NCBI RefSeq assembly: GCF_029531655.1
Contig: NZ_JANRMI010000002.1
Span: 620,001-684,000 of the forward strand
Direction: 5' to 3'
DNA length: 64,000 bases
From: Bdellovibrio svalbardensis
Lineage (GTDB): Bacteria; Bdellovibrionota; Bdellovibrionia; Bdellovibrionales; Bdellovibrionaceae
The notes beneath the pieces are model-generated. The model did not search any database, was not told where the DNA came from, and was given only the letters and a program-made list of their open reading frames with translations. The position numbers were made by a program, and so were the translations under genes. Position 1 is the stretch's first letter. The number at the start of each line of letters is the position of its first letter. Positions 1 to 64,000 of this stretch are shown here, piece by piece.

Positions 1-58
1 CTTGGGGGAGGGCTTTTTTCAGTTCTTGAAATAATGGAGCTGCCTCGGTGACTGTCAT
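1..58 (-). CDS. Partial CDS, 5' end of a gene leaving the window
   Basis: An ATG read leftward from position 58 opens a frame that stays open to the window edge; it begins MTVTEAAPLFQELKKALPQ. It lies only 4 bp after the stop of the CBS-domain gene, so it probably continues the same leftward operon. There is only a weak AGG-like ribosome site about 10 bases upstream. Nineteen codons are too few to name a family; the start is supported by context rather than by homology. Confidence 0.45.
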   Translation of the reverse strand, partial: MTVTEAAPLFQELKKALPQ

Positions 59-62
59 AAAA

Positions 63-527
63 TCAAATACCTGCTTGCGCTGCTAAGTCGATGGATCTTT
101 GCAAAACTGGATTTACCAGAAACTCACTTAGGATCCATTTTGCAGAGTGGTCATCTTTTAAAAGTTGGGACAAAAGAAGTAGCATATCTTCGCTGGTCAC
201 GATTCCCGCCACTTCGCTCTTGTCTGTAATCAAAAAGGCAGAGAGTTTATTGTCAATCATTGACTTAACTACCGTGCGCACTGGGGTGCTGATGTCAAAA
301 CAGCGCACAGGGGAACTCATGAGTGAATAAATGGGCGTCGTGGAGTGGGGAGCTTTTAAAAGATCACGGTCGGAAATAATGCCGACGATATAATCCGTGG
401 TATCTTCTATGACTGGCAGATGGCGAATCCATTCTGAGTTCATAACACTGTAGGCTTCTGCCGCAGTGGCGTTTTTACTGATAGTAATTAAGCTATGGGT
501 CATGTTGTTTTTGAGTTCAGGTTTCAT
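63..527 (-). CDS. CBS-domain pair protein
   Basis: This 154-residue cytosolic protein consists almost only of two tandem CBS motifs, a Bateman module that usually senses adenine nucleotides. The first has the pattern TAAEAYSVM..RHLPVIED..YIVGIISDRDLL; the second runs from about residue 70 to 120 with AFLITDKSEVAGIVTSEDML. No catalytic domain is fused, so it is probably a stand-alone sensor or regulator. The start is firm: AGGAG lies 6 bases before the ATG, and the ATG overlaps the previous gene's stop by 4 bp. It follows the metallopeptidase and small secreted protein in one leftward chain. A second CBS protein lies at 5889. The exact role is unknown. Confidence 0.85.
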   Translation of the reverse strand: MKPELKNNMTHSLITISKNATAAEAYSVMNSEWIRHLPVIEDTTDYIVGIISDRDLLKAPHSTTPIYSLMSSPVRCFDISTPVRTVVKSMIDNKLSAFLITDKSEVAGIVTSEDMLLLLSQLLKDDHSAKWILSEFLVNPVLQRSIDLAAQAGI

Positions 528-910
528 GGTGTCTCCTGGTTATTAGATTTGGTCCAAACATAAGTCAGCTCTTCTTCTCCCAGTGGTAGATCCATATAAA
601 GAGCTTCATTGCTGATTCGAACAGGTGTTGTGGATACTTGTCCTAAAAGCATGTCTGAGTCCTGGGAGCAGCTTGGAGAGTTCTCTGGATTCACCCAGAC
701 AACAGTTTGTTTGAGAATTTTTCCGTCATATTCATACTGAGCTTTGCGCTCGCAGAAACCGGATTCATGCTTACGTGAATAGTGAAGGGTGTTGATCTGT
801 GGGCTTTCAAAATGAAGAGTCATCACCAGATCGGGGTTGGGTTTGGGCATTGGGGATCCATTGTAAATTAAGCTGCTGAAAAACCAGAGTCCTATGATCA
901 GCGAGTTCAT
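524..910 (-). CDS. Small secreted or membrane-anchored hypothetical protein
   Basis: This 128-residue protein has a short hydrophobic N-terminus (MNSLIIGLWFFSSLIYNG) that looks like a signal peptide or anchor, so the rest probably lies in the periplasm. The mature part is hydrophilic, carries two cysteines (GFCERKAQ and PSCSQDSD) that could form a disulphide, and has no motif I recognise. The ATG overlaps the metallopeptidase stop by 4 bp (ATGA) and its own stop overlaps the CBS gene start, so it is translationally coupled on both sides. Its position suggests a job linked to the upstream peptidase lipoprotein, but that is inference only. Confidence 0.65.
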   Translation of the reverse strand: MNSLIIGLWFFSSLIYNGSPMPKPNPDLVMTLHFESPQINTLHYSRKHESGFCERKAQYEYDGKILKQTVVWVNPENSPSCSQDSDMLLGQVSTTPVRISNEALYMDLPLGEEELTYVWTKSNNQETP

Positions 911-2259
911 TGTGGGAATCCTCGTTTGTTAAGAATGGCTTGGGCGCGAGTCAGTTCTTCGGATGTAAGATATTCTTGAAGTGCATTTCGGCATTCTGTA
1001 TTGAAGTCGGTAAATTGGCTGACGGGATTGAGATGGCTGAGGGTTTTAAGAGCGACCATGCGTATTTTTACTTCGCCGATGTTTTGGCTCAGCTCCCAAA
1101 GAAGTCCGCTGAAGATCAAGCTGTCTCCATAAAGTAAGCCGCTTTGCTCAGACCACTTCTTGGTATTTTCAACAGAACGTTTAAAGGGACCTTGAAGGTA
1201 AGATGATTCACCCAAGTAAGGGCGGCCGAGCAGCTGCGCCGTAAAGAAATCCGCGAAGGCTTCATTCAGTGAGCCGCCTTGTCCCTCGTGGGGAAGATGC
1301 GCCAAAGTGTCAACCACGGCGTGGAACACTTCATGGGAGACAATGCTGGGATCCTGGGGAATTCTGCCATAGACCACATCATCACCAGCACCCAGACGAA
1401 TTTTTCCGTCATAGTAAAAAGCGGCATTGGTTTTTTGAGGTGCACCGACATGGATCTGAATATCAAGAGGTATAGAAATTTCTATTTTTAGTACGTCACG
1501 AATCCAATCCAAGGTTTTGCCGACATAGTAATAGACTTGAATTTGATCAAACCGAGGGTCTTCAGGATTGAAGCGCAGAGTTTTTTCGTTTTCAGCAAAG
1601 GGTGTAGAGATGAGTGATGTGATCAAATACAAAGGATTTGAAAGAGCTGGCTTGAAGCTCAGATTTTTTATGGAGACTTCTTTCAGTTCGCTGAATTTTG
1701 GTCCGCGGGGGAAAATAACCGCAGCTCCATCGAAAAGATTTGTGCCGGCAGTTTTAACGGATAAGACTTTCAGGTCTTTGTCAAATTTAAGAATATAAGG
1801 CGTTCCATCTTGTGCAAAGAATAGAAGACGCCACATGATTTGATTGTGCTCGTCAATGACCGGCTCCAAAGTCTTGAGGTCAGCCTTGGTGACATTGATA
1901 AATTGATTGAGAATCTTTTTATGAAGAGCTTCGCTGACTTTATAGTCTTGATGGTTCAAATGGTTAAGTTTTTCCGCCTTACTATTGTAGTTGGAATGCA
2001 CGGACTGAAGTTGTCCGTCGACGGAACTGATTTTTTTGACAAAGGTGTTTTCCATCCTGATGCCTGAGTGCACCTGAGGGCTGAACTCAATGCGTTCATT
2101 CAAGACGGATATGCTTTTTGGGATAGGGGTGTCGATCTCGTTGAGGAAACGTAATTGACGAATATCATCTCCGGCATGCCATGAAATGCTTTCATGATGC
2201 TGATTATCTGAACAAGAAATCAATGCTAATGCAAAAAGACAGAGACTGATAGATTTCAT
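907..2259 (-). CDS. Zinc metallopeptidase lipoprotein (thermolysin-like, gluzincin type)
   Basis: This protein of about 450 residues has a lipoprotein signal peptide (MKSISLCLFALALISC, lipobox ending in Cys) and a catalytic HEVFH motif at residues 309-313. NEAFAD follows about 20 residues later, supplying E333 as the expected third zinc ligand, the gluzincin arrangement of thermolysin-like families. The first 200 residues resemble an FTP/PepSY-type propeptide region. The frame stays open to a GTG at 2298, but the ATG at 2259 gives a clean lipoprotein signal and is preferred. It heads a chain coupled by ATGA overlaps with the next two genes. The substrate is unknown; a role in digesting prey or envelope protein is possible. 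Confidence 0.8.
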   Translation of the reverse strand: MKSISLCLFALALISCSDNQHHESISWHAGDDIRQLRFLNEIDTPIPKSISVLNERIEFSPQVHSGIRMENTFVKKISSVDGQLQSVHSNYNSKAEKLNHLNHQDYKVSEALHKKILNQFINVTKADLKTLEPVIDEHNQIMWRLLFFAQDGTPYILKFDKDLKVLSVKTAGTNLFDGAAVIFPRGPKFSELKEVSIKNLSFKPALSNPLYLITSLISTPFAENEKTLRFNPEDPRFDQIQVYYYVGKTLDWIRDVLKIEISIPLDIQIHVGAPQKTNAAFYYDGKIRLGAGDDVVYGRIPQDPSIVSHEVFHAVVDTLAHLPHEGQGGSLNEAFADFFTAQLLGRPYLGESSYLQGPFKRSVENTKKWSEQSGLLYGDSLIFSGLLWELSQNIGEVKIRMVALKTLSHLNPVSQFTDFNTECRNALQEYLTSEELTRAQAILNKRGFPQ

Positions 2260-2286
2260 AAGTAGACCTGTCGAAGGAAAAAAAGG

Positions 2287-2317
2287 AAAGGGGCGCACGG
2301 AAGAGGTGCACCCCTTT
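2287..2317 (-). terminator. Rho-independent terminator of the 2328-2720 gene
   Basis: Twelve-base arms AAAGGGGCGCAC (2287-2298) and GTGCACCCCTTT (2306-2317) pair apart from one G-U position, with a 7-base loop. Read leftward, the stem is followed by a T-rich run. It starts 11 bp past the small secreted gene's stop and precedes the metallopeptidase start, so it should separate the two units or attenuate read-through. Confidence 0.7.
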
Positions 2318-2327
2318 GGGGAAAAGA

Positions 2328-2720
2328 CTATTCAACATCCATCAATTTTTCGATGTAAGTTCCATCGCCATTCAAGAAACGCAAAGTGTGTTTGCCGGCG
2401 CTGAATTTTCCAAGTTGAACTTCTTTCTGGAAGGGAATGAGAACCATGATGCACATGCCTTGGTTGACCGCAGCGATGGATTTGATTTCATGAGTGAAGG
2501 CGTCTTTATTAGTGACGTCTGCGCGACTCCATTTGTAGCAGCCATTTGGGAAGATGCCATTGACGACTACAAAGACATCAGAGCCTGAGTCGAAGCCGCC
2601 GGGAACATAAACATTGTTGATACCGATTTGAACTTCTTTGCTAGAGCCTGGAGCTTGTTCCGCGAAAACTGGAAGTGCGAAAAGAAGTGCTGCAATAGTT
2701 GAAACTACAAATGCTTTCAT
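2328..2720 (-). CDS. Small secreted beta-rich hypothetical protein, probable sigma-54 target
   Basis: This 130-residue protein has a clear Sec signal peptide (MKAFVVSTIAALLFALPVFA, cleavage after VFA), so it is exported. The mature domain of about 110 residues is beta-rich with two cysteines (NGCYKW and GMCIMV) that may form a disulphide; I do not recognise the family. AAGGAG lies 8 bases before the ATG. A near-consensus sigma-54 promoter sits 63-79 bp upstream and a strong hairpin terminator follows, so it is a single-gene unit. It is next to an NtrC-type activator gene, which suggests that the activator switches it on. Confidence 0.75.
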   Translation of the reverse strand: MKAFVVSTIAALLFALPVFAEQAPGSSKEVQIGINNVYVPGGFDSGSDVFVVVNGIFPNGCYKWSRADVTNKDAFTHEIKSIAAVNQGMCIMVLIPFQKEVQLGKFSAGKHTLRFLNGDGTYIEKLMDVE

Positions 2721-2782
2721 GAGATCTCTCCTTAATTAACTGCATCCATCGATGGCTGCAGGGTGGTGTTGCAATTAGGGAG

Positions 2783-2799
2783 AGCAAGGACGGTGCCAA
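2783..2799 (-). promoter_or_regulatory. Sigma-54 (RpoN) promoter for the 2328-2720 gene
   Basis: Read leftward the sequence is TTGGCAC-CGTCC-TTGCT, which has the invariant GG and GC elements with exact sigma-54 spacing (TGGCAC-N5-TTGCT). Transcription should start near 2772, giving an untranslated leader of about 50 bases. The neighbouring gene at 2898-4274 encodes the type of AAA+ activator such promoters require. Confidence 0.8.
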
Positions 2800-2830
2800 C
2801 TGTTTTTAGAGGAAAAATTGAATTTTAAAT

Positions 2831-2861
2831 AAAGATTCGAGACAATCTGTCTCGAATCTTT
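2831..2861. terminator. Perfect 14-bp hairpin: terminator of the response-regulator gene, possible activator site
   Basis: The arms AAAGATTCGAGACA (2831-2844) and TGTCTCGAATCTTT (2848-2861) are perfectly complementary around a 3-base loop. It lies 37 bp past the response-regulator stop, so it is a likely terminator, and the leftward flank is A/T-rich. Its core GAGACA-N3-TGTCTC resembles the GTGACA-N3-TGTCAC palindrome at 5750, so it may also be an enhancer site for the sigma-54 promoter about 50 bp away. Confidence 0.7.
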
Positions 2862-2897
2862 GCGCAAACCGAGTCGTTTTGTCCTCGACGCTTCAAG

Positions 2898-4274
2898 TTA
2901 TGATTCTTGTTCTTCAGACTCTGACGGACTCTTTTCCCATCCGTATTCAATTTCTTTTCTGTAAAGAGTGCGTCTATTTATTCCTAGAATATGGGCCGCC
3001 TTTTCTTTTTTGCCGCCCACCTTATTAAGGATGAAGTGAATATAGCGTTTTTCGAAATCTTCCAGGGTAGGCAGATGTTCAGACGCTTGAGCAAAAAGGC
3101 TTTCGCTGGAATTAGCTTCTCCGTCTGGCAGGTCACTCTTGTCAATGACTGTGTCTTTACAAAGGACGACCGCGCGTTCGATGACATTTTCTAGTTCGCG
3201 AATATTTCCATCCCAGTTCAGATTCAACAGTTGTGCAATAGCAGCGGGGGTGAATCCTGAAATATGCCGTCCATTCTGTGCATTATATTTATCCAGAAAG
3301 AAGTTAGCTAAAAGCGGGATGTCTTCACGGCGATGACGAAGTGGTGGCAGGGTGAGCGGAATGACGCTGAGTCTGTAATAGAGGTCTTCACGGAAGCGAC
3401 CGTCGCGAATGGCCGTCTTCAAATCTTTATGGGTTGCGACCACAATGCGCACGTCCACCGGCTTGTCGACATTATCTCCAACGGCGCGCACGCGGCGCTC
3501 TTGAATGACGCGCAGTAATTTTGATTGTAGGGATAGATCCATGTCACCAATTTCATCCAGAAAGATGGTGCCCCCTTCGGCCTCTTCAAAAAGACCTTTT
3601 TTGCGCTGATGAGCGCCGGTGAAAGATCCTTTGGCATGTCCAAAAAGTTCAGACTCCAGAAGTGAGTCGGGAATGGCGGTGCAGTTGATGGCAATAAACG
3701 CCTTGTCAGCGCGGGAGCTCAGTTTGTGTAGGGCTCTGGCCACGAGTTCTTTCCCGGTTCCACTGTCGCCGTGTATGAAGACGTTGGCATTTGAGGGGGC
3801 TATGCGCTGGATGAGATCAAAGATGTTCTGCATCGCTGAACTTTTGCCAATAATTCCAGCAAAAGAATGCTGGGTTCTTAGTTCATTCTTAAGAACGAGA
3901 TTATGGCGTTGAATATTTCTAAAGTGCAGGGCCTTTTCAACATAAACCAACAGCTCATTGAGCTTCAAAGGTTTCGTTAGAAAATGGAAGGCTCCTTTGC
4001 GGGTTGCTTCAATAGCGGTTTCGATAGATCCAAAGGCTGTTACTAAAATAATGGGCAGGGTTGGGTGAAGTTTGAGGGCCTCTTGAATAAAGGTCATCCC
4101 ATCCATTTGTGGCATTTTAAGGTCAGTGATGACCAGGGAGATTTCTTCGGAGAGATTTTGCAGGGCCTCCACCGGGGATGCATAAACAACGGATTCGTAG
4201 TTCTGAGCCTTCAGAAAATCCGAAAGCATGGCCCCCATAGCGGGTTCATCGTCGATGATCATTATTTTATTCAT
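2898..4274 (-). CDS. NtrC-family sigma-54-dependent response regulator
   Basis: This 458-residue transcriptional activator has three domains. The receiver has acidic residues D8-D9 and the phospho-acceptor D51 in ITDLKMP. The central AAA+ ATPase has Walker A GDSGTGKE, the sigma-54 contact loop in the variant form GSFTGA instead of GAFTGA, and the Walker B-like region GGTIFLDEIGDM. A C-terminal Fis-type helix-turn-helix ends in KAAHILGINRRTLYRKE. When phosphorylated it should open sigma-54 promoters, and two near-consensus ones lie nearby (2783 and 5814). The divergent gene 54 bp away encodes its probable partner kinase. GAGG lies 4 bases before the ATG. Confidence 0.93.
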   Translation of the reverse strand: MNKIMIIDDEPAMGAMLSDFLKAQNYESVVYASPVEALQNLSEEISLVITDLKMPQMDGMTFIQEALKLHPTLPIILVTAFGSIETAIEATRKGAFHFLTKPLKLNELLVYVEKALHFRNIQRHNLVLKNELRTQHSFAGIIGKSSAMQNIFDLIQRIAPSNANVFIHGDSGTGKELVARALHKLSSRADKAFIAINCTAIPDSLLESELFGHAKGSFTGAHQRKKGLFEEAEGGTIFLDEIGDMDLSLQSKLLRVIQERRVRAVGDNVDKPVDVRIVVATHKDLKTAIRDGRFREDLYYRLSVIPLTLPPLRHRREDIPLLANFFLDKYNAQNGRHISGFTPAAIAQLLNLNWDGNIRELENVIERAVVLCKDTVIDKSDLPDGEANSSESLFAQASEHLPTLEDFEKRYIHFILNKVGGKKEKAAHILGINRRTLYRKEIEYGWEKSPSESEEQES

Positions 4275-4284
4275 ACGTCCTCAC

Positions 4285-4290
4285 TATAAT
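4285..4290 (+). promoter_or_regulatory. Possible -10 box for the histidine kinase gene
   Basis: A perfect TATAAT lies in the 54-bp divergent spacer, about 39 bases before the kinase start. No convincing -35 box is seen 17 bp upstream, where the sequence is AT-rich, so this is a weak-to-moderate promoter call. Confidence 0.35.
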
Positions 4291-4328
4291 CTTGCATTCG
4301 GTCCCTGTGCGAATAACAAATAAACCGC

Positions 4329-5735
4329 ATGAATGCAATGCAAGATGCCGATTCTTATCTTCTGAAAATTCGCCACGCACTGGACGCAAGTGCCATTGTT
4401 GCAATTACCGATCCTCAGGGAAATATTATTGAGGTCAATGATAAGTTTTGTGAGATCTCTAAATATGCCCGAGAAGATCTGCTGGGTCAAAATCACCGCA
4501 TCATCAACTCTGCCACGCATCCCAAAGAGTTCTTTCGCAATATGTGGAAAACAATTCTGGCCGGCAATAAGTGGGAGGGCGAGATCTGCAATAGAGCCAA
4601 AGATGGCAGCAGTTATTGGGTTCATACCCACATTATTCCATTTAAAGATGATAAAGGCTTGATCAAGGAATTTGTTTCGATCCGTTACGACATTACCAGC
4701 AGAAAAAGAGCTGAGCAAAACTTGAGCTCTTTGCTGGATTCGCACCTCGATGGTCTGTTGATTTATGATCTGAGTGGGAATATCTGCTGGAATAACAGTA
4801 CTGCGCAACAAATGTTCCCTGATGTTGGTGAATTTGTTGGTCTGTCTGTTGAGTCGTTGTTGGGGCCTGAATTTGGTATCTTTCAAGTCGGAGAAGGTCG
4901 CATCACGAAGGGGTATGGGGACAATGCAAAAAGCTTCGAGCTGATTGCAAAAAACTACAACTTTCAATCTCGGGCCGCCTACCTGGTTAGCCTGCGCGAT
5001 GTGACTGAAAAAACTCGTTCAGAGGCGCGAATGATTCAGCAGGAGCGATTGGCCAGCATTGGTGTGATGGCCTCGGGCCTGGCTCATGAAATTGGAACCC
5101 CACTGGGGGTCATTCGGGGGCGCGCGGAAATAATCTCTTTAACCCCCGGGGTTGTGGATTCAGCCAAAGTGGGCGCTGAAATTATCATGCAACAAATTGA
5201 TCGGGTTTCTTATTTGGTGAAGAGTCTTTTAAAATTGGCTCGCGGCGAAGAGAGCACGGCTCTTCAAGATGTGCATCTGGTTTCGTTGTTTTCGGAGATC
5301 AATGATTTCATCCACCATGAATTGGAAAAACAAAATATTCTGATGGATTTGAATGTCGAAGAATCTTATGAAATTAAGGCGGTTTATACGTCCTTGTTTC
5401 AAGTGTTCTTAAATCTTTTAGTGAATGCCACTCACGCCATTCAAGAGAAGAGGAAAAGACTGCAGAGTCCCTCCATCCCTGGTTTAATCACGGTGACGGC
5501 AATAAAGAACGATAGTTTTTTGGTTGTGCGGATTTCTGACAACGGCTGTGGCATGAATGATGATCAAATGAAGAAACTCTTTACGCCTTTCTTTACGACA
5601 AAAGAGATTGGTCAGGGAACAGGTTTGGGGTTGGCGACCTCGTATAAGCTTTTGCAGTCCTGGGGTGGATTCCTGAGTGTGTCTTCATCTGAAGAGACAG
5701 GATCTAACTTCGAAGTTCATCTGCCTCTGGGGTAG
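4329..5735 (+). CDS. PAS-domain sensor histidine kinase (NtrB-like)
   Basis: This 468-residue kinase has no membrane segment and is probably cytosolic. Residues 15-125 form a PAS-PAC module (SAIVAITDPQGNIIEVND...EFVSIRYDITSRKRAE) and a second, more divergent PAS spans about 130-230. The phosphorylation helix carries H253 in GLAHEIGTPLG. The ATPase domain has the N box (NLLVNATHAI), DNGCGM and GQGTGLGLA. It is divergent from the NtrC-type regulator, and together they should form a two-component pair. The signal is unknown; no heme or flavin motif is obvious in the PAS domains. The ATG lacks a good ribosome site, and a second ATG lies 9 bases downstream. Confidence 0.92.
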   Translation: MNAMQDADSYLLKIRHALDASAIVAITDPQGNIIEVNDKFCEISKYAREDLLGQNHRIINSATHPKEFFRNMWKTILAGNKWEGEICNRAKDGSSYWVHTHIIPFKDDKGLIKEFVSIRYDITSRKRAEQNLSSLLDSHLDGLLIYDLSGNICWNNSTAQQMFPDVGEFVGLSVESLLGPEFGIFQVGEGRITKGYGDNAKSFELIAKNYNFQSRAAYLVSLRDVTEKTRSEARMIQQERLASIGVMASGLAHEIGTPLGVIRGRAEIISLTPGVVDSAKVGAEIIMQQIDRVSYLVKSLLKLARGEESTALQDVHLVSLFSEINDFIHHELEKQNILMDLNVEESYEIKAVYTSLFQVFLNLLVNATHAIQEKRKRLQSPSIPGLITVTAIKNDSFLVVRISDNGCGMNDDQMKKLFTPFFTTKEIGQGTGLGLATSYKLLQSWGGFLSVSSSEETGSNFEVHLPLG

Positions 5736-5749
5736 CGGCTACGGACTTT

Positions 5750-5764
5750 GTGACATTTTGTCAC
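5750..5764. promoter_or_regulatory. Palindrome, candidate activator-binding site
   Basis: GTGACATTTTGTCAC is a perfect 6-bp inverted repeat around TTT, just past the kinase stop and about 60 bp upstream of the -24 GG of the sigma-54 promoter at 5814. A second inverted repeat, GGGACG-GTT-CGTCCC, follows at 5771-5785. Binding by the adjacent NtrC-type regulator is inferred from position only. Confidence 0.4.
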
Positions 5765-5770
5765 GGCAGG

Positions 5771-5785
5771 GGGACGGTTCGTCCC
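5771..5785 (+). terminator. Short hairpin after the histidine kinase gene
   Basis: GGGACG-GTT-CGTCCC forms a 6-bp GC-rich stem with a 3-base loop, 36 bp past the kinase stop, followed by GAAAAAG. It lacks a T tract, so it is a weak terminator at best; it could instead be a second protein-binding palindrome ahead of the sigma-54 promoter. Confidence 0.35.
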
Positions 5786-5813
5786 GAAAAAGTGCTCGAA
5801 ATTCCAAAAACCG

Positions 5814-5830
5814 TTGGCACTGGAGTTGCT
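5814..5830 (+). promoter_or_regulatory. Sigma-54 (RpoN) promoter for the CBS gene at 5889
   Basis: TTGGCAC-TGGAG-TTGCT matches TGGCAC-N5-TTGCT exactly and is almost identical to the promoter at 2783-2799. The predicted transcription start is near 5842, about 47 bases before the gene. The two matching promoters flank the NtrC-type regulator and kinase genes. Confidence 0.85.
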
Positions 5831-5888
5831 GTGTCTTTTGTAACGCTGTCGCTGAGTCGACACCGCATTTATAAAAAATGGAGACAAT

Positions 5889-6296
5889 ATGAAATCCGTT
5901 CCAACTATCGAAAAATATATGACAACTGCACCTCATACAATTGGCTCTGAGCAAAGTCTGGCTAAAGCTGAGAAAATGATGGCGGATCTGCGTATTAGAC
6001 ATTTACCAGTTTTGAATGCAGGCAAATTGGTGGGAATTCTTTCAGATCGTGATGTGAAACTTGTTGAAAGCTTTAAGGATGTAAATCCAGAAGAAGTGAA
6101 GATTTCTGAAGCTTTCACTCCCGATGTTTATATGGTTTCACCAAAAGCCCCTTTGGGGGAAGTTTGTGCTGAAATGGCCTTGCATAAATATGGATCCGTC
6201 TTGGTGGTGGATAATCACAAGCTGGTCGGGATCTTCACTTGGGTCGATGCGCTTGAGGCCTTCAATGAGCTCTTGGATACGCGTCTAAAGCAATAA
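5889..6296 (+). CDS. CBS-domain pair protein, probable sigma-54 target
   Basis: This 135-residue cytosolic protein is a bare Bateman module. The first CBS motif is at about residues 10-60 (AEKMMADLRIRHLPVLNAGKLVGILSDRDVKL) and the second at about 75-130 (GSVLVVDNHKLVGIFTWVDALEAF). Such proteins bind adenine nucleotides and often regulate other proteins. GGAGA lies 5 bases before the ATG. It has its own sigma-54 promoter 59 bp upstream, so the adjacent regulator and kinase probably control it. It is similar in design to the CBS protein at 63-527. Its partner protein is unknown. Confidence 0.88.
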   Translation: MKSVPTIEKYMTTAPHTIGSEQSLAKAEKMMADLRIRHLPVLNAGKLVGILSDRDVKLVESFKDVNPEEVKISEAFTPDVYMVSPKAPLGEVCAEMALHKYGSVLVVDNHKLVGIFTWVDALEAFNELLDTRLKQ

Positions 6297-6340
6297 TCAT
6301 GTAGTTCATTTCGCGAGCCCCTCTCCAGAAGCCCTAAAAC

Positions 6341-6364
6341 CCCAATGATGCATGGCGCATTGGG
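6341..6364 (+). other. Inverted repeat in the ileS leader
   Basis: CCCAATG (6341-6347) pairs with CATTGGG (6358-6364) across a 10-base loop, between the CBS gene and ileS. No T tract follows, so it is either a weak terminator of the CBS transcript or part of a structured leader. Confidence 0.35.
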
Positions 6365-6382
6365 TCTGGATGGGGGGTTGAA

Positions 6383-6427
6383 ATAGGTGCATCTTAGGCT
6401 AAAACCTGATAGTTTTTAGCCACCTAT
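6383..6427 (+). promoter_or_regulatory. Predicted hairpin that sequesters the ileS start codon
   Basis: ATAGGTG (6383-6389) is complementary to CACCTAT (6421-6427), which includes the first two bases of the ileS ATG. An inner stem GCTAAAA / TTTTAGC sits inside it. The only Shine-Dalgarno-like sequence (AGGTG) is in the left arm, so both it and the start codon would be paired. This suggests translational control of ileS. Confidence 0.5.
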
Positions 6428-9400
6428 GACAAACGCAAACAACTCTCGCCCAACAACTAATACACCACCTTATTCAGCCGTAAAACCTGACGTCCAACTT
6501 GCGAAACAAGAAGAGACGATTCTTGAGTTTTGGGATAAAGAAAAGATTTTCCAACAGTCTTTGGATCCAAAAGGGAAAAAGACTTACAGCTTCTACGACG
6601 GACCTCCGTTCGCAACAGGCTTGCCACACTATGGGCACTTGCTTGCTGGTGTTTTGAAAGACGTCGTTCCTCGTTATTGGACGATGAAGGGCTACACAGT
6701 GCCTCGTCGCTTCGGTTGGGACTGTCATGGTCTTCCAGTTGAGTACGAAATCAACAAAGCCAATAAAATCGAAAGTCGTAAAGACATTCTGAAAATGGGC
6801 GTGGCAAATTACAACAACGCCTGCCGTTCCATCGTAAAACGTTATTCTGAAGAGTGGAAGATCACAGTCCGCAGAGTGGGTCGTTGGGTGGATATGGAAA
6901 ATCCATATTTCACTATGGACGTCAGCTTCATGCAAAGCGTGTGGTGGGTGTTCCAAGAGATGTTTAAAAAAGGTTTGATCTATGAGGGTTATAAAGTTGT
7001 TCCTTACTCTGTAGGGATCTCAACGCCGCTTTCAAACTTTGAAGCCAATTTGAATTATAAAATGGTGCAGGACCCTGCTTTGACAGTGATGTTCAAAGTG
7101 GCTAACCAGGCTGACACCTACTTGCTTGCTTGGACGACGACTCCTTGGACTCTTCCTTCAAATCTTGCCTTGGCGGTAGGACTTGAAATTGACTACGTGA
7201 AGGTCAAAGAGAAATCATCAGGTCGTACTTTGATTCTTGCACAGGCTTTGCTCGCGGGAACTTTCAAAGATCCGGATAATGAAGTTGAAGTTCTGGGTAT
7301 GATGAAAGGGAAAGAGCTGGTCGATTTGACTTATGCTCCGCTTTTCCCTTACTTCGGGGATCGCGCTGAAAAAGGGGCTTTCCGTGTGATCGCTTCAGAT
7401 CACGTCACGACGGACAGCGGTACTGGTATCGTTCATATGGCTCCGGCATTCGGGGAAGAAGACTACTATGCCTGTGCGAAGGCGGGAATTCCTATTGTGA
7501 ATCCTGTCGACGACGACGGGATGTTCACCGCTGAGGTGCCGGACTATCAAGGCAAGCGCGTGAAGGAAGCGGATAAGGACATCATTGCGGATCTTAAGAA
7601 GCGCGGTCATATCTTGAAACAAGATACGATCCAGCATAGCTATCCGTTCTGCTATCGTTCAGACACGCCTCTCATCTACCGTGCGGTTTCAAGCTGGTTC
7701 GTGGCAGTTGAAAAAATCAAAGAAAACTTGATCGCTAATAATAAAACGACGGCGTGGGTGCCAGACCACTTGCGTGACGGCCGCTTCGGAAACTGGCTGG
7801 AAAATGCCAGAGACTGGGCGATCTCCCGCAATCGTTTCTGGGGAACTCCATTGCCAATCTGGAGAAACGCGGAAGGCGAAGTCATCTGCGTGGGTTCACG
7901 CGATGAGCTTGAAAAGCTTTCGGGTCAGAAGATCGACGATCTTCATATTGAATTCGTCGACAATGTGACGATTCCGTCGCCAACTGGTAAATCAGATTTG
8001 AAACGCGTTGAGGGAGTTCTTGATTGCTGGTTTGAATCAGGATCTATGCCTTATGCTCAGTGGGGCTATCCCAACACGAATGTTGAAGATTTCAAAAAAG
8101 CTTTCCCTGCAGACTTCATCGCTGAAGGTTTGGATCAAACTCGTGGTTGGTTCTATACTTTGTCCGTCATCGGAACGGCTTTGTTTAATCAAGCTCCATT
8201 CAAGAACGTCGTTGTGAATGGTCTTGTGTTGGCTGAAGACGGTCGTAAGATGTCTAAGAGCTTGCGCAACTATCCAGATCCTATGGAAGTATTGAATCAG
8301 CATGGTGCAGATGCATTGCGCTTGTACTTGATTGACTCTCCGGTTGTGAAAGCTCAGGAATTGAAATTCTCTGAAAAAGGCGTTTACGATATCGTTCGTA
8401 AGATCCTTCTTCGTTGGTGGAATTCTTATTCCTTCTTTGCGAACTATGCGAACATCGATGGCTTCGTGCCTAAGGGTGATGCCAAGAAGTCTCCAAACAT
8501 CCTGGATCAATGGGTGCTTTCTCGTTTGAATGGTTTGATTGCAAATACGCACAAAGAGATGGACGCTTACCGTTTGTACAACGTGGTTCCGCATCTTTTG
8601 CAGTTTATTGAAGATCTAACAAACACCTACATCCGTTTCAACCGCAGTCATTTCTGGCAAGAGGGCATGCCTGAAGAGAAACGTTATGCTTATGAAACTC
8701 TTCACGAGGTTCTGACGACGCTTTCTCGTTTGATGGCGCCGTTTGCTCCGTTCATGTCGGAAGTGACTTACAAAAATCTTTCGCAAGTCTTGCCAAATAA
8801 GAAAGACAGCGTTCACTTGGAAAGCTTCCCTGAAGCTGATCTGACAATGCTTCGTCCTGATTTGGAAGAAGCTGTGAAGGCGATGGATGCTCTAGTGACC
8901 TTGGGACGTAATCACCGTGAGAAGATTTCTGTGAAAGCGAAGATCCCTCTTCGCGAGATCAAAATCATTCACAGAAGTCCTCAAGTGCTTGAGACCCTCA
9001 AGAAGTTTGAACCTTACTTTATTGATGAATTGAACTTCCGCACAGTGAAATACGATGCCAATGAAGACCAGTACGTGCAAATCACGGCCAAGGCGAACTT
9101 CCCTGTCTTGGGTAAACGCCTTGGACCTAAGATGAAGGCGGTTGGCGCTGGTATCCAAAAATTGTCTTTGGAAAGCTTGTTGAAGCTTGAAAAGGGCGAA
9201 ACAGTTTTGGTGGAAGGTGAAGAGATTCAACTTTCAGACGTTGAAATCCGTCGTGGTCCAAAAGGTGACAATGCGAACATTTCGACTCATCAAATTGTTT
9301 CGATCGAAGTGGATCCAACTGTGACTCCAGAGCAAGAGCGTGAAGGTCTGGCTCGTGAGATCATGCGTAAGATTCAAGTGGCTCGTAAAACAGCGGACTT

Positions 9401-9614
9401 CCAAATGGATGATAAGATCACTTTGGAAATCGCCTGCGACGGGGCGCTTCTTGAAGCTTTGAATGCTCACAAAGAGATGATCGTTTCTGAAACTTTGACG
9501 AAGAATTTGAATGTTTTAGCTTTGTCGGCTGAGCCAACAGGTAAGCACACAGAGATTTCGGATATCGACGGCAATGTGATCAAAATCGGTGTTGTGGCAC
9601 TTCCTCGCGTCTAA
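6426..9614 (+). CDS. ileS: Isoleucyl-tRNA synthetase, long eukaryote-like type
   Basis: This 1062-residue class I synthetase charges tRNA-Ile in the cytosol. The HIGH signature appears as HYGH near residue 74 (GLPHYGHLLAGVLKD), followed by the family stretch RRFGWDCHGLPVEYEI. The second signature is KMSKS in DGRKMSKSLRNYPDP, and the editing domain lies between. At over 1000 residues and without the C-terminal zinc cluster of the shorter bacterial enzyme, it fits the eukaryote-like IleS2 group, which is often naturally tolerant to mupirocin. The ATG has no free ribosome site and lies in a predicted hairpin. The stop overlaps the trmO start by one base. Confidence 0.97.
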   Translation: MTNANNSRPTTNTPPYSAVKPDVQLAKQEETILEFWDKEKIFQQSLDPKGKKTYSFYDGPPFATGLPHYGHLLAGVLKDVVPRYWTMKGYTVPRRFGWDCHGLPVEYEINKANKIESRKDILKMGVANYNNACRSIVKRYSEEWKITVRRVGRWVDMENPYFTMDVSFMQSVWWVFQEMFKKGLIYEGYKVVPYSVGISTPLSNFEANLNYKMVQDPALTVMFKVANQADTYLLAWTTTPWTLPSNLALAVGLEIDYVKVKEKSSGRTLILAQALLAGTFKDPDNEVEVLGMMKGKELVDLTYAPLFPYFGDRAEKGAFRVIASDHVTTDSGTGIVHMAPAFGEEDYYACAKAGIPIVNPVDDDGMFTAEVPDYQGKRVKEADKDIIADLKKRGHILKQDTIQHSYPFCYRSDTPLIYRAVSSWFVAVEKIKENLIANNKTTAWVPDHLRDGRFGNWLENARDWAISRNRFWGTPLPIWRNAEGEVICVGSRDELEKLSGQKIDDLHIEFVDNVTIPSPTGKSDLKRVEGVLDCWFESGSMPYAQWGYPNTNVEDFKKAFPADFIAEGLDQTRGWFYTLSVIGTALFNQAPFKNVVVNGLVLAEDGRKMSKSLRNYPDPMEVLNQHGADALRLYLIDSPVVKAQELKFSEKGVYDIVRKILLRWWNSYSFFANYANIDGFVPKGDAKKSPNILDQWVLSRLNGLIANTHKEMDAYRLYNVVPHLLQFIEDLTNTYIRFNRSHFWQEGMPEEKRYAYETLHEVLTTLSRLMAPFAPFMSEVTYKNLSQVLPNKKDSVHLESFPEADLTMLRPDLEEAVKAMDALVTLGRNHREKISVKAKIPLREIKIIHRSPQVLETLKKFEPYFIDELNFRTVKYDANEDQYVQITAKANFPVLGKRLGPKMKAVGAGIQKLSLESLLKLEKGETVLVEGEEIQLSDVEIRRGPKGDNANISTHQIVSIEVDPTVTPEQEREGLAREIMRKIQVARKTADFQMDDKITLEIACDGALLEALNAHKEMIVSETLTKNLNVLALSAEPTGKHTEISDIDGNVIKIGVVALPRV

Positions 9615-10384
9615 TGATGGAAAAACGCGCCCAGAAGGCCCACAAGGCCCCAAAGAATAGCGACGTTTTTGAATTTGAAGCCATCGGGCATGTGAGATCT
9701 CCGTTCAAAGATAAGTTCGGAATCCCACGTCAGCCCGGTCTGGTTTCCCAGGCCAAGGGAGTGATTAAAATTCACTCCGACCCTGATTTGAAAACCGCCC
9801 TGCGCAGTCTTGAAGAGTTCAGTCATCTGTGGATTGTTTTTGTTTTTCACGAGCACGGCGGCCGAAATTGGAAACCGAGCATTCGGCCTCCACGTTTAGG
9901 GGGTGCTCGCAAAGTCGGTGTTCTGGCTTCGCGCTCTCCACATCGTCCCAATCCTATTGGTTTGTCGGCGGTCACTCTTGAAAAAGTGGATTTTGATGCT
10001 GTCGGGGGCCCTGAGATTCACGTCGGTGGTCTGGATCTTCTCGATGGCACTCCAGTCTTGGACATTAAGCCTTATATTCCCTATGCTGACTCGATTCCGG
10101 AGGCGAACGCAGGTTGGGCTTCAGAGCCAATCGCACGCACTCCCGTGAAGTTTAGCGAAGAGGCAGAAGCGGAAATTCTGAAGCGGGATCCTTCTGGCGA
10201 AAAAAATCTTCGTGCATTGATTATTGAGGTTCTTGAGCTTGATCCCAGACCCGCATTTAAAAAACGCCAGGCTCCAACGACGGATCCTTCTACATGGGGC
10301 ACTCGCTATGGATTCGATCTTCTTGGCAGCGATGTGAAATACGAAATCCGTGAAGGCCATTTCTTGGTCTACACACTTCTCTAG
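9614..10384 (+). CDS. trmO: tRNA (t6A37) N6-methyltransferase TrmO (TsaA family)
   Basis: The 256-residue protein matches the TrmO/YaeB family, which methylates N6-threonylcarbamoyladenosine-37 of tRNA-Thr with S-adenosylmethionine. Seen in the sequence: the N-terminal IGHVRSPFKDKFGIPRQPGLV, then the conserved core PPRLGGARKVGVLASRSPHRPNPIGLS and LDLLDGTPVLDIKPYIPYAD. A C-terminal region of about 90 residues completes the usual two-domain layout. The ATG at 9614 shares one base with the ileS stop, and an in-frame ATG follows immediately at 9617. It forms a tRNA-related pair with ileS. Confidence 0.92.
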   Translation: MMEKRAQKAHKAPKNSDVFEFEAIGHVRSPFKDKFGIPRQPGLVSQAKGVIKIHSDPDLKTALRSLEEFSHLWIVFVFHEHGGRNWKPSIRPPRLGGARKVGVLASRSPHRPNPIGLSAVTLEKVDFDAVGGPEIHVGGLDLLDGTPVLDIKPYIPYADSIPEANAGWASEPIARTPVKFSEEAEAEILKRDPSGEKNLRALIIEVLELDPRPAFKKRQAPTTDPSTWGTRYGFDLLGSDVKYEIREGHFLVYTLL

Positions 10385-10529
10385 AAAATCTGTGATCCTG
10401 CATCTTGTTGTGGGTTATCATTTCAAAGTTATTAAAACCAAGTCATAAAGCGGCCCATTCTTCCCGAAACAATGTGACTGCCTTCGCCTGCAGAGTAACT
10501 TAAAGGAAGTTGCATCGAGGGAGGGGATT

Positions 10530-12188
10530 ATGAATGGGATTGTCGGATTCATACTTCTGCTGTTTTCAAGTTCTGCCATTGCCGCGGCAACATCTTCAGA
10601 TTGGCGAGTCACAAAGCTTACTTGGACAGAACAAGATGAAATAAAATTCGGAGAATTCGTTGCAAGCATTGGCCAGGCCATTGAAAAACGCAAATGTGGC
10701 CGTGTCGATAAGTGTCTGGCATCGACGGCGAATCCCTATCGAGCGTCCGATCCTCCTGAATTAAAACCCACTGCGGACTGCGCTGATTTTCCTTATTATT
10801 TAAGATCCTATTTCGCCTGGAAAAATGGTTTGCCCATGTCTTACGAAAGTATGGTCACGGCAAGACCTGTTCCAGGCAATAAAGGCGATTTGCGTTACAC
10901 CACGTATGGAAATATGGTTATCGCAAGATTCGATTTGCTGGCCAGTTTGAGCTCTATATCGGAAGAGTGGCTGGCTTCAAGTTATCCCAATGCAGTGAAT
11001 TTTCTAAATGACAATTTGAAAAAGCTAACTTGGTCCGCGAATTTCCGGATGATTGGAACTGAAGATGGAAATCTTTTTACGGATTTTTATCCGGTGAAAA
11101 TCAGTCGCGAAAGTATTCGCCCTGGGACCGTCATGTATGACCCGAATGGGCACGTAACTATCATCTATAAAATCGGGGATGACGGTCGCGTTTACTATAT
11201 TGATGGCCACCCTGATAACACAGTCAGCGCGGGAATGTTCAATTCGAAATTTATGCGCAGTATTCCGGAGCAGGGTGCAGGCTTTAAAAATTTTCGACCT
11301 CTTTCTCTCGTGGGTGCAACTAAGGACTCGGAAGGGGTCTATGTTGGTGGACAAATAGTAGGTGCAAAGAATGCTTCACTTCCACTCTTTGGAACCGAAC
11401 AGTTTTATGGAACGCAGCCGGATCCCGGTGGCAATTGGAGCAAGGGGAAGTTTATCTTCCGCGGAAAATCCGTTTCCTACTATGACTATGTCCGCTTAAG
11501 AATGGCGAAGGGAGAGCTGCGTTTGGATCCGATTCTGGATATGCAGCAAGATGTCGCCGATATTTGTGAAAGCCTTAAGGACCGTGTGATCGCCGTCGAT
11601 ACCGCGATTCAGGTTGGTGTCCAGAATAAAGAACATCCCGAGCGCCTGCCTGAAAATATTTATGGAACCATGGGAGAGTGGGAGGACTACTCCAGTCCAG
11701 CGCGGGATGCTCGCCTGAAAGTGACATTTATGGAGTTGTTAAATCAATCTAAGAACTACATTGCCCGTCACAAAGCAGGTGATTCAACGATTGTGTATAA
11801 GGGGAAAAACCTTCCCAAAGATTTGCTAGCAGCCTATGAGCGTGGCGCGAAATCCTGCGAGTTATCTTACACCACGACGAATGGTCTGATTGTAAAAATG
11901 AATTTGGAAGACGTTCGGCGTAGACTGTTTGATTTAAGCTTTGATCCCTATCACTGTGTCGAACTTCGCTGGGGAGCAACAGATGAGAAGGAACTCTCCT
12001 CTTGTCATGATGATCAGACAAAACGTGAATGGTATACCCGGGAAAAGTGGATTCGCTATCAGTGGGAGCGTCAGTTTGAGCTTCGAATGGACTATTCTTT
12101 GGAAGAGCTAACGGGGCCCTTGCCGGGGACAGGTATTGCCGCGCCCCCGGATGTGGATCTTGAAAGATTCCTAAGATCGCAAATGTGA
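10530..12188 (+). CDS. Secreted protein with a candidate papain-like cysteine peptidase/amidase domain
   Basis: This 552-residue protein starts with a signal peptide (MNGIVGFILLLFSSSAIAAA) and should be exported. I do not recognise the family. The N-terminal half has the layout of papain/NlpC-like enzymes: C84 at the start of a helix (CADFPYYLRSYFAWKNG), H208 in a strand (RPGTVMYDPNGHVTIIYK), and D225 or H227 in YIDGHPDN as a possible third residue. Several further cysteines lie in the C-terminal half. GGGAGGGG lies shortly before the ATG. It stands alone, with its own 145-bp upstream region. In a predator it could act on prey wall or protein, but that is inference. Confidence 0.7.
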   Translation: MNGIVGFILLLFSSSAIAAATSSDWRVTKLTWTEQDEIKFGEFVASIGQAIEKRKCGRVDKCLASTANPYRASDPPELKPTADCADFPYYLRSYFAWKNGLPMSYESMVTARPVPGNKGDLRYTTYGNMVIARFDLLASLSSISEEWLASSYPNAVNFLNDNLKKLTWSANFRMIGTEDGNLFTDFYPVKISRESIRPGTVMYDPNGHVTIIYKIGDDGRVYYIDGHPDNTVSAGMFNSKFMRSIPEQGAGFKNFRPLSLVGATKDSEGVYVGGQIVGAKNASLPLFGTEQFYGTQPDPGGNWSKGKFIFRGKSVSYYDYVRLRMAKGELRLDPILDMQQDVADICESLKDRVIAVDTAIQVGVQNKEHPERLPENIYGTMGEWEDYSSPARDARLKVTFMELLNQSKNYIARHKAGDSTIVYKGKNLPKDLLAAYERGAKSCELSYTTTNGLIVKMNLEDVRRRLFDLSFDPYHCVELRWGATDEKELSSCHDDQTKREWYTREKWIRYQWERQFELRMDYSLEELTGPLPGTGIAAPPDVDLERFLRSQM

Positions 12189-12191
12189 TAC

Positions 12192-12698
12192 TTAGTGATT
12201 CAGATCCAAAGTTCCGTGCTCACTTTTTTTCGATACGTGGCTCTTCGTGAGGTGAGCGAATTCAAGAATTCGCGAAAAAGGGGAAGTGTGCTCGTCCCAG
12301 TATTCGGCTTTCTCAACGTTGATTTTTAAGAGTTGAATGTTTGGATCCAGGGGGCCCTGCGGGAACCAATCTTGATAAGAGCGGCTCCAAATTTCGTTGA
12401 CCTTGTCTTTATCATCTACAAGCTCTGCGAACCCAGTGACGGAAATATATTTTCCGGTCGAAGAGGCATACGAAACATTGGTGCGATTTTCTTGCGCAAT
12501 GTCTGTGATCTTTTGCGACTGTTTGGAAATCAAAAACCAAAGGTCGCCATCAAAGTCCACCTCTTGAGTGAGTAGTGGAGAGCTGTGCAGTTTTTTATCG
12601 CTACCGATGGTCGTCAGCATAGCTATCTTTACATGTTTAATAAGTTCACCGAGTTTTTGCACGTTCGGATCTGAGCTATGTTGAGATTTGATTTCCAT
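12192..12698 (-). CDS. Pyridoxamine 5'-phosphate oxidase-fold (general stress protein 26-like) protein
   Basis: This 168-residue protein has the split-barrel flavin-binding fold of general stress protein 26 relatives: IKHVKIAMLTTIGSDKKLHSSPLLTQEVDFDGDLWFLISKQSQK, then NVSYASSTGKYISVTGFAELVDD and a C-terminal EYWDE. These proteins are usually small cytosolic dimers that bind FMN or FAD; enzymatic roles are mostly unproven. It is convergent with the candidate cysteine peptidase gene, with only 3 bp between their ends. A long AT-rich spacer lies upstream. The family call is good; the exact function is unknown. Confidence 0.8.
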   Translation of the reverse strand: MEIKSQHSSDPNVQKLGELIKHVKIAMLTTIGSDKKLHSSPLLTQEVDFDGDLWFLISKQSQKITDIAQENRTNVSYASSTGKYISVTGFAELVDDKDKVNEIWSRSYQDWFPQGPLDPNIQLLKINVEKAEYWDEHTSPFSRILEFAHLTKSHVSKKSEHGTLDLNH

Positions 12699-13045
12699 GC
12701 GGACTCCCTTTTTTAAAGAAATCGTTACCGGTCTGCTTTAAGAGGGCAACTTGTCCTTTGGCAGCCCCATGTCCTGGGCTGACTCTTAACAAGGGATCAG
12801 CGTTTTCTTTGAAGATAAGAATATTTTCTTTAAAAATTATTTTTCGTTCCATCGCCTAGGATACATCTGAGAAAGCATCGTCGGAGTTCATCATGAAATT
12901 GTATATTCCATTCTTTGTCCTTTTGGTCTTTGTCGCAATCTACAGCAATTTCTATTAGGTGCGAACTTACCCTGAGGGGGTTCCTCCTGTTGAAATGCAT
13001 CAAAAGGGTTGCGCGTAGCCCCGCAATTGGACTAAAAGCTCCCTT
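12699..13045. other. 347-bp spacer before queA
   Basis: This divergent spacer should hold the leftward promoter of the flavin-fold gene and the rightward promoter of the queA operon. I see an AT-rich block at 12800-12845, one possible 21-codon ORF (12893-12958), and a GC-rich stretch at 12970-13040 without a recognisable riboswitch. No RNA gene was found. Confidence 0.4.
12893..12958 (+). CDS. Possible 21-residue single-span membrane peptide
   Basis: An ATG preceded by CGGAG at a 6-base distance opens a short frame encoding a lysine followed by a continuous hydrophobic segment (KLYIPFFVLLVFVAIY) and ending SNFY. That is the shape of a small one-pass membrane peptide. It sits alone in the spacer upstream of queA. 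There is no homology evidence, so it may be chance, although the combination of ribosome site and membrane segment is suggestive. Confidence 0.3.
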   Translation: MKLYIPFFVLLVFVAIYSNFY

Positions 13046-15240
<2,195 letters not shown>

Positions 15241-15329
15241 ACTAAACTATTGATTCTTCCCGATAATAATGCTGAATTTTAGCGTTATCTTGTTCGGCTA
15301 TGCCGGCAAAGCATTCCACGGAGGACTCA

Positions 15330-15671
15330 ATGTTATTAGGACTACTTGTATCGACAGCACACGCACAAACCGCAGCTCCGGCTGGTGGACAACCATCAGC
15401 TTTTGAGATGTTTGTTCCATTCATCTTTATCTTCGTTATTTTCTATTTCCTTATCATTCGCCCACAATCAAAAAGACAAAAAGAACACCAAAAGTTCTTG
15501 GCGGAAATCAAACGTGGCGACGAAGTGATCACGACTTCAGGTATTTTGGGTCGTATTGAAGGCATCACGGATCAATTCGTGACTGTTGAGATCGCTGATG
15601 GTGTTAAAGTTAAAATGCTTCGTACTCAAATCGCTACAACTCAGAAATCAGCAACAGAGGAAAAGAAATAA
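15330..15671 (+). CDS. yajC: Preprotein translocase accessory subunit YajC
   Basis: This 113-residue protein has an N-terminal hydrophobic start with alanine-rich linker, then one membrane span (FVPFIFIFVIFYFLIIRP) and the family signature RPQSKRQKEHQKFLAEIKRGDEVITTSGILGRI. YajC joins SecD and SecF in the complex that supports SecYEG-driven export. The frame is open from 15300, but GGAGG at 15320-15324 with 5 bases to the ATG at 15330 decides the start. It shares one base with secD, the standard yajC-secD-secF order. Confidence 0.95.
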   Translation: MLLGLLVSTAHAQTAAPAGGQPSAFEMFVPFIFIFVIFYFLIIRPQSKRQKEHQKFLAEIKRGDEVITTSGILGRIEGITDQFVTVEIADGVKVKMLRTQIATTQKSATEEKK

Positions 15672-17365
15672 TGGACGGACTTCGTTGGAGAACAATTGGC
15701 GCGGCCGCAGGTATTGTGTTGGCCCTTGTATGGGTTATGCCAAATATCGTGAGTTTTTCAGAAAATTCATGGTGGCCTTCTAAGCAAAAACTGAACTACG
15801 GACTAGATATCCAAGGTGGCTTGCACCTGGTTATGGGCGTTGACGTAGACGGCGTTGTTAAAGAAAGCACAACACGCATGGTGGCTTCTATCAAAGCTGA
15901 CCTGGCAAAAGATCAAGTTGAAGGCGCTGATGTAAAAACAGACAAGCCTGAAGCTGGTGAAGTGATCATCACTGTTGCTAATGCGGAAGCGAAAAAGAAA
16001 GCAGAAAAAGTTTTGTCAGAGAAATACCCAACGACTCTTCAAGTTGTAGGTTCTACTGATAATTCAGTAACGGCTCGTTACTTCGACGCTTATTTGACTG
16101 AATACAAAAATCGCGTCATTCAGCAAGCGATCGAAACAATCCGTAACCGTATCGATGAGTTCGGTGTTGCGGAACCTTCTATCTCTCAGCAGGGTTCAAA
16201 CCGTATCCTTGTTCAATTGCCGGGTATGGCTGACGCTGAAAAAGCGAAACAGTTGATCAATACCACTGCAAAATTGGACTTTATGATCGTTTCAACTGAA
16301 AAAACTCAACAAGAGTTGCAAGCTTTGATCGCTGATGCGGAAAAAGCAGGTAACTACAAAATGGCCGGAATGAAATATTCTGACTATGTAAATAAGTTGA
16401 ATGCTGACCTTAAAGGAAAGCTTCCGGAAAAAACTGTTTTGTATTTTGAGAAAGCTCCGAACGCAGCTTCTATGGAGGCGGGCGCAATTCCTTTCTTGCT
16501 AAGAACTGATACAGATTTGACGGGTGGAGCTTTGGATGACGCCTTTGTTGGTTACGACCAATACGGTGGTCCTCAGGTTTCTTTGCACTTCAATACTGCA
16601 GGCGCTACCAAATTTGCGGATCTTACGGGTAACAACGTAGGTAAGCAGATGGCGATCGTTCTGGATAAAATCGTAAAATCAGCTCCAAGCGTGCGTGATC
16701 GTATTGCTGGTGGACAAGCCGTGATCACATTGGGTGGCGGTCGTGACCGTAACGGCATGATGGATGAGGCTAAAATGATTTCAACGGCTCTTCGTGCGGG
16801 TGCATTGCCTGCAACATTGGAGCAGTTGGAAGAAAGACGTGTGGGACCAACTTTGGGTGCTGACTCTATCGCGAAAGCGAAAATGGGTGCCTATATTGGT
16901 GCGGCGTTGATCATCCTTTTCATGTTGATCTACTACAAAGGTATGGGCGCTATCGCGAACGTTTCATTGATCATCAATATCACGGGTGTTTTTGCTTTGT
17001 TGACTTCATTTGGTGCAACTTTGACCTTGCCTGGTATCGCGGCGATCGCTTTGACGGTTGGTTTTGCGGTCGATGCGAACGTTCTGATCAATGAACGTAT
17101 CAAGGAAGAGCTGGCAATGGGACATAGCTTGAAAGTGGCAATCAAAGAAGGATACCACAGAGCGATGTCAGCGATTATCGATGGTAACGTAACGACAGCG
17201 GCAACAGCTGTGGTTCTTTTGTACTTCGGTACGGGCCCAGTGCGTGGTTTCGCGGTGAACTTGTTGATCGGTATCGCAACAACATTGTTTGCGAACGTGT
17301 TCGTATCAAAAGTTATCGTAGACCAATTGATGGTTAAATTTAACGTTAAGAAGTTGTCTATTTAA
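15671..17365 (+). CDS. secD: Protein translocase subunit SecD
   Basis: This 564-residue membrane protein uses the proton gradient to help pull proteins through SecYEG. It has one N-terminal span and the SecD signature LNYGLDIQGGLHLVMGV. A large periplasmic P1 domain follows (about residues 40-380, including RNRIDEFGVAEPSISQQG), then five more spans starting near AYIGAALIILFMLIYY with the conserved FAVDANVLINERIKEE. The ATG overlaps the yajC stop by one base, and secF follows after one base. Length and order are normal. Confidence 0.97.
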   Translation: MDGLRWRTIGAAAGIVLALVWVMPNIVSFSENSWWPSKQKLNYGLDIQGGLHLVMGVDVDGVVKESTTRMVASIKADLAKDQVEGADVKTDKPEAGEVIITVANAEAKKKAEKVLSEKYPTTLQVVGSTDNSVTARYFDAYLTEYKNRVIQQAIETIRNRIDEFGVAEPSISQQGSNRILVQLPGMADAEKAKQLINTTAKLDFMIVSTEKTQQELQALIADAEKAGNYKMAGMKYSDYVNKLNADLKGKLPEKTVLYFEKAPNAASMEAGAIPFLLRTDTDLTGGALDDAFVGYDQYGGPQVSLHFNTAGATKFADLTGNNVGKQMAIVLDKIVKSAPSVRDRIAGGQAVITLGGGRDRNGMMDEAKMISTALRAGALPATLEQLEERRVGPTLGADSIAKAKMGAYIGAALIILFMLIYYKGMGAIANVSLIINITGVFALLTSFGATLTLPGIAAIALTVGFAVDANVLINERIKEELAMGHSLKVAIKEGYHRAMSAIIDGNVTTAATAVVLLYFGTGPVRGFAVNLLIGIATTLFANVFVSKVIVDQLMVKFNVKKLSI

Positions 17366-17366
17366 T

Positions 17367-18323
17367 ATGGGTGCACAAATGACTAACAAAAAAACTGTGA
17401 CAGAATCATCTGGTAAATACGACTTCGTAGGTAAAGTAGGCATCTTCGCAGGGATCTCTATTCTTCTTGTCGTGGCCTCTTTGGCGTTCCTTGCGGTTCG
17501 CGGTATCAGCTACGGTATCGACTTCAAGGGTGGTACTGAATTCCAAGTAAGATTCGATAAAGGTGTTTCAATTGATCAAGTTCGTAGTTCTGTTGATGAA
17601 TTGAAATTGGGTGAAGTGGGCGTTCAATCTTTCGGTGAAGGCGCCAACGAATTCATCATTCGTTTCCAGGGTAAGCAGGGTGCTACTGATAAAGAAACGA
17701 ACGACATCTTGAATACGGATATCTCAAAAATTAAAGACGTTATCACGACTCAATTTGCTTCTCACAATCCTGAGATCCGCAGAGTTGATACCGTGGGACC
17801 TCAAGTTGGTGCGGAGTTGAAGCGTAATGGATTGTTGGCAGTGTTCTATTGCTTGCTTGTGATCTTGATCTACGTGGCAATTCGTTTCGACTTTAAATAC
17901 GCTCCAGGCGCTGTTTTCTGTTTGTTCCATGATGCGGTGATCACTTTGGCGATCTTCGTCTTGGTAGGCAAAGAAGTGAATGTTCCTATTTTGGCGGCGA
18001 TTCTGACTTTGATCGGTTACTCTCTGAACGATACCATCGTTGTGTTTGACCGTATTCGTGAGACAGACTCTCATTACCATGACAAGGGCTACGGATTCAT
18101 TATCAACAAAGCGATCAATGATATGCTTCACCGTACTTTGATTACTTCTGGTACAGTGTTCACATCAGCTTTGTGCTTGTTCTTGTTCTCTGGTGGTACT
18201 GTTGCGGATATCGCTTTTGCGATTTGTATCGGTATCGTATTCGGAACTTACTCGTCAATTTACGTAGCGGCGCCGATCGTGCTTCTGATGGATAAATTGA
18301 CTTCAAAAAAAGTGGCTGCTTAA
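17367..18323 (+). CDS. secF: Protein translocase subunit SecF
   Basis: This 318-residue partner of SecD shows the family signature GISYGIDFKGGTEFQVRF after the first membrane span. The periplasmic part includes RVDTVGPQVGAEL, and the conserved SLNDTIVVFDRIRE sits in the membrane core, with six spans in total. The first ATG is at 17367, one base after the secD stop; a second in-frame ATG at 17379 (MTNKK) is an alternative. A small hairpin (18341-18359) separates it from recJ. Confidence 0.96.
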   Translation: MGAQMTNKKTVTESSGKYDFVGKVGIFAGISILLVVASLAFLAVRGISYGIDFKGGTEFQVRFDKGVSIDQVRSSVDELKLGEVGVQSFGEGANEFIIRFQGKQGATDKETNDILNTDISKIKDVITTQFASHNPEIRRVDTVGPQVGAELKRNGLLAVFYCLLVILIYVAIRFDFKYAPGAVFCLFHDAVITLAIFVLVGKEVNVPILAAILTLIGYSLNDTIVVFDRIRETDSHYHDKGYGFIINKAINDMLHRTLITSGTVFTSALCLFLFSGGTVADIAFAICIGIVFGTYSSIYVAAPIVLLMDKLTSKKVAA

Positions 18324-18340
18324 GCTGCTTTTAAACATTG

Positions 18341-18359
18341 ATTCCCCACTTGGGGGAAT
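18341..18359 (+). other. Hairpin between secF and recJ
   Basis: ATTCCCC (18341-18347) and GGGGAAT (18353-18359) form a 7-bp stem with a 5-base loop, ending 5 bases before the recJ ribosome site. With no T tract following, it is unlikely to be a strong terminator. It could tune recJ translation or protect the upstream mRNA. Confidence 0.45.
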
Positions 18360-18373
18360 GTACCGGAGTATTC

Positions 18374-20116
18374 GTGAATCCATTATGGAAACTGCGTGAA
18401 GCAGAAGCAGTAAGTATGGTTGGGGTGGCAACACCTCCACCAGTTGAGGGGCAGCAATGGCCCCCGCTTATTGGTAAGCTTCTCGCAGCTCGTGGATTCA
18501 CTGAATCTCAGCAAGTCGATAAGCTTCTTTTTCCAAAGCTCGCTGATTTGAAAGATCCTCTTGAACTCAAGGGGATGTCTCAAGCTCTTGAGCGCCTGGG
18601 CCAAGCCTATCTCAATAAAGAAAAAATCTGCATCTATGCTGACTTTGACCTTGATGGAACTTCGGGTCTAGCGCTGTTGAAAACAGGAATGCTGGCTTTG
18701 GGTTTTCCGGAAGTTCAGCATTATCAGCCGAAGCGTTTGTCTGAAGGTTACGGCTTTCATGCGGCAGTGGTTGAAGAATTAAAAGCTCAAGGCGTTAGTG
18801 TTATTATCACGGTCGATGTGGGTATCACGGCTCATGCTGCTGTCGACAAGGCTCGTGAGTTGGGTATTGATGTGATCTTAACGGATCATCATTTGCCTGC
18901 TGAATCTATTCCCAATGCTTATGTCGTTGTAAATCCCAATCAAGGAACTTGCGAATCTGCTTTAGGTTATTTATGCGGAGCCGGTGTTGCCTTCTATTTG
19001 CTTCGTGGGCTTAAAAGATACTTTCAGGATCATCCACAACTACCTAAAAACAATTGGGATTTAAAAGAGGTTCTGGATTACTTCACGATTGGCACTTTGA
19101 CCGATATGGTGCCTTTGGTTGATGACAACCGAGTGTTAGTTAAGCATGGCTTGGTGAAGTTGGCAGAGACCAAAAGAGCCGGACTTCGAGCTTTACTTGA
19201 AGAGTTAGATCTGACTGGTCGACCTCTAACAAGCCAAGATGTGGCGATTCGATTCGCTCCTAAATTGAATGCCTTGTCTCGTATGGAGTCGGGTATTCTT
19301 CCTGTTGATATTTTCCTTTTAGATGATCCAGCCTTGGCTCGCGATATGGTTCGCACTGTGATGAAGAACAATTCAACACGTGTGCAGCTTCAAGGCGATG
19401 CTGAAATAGAAGCTCAAGAAAAACTTAAAGACTGGCCTCATAAGGACTTTGTTTTTGTAGCGTCCAAGAGTTTCCACCGTGGTGTGGTTGGTTTGATTGC
19501 AACTAAGTTGACCCAAGTTTTCAACAAGCCGGCCTTTGTGGGTTCGTTGGGAGATGACGGAATGATCGTGGGAAGTGCCAGACTTCCACAAGGCCAGGAA
19601 GCTTGTCTGGTTCAGGCGATGGGATCTGCGGCTGAGCTTATGAGTCGCTTTGGTGGTCACTCGGCGGCAGCTGGTTTTGAAATTGCTGAAACCAAAGTTC
19701 CGATGTTTATCGATAAGTTAGCGGAACATTTTGAAGAGCTTCGTGAAAAACCGAAGCCTTTGGAAGTGTACTACGATATTGAAGCAAAACTTCCTGAAGT
19801 GAGCTCTGGACTAATGAAGTGGTATGACTTTGTCGGTCCTTTCGGGGCGGGCTTTACAGTTCCGCTTCTTCATTTTAGCAATATCGAAATTCTTTCTAAG
19901 CGTGAGCTCAAAGGTGGTCATCTTCGTTTGAAGCTGGCGGATCCCGAAACTCATGTGTCGATGGAAGCATTGTTATTTACTCCGACTCCTCGGCAGATTG
20001 AAACTCTTCAAGCGGTGCCGGGATTCTATAATATCTTGGGTGAGCTTCAGTGGAATTACTTTGCTGGGCAAAAAACCATTCAAATTCTTATTCGTGATCT
20101 GAAGGCTGCGACATGA
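18374..20116 (+). CDS. recJ: Single-stranded-DNA-specific exonuclease RecJ
   Basis: RecJ is the 5'-3' single-strand exonuclease of recombination and mismatch repair. The DHH phosphoesterase motifs are clear: YADFDLDGTSG, VDVGITA and LTDHHLPAE, with a later NALSRMESG and the DHHA1-type SRFGGHSAAAGFE. The frame is open from a TTG at 18338, but CGGAG with 5 bases before the GTG at 18374 fixes the likely start and gives 580 residues, close to the family norm. Its stop overlaps queC by 4 bp. It is co-transcribed with the Sec and queuosine genes. Confidence 0.94.
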   Translation: MNPLWKLREAEAVSMVGVATPPPVEGQQWPPLIGKLLAARGFTESQQVDKLLFPKLADLKDPLELKGMSQALERLGQAYLNKEKICIYADFDLDGTSGLALLKTGMLALGFPEVQHYQPKRLSEGYGFHAAVVEELKAQGVSVIITVDVGITAHAAVDKARELGIDVILTDHHLPAESIPNAYVVVNPNQGTCESALGYLCGAGVAFYLLRGLKRYFQDHPQLPKNNWDLKEVLDYFTIGTLTDMVPLVDDNRVLVKHGLVKLAETKRAGLRALLEELDLTGRPLTSQDVAIRFAPKLNALSRMESGILPVDIFLLDDPALARDMVRTVMKNNSTRVQLQGDAEIEAQEKLKDWPHKDFVFVASKSFHRGVVGLIATKLTQVFNKPAFVGSLGDDGMIVGSARLPQGQEACLVQAMGSAAELMSRFGGHSAAAGFEIAETKVPMFIDKLAEHFEELREKPKPLEVYYDIEAKLPEVSSGLMKWYDFVGPFGAGFTVPLLHFSNIEILSKRELKGGHLRLKLADPETHVSMEALLFTPTPRQIETLQAVPGFYNILGELQWNYFAGQKTIQILIRDLKAAT

Positions 20117-20808
20117 GAAAATCAAAAAAAGTAGTGGCTCTTCTATCTTCGGGTCTGGACTCGACGGTCAACGTATTTGAAGCGATCAAACATCACCATG
20201 AAGTGGTCTTGGCTTTGACTTTCAATTATGGCCAAAGAGCGGCAGTAAAAGAAATCGAACACTCGGCTAAAATTGCTAAGCATCTGGGGATTCCCCACAA
20301 GGTCATGGACGTGACCTGGTTTAAGGATTTCAATAAGTCTTCTTTGATTGTCGAAGATCAAGCGGTGCCGACAGGCAAAGATGTGGAAATCGATAATCTT
20401 CAAAAATCCGGAGAAACTGCAAAATCGGTCTGGGTTCCTAATCGAAATGGTATTTTTATTAATATCGCCGCGGCCTATGCTGAGGCTTTGGGAGCGGATG
20501 CTGTTATCCCTGGATTTAACGCTGAAGAGGCGGCCACCTTTCCGGATAACTCCCGGGAGTTCTTGGAGCAAGCGACAAAGTCTCTTTGGTATTCAACTGC
20601 AAATCATGTGACTGTGGGCTGTTATACGGCTCACTTAAATAAGCCTGACATTGTTCGTTTGGGGCAGGGCCTGAAGGTTCCTTGGGAATTGATTTGGCCA
20701 TGTTATTTCTCTGGCGAAAAATGGTGCGGGGAGTGTGAGTCTTGTCAAAGAGCGAAGCGCGCGTTTGCTTCGGCAAGCATTAATGTTGGCCATCTCTTTA
20801 AGGGGTAA
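20113..20808 (+). CDS. queC: 7-cyano-7-deazaguanine synthase QueC
   Basis: QueC turns 7-carboxy-7-deazaguanine into preQ0 using ATP and ammonia, upstream of Tgt and QueA in queuosine synthesis. Signatures in the 231 residues are the PP-loop LLSSGLDSTVNVFEA, FNYGQRAAVKEIEHSAKIAK, VPNRNGIFINIAAAYAEALGAD, and the zinc ligands WCGECESCQRAKRAF. The ATG overlaps the recJ stop (ATGA). No queD, queE or queF is in the window, so the rest of the pathway must lie elsewhere or precursors must be imported. Confidence 0.96.
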   Translation: MRKSKKVVALLSSGLDSTVNVFEAIKHHHEVVLALTFNYGQRAAVKEIEHSAKIAKHLGIPHKVMDVTWFKDFNKSSLIVEDQAVPTGKDVEIDNLQKSGETAKSVWVPNRNGIFINIAAAYAEALGADAVIPGFNAEEAATFPDNSREFLEQATKSLWYSTANHVTVGCYTAHLNKPDIVRLGQGLKVPWELIWPCYFSGEKWCGECESCQRAKRAFASASINVGHLFKG

Positions 20809-20810
20809 TC

Positions 20811-21380
20811 GTGGAATCACTTTTTATTGAAAAGAAATTTGCCTATGACGGCAGTCAGCTTCGCTCTTTGTTTGCCTATCTTGAGCATGGCGTTCTGGGC
20901 CCTTCGATCATCTCTTGGCAGGGTGCTTGTGATATTCCGTTTACGCATATGGTGGACGGTGAAGACCTGTTGGCGAAAGCGGTGATTGAAAGCGATGAGA
21001 TGCTTCATTTTATCATTGAAATTTTCGATCGTGATCTTTTCGCAGGGGTTGCTTTGCAAAGAATGTTTGCTTCGATTGCGCGCGATTATTTGCAAAAACA
21101 TGCCGCGGCCGTTTTAAATGGTCAGTCCTTGATGCGTGAAGGTGATGATATTTATTGGAATGATCGCAAGCTCAGTATCAGTATTGCGACCAAGTCCCCA
21201 GTCTCTGTGATGGTTCATTTTGCCATGAACGTGACCAATGAGGGCACTCCGGTAAAAACGCTCAGTTTATCAGACCTAAAGCTAAATCCTGCAAAAGTGG
21301 CCGAAGACCTCATGCATCTATTCAAAACAGAATACCAAGACATCCTCATTGCCACCCAAAAAGTCCGCCCCGTAAACTAG
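20811..21380 (+). CDS. DUF366-like protein in the queuosine operon
   Basis: This 189-residue soluble protein starts at a GTG 2 bp after the queC stop. The N-terminal part (KKFAYDGSQLRSLFAYLE...GPSIISWQGACDIPFTHMVDGEDLLA) fits what I recall of the DUF366 family, though I could not verify it. The mid-region has an AMNVTNEGTPVKTLSL stretch. Membership in the queuosine run suggests a role in 7-deazaguanine metabolism, but no catalytic motif or reaction can be assigned from the sequence. It ends the operon and is followed by a tandem repeat that acts as terminator. Confidence 0.65.
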   Translation: MESLFIEKKFAYDGSQLRSLFAYLEHGVLGPSIISWQGACDIPFTHMVDGEDLLAKAVIESDEMLHFIIEIFDRDLFAGVALQRMFASIARDYLQKHAAAVLNGQSLMREGDDIYWNDRKLSISIATKSPVSVMVHFAMNVTNEGTPVKTLSLSDLKLNPAKVAEDLMHLFKTEYQDILIATQKVRPVN

Positions 21381-21397
21381 TACCCCGATCCCTCGGA

Positions 21398-21445
21398 GGT
21401 ACGCCGAACCCACCAAAGGTGGGTTTGGGTACGCCGTACCTTTTT
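21398..21445 (+). repeat. Tandem GGTACGCCG-ACC repeat with terminator
   Basis: Two near-identical 13-mers, GGTACGCCGAACC (21398-21410) and GGTACGCCGTACC (21428-21440), lie 30 bp apart. The second is a 5-bp stem with 3-base loop followed by TTTTT. Between them is a separate hairpin, AACCCACC-AAA-GGTGGGTT (21407-21425). Related copies are at 24263 and 44493. It ends the queuosine operon. Confidence 0.7.
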
Positions 21446-21469
21446 GAGGCTCGGCGTGTCGATTCCATT

Positions 21470-21907
21470 TTAGTGATGAGCGCTGTGATCTACAGGTTCT
21501 TCATCTGAGTTTTTCTCAAAGGGCTTTAGTGGAATGTTGTATACGGCCTCGTTGCCCACCGCTTTTTCGCGGATAGCCTTAATGACCAGTTGTCCTTTTG
21601 AAGGAAGCTTTTTGCTAGGGGCGCAGTGGAAGTGGTCTCTGCCCATGACTGAGCATTGATAGGGGATTTGTTCTTTCTTTGTTTTAAATACAGCACTGAT
21701 CGAAGAGTCCTTGATCGTGGGATTCTTAAATTGCATATCTAGCAAAAAGATATGAGCACCTTGATTTGAATCTATTTCCAATTCGGTATGGAAGGCTCCT
21801 GGCATTTTGATATGGCCGCCATGAGGTCCCGGCTTTTCCTCGCCATGTGCAACAGCTTTTACGGATGTCAGAAGTAAAAGAACAGATAAAAGATGTCTTA
21901 GTTTCAT
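21470..21907 (-). CDS. His-rich periplasmic protein next to copA
   Basis: About 145 residues with a Sec signal peptide (MKLRHLLSVLLLLTSVKAVAHG). The mature N-terminus is rich in His and Gly (HGEEKPGPHGGHIKMPGAFHTELE) and the C-terminus ends DHSAHH, so a metal-binding role is plausible. The rest is a small beta-rich domain of unknown family. The frame is open from a GTG at 21913, but AGGAG spaced 7 bases before the ATG at 21907 is preferred. It is divergent from a copper-type P-ATPase with a shared 115-bp spacer, which suggests copper handling in the periplasm. Confidence 0.75.
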   Translation of the reverse strand: MKLRHLLSVLLLLTSVKAVAHGEEKPGPHGGHIKMPGAFHTELEIDSNQGAHIFLLDMQFKNPTIKDSSISAVFKTKKEQIPYQCSVMGRDHFHCAPSKKLPSKGQLVIKAIREKAVGNEAVYNIPLKPFEKNSDEEPVDHSAHH

Positions 21908-22022
21908 AGGCACTCCTGGGCGATACGCTTGTTCAATATTAGGAAAGCTCTATTGGGTTTGTGACAAATAAAGAAAAAATATACTTCTTGGGGGGAGATT
22001 ATTTTTTGGAGTATATCCATAA

Positions 22023-24227
22023 ATGAGGTGTTGTATGGAGAATGTCTTGGTAGTGCAAAGTGAAGCGCAAAATACGGATCTTCAGCTTATTGGAATGTCT
22101 TGTGTGAATTGTGCAGCTAAAATTGAGAAGACCTTAAATGCACTGCCGGATGTGAAGGCCCGTGTGAACTTTGCGACGGAACAAGCGCATGTTGAGTTTC
22201 CATCAACTTACACCCCGGAAGGGCTGGTCAAGATCATTCAGGATCTGGGCTATCAGGCTTTTGAGATCAATTCTGAAGTCGACACCCAGGCTGTTAAAGA
22301 AAAAGCTCAGGAAGAATATCGCAAAGACCTTCGTCATTTTATCATTTCCGTACTCTTGACAGCTCCATTTATGGTGGAAATGATCGCGATGTTTACAAGC
22401 AGTCATCACGAGATCATGCCGCGTTGGTTGCAGTTGATGCTAGCAACTCCTGTTCAGTTCTGGATTGGATGGCGTTTCTATCGTGGTTCTTATTTTGCCT
22501 TGCGTGCAAAAAGCGCCAACATGGACGTTCTTATCGCGTTGGGAACCAGCATGGCTTATCTGCTAAGCGCGGTTGTAACTTTGATGAATTGGCATGATCA
22601 ACACGTTTACTTTGAGGCCAGCACCGCGGTTATTACCTTGATTCTGCTGGGCAAGCTGATGGAGTCGCGAGCAAAGGGAAAGACCTCTGAGGCTGTAGAA
22701 AGTTTGATTAAGCTTCAGCCGAAAAAAGCCTTTGTTGAAAGAGATAATCAAATTATCGAAGTTCAAATCGAAGATCTGCAGCTGGGTGATGTTGTCATTG
22801 TTAAAAACGGAGAGGTCATTCCTGTTGATGGAAAAGTCGTCGCCGGCTCGTCGACAGTCGATGAGTCCATGCTGACGGGCGAGAGTTTGCCAGTTGCTAA
22901 GCGTGAAGATGATCATGTTTATGCGGCCACCTTGAATCAAGATGGTTCGTTAAAAGTTAAAGCCACTAGCGTAGGGAGTCGTACTCAACTCGCACAAATC
23001 ATTAAAATAGTCACTGCGGCTCAAGGTTCGAAAGCGCCGATTCAAAGATTGGCGGATCGCATTTCGGGAATCTTTGTGCCAGTGGTGTTGGGTATTAGTT
23101 TGCTGACCTTCTTCTTGACCTGGTTCTTGACCGGAGACCTGCAAGCGTCATTTGTGTCTGCGGTCTCTGTTTTGGTAATCGCATGTCCTTGTGCTTTGGG
23201 TTTGGCAACTCCAACGGCTGTGGTCGTGGGGATTGGTAAGGGCGCTCAAGCGGGTATTCTGTTTCGCGATGCCAAGGCTTTGGAGTTGGCAGAAAAGATT
23301 GATGTCTTGGTCTTGGATAAGACAGGCACCATCACCGAGGGTAAGCCTGTTGTAACCAGCATTCACGCAAGCCAAGGACACTCGCAGGAAGAGATCCTGC
23401 AAATCGCGGCGAGCCTTGAAGATGGCTCTTCTCATCCCCTGGCACATGCCATAGTCGAGGAAGCGAAAAAACGCAGTTTGCGTTCATTGGCAGTTCAAGA
23501 TTTTAAATCCGTGATGGGGTTGGGTGTTGAAGGCCTGGTGAATTCAATTCACTATAAAATTGGCAAAGGTGATTGGAGTGCCAGTGGTGCTTTCCTTGAG
23601 AAAGACCTTCTTGCTAAGCTTGAAAGCAGTGGCAATAGCGTGATGGTATTGGCCAGTGCTGAACGTGTGCTGGGGTATATTGCTGTTGCAGACCGCATTC
23701 GTGAGAGTTCTAAAAAGGCCATTTCTGATATTCAAAGCAAGGGCATTAAAGTCATGATGCTGACCGGAGACAATGAGGGAACCGCCCGTGAAATAGCCAA
23801 ACAAGCCGGAATTCAGGAGTTTAAACACGGAGTAAAGCCCGTCGACAAGGCGAATATCATTGTGACGTTGAAGCGTAAGAAGCAAAGGGTTGCGATGGTG
23901 GGCGACGGCATCAACGACGCTCCGGCATTGGCAATGGCCGACGTGAGCTTTTCGATGTCATCAGGAACTGATATCGCTATTGAAACTGCAGACGTTACTT
24001 TAATGAAGAATGATTTGCAGTCAGTGGCTCATGCCATTTCACTGTCGCAAATAACTTTAAAGAAGATTCGCCAAAATCTTTTCTTCGCATTTATTTATAA
24101 CATTTTGGGGATCCCATTGGCCGCTTTCGGTCTTTTGAATCCAGTTATCGCCGGAGCCGCAATGGCTATGAGCTCCGTCTCCGTCGTCAGCAATTCCCTT
24201 TTGTTGAAACGAAAGAAAGTGGATTAA
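22023..24227 (+). CDS. copA: Copper-type P1B ATPase (CopA)
   Basis: This 734-residue inner-membrane pump exports Cu(I). The N-terminal HMA domain carries the metal site MSCVNC. The membrane part includes the CPC ligand motif in [13 protein letters not shown]. The catalytic core has the phosphorylated Asp in [18 protein letters not shown] in the nucleotide domain, [10 protein letters not shown] and [11 protein letters not shown]. These together make a copper-type P1B pump secure. The first ATG is at 22023; a second in-frame ATG at 22035 has AGGTG 4 bases upstream and is an alternative. It is divergent from a His-rich periplasmic protein. Confidence 0.95.
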
Positions 24228-24256
24228 GCGGGTGCCCAGGTCCCACCGAAGGTGAT

Positions 24257-24295
24257 GACGCAGGTACGGCGTACCTTTTTGAGGCTCACGGCGTC
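24257..24295 (+). repeat. GGTACGGCGTACC repeat with terminator after copA
   Basis: GGTAC-GGC-GTACC (24263-24275) followed by TTTTT is a second copy of the element at 21428. It is enclosed by an outer GACGC (24257) / GCGTC (24291) pair. It lies between the convergent ends of copA and the next gene and probably ends the copA transcript. Confidence 0.7.
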
Positions 24296-24300
24296 GGGAA

Positions 24301-25893
24301 TTACTCTTTTTCCTTTTGTTTAATGAAGGCTTCTCGCAGCCAGAGTCGGATGTGTTTGAGGTAGTGGTCTTTCATGCCAAAGAAGATGAAGTGGTTGTAG
24401 AAGAATTCTTGGCCGCCTGTATCTTCTTCGTGGAAATTAACTGTGCCGATGATTTCCGGGATTTCATTTTCCTCGGGGCGCCACAAGATGAATTCGCGGA
24501 AGGCCCCTGTGCTGATGGCGCGATAGTATTTCATAACCAAGCCGGCTTCAGAAATCTGGGTGATTTCGACAGGATTGGCAACTTTAAGGATTGCATTTTC
24601 CTTGAGGGACGCGATCGTAACTGGGGCTTTGTTTGCCAAGCCACTATGTTCGTTGACGAGTTTCTTTGTGATATAACCCTTATCCAAAGGCGTGAAAAAG
24701 ATGTCTTTGGTCCAAGTCGAAAGTTCGCGAACTTCCTCAAGAGGAACTTTCTTTTTAGAAATTAAAAACAGCGGTGGCAGCTTGAAAGTTTGATTTGCCC
24801 GTTTTGTGCGATCTTCCAAGCCTTTGCAAATTTGTTCCCAGCGCTTTTGTTTCTCGATTTCAAAGATCTCGTAATTGGCGAAAACAAAGTCAAAGCTTGT
24901 CGGTAAGTGTTGGCGATGCTGGGTGTCTTTGTCGTCCAAATCGGAAGCTAACTGGGCAAAGCTATTATAGACGAACACTTCGCTGTTGGAAAATCGATCA
25001 CTCAAGTAAATCTTAAGGTCCAAGGCGATAGAGGTCTCTTCGTCTAGAATGAGGATACGTGCTGGGGCGCTGTGAGTATTTTGGAAGCCTTCGTTTTTGT
25101 GCTCCGTCGCCTGCAGGATATGTTTTCGCACTTGGCTGATTTGTTGGTTGTCGGCCGCAAAGAAATGGAAATCACAAAGATACTCTTTTTCAGAGAGTTG
25201 CTTGCAAGATTTACAAAAGGCATGAACTGATTTTTTGTTTTCAGTTTTAAATGCCTCGGCGTAATACTTGGTTAAAGCACCAATTTCGATTTCATGATTA
25301 TTGATTGTGGTGAAGCCAACTTCTGTCAGTGAGTTTGTGGAAACTTCTTTCAGCATTTCGATTGTCGAATTGATCTTGATCGAAGTTACAGTTGCTGAAC
25401 TGCCAATGGCCTGGTGTCCAAGCAACGCAAACTCGAGATCCTGTTTAAGAATCAATTTGTCAAAAGGCTTGAAGATAACATTGTTAATGATGCGGTCTTC
25501 GGCAAGCTTGATATCAAAATTAGGGCTGTCGAAGGCAGTTAAAATCAATGCGGTGGGCTCTTGCTCTGAGCACATTTTCTTCCGTAAGAAGAAGTCGCGG
25601 GCCCGACGAATAAGCCCCATATTTTGGGTGCCAAGAAACTCATTTTTAGCGATGACCAGCTTCAGTTCATGAGTATTCGTGGGTTCAATAGGATCTAAAT
25701 TGTCTAAGGAGTGTCTTTGTCCGCCATCGGCTAAAGACTTGGGGCCCTCATGGACCGCGATCTTTAGCCATTCGTGAAAATCAGAAAGGTTGGTGAAAAA
25801 GCGAATATGAAGCTTCGGATCTATCATTTTGAGGGTCTCAAAAAGATCCTTCTGGATACGCACGTCATCTTCGAGGACGTAAATGAACTTCAT
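24301..25893 (-). CDS. Protein with two degenerate receiver-like and two PilZ-like segments
   Basis: This 530-residue protein looks like an internally duplicated REC-PilZ unit. Residues 1-160 begin like a receiver (MKFIYVLEDDVRIQKDLFETLK) and end with a receiver-like ILTAFDSP...VIFKPFDK. A segment of about 100 residues follows (IEMLKEVSTNSLTEVGFTTIN...). The second half repeats the layout: RILILDEETSIALDLKIYLS, a phospho-site position occupied by Asn (FVFANYE), FTPLDK, then a C-terminal region with QISEAGLVMKYYR that resembles PilZ. The receivers look unable to be phosphorylated normally. The PilZ segments lack an obvious RxxxR motif, so c-di-GMP binding is uncertain. Confidence 0.6.
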   Translation of the reverse strand: MKFIYVLEDDVRIQKDLFETLKMIDPKLHIRFFTNLSDFHEWLKIAVHEGPKSLADGGQRHSLDNLDPIEPTNTHELKLVIAKNEFLGTQNMGLIRRARDFFLRKKMCSEQEPTALILTAFDSPNFDIKLAEDRIINNVIFKPFDKLILKQDLEFALLGHQAIGSSATVTSIKINSTIEMLKEVSTNSLTEVGFTTINNHEIEIGALTKYYAEAFKTENKKSVHAFCKSCKQLSEKEYLCDFHFFAADNQQISQVRKHILQATEHKNEGFQNTHSAPARILILDEETSIALDLKIYLSDRFSNSEVFVYNSFAQLASDLDDKDTQHRQHLPTSFDFVFANYEIFEIEKQKRWEQICKGLEDRTKRANQTFKLPPLFLISKKKVPLEEVRELSTWTKDIFFTPLDKGYITKKLVNEHSGLANKAPVTIASLKENAILKVANPVEITQISEAGLVMKYYRAISTGAFREFILWRPEENEIPEIIGTVNFHEEDTGGQEFFYNHFIFFGMKDHYLKHIRLWLREAFIKQKEKE

Positions 25894-25941
25894 GTAACCA
25901 TTCTATCTTGAATTGAGACCTAAAGGAAAGGGAAGATATCT

Positions 25942-26289
25942 TTAAGGTGTTCTAAAGATGAAATAAACCGCGCCGACCAGGCACAATCCTGCCCAAAGGA
26001 AATCTAGCTTCAAGGATTGTTTCATATAGAGAACCGAAAACCCCGCGAAGACCACCATCGTGATGACTTCTTGGATGATTTTAAGCTGAGGAAGGGTGTA
26101 TTGGCCGTAGCCGATGCGGTTTGCGGGAACCTGTAGAGCGTACTCAAAGAAAGCAATCCCCCAACTTATAAGGACAGCCACCCACAGCGCTGACTCGCGC
26201 AAGCTTTTAAGATGACCATACCATGCAAAGGTCATGAAGATATTAGAAAGAAAAAGCAAAGCAATGGGCGTCCAGGACGCGTTCATCAT
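25942..26289 (-). CDS. DMT-family small membrane protein (DUF486)
   Basis: This 115-residue inner-membrane protein has four hydrophobic segments and the DUF486 signatures NIFMTFAWYGHLK and WGIAFFEYALQVPANRIGYGQYTLPQLKIIQEV. The family belongs to the drug/metabolite transporter group, but no substrate is known. The ATG overlaps the stop of the Na/Pi cotransporter gene (ATGA), with AGGAG about 8 bases upstream inside that gene, so the two are coupled. The family call is strong, the function open. Confidence 0.88.
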   Translation of the reverse strand: MMNASWTPIALLFLSNIFMTFAWYGHLKSLRESALWVAVLISWGIAFFEYALQVPANRIGYGQYTLPQLKIIQEVITMVVFAGFSVLYMKQSLKLDFLWAGLCLVGAVYFIFRTP

Positions 26290-27893
26290 ACGGAGCTCCT
26301 TTGATTGTAAGCGTGATTCACCAGCAAGCTCGCGATACGGCGATATTCACTTAAAAGATCCAAGTGGATAGAGCTGGTGTTGATGGAGGTCGCTAGGCCG
26401 CGATTAAGACGACTGATGTGATTCTCACGCAAAGAGATTTCTAGTTTTGCCAGGTCGCGCTTCAATTGAATAGCAGCGTCGCACAGCTCACGATTCTGGT
26501 AAGAATTGACTGCCATGGCGGCCACTTTCACCACTTGTTCGTGCATAGAGCGGATCTCTGACCAGCCCTCATCAGAAAACTCCAGCTTCAGCGCATTCTT
26601 TTTGATCGCCAAAGCCAGGATGTTGATATCAATCGCGTCAGCAGCTCGCTCGAGATCGCTTAGAAACATAATCATATTCATCACATTTTGATGAACCACT
26701 GTGGTGGATTTGTTCGCATGATCCAGAAGGAACATTTTGGTTTCACGGTAAAGGAAGTCGACTTTGTTATCGCGGTCTTTGATGGAATCAAAATCTTTAG
26801 GGTCGTTGGTTTCAAATAAACGGATGGAGTCTTTGATCATGCCAATAACGATGTCGGCAGTGCGCATGATTTCACGATTGGCATACGATACTGCCAATGC
26901 GGAGCTTTGATAGTTATCCATATTCACAAATTCAGTGCCAAACTCTTCAGAGGCGGCTTTCGGGAACATCTTCTCAATCAAGGCGGCGCCTTTGTTGATA
27001 AATGGATAGAATATGATCGCAGAGAGAATGTTGAAAATTAAATGCGCGTTCGCAATGGAACGGGCTGTTGTTGTATCAAAACTCATGAGGAAGTCGATAA
27101 ACAGCTGTGTGAACGGATAGAAGATCACGACACTGATGGTTTTATAGAAGAAATGGGCCCAGGCAACCTGACGGCCGATGTAGTTTCCGCCGGCGGCAGC
27201 AATGAGCGCCACCGAAGTTGTTCCAATGTTGGCGCCGTAAACCCAGATCATGGCATCATAGAATGAGATCGCTTTAACCGCAGCCAAGCTCATGGCAAGA
27301 CCAATCGTGATAGCGCTGCTTTGTACGATGGCGCAGAAGACGATGGAAATTAAGAGTGAATAGCCGGGATTGTCGCGGACGCTTTGGAAGAACTCCGTCA
27401 GCATCGGATTCTCTGCAAAGTGATTGGAGGCCACAGAGACAAACTTTAAGCCCAAGAAGAGCAAGGCAAAGCCCATGAAGGCGACAGAGATATTTTTGAA
27501 GATCGTTTTCTTTGCTTTAAAGTAGAAAGCGAAGGCAATGGCAAACACTGGCAGTGCATACTGCGCAAGATCGAAAGAAATCAATTGAACAGTGAGGGTT
27601 GTACCGATCGCTGTACCGATGATAACGCCCATTACTTGGCGGAGATTGACAACGCGGGCTGATCCAAGACCTACAAGCATCGACGTCACCGCGCCAGAGC
27701 TTTGCATTAAGGTCGTCAAAACCACACCCGTAAGGATGGCTAGAAATTTACTTTGGGAAAGGCGATTTAAAAGATTCGTGATCTTTCCGGCCATGATTTT
27801 TTCTAATGATGAGCTGGCAAGTCCCATACCATAGAGGAAAAGTGCAACCCCACTGATGAGGATTATGAAAAACGAATTCTGTGTATCTATCAT
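26286..27893 (-). CDS. Na/Pi cotransporter family protein with PhoU-like tail
   Basis: This 535-residue inner-membrane protein begins with the membrane domain of the Na/Pi cotransporter family (residues 1-310). It contains the duplicated QSS motifs characteristic of the family (TLMQSSGAVTSMLVGLG and AIVQSSAITIGLAMS). The last 200 residues are helical and PhoU-like (NVMNMIMFLSDLERAADAIDINILALA). Such proteins move phosphate with sodium, usually inward or for homeostasis. It is followed by the overlapping DUF486 gene. Upstream is a 175-bp spacer shared with a divergent NUDIX gene. Confidence 0.93.
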   Translation of the reverse strand: MIDTQNSFFIILISGVALFLYGMGLASSSLEKIMAGKITNLLNRLSQSKFLAILTGVVLTTLMQSSGAVTSMLVGLGSARVVNLRQVMGVIIGTAIGTTLTVQLISFDLAQYALPVFAIAFAFYFKAKKTIFKNISVAFMGFALLFLGLKFVSVASNHFAENPMLTEFFQSVRDNPGYSLLISIVFCAIVQSSAITIGLAMSLAAVKAISFYDAMIWVYGANIGTTSVALIAAAGGNYIGRQVAWAHFFYKTISVVIFYPFTQLFIDFLMSFDTTTARSIANAHLIFNILSAIIFYPFINKGAALIEKMFPKAASEEFGTEFVNMDNYQSSALAVSYANREIMRTADIVIGMIKDSIRLFETNDPKDFDSIKDRDNKVDFLYRETKMFLLDHANKSTTVVHQNVMNMIMFLSDLERAADAIDINILALAIKKNALKLEFSDEGWSEIRSMHEQVVKVAAMAVNSYQNRELCDAAIQLKRDLAKLEISLRENHISRLNRGLATSINTSSIHLDLLSEYRRIASLLVNHAYNQRSSV

Positions 27894-28068
27894 GACGTCA
27901 TGTCCTTGGTGCCTGGCTCTTTAATCAAGAGCGAATCAAAGAAGAATCATAACAATTCTGAATTCGATATCAAGTCTAAATGAATCATGCGCGAGGGCGA
28001 ATCCATGAAAACAATCCTTTTAAAAGAGCAGAAAGCGCTGTGTAATATGAGCCTTACAGGAGTTTCAA

Positions 28069-28479
28069 ATGAAGCAATCCTCAGAGCCCGTCTTAGTCGT
28101 GGCTGCTCTGATTCAAAGAGATTTTGATCCCGAAAAGAAAATTCTTATTGTGCGCAGGGGCCCCGGACAGAGCGGCGCTGGTTTTTGGGAATTTCCTGGA
28201 GGAAAAGTTGAAATAGGTGAAGATCCTAAATTGGCTTTGGTGCGCGAGATTGATGAGGAGTTGGGATTAAAAATTCGCGTGGGAGACCTTTTGGGGGAGC
28301 AGGATTTTGCCTATCCCTCAAAGGTCATTCGACTTAGAGTCTATTGGGTCTTGAGCTCTCATGATGACTTGGAGCTGCGCGAGCATGATGCCTTGAAATG
28401 GTGTTCCCCTCACGAAATTGTTGTGGAAGAACTGTCCGCAGCAGATCGCCCCTTTGTCGAATTAATCAAATTAAGGTAA
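28069..28479 (+). CDS. NUDIX hydrolase (MutT-like)
   Basis: The 136-residue protein has a perfect Nudix box, GGKVEIGEDPKLALVREIDEELGL, read as G-x5-E-x7-REUxEExGU, at about residues 45-67. The N-terminal VVAALIQRD...KKILIVRRGPG and the C-terminal tail resemble MutT-type (8-oxo-dGTP) pyrophosphohydrolases, so cleaning oxidised nucleotides is likely but not proven. CAGGAG precedes the ATG by 7 bases. Its 3' end overlaps the DCC-family gene by 9 bp, tail to tail. Confidence 0.92.
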   Translation: MKQSSEPVLVVAALIQRDFDPEKKILIVRRGPGQSGAGFWEFPGGKVEIGEDPKLALVREIDEELGLKIRVGDLLGEQDFAYPSKVIRLRVYWVLSSHDDLELREHDALKWCSPHEIVVEELSAADRPFVELIKLR

Positions 28480-28881
28480 TAGGTAGCTGCGTTCCTCAGA
28501 AGTGGGAAGACGACAGAAATCTCTTTGGCCAAACCAGCTATAGCGATTTTTTGCGACAACTTTATAAAGAATATCACGAAGGGGGCCTGGAATAATCCAC
28601 GCTATAGCGGCCAACTTGTAGGCACCACCTAGGCCCGTAAGAATTTTCAGAATAGCGGCAGAGCGATAATAGAGCTTTCCAGACTCATAATAGATCACGG
28701 TATCTAAGTTCGTTCGATCTTGAAGAGGAAGCACTTCCTCGGCTGTAGAGCCTTGAAGGGGGGCGAAGAGATAGGAATGGTTTGTGTCTCGCGTGATAAT
28801 GGCGTCCACAAACCCGTTACAAAGGTGACAGATACCATCAAAAAAGACTACATTTCTCATTTTTACGTCTACCTTTTCCAT
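28471..28881 (-). CDS. DCC-family thiol-disulfide oxidoreductase-like protein (DUF393)
   Basis: This 136-residue protein has the family signature VFFDGICHLCNGFVDAIITRD with D-x-C-x2-C near the N-terminus, followed by FAPLQGSTAEEVLP and a TVIYYESGKLYYRSAAILKILTGLGG segment. DUF393 proteins are thioredoxin-fold and thought to act on thiols, but the substrate is unknown. The N-terminus MEKVDVKMRNVVFF leaves two possible ATGs (28881 or seven codons later). It overlaps the NUDIX gene's tail and diverges from the LON-domain gene over 56 bp. Confidence 0.88.
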   Translation of the reverse strand: MEKVDVKMRNVVFFDGICHLCNGFVDAIITRDTNHSYLFAPLQGSTAEEVLPLQDRTNLDTVIYYESGKLYYRSAAILKILTGLGGAYKLAAIAWIIPGPLRDILYKVVAKNRYSWFGQRDFCRLPTSEERSYLLP

Positions 28882-28937
28882 AGCTATCTCAGCTTACAAT
28901 CTTTATAATAGAGTATCAAGGTGAGGAGTCCAGCAGT

Positions 28938-29555
28938 ATGGAAGTCTTTCTTTTTCCTCTAGTTAACGTGACCTTATTCCCCAGGACTATAAAGCCCTTG
29001 AATATCTTTGAGCCTCGCTATCTTGCGATGATGAAAGAGGCTGCTGCGACCAAAACTCCCATAGCTCTTGGCTATATCGAAGATCCTTCCAAAGTCACTC
29101 CAGTGAATGCCGGGGAACCAGTATCCTTCGTCAGAGAGATTGCAGGCTACGGTTATGTGCAAATCATTGAAGAGCGGGTTAACGGAACTCTTTTGGTCTT
29201 TTTGCAGGGGCAAGGCAAGTTACGACTGGGCAAAGTTATCGACAGTGGGACGCCTTATATAGTTTGCGAGTCGTCCATTATTCCAGAGAAAACGATCTTA
29301 GAAGCCCCACAAAAATCAAAATTAAATTCTTTGCAGAAAATTTTGACCAGATGGATTCATACACATATTTCAGATCCACAGCAGCAGGACACTTTTATGC
29401 GAAACCTTGTTCATCCCGAAGAGGTTGTGGGGGCGTTCGCATCTTATCTCGTTCGTGATTACGATCTCCAGCAGATGGTGCTGGAGTTTAATGATATTAA
29501 TGAGAAAGTTCTATTCTTGCACAGACTAATGGAGTCTAACGAGCTGACAGTTTAG
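28938..29555 (+). CDS. LON substrate-binding-domain protein
   Basis: This 205-residue protein is a stand-alone N-terminal LON domain without the AAA+ or Ser-Lys protease parts. The start EVFLFPLVNVTLFPRTIKPLNIFEPRYLAMM and the VREIAGYGYVQIIEERVNGTLLVFLQGQGKLRL core are typical. Such proteins are common in bacteria and may bind unfolded protein or adapt other partners; the role is uncertain. GAGGAG lies about 9 bases before the ATG. Its last 20 bp overlap the convergent ctaA gene. Confidence 0.88.
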   Translation: MEVFLFPLVNVTLFPRTIKPLNIFEPRYLAMMKEAAATKTPIALGYIEDPSKVTPVNAGEPVSFVREIAGYGYVQIIEERVNGTLLVFLQGQGKLRLGKVIDSGTPYIVCESSIIPEKTILEAPQKSKLNSLQKILTRWIHTHISDPQQQDTFMRNLVHPEEVVGAFASYLVRDYDLQQMVLEFNDINEKVLFLHRLMESNELTV

Positions 29556-30450
29556 AAGCTCTGACAAAGAAAACCCATTGAAGTAAAATCACCCAAATAG
29601 TGTGTGCCAGCGTAAGATGCCCGATTTTCATCCAAGTTGGGGCATGTAAAAGCAGGGTCGCCATTCCGAAAAGAATTCCTACAATCAAAAGTAAACTCAT
29701 CTGTAGTGACTTCTTTTGCAGTAGGGCGTTGTCGGATATTTGCGCCTTCATCCAGAAGAAGAATGCCAAAGAGCCAGCACCGATAACTGCTAACAAAGGA
29801 TGGAGTCCTCGCAGGCGCACAAGGAAGTGTGATTGGGTTGAGAAGTCCGCCAAAAAGCCATCATATAGATTTTCAGTCGGGAACAGCGAATTAGACAAGG
29901 AAGCCCAGGCCCCGGTGATTCCTAATAGAACAATCACCCATGGAAGATATTTATATTTTCTATCTTGGCTGGACGGAGCGGGGAGGTCTGCATGCAGAGT
30001 TGCCCCCGCATAAGTCAAAGCCACTGCTCCAGTGAGCATAAATGAATTCATCTGGTGCAGAGCCATGACGAAGGCACGATAAGGCGTGTCGTTGGTGGTG
30101 ACCAGTTTAAATAGAACCAGCTTTGCGCCGAGCAAGGCTTCAGTGATCATAAAAATCAAAGTGGCAAGTGCAGCTTTGCGTGCGAAGTGACCGACAGGGT
30201 AAAGCTTTCGTGCCGCCCACCAAAAGTAGATAACCACAAATCCGTAAATGCCCGACATGAGGCGATGTGCATACTCAACCCAAGTTTTTCCTCTCTGTGC
30301 TTCGGGGATGAGTTGTCCATGGCATAGTGGCCAGGTGTCGCCGCAGCCATCGCCAGAGTGTGAAATGCGAACCCACGCCCCCCAAAGAATCACGAGAAGG
30401 GTGTAAATTAGAAGGCTAAATGCAAATTTCTTGTATCCAGATTTTGTCAT
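29536..30450 (-). CDS. ctaA: Heme A synthase (CtaA/COX15 family)
   Basis: This inner-membrane enzyme oxidises heme O to heme A for cytochrome c oxidase. About eight membrane spans are visible, with signatures WVRISHSGDGCGDTWPLCHG, WVEYAHRLMSG (heme-ligand His), and MALHQMNSFMLTGAV. The frame is open from a TTG at 30489, but the ATG at 30450 (MTKSGYKKF) gives the usual start. The ribosome site is weak. It implies an aerobic heme-a oxidase. The other genes for it are not in this window. Confidence 0.92.
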   Translation of the reverse strand: MTKSGYKKFAFSLLIYTLLVILWGAWVRISHSGDGCGDTWPLCHGQLIPEAQRGKTWVEYAHRLMSGIYGFVVIYFWWAARKLYPVGHFARKAALATLIFMITEALLGAKLVLFKLVTTNDTPYRAFVMALHQMNSFMLTGAVALTYAGATLHADLPAPSSQDRKYKYLPWVIVLLGITGAWASLSNSLFPTENLYDGFLADFSTQSHFLVRLRGLHPLLAVIGAGSLAFFFWMKAQISDNALLQKKSLQMSLLLIVGILFGMATLLLHAPTWMKIGHLTLAHTIWVILLQWVFFVRASKLSAR

Positions 30451-30540
30451 AGCACTTATCGGGTTATCATGGGCCCTAAAATGGGTCAATCAGGGGTGCC
30501 AGTTATTGACAGAAAAGCCTTAGCAATGTCTTACTGAGTT

Positions 30541-31476
30541 ATGTCTGAAAAACACGCAAATCACCACCATTCGCATAGTCATTCCCATTCTCACAGCCAT
30601 CATCATTCCCATGGTGCTGTCATTGGGCGGATGAGATTCGCATTTGTTCTCAATCTAAGTTTTGCGATCATTGAGTTGGTTGGCGGAATTATGACCAATA
30701 GCGTGGCTATTTTGAGTGACGCACTTCATGATTTTGGAGATGCCTTGGCCATGGTGATTGCGATCACCATGGAGAAACTATCACATCGAAGCAGTGATCA
30801 GCATTTCTCTTACGGCTATCGTCGATTCTCCACGCTCGGAGCGATCATCACTGGTGTGATCTTGATTTTGGGCTCAGTTTTTATTTTGATCGAAGCGGCA
30901 CCGCGCCTGATTCATCCGCAGCAACCCCAGGCGGATGGGATGTTGGCATTGGCTTTTCTTGGAGTTGCTGTGAATGGTTATGCGGCATTTCGAGTTTCCA
31001 AGGGGACTTCTTTGAATGAAAGAATGCTGATGTGGCATATGATTGAAGACGTCGCAGGCTGGGTGCTAGTGTTGATCGGCGCCATTGTGATGAAGTTCTT
31101 CGATGTTCCCCAGGTCGATGCAGGGTTGGCCATCGCTCTCTCTTTGTGGATTTTGTACAATGTTTTTAGAAACCTGAAGGACGCGATGAGAGTGTTCTTG
31201 ATGGCGACACCGGCTGGGGCTTCTGTGGATGAAGTGAGTGCCGAGATTAAGAAGTTAGATCAGGTAGAAGATGTTCATCATGCTCACTTGTGGTCTTTGG
31301 ATGGCGAAAATCATGTATTGAGTGCACATGTTGTGCTGAATAGTGAGGCTCGCATCGAAGACATGCAAAATGTGAAATTAAAGATTAAGGATCTTGTTAA
31401 AAAGTACGGAATTATCGAGGCCACAATTGAAACCGAAATCACGGGAACAAGTTGTCTCGATCCGGAACATAAATAG
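30541..31476 (+). CDS. Cation diffusion facilitator (Zn/Cd efflux, CzcD-like)
   Basis: This 311-residue inner-membrane exporter has an extremely His-rich N-terminus (KHANHHHSHSHSHSH and more), then six membrane spans with the metal-site patterns LSDALHDFGD and HMIEDVAGW. A cytosolic domain begins near residue 220 (VDEVSAEIKKLDQVEDVHHAHLWSLDGENHVLSAHVV). It should export zinc or similar divalent metal with proton exchange. The ATG has no clear ribosome site. A nested inverted repeat follows its stop. Confidence 0.94.
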   Translation: MSEKHANHHHSHSHSHSHSHHHSHGAVIGRMRFAFVLNLSFAIIELVGGIMTNSVAILSDALHDFGDALAMVIAITMEKLSHRSSDQHFSYGYRRFSTLGAIITGVILILGSVFILIEAAPRLIHPQQPQADGMLALAFLGVAVNGYAAFRVSKGTSLNERMLMWHMIEDVAGWVLVLIGAIVMKFFDVPQVDAGLAIALSLWILYNVFRNLKDAMRVFLMATPAGASVDEVSAEIKKLDQVEDVHHAHLWSLDGENHVLSAHVVLNSEARIEDMQNVKLKIKDLVKKYGIIEATIETEITGTSCLDPEHK

Positions 31477-31487
31477 AATATCGATGT

Positions 31488-31502
31488 CCCTCTTTGAGAG
31501 GG
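31488..31502 (+). terminator. Hairpin after the CDF gene
   Basis: CCCTCT-TTG-AGAGGG is a perfect 6-bp stem with a 3-base loop, 12 bp past the stop. An imperfect TCTCT/AGAGA repeat follows. No good T tract is present, so its strength as terminator is doubtful. Confidence 0.4.
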
Positions 31503-31579
31503 CTCTCGTCTCTCTCTGAGAAAGAGAACTAAAATAAGTTAATTCATCATTTTAACCCAGTAAAAACACTCGGTTTTCC

Positions 31580-31607
31580 GAAAGTTTTTGTCTAATTCTG
31601 CCGATAT
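31580..31607 (+). promoter_or_regulatory. Candidate sigma-28 (FliA) promoter for the pilin-like operon
   Basis: GAAAGTTT (31580-31587), 12 bases, then GCCGATAT (31600-31607) resembles the sigma-28 consensus TAAAGTTT-N11-GCCGATAA. The start of transcription would be near 31615 and the first gene's ATG is at 31634 with AGGAG in between. The spacer is one base longer than optimum unless the -35 box is shifted by one, so this is a candidate, not certain. Confidence 0.5.
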
Positions 31608-31633
31608 ATTCTGCATTAGGAGACGAGGCATTT

Positions 31634-34606
31634 ATGAGAACCACTTCTGTACGTATGGGTAGTAATCGCGGAAACGTGATGCTGCAAGTATTGGCGGCTA
31701 CAGCTGCCATGAGTATCTCGTTTTACTTCTTAACGAATTATGTAATTGGCCAGAAGAAGCAAATTTCGAAAACTGTGAATGCTGTGAATTTGCGTTTCGC
31801 ACTCAACAGTACAATGGACTATGTAATTTTCGGTGTTCGGCAAAAGTATTGTTTTTCTGATGACGGCCTGTTGATGGACGATAAAGCAAAGTGTGATCTG
31901 ACCAATACCGGAAGCGTTGAACGTTTGATTATGTCGCCAAGCCAGGCGAATTATATCCGTATGATGAAATCACAAAACAATATCGATTTCGGTGTTGGTG
32001 TAGATTACAACAATCTTCCTTTAAATGAAATCACCCGCAAGTTAGAGGTTAATAAACTTTCAGCAGCCCATCCATTGATTGGGGTCATGCAGAAGTTGGC
32101 AACAGTTAAAGACGAGATCACTGGTGAGGTCATTCCGGTCGGCGGTGTTAAAGTTGTTTTGACTAGAGATAACAGCCCTTATCTTCCTGTTGCTGGTCGC
32201 GAAGTTTACATCAAAATTTCCTTGGCCTTGGTAGACAAGAGTGGTCAGGTTATTAAGTTAGCTGATAGACCATTGGTTTTGAATTCATCATTATCTATTT
32301 ATCCAAGGGAAGTGGGATCGTTTGCTTTATTGGTAGCAAATGATTTGCATCTCAACTTGGACGGTGATTCGGCGCCCACACTTGCTGGTGATGTGAATTT
32401 ACATCAATTTGCCAATCGCAAAGAGGTGCAAGGGCCAGGATTGGTATTTTTAAGCCCCGTCTTCGTTAATCGCGATATTTATTTGCCAGCGTTGACAGAA
32501 GATAAAACGGCAACGGCAGATAGCTCAAAATACGCTGCGGTTACTTTCGCTGACCGTGTGGTTATGGGTAATGGTTGGTTGCGCACAACCGGTGATAAAA
32601 TGTATGCGCCAAGAACCTCAGGTAATTTACAGGACAGATACTGGGCTGATTCAACTAGCTTTGGTGGTTTCCTTAAAGGAATTGAGAATGATGGTGGTCT
32701 AGATAAAGGCCTTATGGTATTTGCTCATGTCGCTGGCGCTGCTGGGCTGAGTCCTGCGGATACTGAGAAAGCCAAAGAGTGTGCGAAGATGGCAACTCTA
32801 GATTCCGATATCACTCAAACTCTAGAGACGCAGCTCGGGGCGAGTCTTCGTGGTGGCTACGACCCAACTCAGCCGGATGAAATTCCCTATAAGTTGTACT
32901 TTTCGAGTTGGAATACATTCAATGCCCAAAATATTGCTCAAGGGCCCTCTGATACAAGCAGTTGGGATAATGGATATGTTAGCTATAATGGAAGTGATTC
33001 CGGTCCAGTTATGAAGGTTTCATTTACGCTTGGCAACAGATCCATTGAGTTGGATATGCCATTTGGCTCTGAAGTGACCTTGCGCCCTAAGATTGGATCT
33101 TCAGCGACCGAAAGTTCTTTGTTGTCAGCAAAGAAATCTGCGGCCAACACTCTGAGTACAGCACAAACTGCCTATGATGATGTAACCGCTCAAGAAGCGA
33201 GTCTTAAAAAGAAGTTGGCTGACAAACAGCTAGCTTTAGCAGATGAGATGGCGAAGCCATTGGCATCATCACCATCGCCATCGCCATCACCATCACCGTC
33301 ACCGTCACCGTCACCATCACCATCACCATCACCATCACCATCACCAGAACCAACGCCAACGCCAACGCCAACGCCAACGCCGTCACCGAGTCCTGTTGAA
33401 TATCGCGATGAAGCATTGGTAACTCAGCTTCAGAAAGACATCACTTCATTGAATTCTCAGTTGACAGCCTTGGGAGTTACCGCGAAGAAAACTACTTTGG
33501 ATAGTGCTCAAGCGGCATACGACGTAGCAAATGGAAAATACACTGATTATATGAATGCAGTCAGTGTTAGACCTGAGATGACTATTTCTGTTGATTCTTC
33601 CCGTCGTAATAAGGCGCAAATTAATTTTTCAGTAAAAAATGCAGATCACTTTGTTAACGAATTGGGAAAACCGTCCGCTCCAGTAGTGGGTGTTTTAGCA
33701 TATGACTATAGCTATTATAAAGGGCAGCCAATTTACTCAACTCCAAATGCGAATCTTCAGGGGTATTTAAATTTTACAATGAGTGCTGACAAAAAATCAT
33801 TGGTGCCTCCAACAAGTATGTCGGCGACGGCAGCAAATACCTCTACGACAAGTTTGAAAGAGGATGATCCAAATGGCGCTGCAGATACCCTTTTGGATGA
33901 TTGTGAAAAGTATCGTAGTGCGGCGACAAGCCAGTCTTTTGGTGGAGCAAGTTGGAATGTAGACTATTCGGCGACAACTCGTTATTCATGGAACTTTGCT
34001 GCAGACGGCGCGACAATTGGTAGTGATCCTGCCATTAATTCAACGATTGTCCTAGATGGTACGAATTCTCCGGCCCCTTATTCTGCGCCGAATTGGCCAA
34101 AGTTTAATGTTTATTCGATTGCGAAGGCATGTCAAATCACGGCAACAGCTAAAATTGTGACGGGATTTTTTGCATGCGATACTTTAACAATTGATGCGCG
34201 ATCTACACCTTTGCGAATTATTGGTACTTTTATCGTCGGAAAACTTTTCATCGCTAAAGAAGCCTATAAGGCCGGAATCACTTGGAGCACTATTTACTAT
34301 CCGCAGGCGACAAAAGAACTTCGAGATATTGGGATATTGCATCCTTCTCCGGGATCAAGTTGTGATATCAAATCAACAACTTCTCCGGTTTGGCATCCGA
34401 TTCCCTCCGTGCAAGAGTTATCAAACCGCATGACGTGCAATGCAATTAGCTTGCGTGCAAAAGCCGATCCGTTTCAGTGGACATCGGTGGATCCTGACTG
34501 CGGCTTGCCAGCTGTCTCTGGCACAACTCCACAAACAAACACAACTTGTAAACGAAGGTTAGTACGTTTTTATGTTGTCGAGCAGGGCAGAGAGGGAGGC
34601 TTATGA
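31634..34606 (+). CDS. Large prepilin-like surface protein with Ser-Pro linker
   Basis: This 990-residue protein begins with a basic stretch and a prepilin-like site, NRG followed by NVMLQ and a hydrophobic helix (VLAATAAMSISFYFLTNYVIG). The +5 position is Gln instead of the usual Glu. The long C-terminal part is presumably outside the inner membrane. Two helix-forming segments rich in Ala, Lys and Gln (about residues 495-543 and 590-640) flank a linker of Ser-Pro then Thr-Pro dipeptides (residues about 545-587). No catalytic motif was recognised. It is coupled by ATGA overlap to a second prepilin-like gene; an adhesin or large minor-pilin role is inferred. Confidence 0.7.
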   Translation: MRTTSVRMGSNRGNVMLQVLAATAAMSISFYFLTNYVIGQKKQISKTVNAVNLRFALNSTMDYVIFGVRQKYCFSDDGLLMDDKAKCDLTNTGSVERLIMSPSQANYIRMMKSQNNIDFGVGVDYNNLPLNEITRKLEVNKLSAAHPLIGVMQKLATVKDEITGEVIPVGGVKVVLTRDNSPYLPVAGREVYIKISLALVDKSGQVIKLADRPLVLNSSLSIYPREVGSFALLVANDLHLNLDGDSAPTLAGDVNLHQFANRKEVQGPGLVFLSPVFVNRDIYLPALTEDKTATADSSKYAAVTFADRVVMGNGWLRTTGDKMYAPRTSGNLQDRYWADSTSFGGFLKGIENDGGLDKGLMVFAHVAGAAGLSPADTEKAKECAKMATLDSDITQTLETQLGASLRGGYDPTQPDEIPYKLYFSSWNTFNAQNIAQGPSDTSSWDNGYVSYNGSDSGPVMKVSFTLGNRSIELDMPFGSEVTLRPKIGSSATESSLLSAKKSAANTLSTAQTAYDDVTAQEASLKKKLADKQLALADEMAKPLASSPSPSPSPSPSPSPSPSPSPSPSPSPEPTPTPTPTPTPSPSPVEYRDEALVTQLQKDITSLNSQLTALGVTAKKTTLDSAQAAYDVANGKYTDYMNAVSVRPEMTISVDSSRRNKAQINFSVKNADHFVNELGKPSAPVVGVLAYDYSYYKGQPIYSTPNANLQGYLNFTMSADKKSLVPPTSMSATAANTSTTSLKEDDPNGAADTLLDDCEKYRSAATSQSFGGASWNVDYSATTRYSWNFAADGATIGSDPAINSTIVLDGTNSPAPYSAPNWPKFNVYSIAKACQITATAKIVTGFFACDTLTIDARSTPLRIIGTFIVGKLFIAKEAYKAGITWSTIYYPQATKELRDIGILHPSPGSSCDIKSTTSPVWHPIPSVQELSNRMTCNAISLRAKADPFQWTSVDPDCGLPAVSGTTPQTNTTCKRRLVRFYVVEQGREGGL
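33265..33390 (+). repeat. In-frame hexanucleotide repeat encoding a Ser-Pro / Thr-Pro linker
   Basis: A run of 6-bp units (mainly CACCAT/CGCCAT/CACCGT variants in register) encodes about fifteen Ser-Pro pairs followed by Glu-Pro and several Thr-Pro pairs. Units are six bases, so slippage would lengthen or shorten the linker without breaking the frame. Confidence 0.85.
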
Positions 34607-35082
34607 GAACCTTTATGAAGATAAGCCAGAATCAAAAAGGGCAAACCATCATCGAGAGTCTCGTGGGGCTGGGTTTGATCGCGATTGTTGGTTTTGCATT
34701 TACGGGTGGTATGGTGGCATTACGCAATACCACTAAAAGCGCTGTGAATTTATCCGCCACAGAAAGGCAGATAAATGATATCGCCGAGAATATTAAATCG
34801 GGAGTTGAAAACTATCAAGTAAACTATAATTACGATCAAATGGGTTCCATGAAAAATGCCAATGAGGCCCTTCAAGTCGAGAGTCTTCCGATGGCCTGGG
34901 ATAATGATAAAGTTTTGCCACGTGAACAGTGTCCAAATTGTGCCGGAAGTTATGGATATATTATTCAGCCGCTAGAAATATATCGTGGTCTTTATCAAGT
35001 GACTTTGCGTATGACCCATAAAGATTGGATCTCAAAGGGTGAACCTTTTAGAGATTACACATTCGTTGTGAGTACAAAATGA
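34603..35082 (+). CDS. Prepilin-like protein (minor pilin/pseudopilin)
   Basis: This 159-residue protein has a canonical type III prepilin signal: basic leader, then Gly before QTIIE with Glu at +5 and a hydrophobic helix (SLVGLGLIAIVGFAFTGG). The short globular part has two cysteines in a CPNC pair (REQCPNCAGSYGY). A prepilin peptidase would cleave after Gly, and it should join a type IV pilus-like or secretion assembly. The ATG overlaps the preceding gene's stop and its own stop overlaps the next gene's start (ATGA), so translation is coupled. The precise role is unknown. Confidence 0.82.
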   Translation: MRTFMKISQNQKGQTIIESLVGLGLIAIVGFAFTGGMVALRNTTKSAVNLSATERQINDIAENIKSGVENYQVNYNYDQMGSMKNANEALQVESLPMAWDNDKVLPREQCPNCAGSYGYIIQPLEIYRGLYQVTLRMTHKDWISKGEPFRDYTFVVSTK

Positions 35083-36140
35083 AAAATCTTAATATGATCG
35101 TAAAGGTAAATAATAGAGGTTTCACGGCCATAGAAGTTATGGTGGGCATTGGCTTAATGGCCCTTGTCACCGCTGCTATTGTTTCAACTCAGGTTGTGGT
35201 TTCCAAAGATCAAAATGATCTAAGAGTTAAATTAGATCAGGAAATAGATCAGTCACTTGCTGAGAGAATAATATTTTCTGATTTCAACGGGATCGAGCCA
35301 TCATATAATAATATCCGCATCAAAGATGATAATGGTCTTAGTTTTTTTGACTACTATCCAGATGTTCCGGCAAATATGATAAATGGAAGTTTGCAAAGAA
35401 CTGTGACTGTCAAAGGGAACACTCCGGTTTTAGAAGTATCAGTCGTTTCTCAAGATCTTTCTTTGGGATCGACTATGAATTATGATCCAACAGCAGCGTA
35501 TGACATTGGACCAGCTCCCACGGATTTTAATATTGCTGCAAGTCTGAATTTTAAATCTTTAAATAAAAACAATTGGATCACGTCACCTCAACTTGGGAAT
35601 CGTCCGGGCTTTTGGAGTGACGGTGTGACACTAATGTTGGACACGCCCGCAAAGCTTCGTCCTGTAGTTAATGGAAAAATGGATATGTCCATTCCACCCC
35701 GAAGTCCGATTTTTGTGGGGTATGTTCAGGGAAGCGCTTTGGTCTCTTTGGGGGGGACTGATGTGGGAAGTATGTTTAATCTTACTAATCCAGAGACCTT
35801 GGCTCCTATTGGATCCGCAGATGAGTTTTTACGGAATGCGCCGTCGATAGGTGGAGGGCAAACACTCATTCGTCTCAAAGCAATTAAGGTTATTAAATAC
35901 TATCTTGAGCCGCAAAAGAGTGTTGAGGCGGATTGTCAAGAGGCGGGTTCGAGTAATAAGTACTATCATTCAAATCTTTATAAAATTGTCTATCGCAACG
36001 GAAAGTACTCAGGCTCTCAGATGTTGGCTGATAAAGTTTGTAGCTTCGTGATGCATCGGGATTCGATTTTGAAGCGTTTGATTTATTTTAAAATTAATAA
36101 AGTTAAAGATACTTTGAAAGAAAATACAGCGGGGCTGTAG
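35079..36140 (+). CDS. Prepilin-like protein (minor pilin/pseudopilin, larger)
   Basis: This 353-residue protein also has a perfect prepilin signal: NNRG then FTAIEVMVGIGLMALVTA with Glu at +5. The globular domain of about 300 residues has Pro/Gly-rich loops and a pair of cysteines (EADCQEAG and KVCSFVM). Large prepilin-like proteins of this kind often sit at the pilus tip or in type II secretion pseudopili. It is coupled to the previous gene by 4 bp and is followed after 20 bp by the EF-hand secreted protein. The family beyond the N-terminus is not recognised. Confidence 0.8.
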   Translation: MKNLNMIVKVNNRGFTAIEVMVGIGLMALVTAAIVSTQVVVSKDQNDLRVKLDQEIDQSLAERIIFSDFNGIEPSYNNIRIKDDNGLSFFDYYPDVPANMINGSLQRTVTVKGNTPVLEVSVVSQDLSLGSTMNYDPTAAYDIGPAPTDFNIAASLNFKSLNKNNWITSPQLGNRPGFWSDGVTLMLDTPAKLRPVVNGKMDMSIPPRSPIFVGYVQGSALVSLGGTDVGSMFNLTNPETLAPIGSADEFLRNAPSIGGGQTLIRLKAIKVIKYYLEPQKSVEADCQEAGSSNKYYHSNLYKIVYRNGKYSGSQMLADKVCSFVMHRDSILKRLIYFKINKVKDTLKENTAGL

Positions 36141-36160
36141 GGAATTGAACAGGGGGAATT

Positions 36161-37414
36161 ATGGGGCGTCTTTTTTATCATGGACCCAGTGTGCTGGCTG
36201 TCTGGCTGTCTAGCAGTTTAGTATTTGCGCAAGTGAAGAACTATCCAATGTCCGTCAACTCTGCAGTGGCAGGAGAAGGGGCGACTGCGGCACCGGCTTC
36301 GGGTATGGTAACGCGTTCTGGCAGCAATAAAATTTCTTTAAAGATCAATAACTCATGCTTCCCAACGAATCTTCGTGGGGTGGCAAATCCAATTGCACCA
36401 AGCTCCATTGTCACAGCGAACTTGGTGGTTCATATCGGTAATTCAGATTATATATTTAAAGCAAGTTATCCAGCAGACTTGGTGACAAAAACAGGTATGG
36501 CTGATGGTAACATCGCCCCTCTTCCTGCGGATAAATTTTCCGTATCTCCAGGGGGCGGTAGCGCAGCGATTTATGGAAATTCGGTGATTGTGAATAGCGG
36601 TATTCCTGCGACTATGAGTGTGGACTCGTCCGGTAGCGTTAATGTGTCGGCGCCTGGGGATATATATCTCAAAACAGTGTCTTTCGAGCAGACAGTGACG
36701 ACTTGTGGCGGTCCACCAGTATATGGTGCTTATGGCCATTCAGCTCATACCGCGACTTATGATTGTGGAAGTTTTATGGGTAAGAACGGGACCTTGACCG
36801 CTTCTATCGGTGGGCTTTCTGTTTCTTCAGATAAAACAAACTTAGAAATCAATGTTTCGTTCCCCGGTCAAACTGGATTCTGTGGCGGCTATTGGTCACC
36901 ATTGATGGTGTTTTTTGATGATACAAGACCAACGTTTACAAACGTCAGTGATTTCCCGATGTATCCAGGAGCAAAGACAAGTTGGCCCGAGGCGAACTCT
37001 CCTGGATGGTTTTTGGCTATTGACGATGGATCGGGTAAGATCACCAAGAAAGAGCAACTCTTTGGAGACAAAGAAGGTGGTCCTGCGAATGGATTCGAAG
37101 CTTTGAAGGAATTAGATTCTAACAAAGACGGTGTTATAGATAAAAAAGATAAGGAATTTAAGAAGCTGGTGTTATGGAGAGATGCAAATGGTGATGGCGT
37201 ATCTCAGAAGGAAGAAATTGTGAAGATGTCTTCAAAGATAATTAAGATATCTTTGAAATATAACAATGACATTCTAAGACCTCTTGGATCTTATGCTCAA
37301 GAGCGCCAGCGTTCAAAGTTTTGGTATAAAGATGCCAAAGGTAAAACTAAAAAAGGTGATATCATTGATATTTGGCTGTCACCGGCGCAGCCGTTGACCG
37401 TCACGCAGAAGTAG
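36161..37414 (+). CDS. Secreted protein with two EF-hand calcium loops
   Basis: This 417-residue protein has an N-terminal hydrophobic signal (VLAVWLSSSLVFAQ) and so should be exported, without a prepilin motif. Near the C-terminus two consecutive calcium-binding loops are visible: DSNKDGVIDKKD and DANGDGVSQKEE, each with acidic or Asn residues at positions 1, 3 and 5 and Gly at 6. The middle is Gly/Ser/Pro-rich and beta-like. GGGGG precedes the ATG. It closes the prepilin-like operon, so it may be a calcium-dependent part of the same surface structure; this is inference. Confidence 0.75.
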   Translation: MGRLFYHGPSVLAVWLSSSLVFAQVKNYPMSVNSAVAGEGATAAPASGMVTRSGSNKISLKINNSCFPTNLRGVANPIAPSSIVTANLVVHIGNSDYIFKASYPADLVTKTGMADGNIAPLPADKFSVSPGGGSAAIYGNSVIVNSGIPATMSVDSSGSVNVSAPGDIYLKTVSFEQTVTTCGGPPVYGAYGHSAHTATYDCGSFMGKNGTLTASIGGLSVSSDKTNLEINVSFPGQTGFCGGYWSPLMVFFDDTRPTFTNVSDFPMYPGAKTSWPEANSPGWFLAIDDGSGKITKKEQLFGDKEGGPANGFEALKELDSNKDGVIDKKDKEFKKLVLWRDANGDGVSQKEEIVKMSSKIIKISLKYNNDILRPLGSYAQERQRSKFWYKDAKGKTKKGDIIDIWLSPAQPLTVTQK

Positions 37415-37426
37415 TCTACTTCTGCG
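37404..37426. terminator. Perfect palindrome covering both convergent stop codons
   Basis: CGCAGAAGTAG (37404-37414), T, CTACTTCTGCG (37416-37426) is an 11-bp perfect inverted repeat. It contains the stop of the EF-hand gene and, on the other strand, the stop of the thioredoxin gene, and both genes end with Gln-Lys. No T tract flanks it, so it is at most a bidirectional barrier. Confidence 0.5.
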
Positions 37427-37907
37427 CCTTTAAAAGATCCTGAATTCCCTTTTCTAAAACCTGTGGTTTCTTATCGTCAAACCCACGATACAGAATCACA
37501 GGTTTTAACTTTTTATCGAAGACAAACAACGTGGGCAGTGCCACCACTTGAAAGTCCTTGGCCATTTGTTTTTCCTTATCGAAGAATACCGGGAATGAGA
37601 TGGGATGAGCCTTTAAAAAAGCATCTCGCTCTTTCAAATCATCGTCCTCGTTAATTCCGATAAAAACCACACCTTGGTTTTTATATTTTTCATAAAGCTT
37701 GTTGTAGTGAGGCAGGGCCTCTTTGCAGGGCTCGCACCAAGAGGCCCAGAAGTCCACGATCACAACTTTTCCTTTAAGGTCAACAAAGGTCAGGCTGTTT
37801 TTCGAAAGAGGTTCTGCTGTGATGGCCTTGAATTCAACTTTCGGAGGATTCGAGGCCGCAAAAGAAGTAGATGAACAAAGTAACAGGCAAAAAACAAAAC
37901 GTAACAT
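37416..37907 (-). CDS. TlpA/ResA-like thioredoxin
   Basis: This 163-residue protein has a signal peptide (MLRFVFCLLLCSSTSFAA) and a periplasmic thioredoxin fold. The active site is WCEPC in VVIVDFWASWCEPCKEALPHYNKLY, with the cis-Pro loop at VVALPTLFVFD. TlpA/ResA proteins reduce disulphides in the periplasm, often for cytochrome c maturation or resisting oxidants. It converges with the EF-hand gene, one base apart. Upstream is the ABC1-kinase gene, whose stop is only 7 bp before this start in the same direction, so they may share a transcript. Confidence 0.92.
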   Translation of the reverse strand: MLRFVFCLLLCSSTSFAASNPPKVEFKAITAEPLSKNSLTFVDLKGKVVIVDFWASWCEPCKEALPHYNKLYEKYKNQGVVFIGINEDDDLKERDAFLKAHPISFPVFFDKEKQMAKDFQVVALPTLFVFDKKLKPVILYRGFDDKKPQVLEKGIQDLLKAQK

Positions 37908-37914
37908 AAGGCCT

Positions 37915-39318
37915 CTAGATTCTTTCTAAGTACTTCAGCAAGACATCGCGACCGCGAATCTTCGCTTTAAGAACTGAAAGGAAGATAAACACACCGCCAG
38001 TTTTGCGATCCAGAAAGAGCATTTCACGGGGCGGAGTGCGCCATTGAAATTGTCGAATCATCTGAAAGACTTTGCGCGAAAGTCTTTGTGGCAGGTCGGT
38101 ATTTTTCCAGTCGTAATTTCCGTTGGAGTCTATCTGCTGATAGATATTGCGTGCATCATTGGCTTCAATGAAGGGCTCAACGCTTTCAAAACAGAAGTCC
38201 TCAAAGAGTTTGCGAAGCTCGTCGTTGTCCTGATTTTCGATAAACTTCAAATCCATTGCCGCCCGGGTGAATTGTTCGCGATCATTGTAAAGGGCACCCT
38301 TGATCATGCGGCGATAGGGATTGAGGAAAACTTCGGGATAAGTGCGAGTTGCGCCAAAATCAAAAAGGACCAATTGATCATGTCCCTGGGGATCGATGCG
38401 AATGCGATAGTTTCCGCTGTGCGGGTCTGTTTGCACAACACCCCATTCGAAAACTTCCTTGAAGTAAAGATCCAGGAAGTTCAGCGCAAGTTTATTGCGT
38501 CGTTCTGCTGCCAGACTTTGAATAAGCGGGTCATCCACGCGCAATCCGCGTTCAAAAGAGGTCGCAAGAATTTTAGGACCTGAGAATTCACGGTAAACTT
38601 TAGGAACTATAAAGCGCGAATCTCCGTGAAGGCGATTGTAGTAGTCTTCGGTCAGATTGGCTTCGAGTTCGTAATCGGTCTCCTGAACGAGCATTTCGCG
38701 AACTTCCTCAAACACCGGATCCATATTCAAATCCTTAGGAAGAAGCTTCATCGTGCTCAACAGTGTGCGAATGGCCTTCAAATCGCTATCAATCGCTTTG
38801 TCGACATTGGGATATTGTATTTTTAAGACGATGCTTTCGCCGGTTGCCTTAATGCGCGCGCGGTGAACTTGTCCCATGGAAGCACAGGCCAGGGCTTCCT
38901 TCTCAATCTCTAAAAGATCGAGTTTTTCCTGGGAGAGATTCTTTTTTAAAGTCGGCTCAATAGCGGCCCAGGTCAGGGGAGGCGAGTCGGATTGCAGGGA
39001 CTTTAACAGTTCATTGGCTTCTCGTGGCAAAAAATGTTCGCCATACATAGACAGCATTTGGCCAGCCTTCATCAGACTGCCTTTCAGTTCGCCCAATTCA
39101 GAACTGATTAAGGACGCCTGATTGAGGAGAAGCTGTTTCCAGGTGGCCTCTTTGTCTTCTTTGCTTTTAAGTACGGAAGTGACCCCGTGCTGAGCGACAG
39201 AGGCGCCTGTTTGTATTGTCAGCTTCGCAATCGAAAGACTGCGTGAGAATACCGAAGACTTGATCCTATCGAGACTTTTAGGAGGGCTTTGTTTTTTAAC
39301 AGACTTTTTGTCGTCCAT
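37915..39318 (-). CDS. ABC1/AarF (UbiB) family atypical kinase
   Basis: This 467-residue protein has the UbiB-family signature LKGSLMKAGQMLS (KxGQ motif) and the alanine-rich nucleotide loop ACASMGQVHRARI in place of the usual glycine loop. Conserved catalytic residues follow in VVQTDPHSGNY and LVLFDFGATR. The family supports quinone or lipid metabolism in bacteria, but the substrate here is not known; ubiquinone genes are not nearby. No membrane span is seen at the C-terminus. It is followed by the TlpA-like gene and diverges from photolyase. No ribosome site is obvious before the ATG. Confidence 0.9.
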   Translation of the reverse strand: MDDKKSVKKQSPPKSLDRIKSSVFSRSLSIAKLTIQTGASVAQHGVTSVLKSKEDKEATWKQLLLNQASLISSELGELKGSLMKAGQMLSMYGEHFLPREANELLKSLQSDSPPLTWAAIEPTLKKNLSQEKLDLLEIEKEALACASMGQVHRARIKATGESIVLKIQYPNVDKAIDSDLKAIRTLLSTMKLLPKDLNMDPVFEEVREMLVQETDYELEANLTEDYYNRLHGDSRFIVPKVYREFSGPKILATSFERGLRVDDPLIQSLAAERRNKLALNFLDLYFKEVFEWGVVQTDPHSGNYRIRIDPQGHDQLVLFDFGATRTYPEVFLNPYRRMIKGALYNDREQFTRAAMDLKFIENQDNDELRKLFEDFCFESVEPFIEANDARNIYQQIDSNGNYDWKNTDLPQRLSRKVFQMIRQFQWRTPPREMLFLDRKTGGVFIFLSVLKAKIRGRDVLLKYLERI

Positions 39319-39327
39319 AAGAGATAA

Positions 39328-39356
39328 GTTACCTTAAGTTTAGGCAATGTTATAAT
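39328..39356 (+). promoter_or_regulatory. Extended -10 promoter for photolyase
   Basis: TGT-TATAAT (39348-39356) is a perfect -10 with the TG extension, and a weak -35 (GTTACC, 39328-39333) lies 17 bp upstream. Transcription should start near 39363, about 39 bases before the photolyase ATG. Confidence 0.6.
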
Positions 39357-39401
39357 ACTAAGGTACTCGCCCTTGGGGCGTTCTGCAACTGGACTTCGAA
39401 G

Positions 39402-40709
39402 ATGACAAAGTTAACTCTGTTTTGGTTTCGCCGTGATTTGCGTCTTGAGGATAACGCAGGGCTTTTTCATGCCTTGAAAGAGAACTCAAACGTTCTGCCG
39501 TTATTTATATTTGATACAGATATTTTGAATAAGTTAGAAGATCGTTCTGACGCACGTGTGACCTTCATCTATGAAACCGTTTCAGACCTCAAGAATCAGC
39601 TGCAAAAGAGGAAATCGGACCTGCTGGTGCGGCACGGTCAGCCTTTGGAGATCTTTAAAGATCTGTTTCAGAAATTTGATATTGATGCCATTTACACCAA
39701 TCATGACTATGAGCCCTCGGCGCGATCTCGAGACGAGAAAATCGCTAAATTTGCAAAGACCCAAGGGGCACAGTTTAAAAGTTTCAAAGATCAGACTCTT
39801 TTTGAAAAAGAAGAAATTCTAACGGGGATGCGCAAGCCTTACACGGTTTACACGCCTTATAAGAATAAGGTGCTGGAAAATCTTTCGCCATTTTATTTGA
39901 AGTCCTATCCCAATGATCTCTATGAGGGATCTTACGCAAAGGTTGCGAAACCGGAAAAAATGATCAGCCTCAAAGAGTTGGGATTTGAGAAGTCAGTTCT
40001 TGAGTTTCCGTCTTTGAATCTTTCGACCAAAATGCTGAAGAGTTATGAAGAGACCAGGAACTTTCCAGCGCTTGAGGGGGGAACTTCGCATCTGGGATTG
40101 CATCTTCGCTTCGGCACGGTCAGTGTGCGTGAATTGGCGAGGGAAGGGCAGAAGTATTCCGATGTGTGGCTGAGTGAGTTGATTTGGCGAGATTTCTTTA
40201 TGCAGATCCTGTGGCATTTTCCTCAGGTTGAAAACACCAGTTTCCGTCCTGAGTATGATAAAATCGCATGGCGAAATTCCACTAAAGATTTTGAGCGGTG
40301 GGCAAACGGCATGACCGGCTATCCTATTGTTGATGCGGGGATGCGAGAACTCAATGCGACGGGTTATATGCATAATCGGGTTCGCATGGTGGTTGCGAGC
40401 TTTTTATGTAAGCATTTGTTGATTCACTGGTATGAGGGCGAGCGGTACTTTGCCAAGAAATTATTAGATTTTGATTTGTCCGCAAATAATGGGAATTGGC
40501 AATGGGCTGCTGGATCTGGTTGTGATGCGGCTCCTTACTTCCGAATTTTCAATCCCACGACTCAGGCTGAAAAATTTGATCCTGAAAACAAGTATATCGA
40601 TAAATGGGTGCCAGAGCTTCATACCAGCAAATATCCTCAACCCATGATTGATCATGCTGAGGCCCGCGGAAGATGTTTGCAGGCCTTCACAAAAGTTTTA
40701 AAAAAGTAA
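39402..40709 (+). CDS. phrB: Deoxyribodipyrimidine photolyase (class I, cryptochrome family)
   Basis: The 435-residue enzyme repairs UV-made pyrimidine dimers with blue light. The N-terminal Rossmann part begins LTLFWFRRDLRLEDNAGLFHAL. The FAD-binding half contains WRDFFMQILWHFP, TGYPIVDAGMRELNATGYMHNRVRMVVASFLCKHL and the class I signature NNGNWQWAAGSGCDAAPYFRIFNP. The length is slightly short of E. coli PhrB (472). It has its own extended -10 promoter and precedes an SDR-SRPBCC gene by 48 bp; both may be expressed together. Confidence 0.95.
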   Translation: MTKLTLFWFRRDLRLEDNAGLFHALKENSNVLPLFIFDTDILNKLEDRSDARVTFIYETVSDLKNQLQKRKSDLLVRHGQPLEIFKDLFQKFDIDAIYTNHDYEPSARSRDEKIAKFAKTQGAQFKSFKDQTLFEKEEILTGMRKPYTVYTPYKNKVLENLSPFYLKSYPNDLYEGSYAKVAKPEKMISLKELGFEKSVLEFPSLNLSTKMLKSYEETRNFPALEGGTSHLGLHLRFGTVSVRELAREGQKYSDVWLSELIWRDFFMQILWHFPQVENTSFRPEYDKIAWRNSTKDFERWANGMTGYPIVDAGMRELNATGYMHNRVRMVVASFLCKHLLIHWYEGERYFAKKLLDFDLSANNGNWQWAAGSGCDAAPYFRIFNPTTQAEKFDPENKYIDKWVPELHTSKYPQPMIDHAEARGRCLQAFTKVLKK

Positions 40710-40757
40710 TTTAAATACCGCTGGAATAGTTGAGATAAAACAATTGAGGAGATTGCT

Positions 40758-42131
40758 ATGAATATCCTAATCACGGGTGCGACAGGACTTATTGGTAAAG
40801 AACTTGGTAAGGCTTTGGCTGAGAAAGGTCATAAGATTTTCGCGGTGACCAGGGATGAAAGGAAAGCGCGCAGTCTCCTTCCATTTCCCTGCGAAATCAT
40901 TCCAGGTGACTTGATGAAAGGCGCTTTCAAAGATGATCGAATGCAGTCGATAGAGGCTGTGATCAATCTTATGGGTGAGCCGGTCGTGGGTTTGCGCTGG
41001 TCCTCAGATTTAAAAAAGAAAATTTACGACTCTCGCGTCTTGGGCACTAAGCATCTTGTTGAGTCACTTCCTCGCACCGTGAAGACCTTTGTCGCAGGTT
41101 CAGCCATTGGTATCTACGGAGATTGTGGAGACGAGATTTGCGAAGAAGGTCGTGGATCAGGCAAGGATTTTCTGGCGGCCCTCACGGTGGATTGGGAGAA
41201 AGAGGCTGCGAAGGCTCCGGGCAGGATAACCTTCATTCGCACTGGTGTAGTGCTGTCAAGTCATGGCGGTGCGATGGAACAAATGCTCTTCCCATTTAAA
41301 GCTGGTGTCGGCGGGATCTTGGGTGATGGCAAGCAATGGATGAGTTGGATACATATCAATGACATCGTTGGACTGTTTCTGTTTGCTTTGGAGAATTCTC
41401 AAGTTCACGGGCCTATCAATGGTGTTGCGCCGAATCCAGTCACCAATAAGGAGTTCTCAAAAACATTGGCGGAAAGCTTAGGAAGACCACTTGGGCTTCC
41501 AGTGCCAAAGGTCGCAATTAAAGCCATGTACGGAGAGGCGGCAGACACCATCGTCTGCTCTATTCGTGGCAGCGCGAAGAAGTCAGAAAGTTTGGGATAT
41601 CAGTTTCAATACAAGGAGCTGAAGCACGCTTTGGATGAGATCTGCGCGCCATTCAAGGCCGGGGAAGAAATCTTCTACGCCGAACAATTTGTCTCTATTC
41701 CGCCAGAGGAGTTATTTACCTTTTTTAGAGAACCGCAAAATCTTGAGCAAATCACTCCTCCAAGCTTGAAGTTCGAGATTCAAGCCGTGTCAACGCCGCA
41801 GATTCAAGAGGGAACTTTGATTGACTATAATTTGAAAATTCACGGCGTTCCTGCAAAGTGGAAAACGGAAATTAATGAGTGGCATCCCCCTTATAAGTTT
41901 GTCGACAATCAGCTGAAGGGGCCATATAGCCTGTGGCACCATACTCATGAATTTCGCCCATTCTGTGGTGGTACCTTGATGGTGGATCGCGTGCGCTATC
42001 GTTTGCCCATGGGATATCTGGGTTGGCTTGTCGCGGGTGCTTTTGTTAAAAAGGACGTCACGCAGATCTTTAAATTTCGCAAAGAGTTCATTGCGAAAAT
42101 GAACCTACATGAGAAAGAGATTCAGAGTTAA
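40758..42131 (+). CDS. TIGR01777-type SDR epimerase fused to an SRPBCC domain
   Basis: This 457-residue cytosolic protein has two domains. Residues 1-300 are an extended short-chain dehydrogenase of the YfcH/TIGR01777 family: MNILITGATGLIGKELGKALAEKG (NADP-binding), then GSAIGIYGDCGDE, RTGVVLSSHGGAMEQM and GGILGDGKQWMSWIHINDIV. Residues 305-455 form an SRPBCC-type lipid-binding or cyclase fold (EELFTFFREPQNLEQITPP...IHGVPAKWKTEINEW...HTHEFRP). The substrate is unknown. Family members often lie next to photolyases, as here. GAGGAG lies 6 bases before the ATG. Confidence 0.88.
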   Translation: MNILITGATGLIGKELGKALAEKGHKIFAVTRDERKARSLLPFPCEIIPGDLMKGAFKDDRMQSIEAVINLMGEPVVGLRWSSDLKKKIYDSRVLGTKHLVESLPRTVKTFVAGSAIGIYGDCGDEICEEGRGSGKDFLAALTVDWEKEAAKAPGRITFIRTGVVLSSHGGAMEQMLFPFKAGVGGILGDGKQWMSWIHINDIVGLFLFALENSQVHGPINGVAPNPVTNKEFSKTLAESLGRPLGLPVPKVAIKAMYGEAADTIVCSIRGSAKKSESLGYQFQYKELKHALDEICAPFKAGEEIFYAEQFVSIPPEELFTFFREPQNLEQITPPSLKFEIQAVSTPQIQEGTLIDYNLKIHGVPAKWKTEINEWHPPYKFVDNQLKGPYSLWHHTHEFRPFCGGTLMVDRVRYRLPMGYLGWLVAGAFVKKDVTQIFKFRKEFIAKMNLHEKEIQS

Positions 42132-42890
42132 TCACTGCTTATTGCGCAGTTCTCGCAAATAGGTGAACTGCTCAAGGGAGTGAGCCAGTAAGAATGGATT
42201 GACCTTGGTCTCGATGGCCAGTTTCAACGGGACAGAGGGCATGTTGATGCCGCGAAGATTGAGAAGTTGATTTTCATACATTTCAAGATCTTCGTCGTCC
42301 CCGGTGATGGGTGAGTCGTCGAGGCTGCTGAGCATTTTACAGAATTGCAGATTCATTTCTGTGTATTCATGAGTGCAGTAGATCAAAGTTTCGGGTGGAA
42401 GATTTTTAATGCGTTGAAGGCTGTTATACATTTGTTCATAAGTTCCTTCGAACAATCGACCGCAACCCAGGCCAAAAAGAACGTCGCCGGAAAAGAGCCA
42501 TTTTAAATCATCATTCCAAAAAGCCACATGACCCAGGGTGTGCCCAGGCAGCTCCATCACTGAAAAATGCATAGAGCCCAGATCTATTTCGTCTCCCTCT
42601 TGCACCCAAAATTGACCATCAGGAATTTGCGATTTGTTTTTCATGGGGGCGAAGACGGGTGCTGGGTATTTTTCAATCAAGGGGCGAACCCCCGCGATAT
42701 GATCCTTATGGTGGTGAGTGATCAAAACCCCCTTCAGAGTGAGGCCGTGCTCATTCAGGTAGGTCATAACTTTGCTGGCCTCGCCGGGATCAATAACCAC
42801 CGCCTCCTGAGTATCGTCATCAATCAGAAGGAAGACATAGTTATCTTCGAAGATAGGTAGAAGTTCTACCCGAGGCCGAGTGGTGTTCAT
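42132..42890 (-). CDS. gloB: Hydroxyacylglutathione hydrolase-like metallo-beta-lactamase fold protein (GloB)
   Basis: The 252-residue protein has the binuclear metal motif THHHKDHIAG and further ligands in LPGHTLGHVAFW, SGDVLFGLGCGRLFEG and YCTHEYTEMNLQF, which fit glyoxalase II. It would hydrolyse S-lactoylglutathione to lactate and glutathione. The N-terminal LLPIFEDNYVFLLIDDD is typical. The ATG at 42890 lies inside the tail of the ATP-grasp gene, a 50-bp overlap; no nearer ATG gives a normal N-terminus. It ends one base from the convergent SDR-SRPBCC gene. Confidence 0.9.
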   Translation of the reverse strand: MNTTRPRVELLPIFEDNYVFLLIDDDTQEAVVIDPGEASKVMTYLNEHGLTLKGVLITHHHKDHIAGVRPLIEKYPAPVFAPMKNKSQIPDGQFWVQEGDEIDLGSMHFSVMELPGHTLGHVAFWNDDLKWLFSGDVLFGLGCGRLFEGTYEQMYNSLQRIKNLPPETLIYCTHEYTEMNLQFCKMLSSLDDSPITGDDEDLEMYENQLLNLRGINMPSVPLKLAIETKVNPFLLAHSLEQFTYLRELRNKQ

Positions 42891-43704
42891 GCATTTCCTC
42901 TATATGTTCAATGATAGCACGAGCGACATTGACTGGAGTGTATTTTTCTATTCCTTCAAGACCCGGACAGGGGTTTGCTTCCAGGATCAAACTGCCTTTG
43001 TGTGTTCGCAATAGATCAACGCCGGCGATATCCATCTTTAAGGCGGCCGTCGTTTTTAAAACCAATTCTTCTTCGGTGGGCGAGAGGGTGCACACTTCAC
43101 CCACAGCGCCTAAAGATAAATTGCTGCGAAAGTCGTGAGTCGATTTTCTTTTCATGGATGCAACAATCTTATCTCCCACGACGAAAGCGCGGATGTCTTC
43201 ACCAAAAGATTCAGGAAAGGCCTCCTGAATCAGAAATTCCTCATTCATCGAGTTCACAAGCTGCTCAAGCTCTTCAGGAGTTTGAGCCAAAAACACGCCT
43301 TCGCCTTTGCTGGCTTCCAGTTTTTTTAGAATGCAGGGATAGCCTTTTTTCCAAAGAGCCCAAAGAGATTTGTCTCGTTCTGAGACAAATTCCGAGTATG
43401 GAGTTGGGATTTGATTTTCAAGAAACTCAACATAGGAGCGCCATTTGTTGCGAGCTTTCCTGTAGGCCTCCAAATCATTGATAATCACCCCTCCACGCGA
43501 CGAGAGGCTTTCCAGGGTGAGGCAAGCTTCAGGAAACTGAAAGCTGCCCAAACGCGGAATAAGAACGTCAAAGTCTGCGAAGCATTTCGAAGCAGGCCAG
43601 GCCGGATCCCAGAGTAAACACGTATGTCCGCGAGATTGAATCTCCTCGACCAAGCGACGGGTGCTGTAGATCTCAAATTTTCGACTCAAAATGAGTACGT
43701 TCAT
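42841..43704 (-). CDS. RimK-like ATP-grasp ligase
   Basis: This 287-residue protein has the ATP-grasp layout of RimK-type ligases: an N-terminal MNVLILSRKFEIYSTRRLVEEIQSRGHTCLLWDP, then KKGYPCILKKLEASKGEGVFLAQ (ATP-binding lysine), FLIQEAFPESFGEDIRAFVVGDKIVASMKR, and VDLLRTHKGSLILEANPCPGLEGIEKYT for the metal site. RimK relatives add amino acids to proteins or cofactors; the acceptor here is unknown. The last 50 bp overlap gloB in another frame. It diverges from the [2Fe-2S] protein gene over 69 bp. Confidence 0.87.
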   Translation of the reverse strand: MNVLILSRKFEIYSTRRLVEEIQSRGHTCLLWDPAWPASKCFADFDVLIPRLGSFQFPEACLTLESLSSRGGVIINDLEAYRKARNKWRSYVEFLENQIPTPYSEFVSERDKSLWALWKKGYPCILKKLEASKGEGVFLAQTPEELEQLVNSMNEEFLIQEAFPESFGEDIRAFVVGDKIVASMKRKSTHDFRSNLSLGAVGEVCTLSPTEEELVLKTTAALKMDIAGVDLLRTHKGSLILEANPCPGLEGIEKYTPVNVARAIIEHIEEMHEHHSASGRTSTYLRR

Positions 43705-43773
43705 CGCAGTTTATTTCTCGTCTTCTTTCTGGTCTTGGTAGTAAAGGGAATGTGATTTAGAATTCTAGCCTAT

Positions 43774-44223
43774 ATGGTGATTAAAGTCGAACTTGAGGGA
43801 CGGGATTTTTTGCAGGTGGAGTGTGAAGGTGAGAATCTTCAAACTCCAGGTCGCGTGTTAAAAGTGGATATGAAGGGCTGTACCGAATTTATGGAAATGA
43901 TGCAAAAAATGAAACGCCATTTTGGCGCGGACCTGTCTAAATGGCCCCTACCAGAGTCGAACGATCACTCCAGCATGCTTTTGCGTGAAATGATTTTGAA
44001 ATTGCGTGGTGAGTGGAAGTTTCCTTATGAAGAGGCTGAAGTTTGTCATTGTCGGACTGTTGCAACTCACACTGTGGATCAAGCTGTGATTGCAGGGGCT
44101 CATACTCCTGAGGTTGTGACACGCCAAACTTCCGCAAGCACGGCTTGTGGAACCTGTCGTCCTGAGGTGCAGAAAATTATCGATTATCGTCTTGGTAAGA
44201 CCCCGGGCAAAGTATCAGCCTGA
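43774..44223 (+). CDS. BFD-type [2Fe-2S]-binding domain protein with N-terminal extension
   Basis: This 149-residue protein has a C-terminal bacterioferritin-associated-ferredoxin-like domain: VCHCRTVATHTVDQAVIAGA then ACGTCRPEVQKIIDY, giving C-x-C followed by C-x2-C for one [2Fe-2S] cluster. The N-terminal 85 residues are not recognised. Possible roles are electron transfer or iron release, but no bacterioferritin gene is nearby. The ATG has no ribosome site, and TAGAAT lies shortly upstream, which may give a very short leader. It converges with and overlaps a second BFD-type gene by 9 bp. Confidence 0.82.
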   Translation: MVIKVELEGRDFLQVECEGENLQTPGRVLKVDMKGCTEFMEMMQKMKRHFGADLSKWPLPESNDHSSMLLREMILKLRGEWKFPYEEAEVCHCRTVATHTVDQAVIAGAHTPEVVTRQTSASTACGTCRPEVQKIIDYRLGKTPGKVSA

Positions 44224-44484
44224 TTTTTTATCGCTGTCTTTAGGTCCTGCTTTTCCAGTTAAATCTTCAGTGAGTTTTTCTGGGAAGCGGCCGGTCTGGA
44301 GATAGTGATCTAGTAAGGGGCCAAGTTTTCGCCGGCAAGTGCCGCCACAAGGACCCACACCCGCAGAAGTTATATCAAAAATCTCATTCAAGGTGCGGGC
44401 GCCGTCTAAGATGGCTTTTTCAATGGTCTCCCGAGAGACATTGTTACAACGGCATACAATTTCGGACTTCTTCTTTTGGCCCAT
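44215..44484 (-). CDS. Small BFD-type [2Fe-2S]-binding protein
   Basis: This 89-residue protein has the four-cysteine BFD-type signature: IVCRCNNVSRETIEKAILDGARTLNEI followed by VGPCGGTCRRKLGPLL. It has an additional C-terminal hydrophilic tail rich in Lys and Asp. It should bind one [2Fe-2S] cluster and move electrons or help mobilise iron. It is convergent with the other BFD-type gene, with a 9-bp overlap, an odd pairing of two related proteins. A GTACC-type repeat and the greA gene lie upstream of its start. Confidence 0.83.
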   Translation of the reverse strand: MGQKKKSEIVCRCNNVSRETIEKAILDGARTLNEIFDITSAGVGPCGGTCRRKLGPLLDHYLQTGRFPEKLTEDLTGKAGPKDSDKKSG

Positions 44485-44492
44485 GAATTGAT

Positions 44493-44541
44493 GTTACGCC
44501 GTACCTTTTTGGAGTGCAATGCGTCGAGTGATGACGCAGAG
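44493..44541 (+). repeat. Degenerate GGTACGCCGTACC repeat
   Basis: GTTACGCCGTACC followed by TTTTT (44493-44510) resembles the copies at 21428 and 24263 with one stem mismatch. A flanking GCGTC / GACGC inverted pair lies just downstream. Unlike the other two copies it sits between divergent genes. Confidence 0.55.
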
Positions 44542-44623
44542 CGATTAGTCCAGGACCCTTCGCAAGTTGATAAAGCGGGGGGAATCCGGTAAAAGAATTG
44601 TCCTTCTAACAGTGGAGTTAAAC

Positions 44624-45109
44624 ATGGCCGGTCAAAATGATATCCTTCCTATGACAGTTCGCGGAAAAGCGCTGCTTGATGCAGAGCTTAAGAAGCTTTT
44701 GTTGGAGGATAGACCGTCTGTTATTTTAGCGATCGAAGAAGCTCGCGCACACGGTGATATCTCTGAGAATGCTGAGTATGAAGCCGCTAAAGAGCGTCAA
44801 GGCATGATTGAAGGTCGTATTGCTGAGATTCAAGGCAAATTGGCTGGAGCTGAGGTTATCGACGTGGCCGCAATTAAAGCGGACCGTGTTGTCTTTGGTG
44901 CACATGTTACAGCTGTGGATACAGATACTGAAGAGAAAGTGACCTATCAAATTGTTGGCGTTGATGAAGCTGACGTGAAAAAAGGTATGATCTCTATTCT
45001 TTCTCCTTTGGCTCGCGCTATGATCGGTAAAAAGGTCGGCGACACAGTTACTGTGATGAGTCCTAAAGGCGACAAAGAGTTCGAAATCCTAGCATTCGAA
45101 TATAAGTAA
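44624..45109 (+). CDS. greA: Transcription elongation factor GreA
   Basis: GreA rescues paused RNA polymerase by stimulating transcript cleavage. The 161-residue protein has the coiled-coil with the conserved LKKLLLEDRPSVILAIEEARAHGDISENAEYEAAKERQGMIEGRI (acidic tip) and the C-terminal ISILSPLARAMIGKKVGDTVTV. The ORF is open from 44567, but GGAG with 6 bases before the ATG at 44624 and the usual length decide the start. It stands alone, with an AsmA-like gene 64 bp downstream. Confidence 0.96.
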   Translation: MAGQNDILPMTVRGKALLDAELKKLLLEDRPSVILAIEEARAHGDISENAEYEAAKERQGMIEGRIAEIQGKLAGAEVIDVAAIKADRVVFGAHVTAVDTDTEEKVTYQIVGVDEADVKKGMISILSPLARAMIGKKVGDTVTVMSPKGDKEFEILAFEYK

Positions 45110-45173
45110 ACTTCCCTGGGAAATTATAAATAATTTTCCTTCCGGTCCATAGCTTTCACAGTCACAATAAGCT

Positions 45174-47147
45174 ATGGATCGTCGACGAAACTCTGATAAA
45201 AATCTAGTCACTGAACAACCCGGTATGCGAGTTCTTGTTATCGGGTTGGCTGTTTCATTTTTCCTGGGCTATATCGCCAAATCAATGTTGTCGCCAGCGC
45301 GAGTCGCTGCGCGAATTGAAAAAGCCGCCAGTCATATTCATAAAGACGTCAAAGTTACTTTCGATAGCGCACAAGTCAGTTTGAGCAATGGCATCTTGCC
45401 GCGCTTTTCGGTGGTAATCACCAAGGTTCAACTCGAATCCACCGAAGCCTGCTGGATGTCGCCTCTGCTTGAGATCGATGAATTGCGTTTACCGATTTCT
45501 TTCTGGGGAGTGCTCACAGGAACCTCGCTGATTAAGAAAGTTGAAACTGACAATGTCGTTCTGACTTTGCGTGGAAATCTAAAAGATTGTGAAAAGAAAA
45601 CAGAAGTTGCCAAACAGGAAGTGGCGACGACCACTTCGCCGTTGGTAAGTCTTTCGCCGAATGAACAGGCGCAAAAGTATAAAAATGCAGTGAGCGAGCT
45701 CACGATTCAGAATTTCAAGATACTTCTCAATGAGTATCCGCAATATCCATCGGAGTTTTTGGATTTTGCCATTAAAGTAAAATCGTTTGAACCCAAAGTG
45801 ATTGAAGTCACCGCGAAAACACATTTATTACGTGATGAGCAGTATGGCGACTATCTTTCTCATGCGAATCTTTTCATCGAGTATAAAGAATCACCGGAGC
45901 CGCAAGTACAAGCGCATTTCTTTGGGAACTGGCGTGAAGGGCACTACAGTATGATTGGCAATTACACGATTGCCGATCATTTGTTGAACGTAGAGACAGA
46001 TTTAAAGCATATCCCGCTCAGTCAGGTTTTGTCTTTGATGCAAACCTACAATCTGGCGTCCAAAGAGCTGAATGGAAAACAAGTTTGGATCTCAGCAAAT
46101 GGTCGCATGACGGCGGATGTTCGAAAAATCAAGGAAGCTCCTGTTGAAGTGAAGAACTTCCGCGTGGAAGGTGATCTGGGGGAAATGTCTTCAGAGCAAA
46201 TCACGTTTACCAGTCTGGAGCCCCTTCGCTACAAGCCTATCGGCATTGATGTCAAACGCATGCACGTAGGAAGATTGTTGAATTTCCTCAATCGACAACA
46301 AAGTCATAAAATTCTTGGCGATCTGGGAAGTTTTTCTGGACGTGCGGAAATTCGCTCAGAGAAATCCATTCGCCTGACGGGTGAACATACAGGGCTGGAG
46401 TTTATTTTCTCGAATAAGGGGCAAAGAGAACTGCAGGTGATTGATCGCATGTTGGGGGATATCAATCTCGAGGGAGATTATTGGACTTTCCAAGTTAAGC
46501 GGGTGGAGCCACGTGGTGGGAACTTCTTGGGAGCTGTAACTCTGAAGGCTGATCGTGATTTCAAAGAAGTCGACCTTAAGGCTCATATTGATGAAATGAC
46601 TCTCGCTCCTCAGGTTCAAAAACTAATGACTAACGGCGGAGAAATTGGGATTGCGAGCTTGAATGCCGATGCCAAAATTTCTGATGGAAACTTAGCTTAT
46701 TTGAAAGGCCTTTTGCGCATTGAAAAGATGAGTGTTGAAGGCATGGATTTCGGCAAGACTCGTGGGGAGTTCGACTTCCTTCATAATCAAATCACCTTGG
46801 CAACCAAGATTCAGTCTTTAAGCGTGCACTTGGAATCACCGGGAGCTGATTTGTTTCAGCAAATCACACAACCCGAATGGTGGAATGATCAAAAACTGGA
46901 GATGCAGGAGTTGAGTGGTCAGTTTCAGTTCAAAGATCTGAAGCGTCTACAATGGAAGAACTTCCAGGCGAAGCTGGGTAAAGACAGGCATTTGTCTGTG
47001 GATGGTTCCTGGGACGAGCAAGGTCAGCTAAAAGGGGCACTGCAAGTTCGAGATGGAAAACTCGCCAAAAAGTTTTTGCTTGAAGGAACTCGTGAAGAGC
47101 CCGTATTTACATCGGAAACACTGCCCGCCAAGCGCATGAGGAAATAA
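45174..47147 (+). CDS. AsmA-like envelope protein
   Basis: This 657-residue protein has one N-terminal membrane anchor (MRVLVIGLAVSFFLGYIAKSML) followed by a long beta-rich periplasmic region with AsmA-like repeats (for example VKVTFDSAQVSLSNGILPRFSVVITKVQL and LRYKPIGIDVKRMHVGRLLNFLNR). AsmA/TamB-like proteins are thought to bridge the membranes and move lipids. It shares one base with the GDPD gene downstream (TAATG), so the two form an operon, possibly in envelope lipid turnover. The exact subfamily could not be set. Confidence 0.7.
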   Translation: MDRRRNSDKNLVTEQPGMRVLVIGLAVSFFLGYIAKSMLSPARVAARIEKAASHIHKDVKVTFDSAQVSLSNGILPRFSVVITKVQLESTEACWMSPLLEIDELRLPISFWGVLTGTSLIKKVETDNVVLTLRGNLKDCEKKTEVAKQEVATTTSPLVSLSPNEQAQKYKNAVSELTIQNFKILLNEYPQYPSEFLDFAIKVKSFEPKVIEVTAKTHLLRDEQYGDYLSHANLFIEYKESPEPQVQAHFFGNWREGHYSMIGNYTIADHLLNVETDLKHIPLSQVLSLMQTYNLASKELNGKQVWISANGRMTADVRKIKEAPVEVKNFRVEGDLGEMSSEQITFTSLEPLRYKPIGIDVKRMHVGRLLNFLNRQQSHKILGDLGSFSGRAEIRSEKSIRLTGEHTGLEFIFSNKGQRELQVIDRMLGDINLEGDYWTFQVKRVEPRGGNFLGAVTLKADRDFKEVDLKAHIDEMTLAPQVQKLMTNGGEIGIASLNADAKISDGNLAYLKGLLRIEKMSVEGMDFGKTRGEFDFLHNQITLATKIQSLSVHLESPGADLFQQITQPEWWNDQKLEMQELSGQFQFKDLKRLQWKNFQAKLGKDRHLSVDGSWDEQGQLKGALQVRDGKLAKKFLLEGTREEPVFTSETLPAKRMRK

Positions 47148-47932
47148 TGATCATTCTTCTTGGTGTTGTTGCCTCTATCTTATTTTTTGCCGTCTATCGC
47201 CACTTCACATGGCGCGCGCAAGTATGGCCGACAGGAGCCATGGCTCCCGTAAAATATCAAGGTCACCGTGGTTACTGGAAGGCTGGAGTCCAAGAAAATA
47301 CTCTGGCCTCTTTCAAGGCGGCGAAAGAGCGTGGCTTGGAGATGGTTGAAATGGATGTGCGCTTGTCCAAAGATCAGGTGGTGGTGGTATTCCATGACGA
47401 TGATCTCAAGCGTTTGGCTCATCAACAAAAGGCCGTGTCGGAAATGACAGCCGATGAGTTGGCCCGTGCCGCTCAGGTGTGCACTCTTGAAGATGTTCTT
47501 ATCAGTAAAGAGATCCCTCAGTTATTGAATATCGAATTGAAAACAAACCGCGTGCGTGACGGAGTTTTGGAAGAAGCGGTCGCAAAAGTTGTTCGTAAGC
47601 ACCAAGCTGAAAAGCGCATTCTCTTCTCAAGTTTCAATCCTCTTTGCATTTACAGGCTGGGGAGGATTTTGCCAGAGGTGCCGCGTGCACTTTTAGCCAG
47701 TAAAGAAAATGATCCGACTAATAAGTTTTATCTGAAGCACATGTGGTTTGCGCCCTATATCGGCGCAAATCTTCTGCATTTGGATTATAAGTATGTTTCT
47801 TTGTCGGATTTGGCAAAATGGAAGAAACGGGGAGTGCCCGTCGCTTTTTGGACTGTGAATGATGCGCAAAAAGCCCGAGAGCTTTTAGATCATGGTGCGG
47901 TTAGTATTATCACCGACACACTTATTGGATAA
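47147..47932 (+). CDS. Glycerophosphodiester phosphodiesterase
   Basis: This 261-residue enzyme hydrolyses glycerophosphodiesters to glycerol-3-phosphate and an alcohol. Its catalytic pattern is clear: YQGHRGYWKAGVQENTLASF with the two catalytic His/Arg positions, then EMDVRLSKDQVVVVFHDDDLKRL, and IELKTN later. It has an N-terminal hydrophobic segment (MIILLGVVASILFFAVYRHF), so it is a membrane-anchored or exported form. The ATG shares one base with the AsmA-like gene's stop. A strong terminator follows the stop. Confidence 0.93.
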   Translation: MIILLGVVASILFFAVYRHFTWRAQVWPTGAMAPVKYQGHRGYWKAGVQENTLASFKAAKERGLEMVEMDVRLSKDQVVVVFHDDDLKRLAHQQKAVSEMTADELARAAQVCTLEDVLISKEIPQLLNIELKTNRVRDGVLEEAVAKVVRKHQAEKRILFSSFNPLCIYRLGRILPEVPRALLASKENDPTNKFYLKHMWFAPYIGANLLHLDYKYVSLSDLAKWKKRGVPVAFWTVNDAQKARELLDHGAVSIITDTLIG

Positions 47933-47935
47933 AAA

Positions 47936-47969
47936 AAAGCCTTCATAAGTAGTCACTCATGAAGGCTTT
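47936..47969. terminator. Rho-independent terminator after the GDPD gene
   Basis: AAAGCCTTCAT (47936-47946) pairs exactly with ATGAAGGCTTT (47959-47969) over a 12-base loop, and the A-rich left flank gives a T tract on the leftward strand. It can end transcription rightward from GDPD and may also act leftward. Confidence 0.8.
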
Positions 47970-48000
47970 GAAATTTAAAAGCAATTTTCAGTCCGCTCAA

Positions 48001-48023
48001 AAAAATCAGCTAAGCTGATTTTT
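48001..48023. terminator. Bidirectional terminator, tatA side
   Basis: AAAAATCAGC (48001-48010) and GCTGATTTTT (48014-48023) form a 10-bp perfect stem with a 3-base loop, with A-run and T-run ends. It begins just past the tatA stop on the leftward strand, so it should end the tatA transcript. Confidence 0.8.
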
Positions 48024-48025
48024 GA

Positions 48026-48271
48026 TTAAGAGTTGTGCGTCTCAGTGTGTTTTTGAGTCGTAGTTTGTTGCTGTTGTTGTTGTTGATGAGACACTTGCTG
48101 ACGGTCGTCCTTAATGTCTTTTGCATCAACGTCAATTTCGTTCAAACCTTGTTTGAAGCCACGAATAGCTTTACCCAAAGATTGGCCTAATTGAGGCAAA
48201 CGGCTTGGTCCGAAGAAGATCAAGAAGATCAAAGCAAGAAGTAGAAGATGCGTTACGCTAAACTCACCCAT
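48026..48271 (-). CDS. tatA: Twin-arginine translocase subunit TatA
   Basis: The 81-residue protein has one N-terminal membrane helix, LLLLALIFLIFFGPSRLPQLGQ, which contains the FGP hinge, then the amphipathic helix SLGKAIRGFKQGLNEID. It oligomerises into the pore for folded protein export. The C-terminal tail has a run of seven Gln then Thr-rich residues, unusual for the family. GGGAGG lies 5 bases before the ATG. tatB and tatC are not in the window. Confidence 0.95.
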   Translation of the reverse strand: MGEFSVTHLLLLALIFLIFFGPSRLPQLGQSLGKAIRGFKQGLNEIDVDAKDIKDDRQQVSHQQQQQQQTTTQKHTETHNS

Positions 48272-48364
48272 GGGTTCCTCCCAGTAAAAATCAGTAACTT
48301 AAACAGTTTACACGTTTTAAGCCGGTCTGAGAGGAAAATCAACGCTTGTCTGGCTGTTTCCTAC

Positions 48365-48859
48365 TTATTCTGTTGGCATATCAATAATTTCGACCTGATC
48401 TGCGTCAGAAGCCTCTTTTTCGAGGGAATCTGCACTTTTACCCATACCTTGATCGGATCCTACTGCAACCACAGCAGCTCCTTCTGAGACAGTTTGTACC
48501 GGGGTTGCGTCAATATGGTGGGTTGTTTTAGCGGGCAATTGCTTCGCAAGACCTCGTACAGGCTGAGTGCTTTGGGCCTCTGCAATCGTGGGAGCTTTAG
48601 AAGCTTTTTTAGAAGAGGCTTGTCCGCCACCCATTTTTTTAAGCTCCTTGTCATACTTAGATTTTAAAGCAGACAATTCCTTTTGGTAGTTAGAGCGGAT
48701 CTCTTCAACATGTGCGCTGCGAGCTTCTGTGACGCAAGAAGAGTAGGTTGATGCAGCGATTTCCTTGGCCTTAGCACGGCAAGTGAGTTCATACGAAGTC
48801 TGCGGGAATGCATTCGCCGTAAAGAAAATCATCGCAAAAAATGAGAATACTGTTTTCAT
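48365..48859 (-). CDS. Secreted coiled-coil hypothetical protein
   Basis: About 164 residues with a Sec signal peptide (MKTVFSFFAMIFFTANAFPQ). The mature N-terminus has a helical stretch rich in charged residues (VEEIRSNYQKELSALKSKYDKELKKMGGG), probably a coiled coil, and the rest is low-complexity and likely disordered with Ala, Ser and Thr. The frame is open four codons further upstream (48871), but the ATG at 48859 gives the better signal. No family is recognised. It stands alone upstream of tatA on the same strand. Confidence 0.7.
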   Translation of the reverse strand: MKTVFSFFAMIFFTANAFPQTSYELTCRAKAKEIAASTYSSCVTEARSAHVEEIRSNYQKELSALKSKYDKELKKMGGGQASSKKASKAPTIAEAQSTQPVRGLAKQLPAKTTHHIDATPVQTVSEGAAVVAVGSDQGMGKSADSLEKEASDADQVEIIDMPTE

Positions 48860-49097
48860 AAAACACCCCATTGGTCTGTTTCAACTGACCTTCTATTAAC
48901 AATATTTATGCCGGGTGATCTCCATTATACGAGGGGGTGAGGGGGGCGAGACTTTCTTTTTTTCATGGGCGTACAGGCAATTGTCAGCAAACACCGAGGA
49001 TTCTCTTAGACGGAAAACACAGGCAAAGAACATAGGTTTCTTCTCAAATGTGAGTGCTAATATAAGGGCTATGACGGGGAACCATTGGAGATACTTT

Positions 49098-50039
49098 ATG
49101 CGATTGTTGCCTCTGTGGATATTTGCCATTTCAGTTCTCATTTTGACTTCCTCAGTGGAAGTGACTGCAAAAGCACTGTCCGTAATGGTGGCGGAGCATG
49201 CGAATGTGGAGGCAGGTGTCGCTGAACCGGCACAAATTTTATGGGCGGTCCCCAATTGGCCACCGTTCTTCACAAGAGATAGGAAAGCTCCGGGTGTTTC
49301 CAATCAAATGCTGCAACTTCTGCAAAGTCAAATGATCGACTATCACCATGAGAATCTTGAGATCAATACGCCGAAATTGGTGGAGCTTTGGCAGCAGGGA
49401 AGAAATATATGCAGCAGCAATATTCTTTTTAATGGGGAGCGCGAGAAGTATGGCTATTTTTCGCCGTTGTGGGTCTATCCTCCTTTGCATGTAATTGTCA
49501 GAGAGGAGAGTCTGGCCTCATTCACCAAAGGTGCAAAGGCCATTAACGTTTTTGAATTGATTAAGAACTCTCACTTCAAAGGTATTCTGATCAAGGGGCG
49601 ATCTTATGGTCCTCCGGTGGATGAAATCATCCCAAAGTTGTCTGAAAATGCATTCATCAATTTGATTTCACCTCTGGGAAACTGGAATGACTATTTAAAT
49701 ATGATATCGAACAATAGAGCCGACTATACGATTGATTATCCAAAAGTGGTGAAGTTGTTTAACGAAACGCATGCGGGTAATAAGCGGTTGGCGGCGATTC
49801 CGATCAGTGGTTATGAGAAGCCGTTTATCGTGCATGTTGCCTGTACGAAGAATCCTTGGGGAAGAGCAGTCATAAAAGAGCTGGATAGAAAGATTCAAAC
49901 ACTCGCCAAAGAAAAATCTTATCGGGATTTGCAGGAAAAACTTTTTGCCAATGAGCCTTCAGTTGTTCAGCAAAAAGATATAGATCAATTCATTTTGAAG
50001 CGAGCCAAGGGCCCCTGGTTCTGGGGCCCGATGGATTAA
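49098..50039 (+). CDS. Periplasmic solute-binding-like protein (family 3)
   Basis: This 313-residue protein has a signal peptide (MRLLPLWIFAISVLILTSSVEVTAKA) and a domain like amino-acid-type periplasmic binding proteins: ILWAVPNWPPFFTRDRKAPGVSNQMLQLLQSQ, LVELWQQGRNICSSNILFNGEREKYGYFSPLW and IPISGYEKPFIVHVACTKNP. Some members are orphan sensors instead of transporter parts, and no permease or ATPase lies next to it. The frame is open from 48915, but TTGGAG before the ATG at 49098 and the signal peptide decide the start. The last 4 bp overlap the convergent outer-membrane gene. Confidence 0.8.
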   Translation: MRLLPLWIFAISVLILTSSVEVTAKALSVMVAEHANVEAGVAEPAQILWAVPNWPPFFTRDRKAPGVSNQMLQLLQSQMIDYHHENLEINTPKLVELWQQGRNICSSNILFNGEREKYGYFSPLWVYPPLHVIVREESLASFTKGAKAINVFELIKNSHFKGILIKGRSYGPPVDEIIPKLSENAFINLISPLGNWNDYLNMISNNRADYTIDYPKVVKLFNETHAGNKRLAAIPISGYEKPFIVHVACTKNPWGRAVIKELDRKIQTLAKEKSYRDLQEKLFANEPSVVQQKDIDQFILKRAKGPWFWGPMD

Positions 50040-50908
50040 AAAACCAAGCGAGCTTCGACTCCGGTCAAGAAGTAATTGTACTTGGAAAAATCGTCTTTTT
50101 TCAAAATTGTCGTATAAGCCAATACGGGAACTATTTCAAAGCCTGGAGTCATTTCATAGCGCAAGCTGAAGGTGCCTCTGATAAGTTCATTGCCAGTTAA
50201 TGTTGTGCCCACCATTCCAGAATCAGAAGTGAAAGTGGATGTGAAAGATCTCGCATAATCCAATGATACATTGGGATGATAGATATTTTGAATTTCTCCG
50301 TATGCTGAAAATTGATACGAACTGCCACCAGTTATCTTTCCAGAGTAAGTCTTTCCAGATGAAGTGACTTCGCCATCTCCATTTTGGTTCGCGGAGTAAA
50401 GGCCAAGAAAGCCGACGTTAAAAGTTGAAAAGGCGGATGTCATGCCAAGACTTCCGATGAAAGCCATTTGTCCTGTAGAGGTGTTGGACTCATTGTTGTC
50501 CCAATTTCGACGTGATTTCTCAGGGGGAATTTTAAGTCCTCCTCGAATAAAAAGAGTGGGTGTGCCGACTTCAAAATTTCCTTTGTATCCGAAGAACACA
50601 TCCTCCATGCCATAGCTCTTTGCGTTTAGAGATGTCGTTGAATCTTTATAGTCTTGATTTAAGGAAGAATAAGATATTTCACCACCGAGCGAGTGGTTTT
50701 CGGTAAGACCGTAATAGTAAGTGACAGGAATTGAAGGTCCGGTGGCATCGGTTTTGCCTCCTGATTTGGTCTCCGCGTTGACACTTCGGTAGCCAACCCC
50801 AAGTCTGAAGTCGCTTTGTCCTTCATGCGGTGTCAGTGTTTGGTAGGTTGTTGTCATAGTAAAACCATAAACGGGGGCCAATACTAATAGTGTAATCACA
50901 AGTTTCAT
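50036..50908 (-). CDS. Outer-membrane beta-barrel protein
   Basis: This 290-residue protein has a signal peptide (MKLVITLLVLAPVYGFT) and alternating hydrophobic strands typical of a barrel. These include DFRLGVGYRSV, NHSLGGEISYSSL, TFNVGFLGLYSAN and LRYEMTPGFEIVPVLAYTTI. The protein ends in Phe (EARLVF), the usual outer-membrane targeting residue. No specific family is identified. Its end overlaps the convergent solute-binding gene by 4 bp. Confidence 0.78.
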   Translation of the reverse strand: MKLVITLLVLAPVYGFTMTTTYQTLTPHEGQSDFRLGVGYRSVNAETKSGGKTDATGPSIPVTYYYGLTENHSLGGEISYSSLNQDYKDSTTSLNAKSYGMEDVFFGYKGNFEVGTPTLFIRGGLKIPPEKSRRNWDNNESNTSTGQMAFIGSLGMTSAFSTFNVGFLGLYSANQNGDGEVTSSGKTYSGKITGGSSYQFSAYGEIQNIYHPNVSLDYARSFTSTFTSDSGMVGTTLTGNELIRGTFSLRYEMTPGFEIVPVLAYTTILKKDDFSKYNYFLTGVEARLVF

Positions 50909-50990
50909 ATGATGAAAACTCCTTCGTGTTTACATCTATTGTTGGCAAAAGATGTTCTGAATGGAAGTGAAAATACAGATGCAAAAAATA

Positions 50991-51021
50991 AAAAAACCGC
51001 AGACTTTAGCTGCGGTTTTTT
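50991..51021. terminator. Strong bidirectional terminator after oppC
   Basis: AAAAAACCGCAG (50991-51002) and CTGCGGTTTTTT (51010-51021) are perfectly complementary over a 7-base loop, ending in six T on each strand. It lies 35 bp past the oppC stop and should end the opp transcript. Confidence 0.9.
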
Positions 51022-51055
51022 ACTGGTTTTTGATTTTGCTGAAAATTGAAACTGA

Positions 51056-52261
51056 TTAACGGCGCATTGATTTCGGATCAATCGCGTCTTGAAGACCGTC
51101 ACCCAAATAATTGAAGCTGACAGTCGTGATAAGAATCATAATACCTGGTAAGATCGCAAGGAACGGAGCTTGATAAATCAGCTCTTGCGCGTTGTTAAGC
51201 ATATTTCCCCAGCTTGGAGTTGGTGGCATAATACCCAGGCCCAAGAAGCTCAATGCGGCTTCGAACAAAATAGATTCACCCACGCCTAAAGTAATAGACA
51301 CCAACATCGGTGCAATCACGTTCGGGAACATATGGCGAACAATGATAGTTCTGTCTTTGGCACCCAAAGTGCGAGCGGCCAATACGAATTCACGCTCACG
51401 CAAAGACAAGATACTGCCACGGACCAACAAAGCGACGGTCATCCATGAGAACAAGCAGAGGATGATGACCATTTTAACAATACTTTCATTGGAGGTACTG
51501 ACCAGGGCTTTAAGCCAAGGGATCTTTGATAGATCAATCGCCGCAATGACGATCAATACAGGAATCATCGGCAATGAAAGAAGACCATCGGTCACGCGCA
51601 TTAAGAGGGCGTCGATAAAGCCGCCATAGAAACCCGCGATACTTCCGATCAATAGACCAACCAAAGCAGACGCAATCGCGACCAGGATACCAACACCCAT
51701 TGATACGCGAGTTCCATAAACCAGGCGGATGAAAACATCGCGGCCCAATTCGTCTGTGCCGAAGAGGTGATAGGTATCAAAGCTCTTAAATAAAGATCCC
51801 AGTTCTTTGGCCTCTGGCGTGTCCAGGGCTTTTAATCCCGCAATAGCCTCAGGGATGTCTTTGTTTGCAAGGTCAAAGAGCGCATCCGTTGGATTTGCAG
51901 ATTGAACAATGCCTTTTTCGATCAGCAGAGTTTGCAACTTCGCCGCAGAATCTGGGTGAGCTGCAATGAAGCGTTCCACTTCAGTTTCGCGCACGTCCGG
52001 ACCGGCTTGCGCATGAGTCATCGGAGCCAAATAGCGATTTGCCACGTTCTGTGCATCGGGATCCAGGGCGGTAATGCTTTGGATCTGATTTGCAAAGATC
52101 GAAACCAGTAAAAGGAAAGAGATCACGAAGGCACTGACCACTGCGGGTTTATGATCCAGAAATTGATTCAGGACCATCTTCCACATGGGTTGGGCTTTTT
52201 CGAGATCAGCTCTGTCTTTATCAGACAATTGATGAGGCAATGTAATATCAGTCATAGTCAT
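51056..52261 (-). CDS. oppC: Oligopeptide ABC transporter permease OppC
   Basis: This inner-membrane protein has an N-terminal hydrophilic part and span (VVSAFVISFLLLVSIFANQI). About 75 residues with no clear homology precede the standard OppC core with LFGTDELGRDVFIRLVYGTRVS and the ABC-docking loop near LVSITLGVGESILFEAALSFLGLGIMPPTPSWG. The ORF is open from a GTG at 52282, but AGGAAA before ATG at 52261 (MTMTDITL) is preferred, giving 401 residues. It follows oppB with 23 bp between, in the same direction, and is the last gene of the operon. Confidence 0.93.
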   Translation of the reverse strand: MTMTDITLPHQLSDKDRADLEKAQPMWKMVLNQFLDHKPAVVSAFVISFLLLVSIFANQIQSITALDPDAQNVANRYLAPMTHAQAGPDVRETEVERFIAAHPDSAAKLQTLLIEKGIVQSANPTDALFDLANKDIPEAIAGLKALDTPEAKELGSLFKSFDTYHLFGTDELGRDVFIRLVYGTRVSMGVGILVAIASALVGLLIGSIAGFYGGFIDALLMRVTDGLLSLPMIPVLIVIAAIDLSKIPWLKALVSTSNESIVKMVIILCLFSWMTVALLVRGSILSLREREFVLAARTLGAKDRTIIVRHMFPNVIAPMLVSITLGVGESILFEAALSFLGLGIMPPTPSWGNMLNNAQELIYQAPFLAILPGIMILITTVSFNYLGDGLQDAIDPKSMRR

Positions 52262-52284
52262 TTCGTTTCCTGACACGAGCACAC

Positions 52285-53256
52285 CTATTTGTAAGCGATT
52301 CGAGGGTCGGCGAAGCCATATGAAATATCTGCGATCAAGTTCATAAGAAGAACCATCGCCACAGAGATCACAAATGAAATCATCGCTACGTTATAGTCAT
52401 TACCAATAATAGAGTCGTAAACAAGTTTGCCCACACCTTGATAAGCAAAAACCGTCTCGGTCAATAAAGCACCAGAGAACAAGCTTGAAATGCTCACAGC
52501 AAGAATGGTGATCAATGGTATCAAAGCATTTCTAAAGCCATGCTGCCAGATCACAGTGTGGTTTGAGAGTCCTTTGGCGCGAGCAGTACGAATGAAATCA
52601 TTGCGCATAGCTTCGGCCATGGAAGAACGAGTAAAACGAGAGAATCGACCGATCTGTTGGATCGACAAAGAAAGAACTGGCAAAACCAGATATTTCGAAC
52701 GATCCAGAATATCAGCCCAGAAGCCCATTTCGCCTGCGCCTATAGTTTGTGTTCCACCTGCAGGGAAAAGAGGAATCTTAACTGCAAAAGCGATAATCAA
52801 AACGATAGCGAGCCAGAAGGAGGGAATAGAAATCCCACCAAAGGAGAGAAGGCTGACAAAGGTATCGAGTCGACTTCCTGGTTTGAGTGCAGAAAGAACG
52901 CCCAAAGGAACGGCGATAAGAATAGAAAGAGCCAAAGAGATAAATGAGAGCAGGAACGTATTCCATAGACGTGGGCCCATGAGTTCTTCCACGGGCACAC
53001 GGTAAGTTCTGCTGTAACCAAGGTCACCAGTCAGAATGGAGCCCATCCAGCTGCCATAACGTTTGTAGATCGGTTGATCTAGTCCGTATAGTGCTTTCAG
53101 ACGAGCCACGTCTTCTGCAGTGATCTTAGGGTTTGAGGCCACCATCATGTCTACCGGATCACCCGGCATTAAGCTCATTAAATAGAAGACCACGAAGGAT
53201 AGTACAACTATCACAGCGAGGGTTTGTAAAATACGACGAGCAATAAATGTAGTCAC
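52285..53256 (-). CDS. oppB: Oligopeptide ABC transporter permease OppB
   Basis: This 323-residue inner-membrane protein starts with FIARRILQTLAVIVVLSFVVFYLMSLMPGDPVD, the usual OppB N-terminus, and has ABC-docking residues in a cytosolic loop (SMAEAMRNDFIRTARAKGLSNHTVIWQHGFRNALIPL). The start codon is GTG with GGAGG 9 bases upstream. With OppC it forms the channel that brings in oligopeptides, energised by OppD and OppF. The 218-bp spacer between it and oppA contains the 121-bp inverted-repeat element and hairpins. Confidence 0.94.
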   Translation of the reverse strand: MTTFIARRILQTLAVIVVLSFVVFYLMSLMPGDPVDMMVASNPKITAEDVARLKALYGLDQPIYKRYGSWMGSILTGDLGYSRTYRVPVEELMGPRLWNTFLLSFISLALSILIAVPLGVLSALKPGSRLDTFVSLLSFGGISIPSFWLAIVLIIAFAVKIPLFPAGGTQTIGAGEMGFWADILDRSKYLVLPVLSLSIQQIGRFSRFTRSSMAEAMRNDFIRTARAKGLSNHTVIWQHGFRNALIPLITILAVSISSLFSGALLTETVFAYQGVGKLVYDSIIGNDYNVAMISFVISVAMVLLMNLIADISYGFADPRIAYK

Positions 53257-53274
53257 AGGTAGGGTCCTCCGGTC

Positions 53275-53395
53275 GGCTGTTGAAAAAGGCTCATCTGACT
53301 GCGTTGTCGGGAGTTGTCCTCGCTCCGACGTACTGGAAGTACGCCTGCGCTGCGGGAACTCCCTCCGCCTTGCATATGAACCTTTTTGAACAGCC
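53275..53395. repeat. 121-bp element with 20-bp imperfect terminal inverted repeats
   Basis: The left end GGCTGTTGAAAAAGGCTCAT (53275-53294) matches the reverse complement of the right end (53376-53395) at 18 of 20 positions. The interior contains a short CGTACT-GGA-AGTACG hairpin and complementary GGGAGTT / AACTCCC segments. It is non-coding and lies between oppA and oppB. Its form fits a MITE-like or large-hairpin repeat, but no transposase or target duplication was found. Confidence 0.6.
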
Positions 53396-53423
53396 TTGGG
53401 TCTATGGTTCTTTTTTCTGGCTG

Positions 53424-53466
53424 GTTGGCTTTCGCCAACTCCGCCGTTTCTCCGGCTGCGCCGGAG
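53424..53466. repeat. Two palindromes just past the oppA stop
   Basis: GTTGGC-TTTC-GCCAAC (53424-53439) and CTCCGGC-TGC-GCCGGAG (53450-53466) are adjacent hairpins with centres about 27 bp apart. The second belongs to the ACTCC...GGAGT family found elsewhere in the opp cluster. Downstream of oppA, they may protect its mRNA or reduce read-through into oppB. Confidence 0.65.
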
Positions 53467-53474
53467 TTTACAAA

Positions 53475-55166
53475 CTAGTTTAGGTTCCAGTCTTCTACGT
53501 TGTTTGTTTCGTAGAATTGGTGACCAGTCATTTTGTAGTTTTTCAAGTTTTTCGGAGTCACTGAAATATCTGAACGATAGTAAAGTGGCAATACCGGAAC
53601 TTCGTCAGTGTAGTATTTCAAAGTTGTTCCAACCAATTCAGCACGCTTCTTTGGATTGAATTCCAAATCCAAAGCATCAAGTGCCTTGTCTACGTTTGGA
53701 TTGCTCCAGCCCATGAAGTTTTGGCCAGACCAGCTGTTTTTTGCAGTCGGAATTGCTTTAGATGAAATTGTTGAGCGTGGGCTGTTTTCCGGAGAAGAAA
53801 CCCAAGCAAACAAGGCCAAACCACCGAATTTACGGTGAGTCATTGTGTCGCCGAAGAATACACGTGCTGGCTCATTCTTGATAAGAACTTCAATACCCGC
53901 TTGTTTCCATTGGTTTTGCAAATAAACCTGAACAAGCTCACGAGTTTTGTTTCCCGCAGTTGTTTGGAACACCAAAGACAAACGTTTGCCATCTTTAGAA
54001 CGGTAGCCATCAGCTCCCAATTTCCAACCAGCTTCGTCCAACAGTTTTCCAGCATTACGTTTAGAGTAAGGATAGAACGTTACGAATTTTGGATCTTTTG
54101 TGAACCAAGCATCTTTAGGGGAAACGTTATGGATAGCGACTTCTTGCTTGCCTTCGAAAAGAGCTTTTACAAGGTCTTCGCGATTGATTGAAAGAACCAA
54201 AGCTTTACGAACGCGAACGTCTTTCAAGATTGGGTTGTCCAAGTTCAAATCGATATGTTCGTAAGTCACAGATGGAACGAAGAACACATTGTATGGCAAG
54301 TTTTCAGCTTTTGCTTTTTTGTCAAATGCTAGGGCTTGGTCGAAATCCAAACCTAGAACGGAAATCATGTCGATTGTTCCAGAACGAAGATTCGCTTCCA
54401 TTGTTCCTGTATTAGGAATCAACTTAACGATGATCTTTTGGATGTTAGGCTGTTTGCCATAGAAGTACTTGTTCGGAGTGAAGGCAACGTGTGAACCCAA
54501 TTTCACTTCTGAAATAACATAAGGTCCGTTGTAAAGACCTGGGTTTGTAGCATTGCGAACATAGTTTGAATTCTTCTCGTAGCCTTCTTTTTGGCTGCCG
54601 TATTTATCAAAAATTGGCTTTTCCAAATGAGTCGGAAGAGGGAAGAATTGAGCTAGTTGGTAGAAGTCCCATTTTGCTTTGTCATAAGTGAAAACACATT
54701 TTTTAGGATTTTTAGGGTCGATTTCGATCTTTTCAACCTGAGTCCATTGCTCTTTTTCGCCAACAGTGACAGTTGGAGAAGTCGCTATATCACGAGATGT
54801 GATGAAGTCTTGGCAGACAACTGGCTTGCCGTCGCCCCATTTTGCGGCGTCGATGATTTCCCAGTTAGCTACGATGTGCTTTTTGCCGCCGATATCGACG
54901 ATTTTTGCAGTGCCCTTTTCAAGAGAAGGGATTTCTTTAGCCAATTGCGGAACCCATTTTCCTTCAGCAGTCATAACGACCAAAGAACGACCTACCAAGC
55001 GATACATGTATGCTGAAGCAGACATAGACATGATCAATGGGTTCATCGTTTCGAACTCTTGAGAGATACCGATTTTTAGTTCGGCGTTTGTCGGTGCAGC
55101 AACAGCCTGAGTACCGAAACCCAGAGCAGTGACAGCGAGCAAACCTTTCGCAAAATTTTTCAACAT
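53475..55166 (-). CDS. oppA: Oligopeptide-binding protein OppA
   Basis: This periplasmic protein of about 563 residues captures peptides and delivers them to OppBC. It begins with a signal peptide (MLKNFAKGLLAVTALGFGTQAVAA) and shows family features such as LKIGISQEFETMNPLIMSM, LNLDNPILKDVRVRKALVLSINRED and EVPVLPLYYRSDISVTPKNLKNY. Two ATGs lie side by side; AAGGAG is 3 bases before the first (55169) and 6 before the second (55166), so I chose the second. Hairpins flank it on both sides, and it lies between oppF and oppB, an unusual order. Confidence 0.94.
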   Translation of the reverse strand: MLKNFAKGLLAVTALGFGTQAVAAPTNAELKIGISQEFETMNPLIMSMSASAYMYRLVGRSLVVMTAEGKWVPQLAKEIPSLEKGTAKIVDIGGKKHIVANWEIIDAAKWGDGKPVVCQDFITSRDIATSPTVTVGEKEQWTQVEKIEIDPKNPKKCVFTYDKAKWDFYQLAQFFPLPTHLEKPIFDKYGSQKEGYEKNSNYVRNATNPGLYNGPYVISEVKLGSHVAFTPNKYFYGKQPNIQKIIVKLIPNTGTMEANLRSGTIDMISVLGLDFDQALAFDKKAKAENLPYNVFFVPSVTYEHIDLNLDNPILKDVRVRKALVLSINREDLVKALFEGKQEVAIHNVSPKDAWFTKDPKFVTFYPYSKRNAGKLLDEAGWKLGADGYRSKDGKRLSLVFQTTAGNKTRELVQVYLQNQWKQAGIEVLIKNEPARVFFGDTMTHRKFGGLALFAWVSSPENSPRSTISSKAIPTAKNSWSGQNFMGWSNPNVDKALDALDLEFNPKKRAELVGTTLKYYTDEVPVLPLYYRSDISVTPKNLKNYKMTGHQFYETNNVEDWNLN

Positions 55167-55186
55167 CATATTCTCCTTAGGTCTAC

Positions 55187-55232
55187 ACTCCGGATCTCCG
55201 GAGTCTGGTCTACACTCCGGCTTGGCCGGAGT
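55187..55232. repeat. Two tandem ACTCCGG...GGAGT palindromes between oppF and oppA
   Basis: Two units begin at 55187 (ACTCCGGATCTCCGGAGT) and 55214 (ACTCCGGCTTGGCCGGAGT), 27 bp apart, each preceded by GTCTAC. The same motif recurs at 55271, 57279, 57307, 57335 and 53450. They lie 18 bp upstream of the oppA start and can fold as RNA hairpins. Confidence 0.75.
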
Positions 55233-55248
55233 ATTTTAAAAGTTAAAA

Positions 55249-56262
55249 TTATTCAGCCTTGCCTGCTCGCACTCCAGCTTCGCTGGAGTATGTTGGAGCT
55301 GCGGTTAGCCAGCAAGCCTTCTGGTGTGAAGCCGTTCCCTCAAGCACCGGAGTCTTCTGTACGCAGATGTCCATTTTGTATGGGCAACGAGTATGGAAAG
55401 AGCAGCCTGATGGAGGATTGATCGGGCTTGGCACTTCGCCGCCCAATGATTTCTTCATTTTCTTTTTGCCGTGGCCCACGCGAGGAATCGCTTGGATCAA
55501 TGCCTGCGTGTAGGGATGCTGAGGATTTGCAAACAGTTCATCACGGCTGGCAATCTCAACAATTTTACCCAAGTACATGACTGCAACACGGTCGCAAACG
55601 TGTTCAATCACTGAAAGATCATGGGATATAAAAACATATGTTAATTTGAGCTTCTGTTGAAGGTCTTCCAGAAGATTCAGGATTTGCGCCTGAATAGATA
55701 CGTCCAAGGCACTGACAGGCTCGTCGCAAATAATCAGTTCAGGGTTTAAAGCGATTGCACGGGCAATACTGATACGTTGACGTTGTCCACCCGAAAATTC
55801 ATGCGGGTAGCGATTGACGGCAGATTTGCGAAGTCCCACGAGTTCGATCAACTCCAAAACGCGTTGAGTGCGCTCTTCCGGGGTGCCCACATTATGGATG
55901 TCCATCGGTTGACCGATGACTTGACCTACGGTCATACGTGGATCGAGGGAAGCATAAGGATCTTGGAAGATCATCTGCATGTTTTTTCTTTTTTTGCGAA
56001 GAGCTTCGCCTTTAAGTTTTAAAAAGTTCTGCCCTTCAAATGTGATTTCGCCAGAGGTCGGCTCATAGAGGCGAATCAAAGTTCTGCCCAATGTCGATTT
56101 TCCGCAGCCGGATTCTCCGACCAGACCCAAAGTTTCACCTTTGCGGACGGTTAAAGTGACATCATCAACAGCTTTAACACTGGCAACTTCGCGCAAGAAA
56201 AGACCTTTCTTGATCGGGAAGTGTTTCTTAATATTTTTTGCTTCAAGAATGATTTCGCTCAT
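55249..56262 (-). CDS. oppF: Oligopeptide ABC transporter ATPase OppF
   Basis: This 337-residue ATPase has Walker [18 protein letters not shown], the ABC signature [20 protein letters not shown] and Walker [13 protein letters not shown]. The C-terminal extension contains the oligopeptide/dipeptide family cysteine motif with [14 protein letters not shown]. The last codons (TYSSEAGVR) are encoded by a palindromic repeat unit at 55271-55289. The ORF extends to an ATG at 56295 overlapping oppD, but the start at 56262 (MSEIILEAK) is preferred. Confidence 0.93.
55271..55289. repeat. Palindromic repeat unit inside the 3' end of oppF
   Basis: ACTCCAGCTTCGCTGGAGT is a member of the ACTCC-GGAGT family, but it lies in frame within the last codons of oppF, where it encodes TYSSEAGVR on the coding strand. 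The copies at 55187-55232 and 57279-57353 are non-coding, which suggests insertion or extension of the gene into the repeat. Confidence 0.7.
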
Positions 56263-56276
56263 CTCATTTAACTCGC

Positions 56277-57242
56277 TTATAAAGGATTGAAGCAAGCCAC
56301 TTTGTGGCCAGGTTTAACTTCAAGAAGTTGAGGTTTAATAGCAGGACATTCACTCACAGCGCGTGGGCAGCGGTTTACAAACGGGCAGCCTTTCGGCAGT
56401 TCGTGGGGAGCGGGAACGCTTCCTTCAATTGTGGTCAGGCGTTGTGTGCGCTCACCAAATTTAGGACGAGATGCGATCAATGCAGCTGTGTAAGGATGAT
56501 GAGGGTTCAAGAAAAGCTCTTGAGTCTCCGCCTGCTCGCAAGTCTGGCCGCCGTACATCACCATGACATTGTCAGAGATTTCTGAGATCACACCCAAGTC
56601 ATGGGTAATGAACTGAACAGTCATATTGAATTTTTCTTGCAGGCCTTGAATCAATTCCAAAATTTGCGCCTGGATTGTAACGTCCAAAGCTGTTGTCGGT
56701 TCGTCAGCGATCAAAAATGTGGGATCGCAAGAAAGGGCCATGGCGATCATTGCTCTTTGTCTCATACCACCCGAAAGTTGGTGCGGATAAGACGAGTAGC
56801 GTTCTTCAGGGGAAGGAATGCCCACCAGGCGAAGCATTTCAATGGCGCGATCTTTTGATTCTTTTTGCGAGCATTTTTTATGCTTCATGATCTGCTCATC
56901 CATCTGAAAACCGATGGTCAAAACAGGGTTCAAAGCCGTCATGGGCTCTTGAAAGATCATTGCCATTTCGCCGCCGCGAACTTCTTCCATTTGGTCTTCT
57001 GACAATTTTAAGATGTCGCGACCATTGAGAAGTACCTGTCCACCGGTCACTTGTCCCGGAGATTGAATCAAGCGCATGAGTGAATAAGAGGTTACGGATT
57101 TGCCACAACCTGATTCGCCCACGATACCCAAAGTTTTACCCTTAGGGATTTCGAAGCTGATATTGTTAACCGCTTTGAACGGTCCTGCCTTCGTAGTGAA
57201 GGTCGTTTCAAGATTTTTTACTTCAACGAGATTTTGTGCCAC
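56277..57242 (-). CDS. oppD: Oligopeptide ABC transporter ATPase OppD
   Basis: This 321-residue ATPase has Walker [18 protein letters not shown], signature [19 protein letters not shown], Walker [13 protein letters not shown] and the C-terminal cysteine motif [16 protein letters not shown], characteristic of OppD/DppD. It pairs with OppF to drive peptide uptake. The start codon is GTG with AGGGA at 8 bases. It follows the sohB gene in the same direction, separated by three palindromic repeat units. The oppF start lies 14 bp past its stop. Confidence 0.94.
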
Positions 57243-57278
57243 TTAATTAATCCCTGCTATCTTGCTTTGTCTGTCTGC

Positions 57279-57353
57279 ACTCTGGCTACGCCAGGGTAGT
57301 TTCTGCACTCCAGCTCTGCCGGAGTAAGTTCTTCACTCCAACAACGTTGGAGT
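57279..57353. repeat. Three tandem palindromes at 28-bp period
   Basis: Units start at 57279, 57307 and 57335, exactly 28 bp apart: ACTCTGGCTACGCCAGGGT, ACTCCAGCTCTGCCGGAGT and ACTCCAACAACGTTGGAGT. Each is a 19-bp imperfect palindrome with about 9 bases between units. Stem sequences change together on both arms (GGC/GCC, AAC/GTT). That points to selection for a hairpin. Confidence 0.8.
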
Positions 57354-57357
57354 GTTG

Positions 57358-58380
57358 TTAAAGAAAACGACGAGTTTCGAGTTCTTCAACGATGGAAAGA
57401 GCCCCTTTTTTTACGGCTTTTCCGATGATTCCACTTAATTTGTCGCCAAAGCTTTCGTGTTGTTCAAATTTCACTTTGATAATTTGGTGTTTATCGGCAA
57501 GAGCCATCAGGTAATCGTCGCTGGTGCGAATCTCATCAACCAGGCCTTTTGTGATTGCCTGCTCACCATACCAGTATTCTCCAGTGGCTACTTCCTGAAG
57601 ATTCATCTGAGGACGAAATTTCTGAACGAAAGACTTGAAGAGAATATGAGTCTCTTCTAATTGTTGTTGGAATTTCTCTTCACCTTTGCTGGTGATTTCA
57701 CCCAACAAGCTGACCGTGCGCTTGAATTCGCCCGCCGTGTACTCTTTTACGTCTACATCGTGCTTTTTCAAAATTCTATGGAAGTTAGGAACTTGTGCAA
57801 CAACACCAATGGAGCCGACGATGGCGAAAGGGGCAGAAAGGATTTTGTTTGCAGTCACAGACATCAAATAACCACCACTGGCTGCCACTTTATCCACGCA
57901 AACTGTTAAAGGAATGCCTTTGTCGCGAATACGCAAGAGTTGAGAAGCCGCCAATCCGTAGCCATGAACCACGCCACCCGGGCTTTCAATGCGCACAACA
58001 ACTTCATCTTCAGGTTTCGCAGATGTTAAGACGGCCGTGACTTCTTCGCGCAAGTTTTCAACTGCTGAAGCTTTAACGTCACCTTCAAAGTCGATCACGA
58101 AGATTTTCTTTTCGTGAGTGCGGGACTTGTCAGCGCTCTCTTTCTTCTCTTGTTTGAGTTGTTTTTTAAGATCTTTGCGCTCGGTTTTGCTCATAGTATG
58201 AGCTTTAAGAAGATTCTGGAAGTTCTTGTATTTCTTATGCAAGAGCTCCACTTCAATTTCATTTTTATGGCCAGCAGCCTTGGCAGCAACCATTGCGATC
58301 ACCAGAATCACGGCGATGATGGCAAAAAGGATGAGGAAGGTTTGTGCTGCGAAAACTCCGATGCTCTGCAATGCGTCCAT
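57358..58380 (-). CDS. sohB: Membrane-anchored S49 peptidase, SohB-like
   Basis: This 340-residue protein has an N-terminal membrane span (AAQTFLILFAIIAVILVIAMVAA), then a cytosolic or periplasmic S49 domain. The likely nucleophile is the Ser in DKVAASGGYLMSV, and the general base Lys in YTAGEFKRTVS, both matching the family; FVIDFEGDVKAS and VVRIESPGGVVHGYGLA are other signatures. S49 enzymes degrade signal peptides or membrane proteins. A charged Lys-rich segment (about residues 55-95) is unusual. It lies upstream of oppD in the same direction, with hairpins in between. Confidence 0.9.
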   Translation of the reverse strand: MDALQSIGVFAAQTFLILFAIIAVILVIAMVAAKAAGHKNEIEVELLHKKYKNFQNLLKAHTMSKTERKDLKKQLKQEKKESADKSRTHEKKIFVIDFEGDVKASAVENLREEVTAVLTSAKPEDEVVVRIESPGGVVHGYGLAASQLLRIRDKGIPLTVCVDKVAASGGYLMSVTANKILSAPFAIVGSIGVVAQVPNFHRILKKHDVDVKEYTAGEFKRTVSLLGEITSKGEEKFQQQLEETHILFKSFVQKFRPQMNLQEVATGEYWYGEQAITKGLVDEIRTSDDYLMALADKHQIIKVKFEQHESFGDKLSGIIGKAVKKGALSIVEELETRRFL

Positions 58381-58490
58381 GGTACTCCTTGGGGAAACAA
58401 AGAATTAAGCTATTAAGGAATTGGCCAAAGGTCGAGCATCTTTTTTGTTTGTTCAAAAAAAATCGGCGAGCCTGTTAGACTGGTCGTCAG

Positions 58491-59234
58491 ATGCATCTTT
58501 CTAGAAAACTCATCTTTCTTTTATTGCTCTCGACATTCTCCCGCGAAGGCTTCGCGGCTGGAGCGGAAGAGACGCGCCTGCTTGGTTTCGCTGAGCATCA
58601 AAACAACGGAAAGCAGTTTGATAAAGCAAGGGCTCAAGGGGAGCGTGGCTACCTTGAGGAGTCTGAGCAATGGGAAAACCAACGCCAGCGTGAATTGGCA
58701 GACTATAAAAAGTCGAAAAAATCTAAAGAGATGGATGATGATGGGCCCGAATTTAAAGCCGATGCCCTCGCCAAAAAGCAGTTTGACGTTGAATATCAGC
58801 AGACCCGCAAAGAATTTATAGAAAAGAAATCCCAGGAAGAAAAGTTGTCGCGTGCTGACAAAAAACTTCCCACGGAAGCTCAGGAGTTAGGTTTGGATAT
58901 GGAGCGGCCACGCTACGAGTATCGCAAGCGTGCTGCCTTTGGTGGGAAACCTAAATTTGGAAGTGCTGCAGCAGCAGCCGGTGGGTCTTCTTATGGAGGA
59001 GGTTCTGGAGGTAGTAGTTTCCCGCCGCCACCAACATTTGACGACTTCAGCGGAGGAGGCGGAGGTTATGTTCCTGCGCCTAATTTGCCAGAAGATTTCG
59101 GAGATGTTCCGCCGCCGCCACCACCACCACCGCCAGGATTTGGTGAGGACACATTTGGGGGAGGCTATGGAACTGATTTTGCGCCACCACCACCGCCGCC
59201 ACCACCATTTGGTGAAGATAGCGGTGATTTCTAG
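58491..59234 (+). CDS. Secreted low-complexity protein with polyproline and Gly-rich tail
   Basis: This 247-residue protein begins with a signal peptide (MHLSRKLIFLLLLSTFSREGFAAG). The first half is highly charged and helical (KKSKKSKEMDDDGPEFKADALAKKQF and similar). The second half has Gly/Ser-rich stretches and two runs of consecutive prolines (near residues 205-213 and 234-241), each followed by FGED. It lacks any known domain. No ribosome site is visible; TTAGACT just before the start hints at a very short leader. Role unknown; surface exposure is plausible. Confidence 0.65.
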   Translation: MHLSRKLIFLLLLSTFSREGFAAGAEETRLLGFAEHQNNGKQFDKARAQGERGYLEESEQWENQRQRELADYKKSKKSKEMDDDGPEFKADALAKKQFDVEYQQTRKEFIEKKSQEEKLSRADKKLPTEAQELGLDMERPRYEYRKRAAFGGKPKFGSAAAAAGGSSYGGGSGGSSFPPPPTFDDFSGGGGGYVPAPNLPEDFGDVPPPPPPPPPGFGEDTFGGGYGTDFAPPPPPPPPFGEDSGDF

Positions 59235-59241
59235 CTAGTCC

Positions 59242-59952
59242 CTACGTTTTCATAAGATCGTCAGTGGAGAGGCCGGAGTATTGTTTTACTCCGCGCATCA
59301 GATACCAGAAGATTCCCATAAGAAAAATCATCGAAGGAACCATGATGATGGCCATCGACCAAGTGGTCATTTTTGCGATCTGCTCATTCAAAATGACGGA
59401 TTGAGCTTCGGTGGTCAGGTTTGAATCAATGTTCAGGAAAATCTTCCGAGCTAAAACAAAATTGCAAACGGCACTGAATACGAATGACAAAGAAAGCCAC
59501 ATCGTCGCCTTTCTTAGGTGATCGTGGAACTCTTGTTGTTTTCCATTTTCTTTTAGCTTCTCTTCTAAAAGATCTACTTTCATCACTCCCGGATTTAGGA
59601 AAATCGCTTCAATGAAGGGTTTCTTTGTGAAGGCAGAGCCTAGAACGAACAATCCCACCAAAGTTGGGAAGGCCGCTTCTTTGACTGCAAACCAAAATCC
59701 ATGAATGCCCATAAGGGCCAAGCCGCCAGTCAGTGCGACGTTCAGAAGACCTAGAGCGGAAAGCGCATTGACCTTTTTTCGTTTCGCCAAATCATAGGCG
59801 CCATAAGCCAATGGAAACGCCAACGCCAAGAGGAGGGCGGCCAAAGGGCCGATGAATTTTGTGAGCTTATTAAGGATAAGAACCGGCAAGATGATATTAA
59901 AGATGAGATTGAGCCAGCTATTTTCGGGTTTGGTTTCTTGTTTAGTAGACAT
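59242..59952 (-). CDS. Multi-span membrane protein, VC0807-like family
   Basis: This protein of about 236 residues has six or so membrane helices, including LIFNIILPVLILNKLTKFIGPLAALLLALAFPLAYGAYDLAKRKKVNALSALGLLNVALTGG, AAFPTLVGLFVLGSAF and MTTWSMAIIMVPSMIFLMGIFWYLM. The pattern fits the VC0807-type family of inner-membrane proteins as I recall it. No function is assigned to that family. The ORF is open to 59988, but AAGGA spaced 7 bases before the ATG at 59952 is the likely start. It converges with the polyproline gene, 7 bp apart. Confidence 0.72.
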   Translation of the reverse strand: MSTKQETKPENSWLNLIFNIILPVLILNKLTKFIGPLAALLLALAFPLAYGAYDLAKRKKVNALSALGLLNVALTGGLALMGIHGFWFAVKEAAFPTLVGLFVLGSAFTKKPFIEAIFLNPGVMKVDLLEEKLKENGKQQEFHDHLRKATMWLSLSFVFSAVCNFVLARKIFLNIDSNLTTEAQSVILNEQIAKMTTWSMAIIMVPSMIFLMGIFWYLMRGVKQYSGLSTDDLMKT

Positions 59953-60004
59953 GCCTAGCATCCTTGTTGGCTTCCTGATAAAATGCAACTCTTTAGGAGT
60001 GAAT

Positions 60005-60817
60005 ATGCCTGAATTACCCGAAGTGGAAGTGGTGCGACAGGGGCTTGAAAAGATATTAGAGCATCATCCCAAGCTCGAAAAAGTTGAGCTGAAAAGATCT
60101 GATTTGCGCGGCCCCATTCCTGCTAAGAAATTAAGCACTCTTGTTGGCCAAAAGGTTTTGTCCGTGGAAAGGCGGGCAAAGTACTTATTAATATGGACGC
60201 CCAAAGGAGCGATGCTGTCGCATTTAGGTATGACCGGCACCTGGCGTGTGGCGCCTCCTGGTGATGAGCGTCTTCACGATCATATATATTTGCATTTTTC
60301 TGGCAGCTTGAGGTTGGCTTATCGGGATCCTCGGCGATTTGGTTGTTTTGATTTCGTCAGTGATCCTGCATCGCATCCAAAACTTGTTGAGCTCGGTCCG
60401 GAGCCTTTAGGGTCTGACTTTACGGGGGAGTCTCTTTGGCAGAGTTTGCGTGGCAAAAGTGTCGCCTTAAAAGTTGCGATCATGGATCAGAAAGTGGTTG
60501 TCGGAGTTGGCAATATCTACGCGAGTGAAGCGTTGTTTGCGGCGGGGATTAAGCCCTCATTGCCAGCCTCAAAACTTTCACGTGATAGAGCGGACATTCT
60601 GGTTAGAGAGATTCGAAGAATTCTCAAAGAGTCGATTGAAAAAGGTGGATCTTCTATCAGCGATTTCGCTCAAGCTTCGGGGGAAAGTGGCTACTTTCAG
60701 AATACTTTTAAAGTTTACGATCGGGACGGCGAAGCCTGTGTGTCTTGCGGGACACACCTTCGCGCGAAAGTGATGGGTGGTCGGAACACCTTCTGGTGTA
60801 GCCATTGTCAAAAATAA
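60005..60817 (+). CDS. mutM: Formamidopyrimidine-DNA glycosylase (MutM/Fpg)
   Basis: The enzyme removes oxidised purines such as 8-oxoguanine. It starts with the essential MPELPEV (P1 nucleophile), has RRAKYLLIW and the core VVGVGNIYASEALFAAGI, and ends with the zinc finger CVSCGTHLRAKVMGGRNTFWCSHCQK. I chose the ATG at 60005, with AGGAG 5 bases upstream, because the ORF's open frame extends 51 codons further back without family similarity. The result is 270 residues, normal for Fpg. It diverges from the VC0807-like gene. Confidence 0.97.
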   Translation: MPELPEVEVVRQGLEKILEHHPKLEKVELKRSDLRGPIPAKKLSTLVGQKVLSVERRAKYLLIWTPKGAMLSHLGMTGTWRVAPPGDERLHDHIYLHFSGSLRLAYRDPRRFGCFDFVSDPASHPKLVELGPEPLGSDFTGESLWQSLRGKSVALKVAIMDQKVVVGVGNIYASEALFAAGIKPSLPASKLSRDRADILVREIRRILKESIEKGGSSISDFAQASGESGYFQNTFKVYDRDGEACVSCGTHLRAKVMGGRNTFWCSHCQK

Positions 60818-60834
60818 TTTTTTAAAAATTATTT
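60812..60834. other. AT-only palindrome over the mutM stop
   Basis: AAATAATTTTT (60812-60822) and AAAAATTATTT (60824-60834) are inverted around one T. It includes the mutM stop codon. The stem has no G or C, so it is a poor terminator and may be chance in an AT-rich spacer. Confidence 0.35.
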
Positions 60835-60947
60835 GCTAAGATTGCAAAAATTTGTGTAACTTAGCCATTAGTCGAGTTTAAAAACAAAAAATGTGCATTC
60901 GGAATTACTTCGAGTGTGCAAATTAATTATACGAAGGGACAACAACA

Positions 60948-61175
60948 ATGAAAGCTATCGTAATCGCAGCTTTGCTAGCACTTTCTTTCACAACTGGTTT
61001 CACTTGCTCTAAAAACCAACCTGCTGAAACTACTCCAGCAGCTACTGAAGCTACTCCAGCAGCAACTGCTGAAGCAACTCCAGCAATGACTCCTGCAGAA
61101 GGTACTGCAGCTCCAGCTCCAACTGAAGCAGCTCCTGCAGCTACTCCAGCAGCTCCAGCTGGCGAAACTAAGTAA
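60948..61175 (+). CDS. Small Ala/Pro/Thr-rich secreted protein, possible lipoprotein
   Basis: This 75-residue protein begins with a signal peptide (MKAIVIAALLALSFTTGF) followed by TCSKN. The Cys could be lipidated, but Thr at -1 is not the usual lipobox residue. The mature part is made almost only of Ala, Pro, Thr and Glu in imperfect repeats (ATEATPA, EAAPAAT). GAAGGGAC lies before the ATG. A strong terminator follows, so it is a short, single-gene unit. The high-expression layout suggests an abundant small envelope protein; the function is unknown. Confidence 0.7.
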   Translation: MKAIVIAALLALSFTTGFTCSKNQPAETTPAATEATPAATAEATPAMTPAEGTAAPAPTEAAPAATPAAPAGETK

Positions 61176-61238
61176 TTTCTTAAAGGCGCCCACTAGATAG
61201 ATGTCTAGGCGGACGTCTAAGAAGTAACTTTGGTTACC

Positions 61239-61269
61239 AAAAGCCCTCTTCGGAGGGCTTTTTTTTTGT
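61239..61269 (+). terminator. Rho-independent terminator after the small secreted protein
   Basis: AAAAGCCCTC (61239-61248), loop TTCG, GAGGGCTTTT (61253-61262) followed by more T is a classic strong terminator with a stable tetraloop. It lies 64 bp past the stop. Confidence 0.93.
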
Positions 61270-61448
61270 CCAAAATTCACCGCAAAGTCTATAACCAATC
61301 CTTGCTCTCCAATTGAAGTCCTATTTGCTAGCTTTGTTTGCAGCCAATCAAGTTTCATTCTGAACAAAAGTATTGAAATTGATGAAAGTTCTCCTCACAT
61401 AATTCGAATTTCATTGGGGCCCTTAAGCTCCCGTATTTCCTAGGCTTC

Positions 61449-61478
61449 TTGATAAGGCCGCTTGCGCATCCTCATATT
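61449..61478 (+). promoter_or_regulatory. Sigma-70-like promoter for fadE
   Basis: TTGATA (61449-61454) and CATATT (61473-61478) have an 18-bp spacer. Transcription would begin near 61486, about 35 bases before the GTG start. Moderate matches only. Confidence 0.45.
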
Positions 61479-61520
61479 AAAAGGTCTAATTATTGTGCTA
61501 TCAATAAAAGGAGAAACATC

Positions 61521-63977
61521 GTGGACTCTATCAGCTCGTTATACGGGTATTTTTTAGAGAGTTGTACGTGGGCATGGGTTCTTGCCTCCGTGGTGCTCTT
61601 GTTGTTTGTCGGCTTCTTCGGAAGTCCTCTTATCGTTTGGACGATTGCACTTGCTGTGATCATGGCGGGCTTTGGTGCTCCGGTATGGTTGTGGGCTGTG
61701 TTCGCGGTCCTTGCGGTCATCTTCAACATTGCTCCGATTCGCGCGGCGCTCGTGACTTCTGGAGTCTTCGGGATTTTCAAAAAATTTGAATTTCTTCCGA
61801 AAATTTCGGACACCGAGAAAGCGGCTCTGGACGCGGGTGTGGTGTGGGTAGAGAAAGATTTATTCTCTGGAAAACCCAACTTCGCAAACTTGATGAAAGA
61901 GTCTTACCCAGATTTGACAGCAGAAGAAAAAGCTTTCATGAACGGCCCGGTCAACACACTGTGTGCGATGATCGATCACTGGGAAATCTACAAAACAAAA
62001 GAAATTCCTCCTGCGATTTGGGACTACATCAAGAAAGAAAAATTCTTGGGTATGATCGTTCCTAAAGAGTACGGTGGTCTTGGATTCTCTGCTCTTTGCC
62101 ACTCTGAAGTGATTATGAAAATCTCTTCTCGCTCGTTGGCAGTAGCAATCCAGGTGATGGTTCCAAATTCATTGGGTCCTGCAGAATTGCTGGCTCACTA
62201 CGGAACAGACGCACAGAAGAAGCATTGGTTGCCTCGTTTGGCTGATGGCTTGGAAATTCCATGCTTCGGTTTGACAGAGCCAAATGCGGGTTCTGATGCG
62301 GGTGCGATCACATCTACGGGTGTTTTGTTCAAAGGCCCAGATGGAAAAATTCAAATTAAATTGAACTGGAATAAACGTTGGATCACTCTTGCAGCGATCT
62401 CTTCTGTTATCGGTTTGGCGTTCCGCTTGCGTGACCCAGAAAATCTTTTGGGTAAAGGTGAGGATCTTGGTATCACTTGCGGTTTGATCCCTTCAAATAC
62501 TCCGGGTGTTGTTTTGGGTCGTCGTCATGATCCTTTGAATACTCCGTTCTACAACTGTCCGACTCAAGGTAAAGACGTTATCGTCAATGCTGAAGATGCT
62601 ATCGTTGGCGGTCTCGCTGGCGCTGGTAAGGGCTGGATGATGTTGATGGAATGTCTGGCTGCGGGTCGCGGTATTTCATTGCCGGCACAAGCAACAGGCG
62701 GAACTAAATTGGCAATGCGTGTAACTTCTGCGCATTCCGTTGTTCGTCGTCAATTCGGTGTTTCAATCGGTAAGTTTGAAGGTGTTGAAGAGCCTCTGGC
62801 TCGTATCGGTGCTTCGACTTATGCTTTGGAAGCGATGAGAAAATACTGCTTGGGAGCTTTGGATAAAGGCATCAAACCAGGCGTTATCACGGCGATGCAA
62901 AAATACTATACGACTGAAATGGGTCGTAAAGTGATTATCGATGCTATGGATATCATGGGCGGCGCGGGCATCTCATTGGGTCCCCGTAACGTGCTTGCTG
63001 AAATCTATATTGCAACTCCAATTGGTATCACAGTTGAAGGTGCGAACATCATGACTCGTACTTTGATCATCTTTGGTCAAGGTGCTCTTCGTGCGCATCC
63101 ATTTGCTTACTCTGAAGTTAAAGCATATGAAGCGAATGATTTGAAGGCCTTCGATAGAGCGTTCTTCGGTCATATCGGGCATATCGTACGCAATACTTGC
63201 CGCGCGATCTTGTTGTCTTGCTCTCGTGGTTACTTGGCAGCGACTCCAGACTGTCATCCGCAAATGAAAGTTTACTTCCGTCGTATGTCTTGGACTTCTG
63301 CGACTTTCGCATTGTTGTCTGACGTGGCGATGGGCGTTCTTGGTGGCTCTTTGAAAATGAAAGAGAAAATCACAGGACGTTTCGCAGATATCTTGGCTCA
63401 CATGTATATCGCAACAGCGATCCTTCGTCGTTTCGAAGCGGAAGGCCGTAAGGAAGAAGATCTTCCATTCGTGCACTACAACTTGAAGCTTTGCATGGCT
63501 GAAATCCAAAAAGGTTTCGACGGCATCTTTGATAACTTGAAGATCCCTGGTCTTCGTTGGTTCTTCAAAGGATGGATCGGCGCTTGGTCACGTATCAACT
63601 CTATTGGCTCACAAGCTTCTGATGGTTGGACTCATGCGATCGCATCAGCAATGATGAAAGATGGCGAGTTACGCAATCGTTTGACTGATGGCATTTACTT
63701 GCCAACAGATCGCACGCAAGCGGTAGGTCGTTTGGATTACGCATTCTCTGTGGTTTTGAAAGCTGAAGCTGCAGAAAAGAAAATCAAAAAAGCCATCCGC
63801 GACGGCGCTCTTCCGAAGAAGAAAACAAACTTGTTGTTTGACGATGCTCGCAGCAAAAACATCATCACTGAAGAGGAATTCAAGCTCCTCCAAGAAGCCG
63901 ATGCTGTCCGCTACGACGCCATCCTGGTAGACGACTTCAACGAAGAACAATACCACGCCAACAAAGTAATCAAATAA
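61521..63977 (+). CDS. fadE: Acyl-CoA dehydrogenase, FadE type
   Basis: This 818-residue inner-membrane-associated flavoprotein starts fatty acid beta-oxidation. The first 85 residues contain two or three membrane segments, then the dehydrogenase core follows with PKEYGGLGFSALCHSEVIMK, CFGLTEPNAGSDAGAITS (FAD region), RRQFGVSIGKFEGVEEPLARI and MDIMGGAGISLGPRN. The remaining 250 residues are the C-terminal domain peculiar to FadE. The GTG at 61521 with AAGGAG 7 bases upstream is preferred over an ATG at 61449, and gives a length close to E. coli FadE (814). The substrates are probably long-chain fatty acids from prey lipids, by inference. Confidence 0.95.
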   Translation: MDSISSLYGYFLESCTWAWVLASVVLLLFVGFFGSPLIVWTIALAVIMAGFGAPVWLWAVFAVLAVIFNIAPIRAALVTSGVFGIFKKFEFLPKISDTEKAALDAGVVWVEKDLFSGKPNFANLMKESYPDLTAEEKAFMNGPVNTLCAMIDHWEIYKTKEIPPAIWDYIKKEKFLGMIVPKEYGGLGFSALCHSEVIMKISSRSLAVAIQVMVPNSLGPAELLAHYGTDAQKKHWLPRLADGLEIPCFGLTEPNAGSDAGAITSTGVLFKGPDGKIQIKLNWNKRWITLAAISSVIGLAFRLRDPENLLGKGEDLGITCGLIPSNTPGVVLGRRHDPLNTPFYNCPTQGKDVIVNAEDAIVGGLAGAGKGWMMLMECLAAGRGISLPAQATGGTKLAMRVTSAHSVVRRQFGVSIGKFEGVEEPLARIGASTYALEAMRKYCLGALDKGIKPGVITAMQKYYTTEMGRKVIIDAMDIMGGAGISLGPRNVLAEIYIATPIGITVEGANIMTRTLIIFGQGALRAHPFAYSEVKAYEANDLKAFDRAFFGHIGHIVRNTCRAILLSCSRGYLAATPDCHPQMKVYFRRMSWTSATFALLSDVAMGVLGGSLKMKEKITGRFADILAHMYIATAILRRFEAEGRKEEDLPFVHYNLKLCMAEIQKGFDGIFDNLKIPGLRWFFKGWIGAWSRINSIGSQASDGWTHAIASAMMKDGELRNRLTDGIYLPTDRTQAVGRLDYAFSVVLKAEAAEKKIKKAIRDGALPKKKTNLLFDDARSKNIITEEEFKLLQEADAVRYDAILVDDFNEEQYHANKVIK

Positions 63978-63979
63978 CT

Positions 63980-63999
63980 ACACACACACACACACACAC
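63980..63999. repeat. AC dinucleotide microsatellite at the window edge
   Basis: Ten AC units follow the fadE stop within 3 bp. The repeat may extend past the window. Such runs are rare in bacteria and may vary by slippage; Z-DNA formation is also conceivable. Confidence 0.8.
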
Positions 64000-64000
64000 T

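Follow-up and report, generated by a model that had tools for sequence, protein, structure and literature searches.

Does a protein built of two receiver-like (REC) and two PilZ-like domains still act as a phosphorylated response regulator or a c-di-GMP sensor, or has it taken another role? We examined this question for a gene of Bdellovibrio svalbardensis in a 64,000-nucleotide stretch of contig NZ_JANRMI010000002.1 (positions 620,001 to 684,000; the window). The open reading frame (25893..24301, minus strand, ATG start) codes for a 530-amino-acid (aa) REC-PilZ-REC-PilZ protein and is single-copy in its own genome. The reading we favor, and regard as fairly probable, is a tandem pseudo-response-regulator, i.e., a phosphorylation-independent and probably c-di-GMP-independent protein-binding hub. 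The gene and its parts are as follows (evidence in brackets):

24301..25893, minus strand, whole gene REC1-PilZ1-REC2-PilZ2 (open reading frame, AlphaFold2 model, dN/dS)
25414..25893, minus strand, REC1 pseudo-receiver, aa 1-160 (hhalign to own-genome REC profile; residue counts)
25669..25725, minus strand, long REC1 loop between alpha2 and beta3, aa 57-75 (secondary structure of the model)
25108..25398, minus strand, PilZ1, about aa 166-262 (homology to PilZ2, motif scan, model)
24640..25068, minus strand, REC2 pseudo-receiver, aa 276-418 (VIA fold match; hhalign to REC)
24889..24939, minus strand, REC2 loop between alpha2 and beta3, aa 319-335 (where relatives carry the PAS-like insert)
24304..24627, minus strand, PilZ2, aa 423-530 (separate model; VIA matches)

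The two halves were compared profile to profile and matched at E 1.5e-27 over 243 columns, with like domains matching in turn (REC1-REC2, E 4.3e-14; PilZ1-PilZ2, E 3.3e-19); cross-domain pairs gave E of at least 0.2 and ten column shuffles E of at least 0.04. The halves are homologous, and the internal duplication, which a preliminary description had read from the sequence at 24301-25893, is real and far above chance. The comparison shows that a presumed ancestral receiver plus PilZ-like unit was doubled.

Family scans of the 530-aa protein returned 0 Pfam families, even at E 10, and no match in NCBIfam; it did not reach the Pfam gathering score for Response_reg (PF00072) or PilZ (PF07238), and Response_reg matches in relatives were weak (12/68, E up to 1). 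The AlphaFold2 model (input alignment of 68 members) had a mean pLDDT of 92.9 and a pTM of 0.85, and its secondary structure places receivers at aa 1-160 and 276-418 and PilZ domains at aa ~166-262 and 423-530. Both receivers matched a profile of own-genome receivers in hhalign (REC1, E 1.9e-11; REC2, E 4.6e-11), and neither matched the PilZ profile. The whole-model VIA search, which probed REC2 only, aligned REC2 with 3lua (Z 13.2, rmsd 2.5 over 122 residues) and with many other receivers. The best chain for the whole model in Foldseek was multi-domain PleD, at an overall TM of 0.19, which denotes single-domain matches only. Because the whole-model VIA search covered REC2 only, PilZ2 was folded by itself (pLDDT 88.5); its best 30 VIA rows were all PilZ or PilZ-containing (Z up to 9.7), PilZ chains filled the first 19 Foldseek rows, and PilZ2 matched the own-genome PilZ profile at E 1.7e-4 (REC control, 0.048). 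PilZ1 had no direct match to that profile (E 0.074) and was assigned as PilZ because it is homologous to PilZ2 and PilZ-like in the model. PilZ alignments searched as profiles against PDB sequences returned nothing useful; the PilZ fold was seen by fold search only. The models thus predict a CheY-like alpha/beta fold in both receivers and a PilZ beta-barrel fold in PilZ2. The receiver-then-PilZ order proposed earlier for each half is borne out by model, profiles, and fold search, and the structure prediction suggested as a check gave REC followed by PilZ, rather than some other fold, in both halves. As a side observation, the genome that carries the window (G000) had 19 PF07238 matches (L073-L091), the tandem gene not being among them; for strain HD100, 15 PilZ proteins have been published, among which the tandem protein would not be expected.

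A pseudo-receiver is a receiver fold lacking key phosphotransfer residues (PMC12632262), and both receivers here fall under that definition. REC1 keeps the acidic pocket (E8/D9/D10), T119, K142, and P143 (invariant), with Lys83, within IAKNEF, at the phospho-Asp site. REC2 has D284/E285/E286, with Asn340 at the Asp site, Ser379 at the Thr site, and Thr401 at the Lys site. The preliminary description had correctly noted the Asp-to-Asn change in FVFANYE (aa 336-342), without mentioning that REC1 has also lost its Asp; of the two motifs that it listed as remaining, FKPFDK (aa 141-146) is intact, whereas FTPLDK (aa 400-405) keeps the Pro but has Thr in place of the receiver Lys. Across 88 family members, the REC1 acceptor site is Lys in 41, Asp in 14, and Arg in 8, and the REC2 acceptor Asp is kept in 27. 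The acidic pair, Thr, and Lys are retained in 36 of the 49 members with Lys or Arg at the REC1 acceptor site. An aromatic residue at K-3 supports Y-T coupling (PMC12632262); REC1 lacks it in 82/88 members. All 22 Bdellovibrio-clade members lack the acceptor Asp in both receivers, which gives good sequence support to the earlier suggestion that the Bdellovibrio protein may be a phosphorylation-independent regulator. Some distant members keep Asp in one or both receivers, and phosphorylation could therefore persist in those.

Outside the order, the family profile finds half-size proteins of 224 to 261 aa. The receivers of the 10 scanned were intact (Response_reg, E 1e-17 to 1e-28), and the C-terminal region of 12 matched PilZ2 (E 1.4e-15) and PilZ (E 5e-6) and neither REC nor PAS. 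HisKA/HATPase_c kinases and Hpt proteins adjoin the half-size genes in L217 and L218, and Hpt proteins adjoin those in L215 and L216. Since such relatives have intact receivers, some of them encoded beside kinase or Hpt genes, a phosphorelay response regulator is the most likely ancestor of the tandem protein, which would have left its kinase. In L217 (6495-9380) and L218 (4051-6903), which represent a sister family of the class, the half-size REC-PilZ-like regulator forms an operon with a CheY-like receiver, a HAMP histidine kinase, and an Hpt protein. Two adjacent same-strand REC-PilZ-like genes lie right after an Hpt gene in L215 (6747-8470) and L216 (6500-8168); fusion of such a pair could have yielded the tandem protein.

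How might such a protein work? The receivers would each be held in one conformation, Lys83 of REC1 probably pairing with E8/D9/D10; the PilZ domains would serve as protein-binding surfaces in place of c-di-GMP sensors. The four domains may form a rigid cytoplasmic hub for a partner, which would be contacted most likely through the face of PilZ2 bearing FFGxxDxxLKxIRxW, conserved at its C-terminal end. Its activity could be set by how much of it is expressed or by the binding of a partner, as with FrzS and SgmX (PMC11580455, PMC12632262), and in relatives a nested PAS-like domain, described below, may be the switch.

Other readings of the same domains were weighed against this hub. The protein might be a receptor for c-di-GMP or cGAMP, bound at a non-canonical site at a PilZ-REC or PilZ1-PilZ2 interface, with the pseudo-receivers transmitting the change. 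Bdellovibrio depends heavily on both nucleotides (PMC3271064, PMC9140294), the fold of PilZ2 is that of PilZ, Ser/Thr and Gly of the [D/N]xSxxG turn are kept, and some PilZ domains might bind ligand via non-standard residues. The canonical signature, however, is largely gone: in motif scans, RxxxR was found in PilZ1 of 0/68 members and in PilZ2 of 1/68 (not the 530-aa protein), and [D/N]xSxxG is replaced by SLTEVG in PilZ1 and QISEAG in PilZ2, both without the Asp/Asn. Nor was RxxxR present ahead of the turn in the half-size sequences inspected, whose receivers are intact. The PilZ domains are therefore probably c-di-GMP-independent, a positive c-di-GMP binding test is less likely than the preliminary description implied, and we consider the receptor reading unlikely. 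We hold it quite unlikely that the protein is regulated by phosphorylation indirectly, through dimerization with, or competition for, an HPt protein or a partner receiver that is phosphorylated. This class of mechanism has been described and is proposed for pseudo-receivers such as CmrT (PMC12632262); the HK/HPt/CheY operons of the half-size relatives and the acidic pair, Thr, and Lys kept in REC1 would suit it. Against it stand the loss of the Y-T coupling aromatic from nearly all REC1 sequences and the synteny comparison (neighbors clustered, partly annotated), in which the tandem genes had no shared kinase, HPt, or CheY neighbor.

A further reading arises from the genes upstream:

25942..26289, minus strand, small membrane protein of the DUF486/DMT_6 family, encoded 48 bp upstream of the tandem gene (Pfam, E 9.1e-47)
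26286..27893, minus strand, PhoU-domain Na/Pi-cotransporter orthologous to HD100 Bd2221, whose gene overlaps that for DUF486 (Pfam, synteny)

The tandem protein could work with this cotransporter, e.g., in phosphate or starvation control. The DUF486 gene adjoins the tandem gene throughout the genus, and the same-strand order cotransporter, DUF486, tandem gene recurs in all genus members with the flank read. Bd2221 is expressed in growth phase and altered in 4/6 evolved populations (PMC9888234), as well as in host-independent isolates (PMC11323537, PMC3013116). Outside the genus the linkage is absent and the neighbors differ, although the family is order-wide. We regard this reading as very improbable, and the gene neighborhood was rejected as a source of a functional partner: a context conserved only within the genus names none. 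The hub reading is the one retained. Promoter and terminator scans around the tandem gene gave signals near chance level.

The same flank locates the gene in strain HD100. HD100 position 2117292 (Bd2221, PMC3013116) falls in the cotransporter open reading frame (2116850-2118454) of genome G004, which is therefore HD100 or a near-identical genome; the tandem ortholog lies there at 2118845-2120431, two genes downstream of Bd2221. Bd2196, obtained by linear extrapolation as the HD100 tag of the ortholog, was rejected because it is tatE, and tags Bd2222-Bd2224 had no mention in the texts of the Bdellovibrio papers searched.

Pseudo-receivers and degenerate PilZ domains are already known kinds, and several systems share parts of this design. 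FrzS of Myxococcus xanthus also has a receiver without phosphorylation residues, which binds SgmX in polarity and pili control (PMC11580455, PMC12632262), but it has one pseudo-receiver, a coiled-coil output, and no PilZ. PleD of Caulobacter crescentus likewise carries two receiver folds per chain, one a pseudo-receiver (PMC12632262), whereas its output is GGDEF, its receivers are adjacent, and one is phosphorylatable. XC1028 (3dsg) and the type IV pili PilZ proteins (3cnr, 7lkm) have a PilZ fold with, from their structure titles, little c-di-GMP binding or a protein-partner complex; they differ in being stand-alone and without a receiver, and they matched at Z 6.0-6.5, below c-di-GMP-binding PilZ domains. 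Closest in domain order are half-size REC-PilZ-like regulators of the same phylum (L203-L212), in which a divergent PilZ lacking RxxxR follows the REC, but as a single unit with an intact receiver site, some beside HK/HPt genes. Neither the tandem layout nor a receiver-nested PAS-like domain was found in the literature searched, coverage of which was incomplete.

The tandem family is conserved in this predator order and under strong purifying selection. An order-wide search (E 1e-3) found relatives in 111/141 genomes and in 84/103 of good quality, and the close ortholog pairs with measurable dS (n = 3) gave dN 0.019-0.039, dS 0.77-1.9, and dN/dS of about 0.01-0.05. Counts of receivers and PilZ proteins that rely on Pfam miss this conserved regulator of predatory bacteria. 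G026, of the same genus, carries a second, diverged tandem copy (L202, G026:C3; L016, G026:C14).

Many relatives carry a further domain within REC2, where 50/88 members have an extra segment of ~100-170 residues in the alpha2-beta3 loop. This insert matched an own-genome PAS profile at E 1.2e-4 (REC control, 0.57; PilZ control, 0.25); a third receiver as the identity of the extra ~125-aa segment was rejected on the same comparison of REC with PAS. The equivalent loop of REC1 has an insert in 6/88 members, which matched PAS (E 2.6e-4) and also the insert of REC2 (E 1.3e-7); REC and PilZ controls for both inserts gave E of at least 0.24. Pfam matches of the insert to PAS_3 and PAS_9 were weak and below cut-off, for which reason it is named PAS-like, an assignment of both inserts by profile similarity. 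On a tree from a quick IQ-TREE run, rooted at the midpoint just for drawing, at least 4 changes are needed to explain the REC2 insert, which was present in every member of a 24-row clade opposite Bdellovibrio, a distribution that fits ancestral presence and repeated loss. Bdellovibrio proteins lack the insert, and their long REC1 loop remains.

How pseudo-receivers are switched has no explanation yet according to PMC12632262. The family forms a natural series, from half-size proteins with intact receivers beside HK/HPt genes, through tandems with nested PAS-like domains, to tandems with neither Asp nor PAS, and such a series would allow testing what replaces phosphorylation. We put forward tentatively, and as a rather doubtful reading, a new signaling class in which a PAS-like sensor sits in the alpha2-beta3 loop of the pseudo-receiver in both repeats and ligand sensing would replace phosphorylation, Bdellovibrio having dropped the sensor and kept a constitutive core that would matter for the predatory cycle. 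An extra REC1 segment in another relative (L047, 5540-7843) was rejected as PAS; it is an Ala/Pro/Thr-rich low-complexity linker in that loop.
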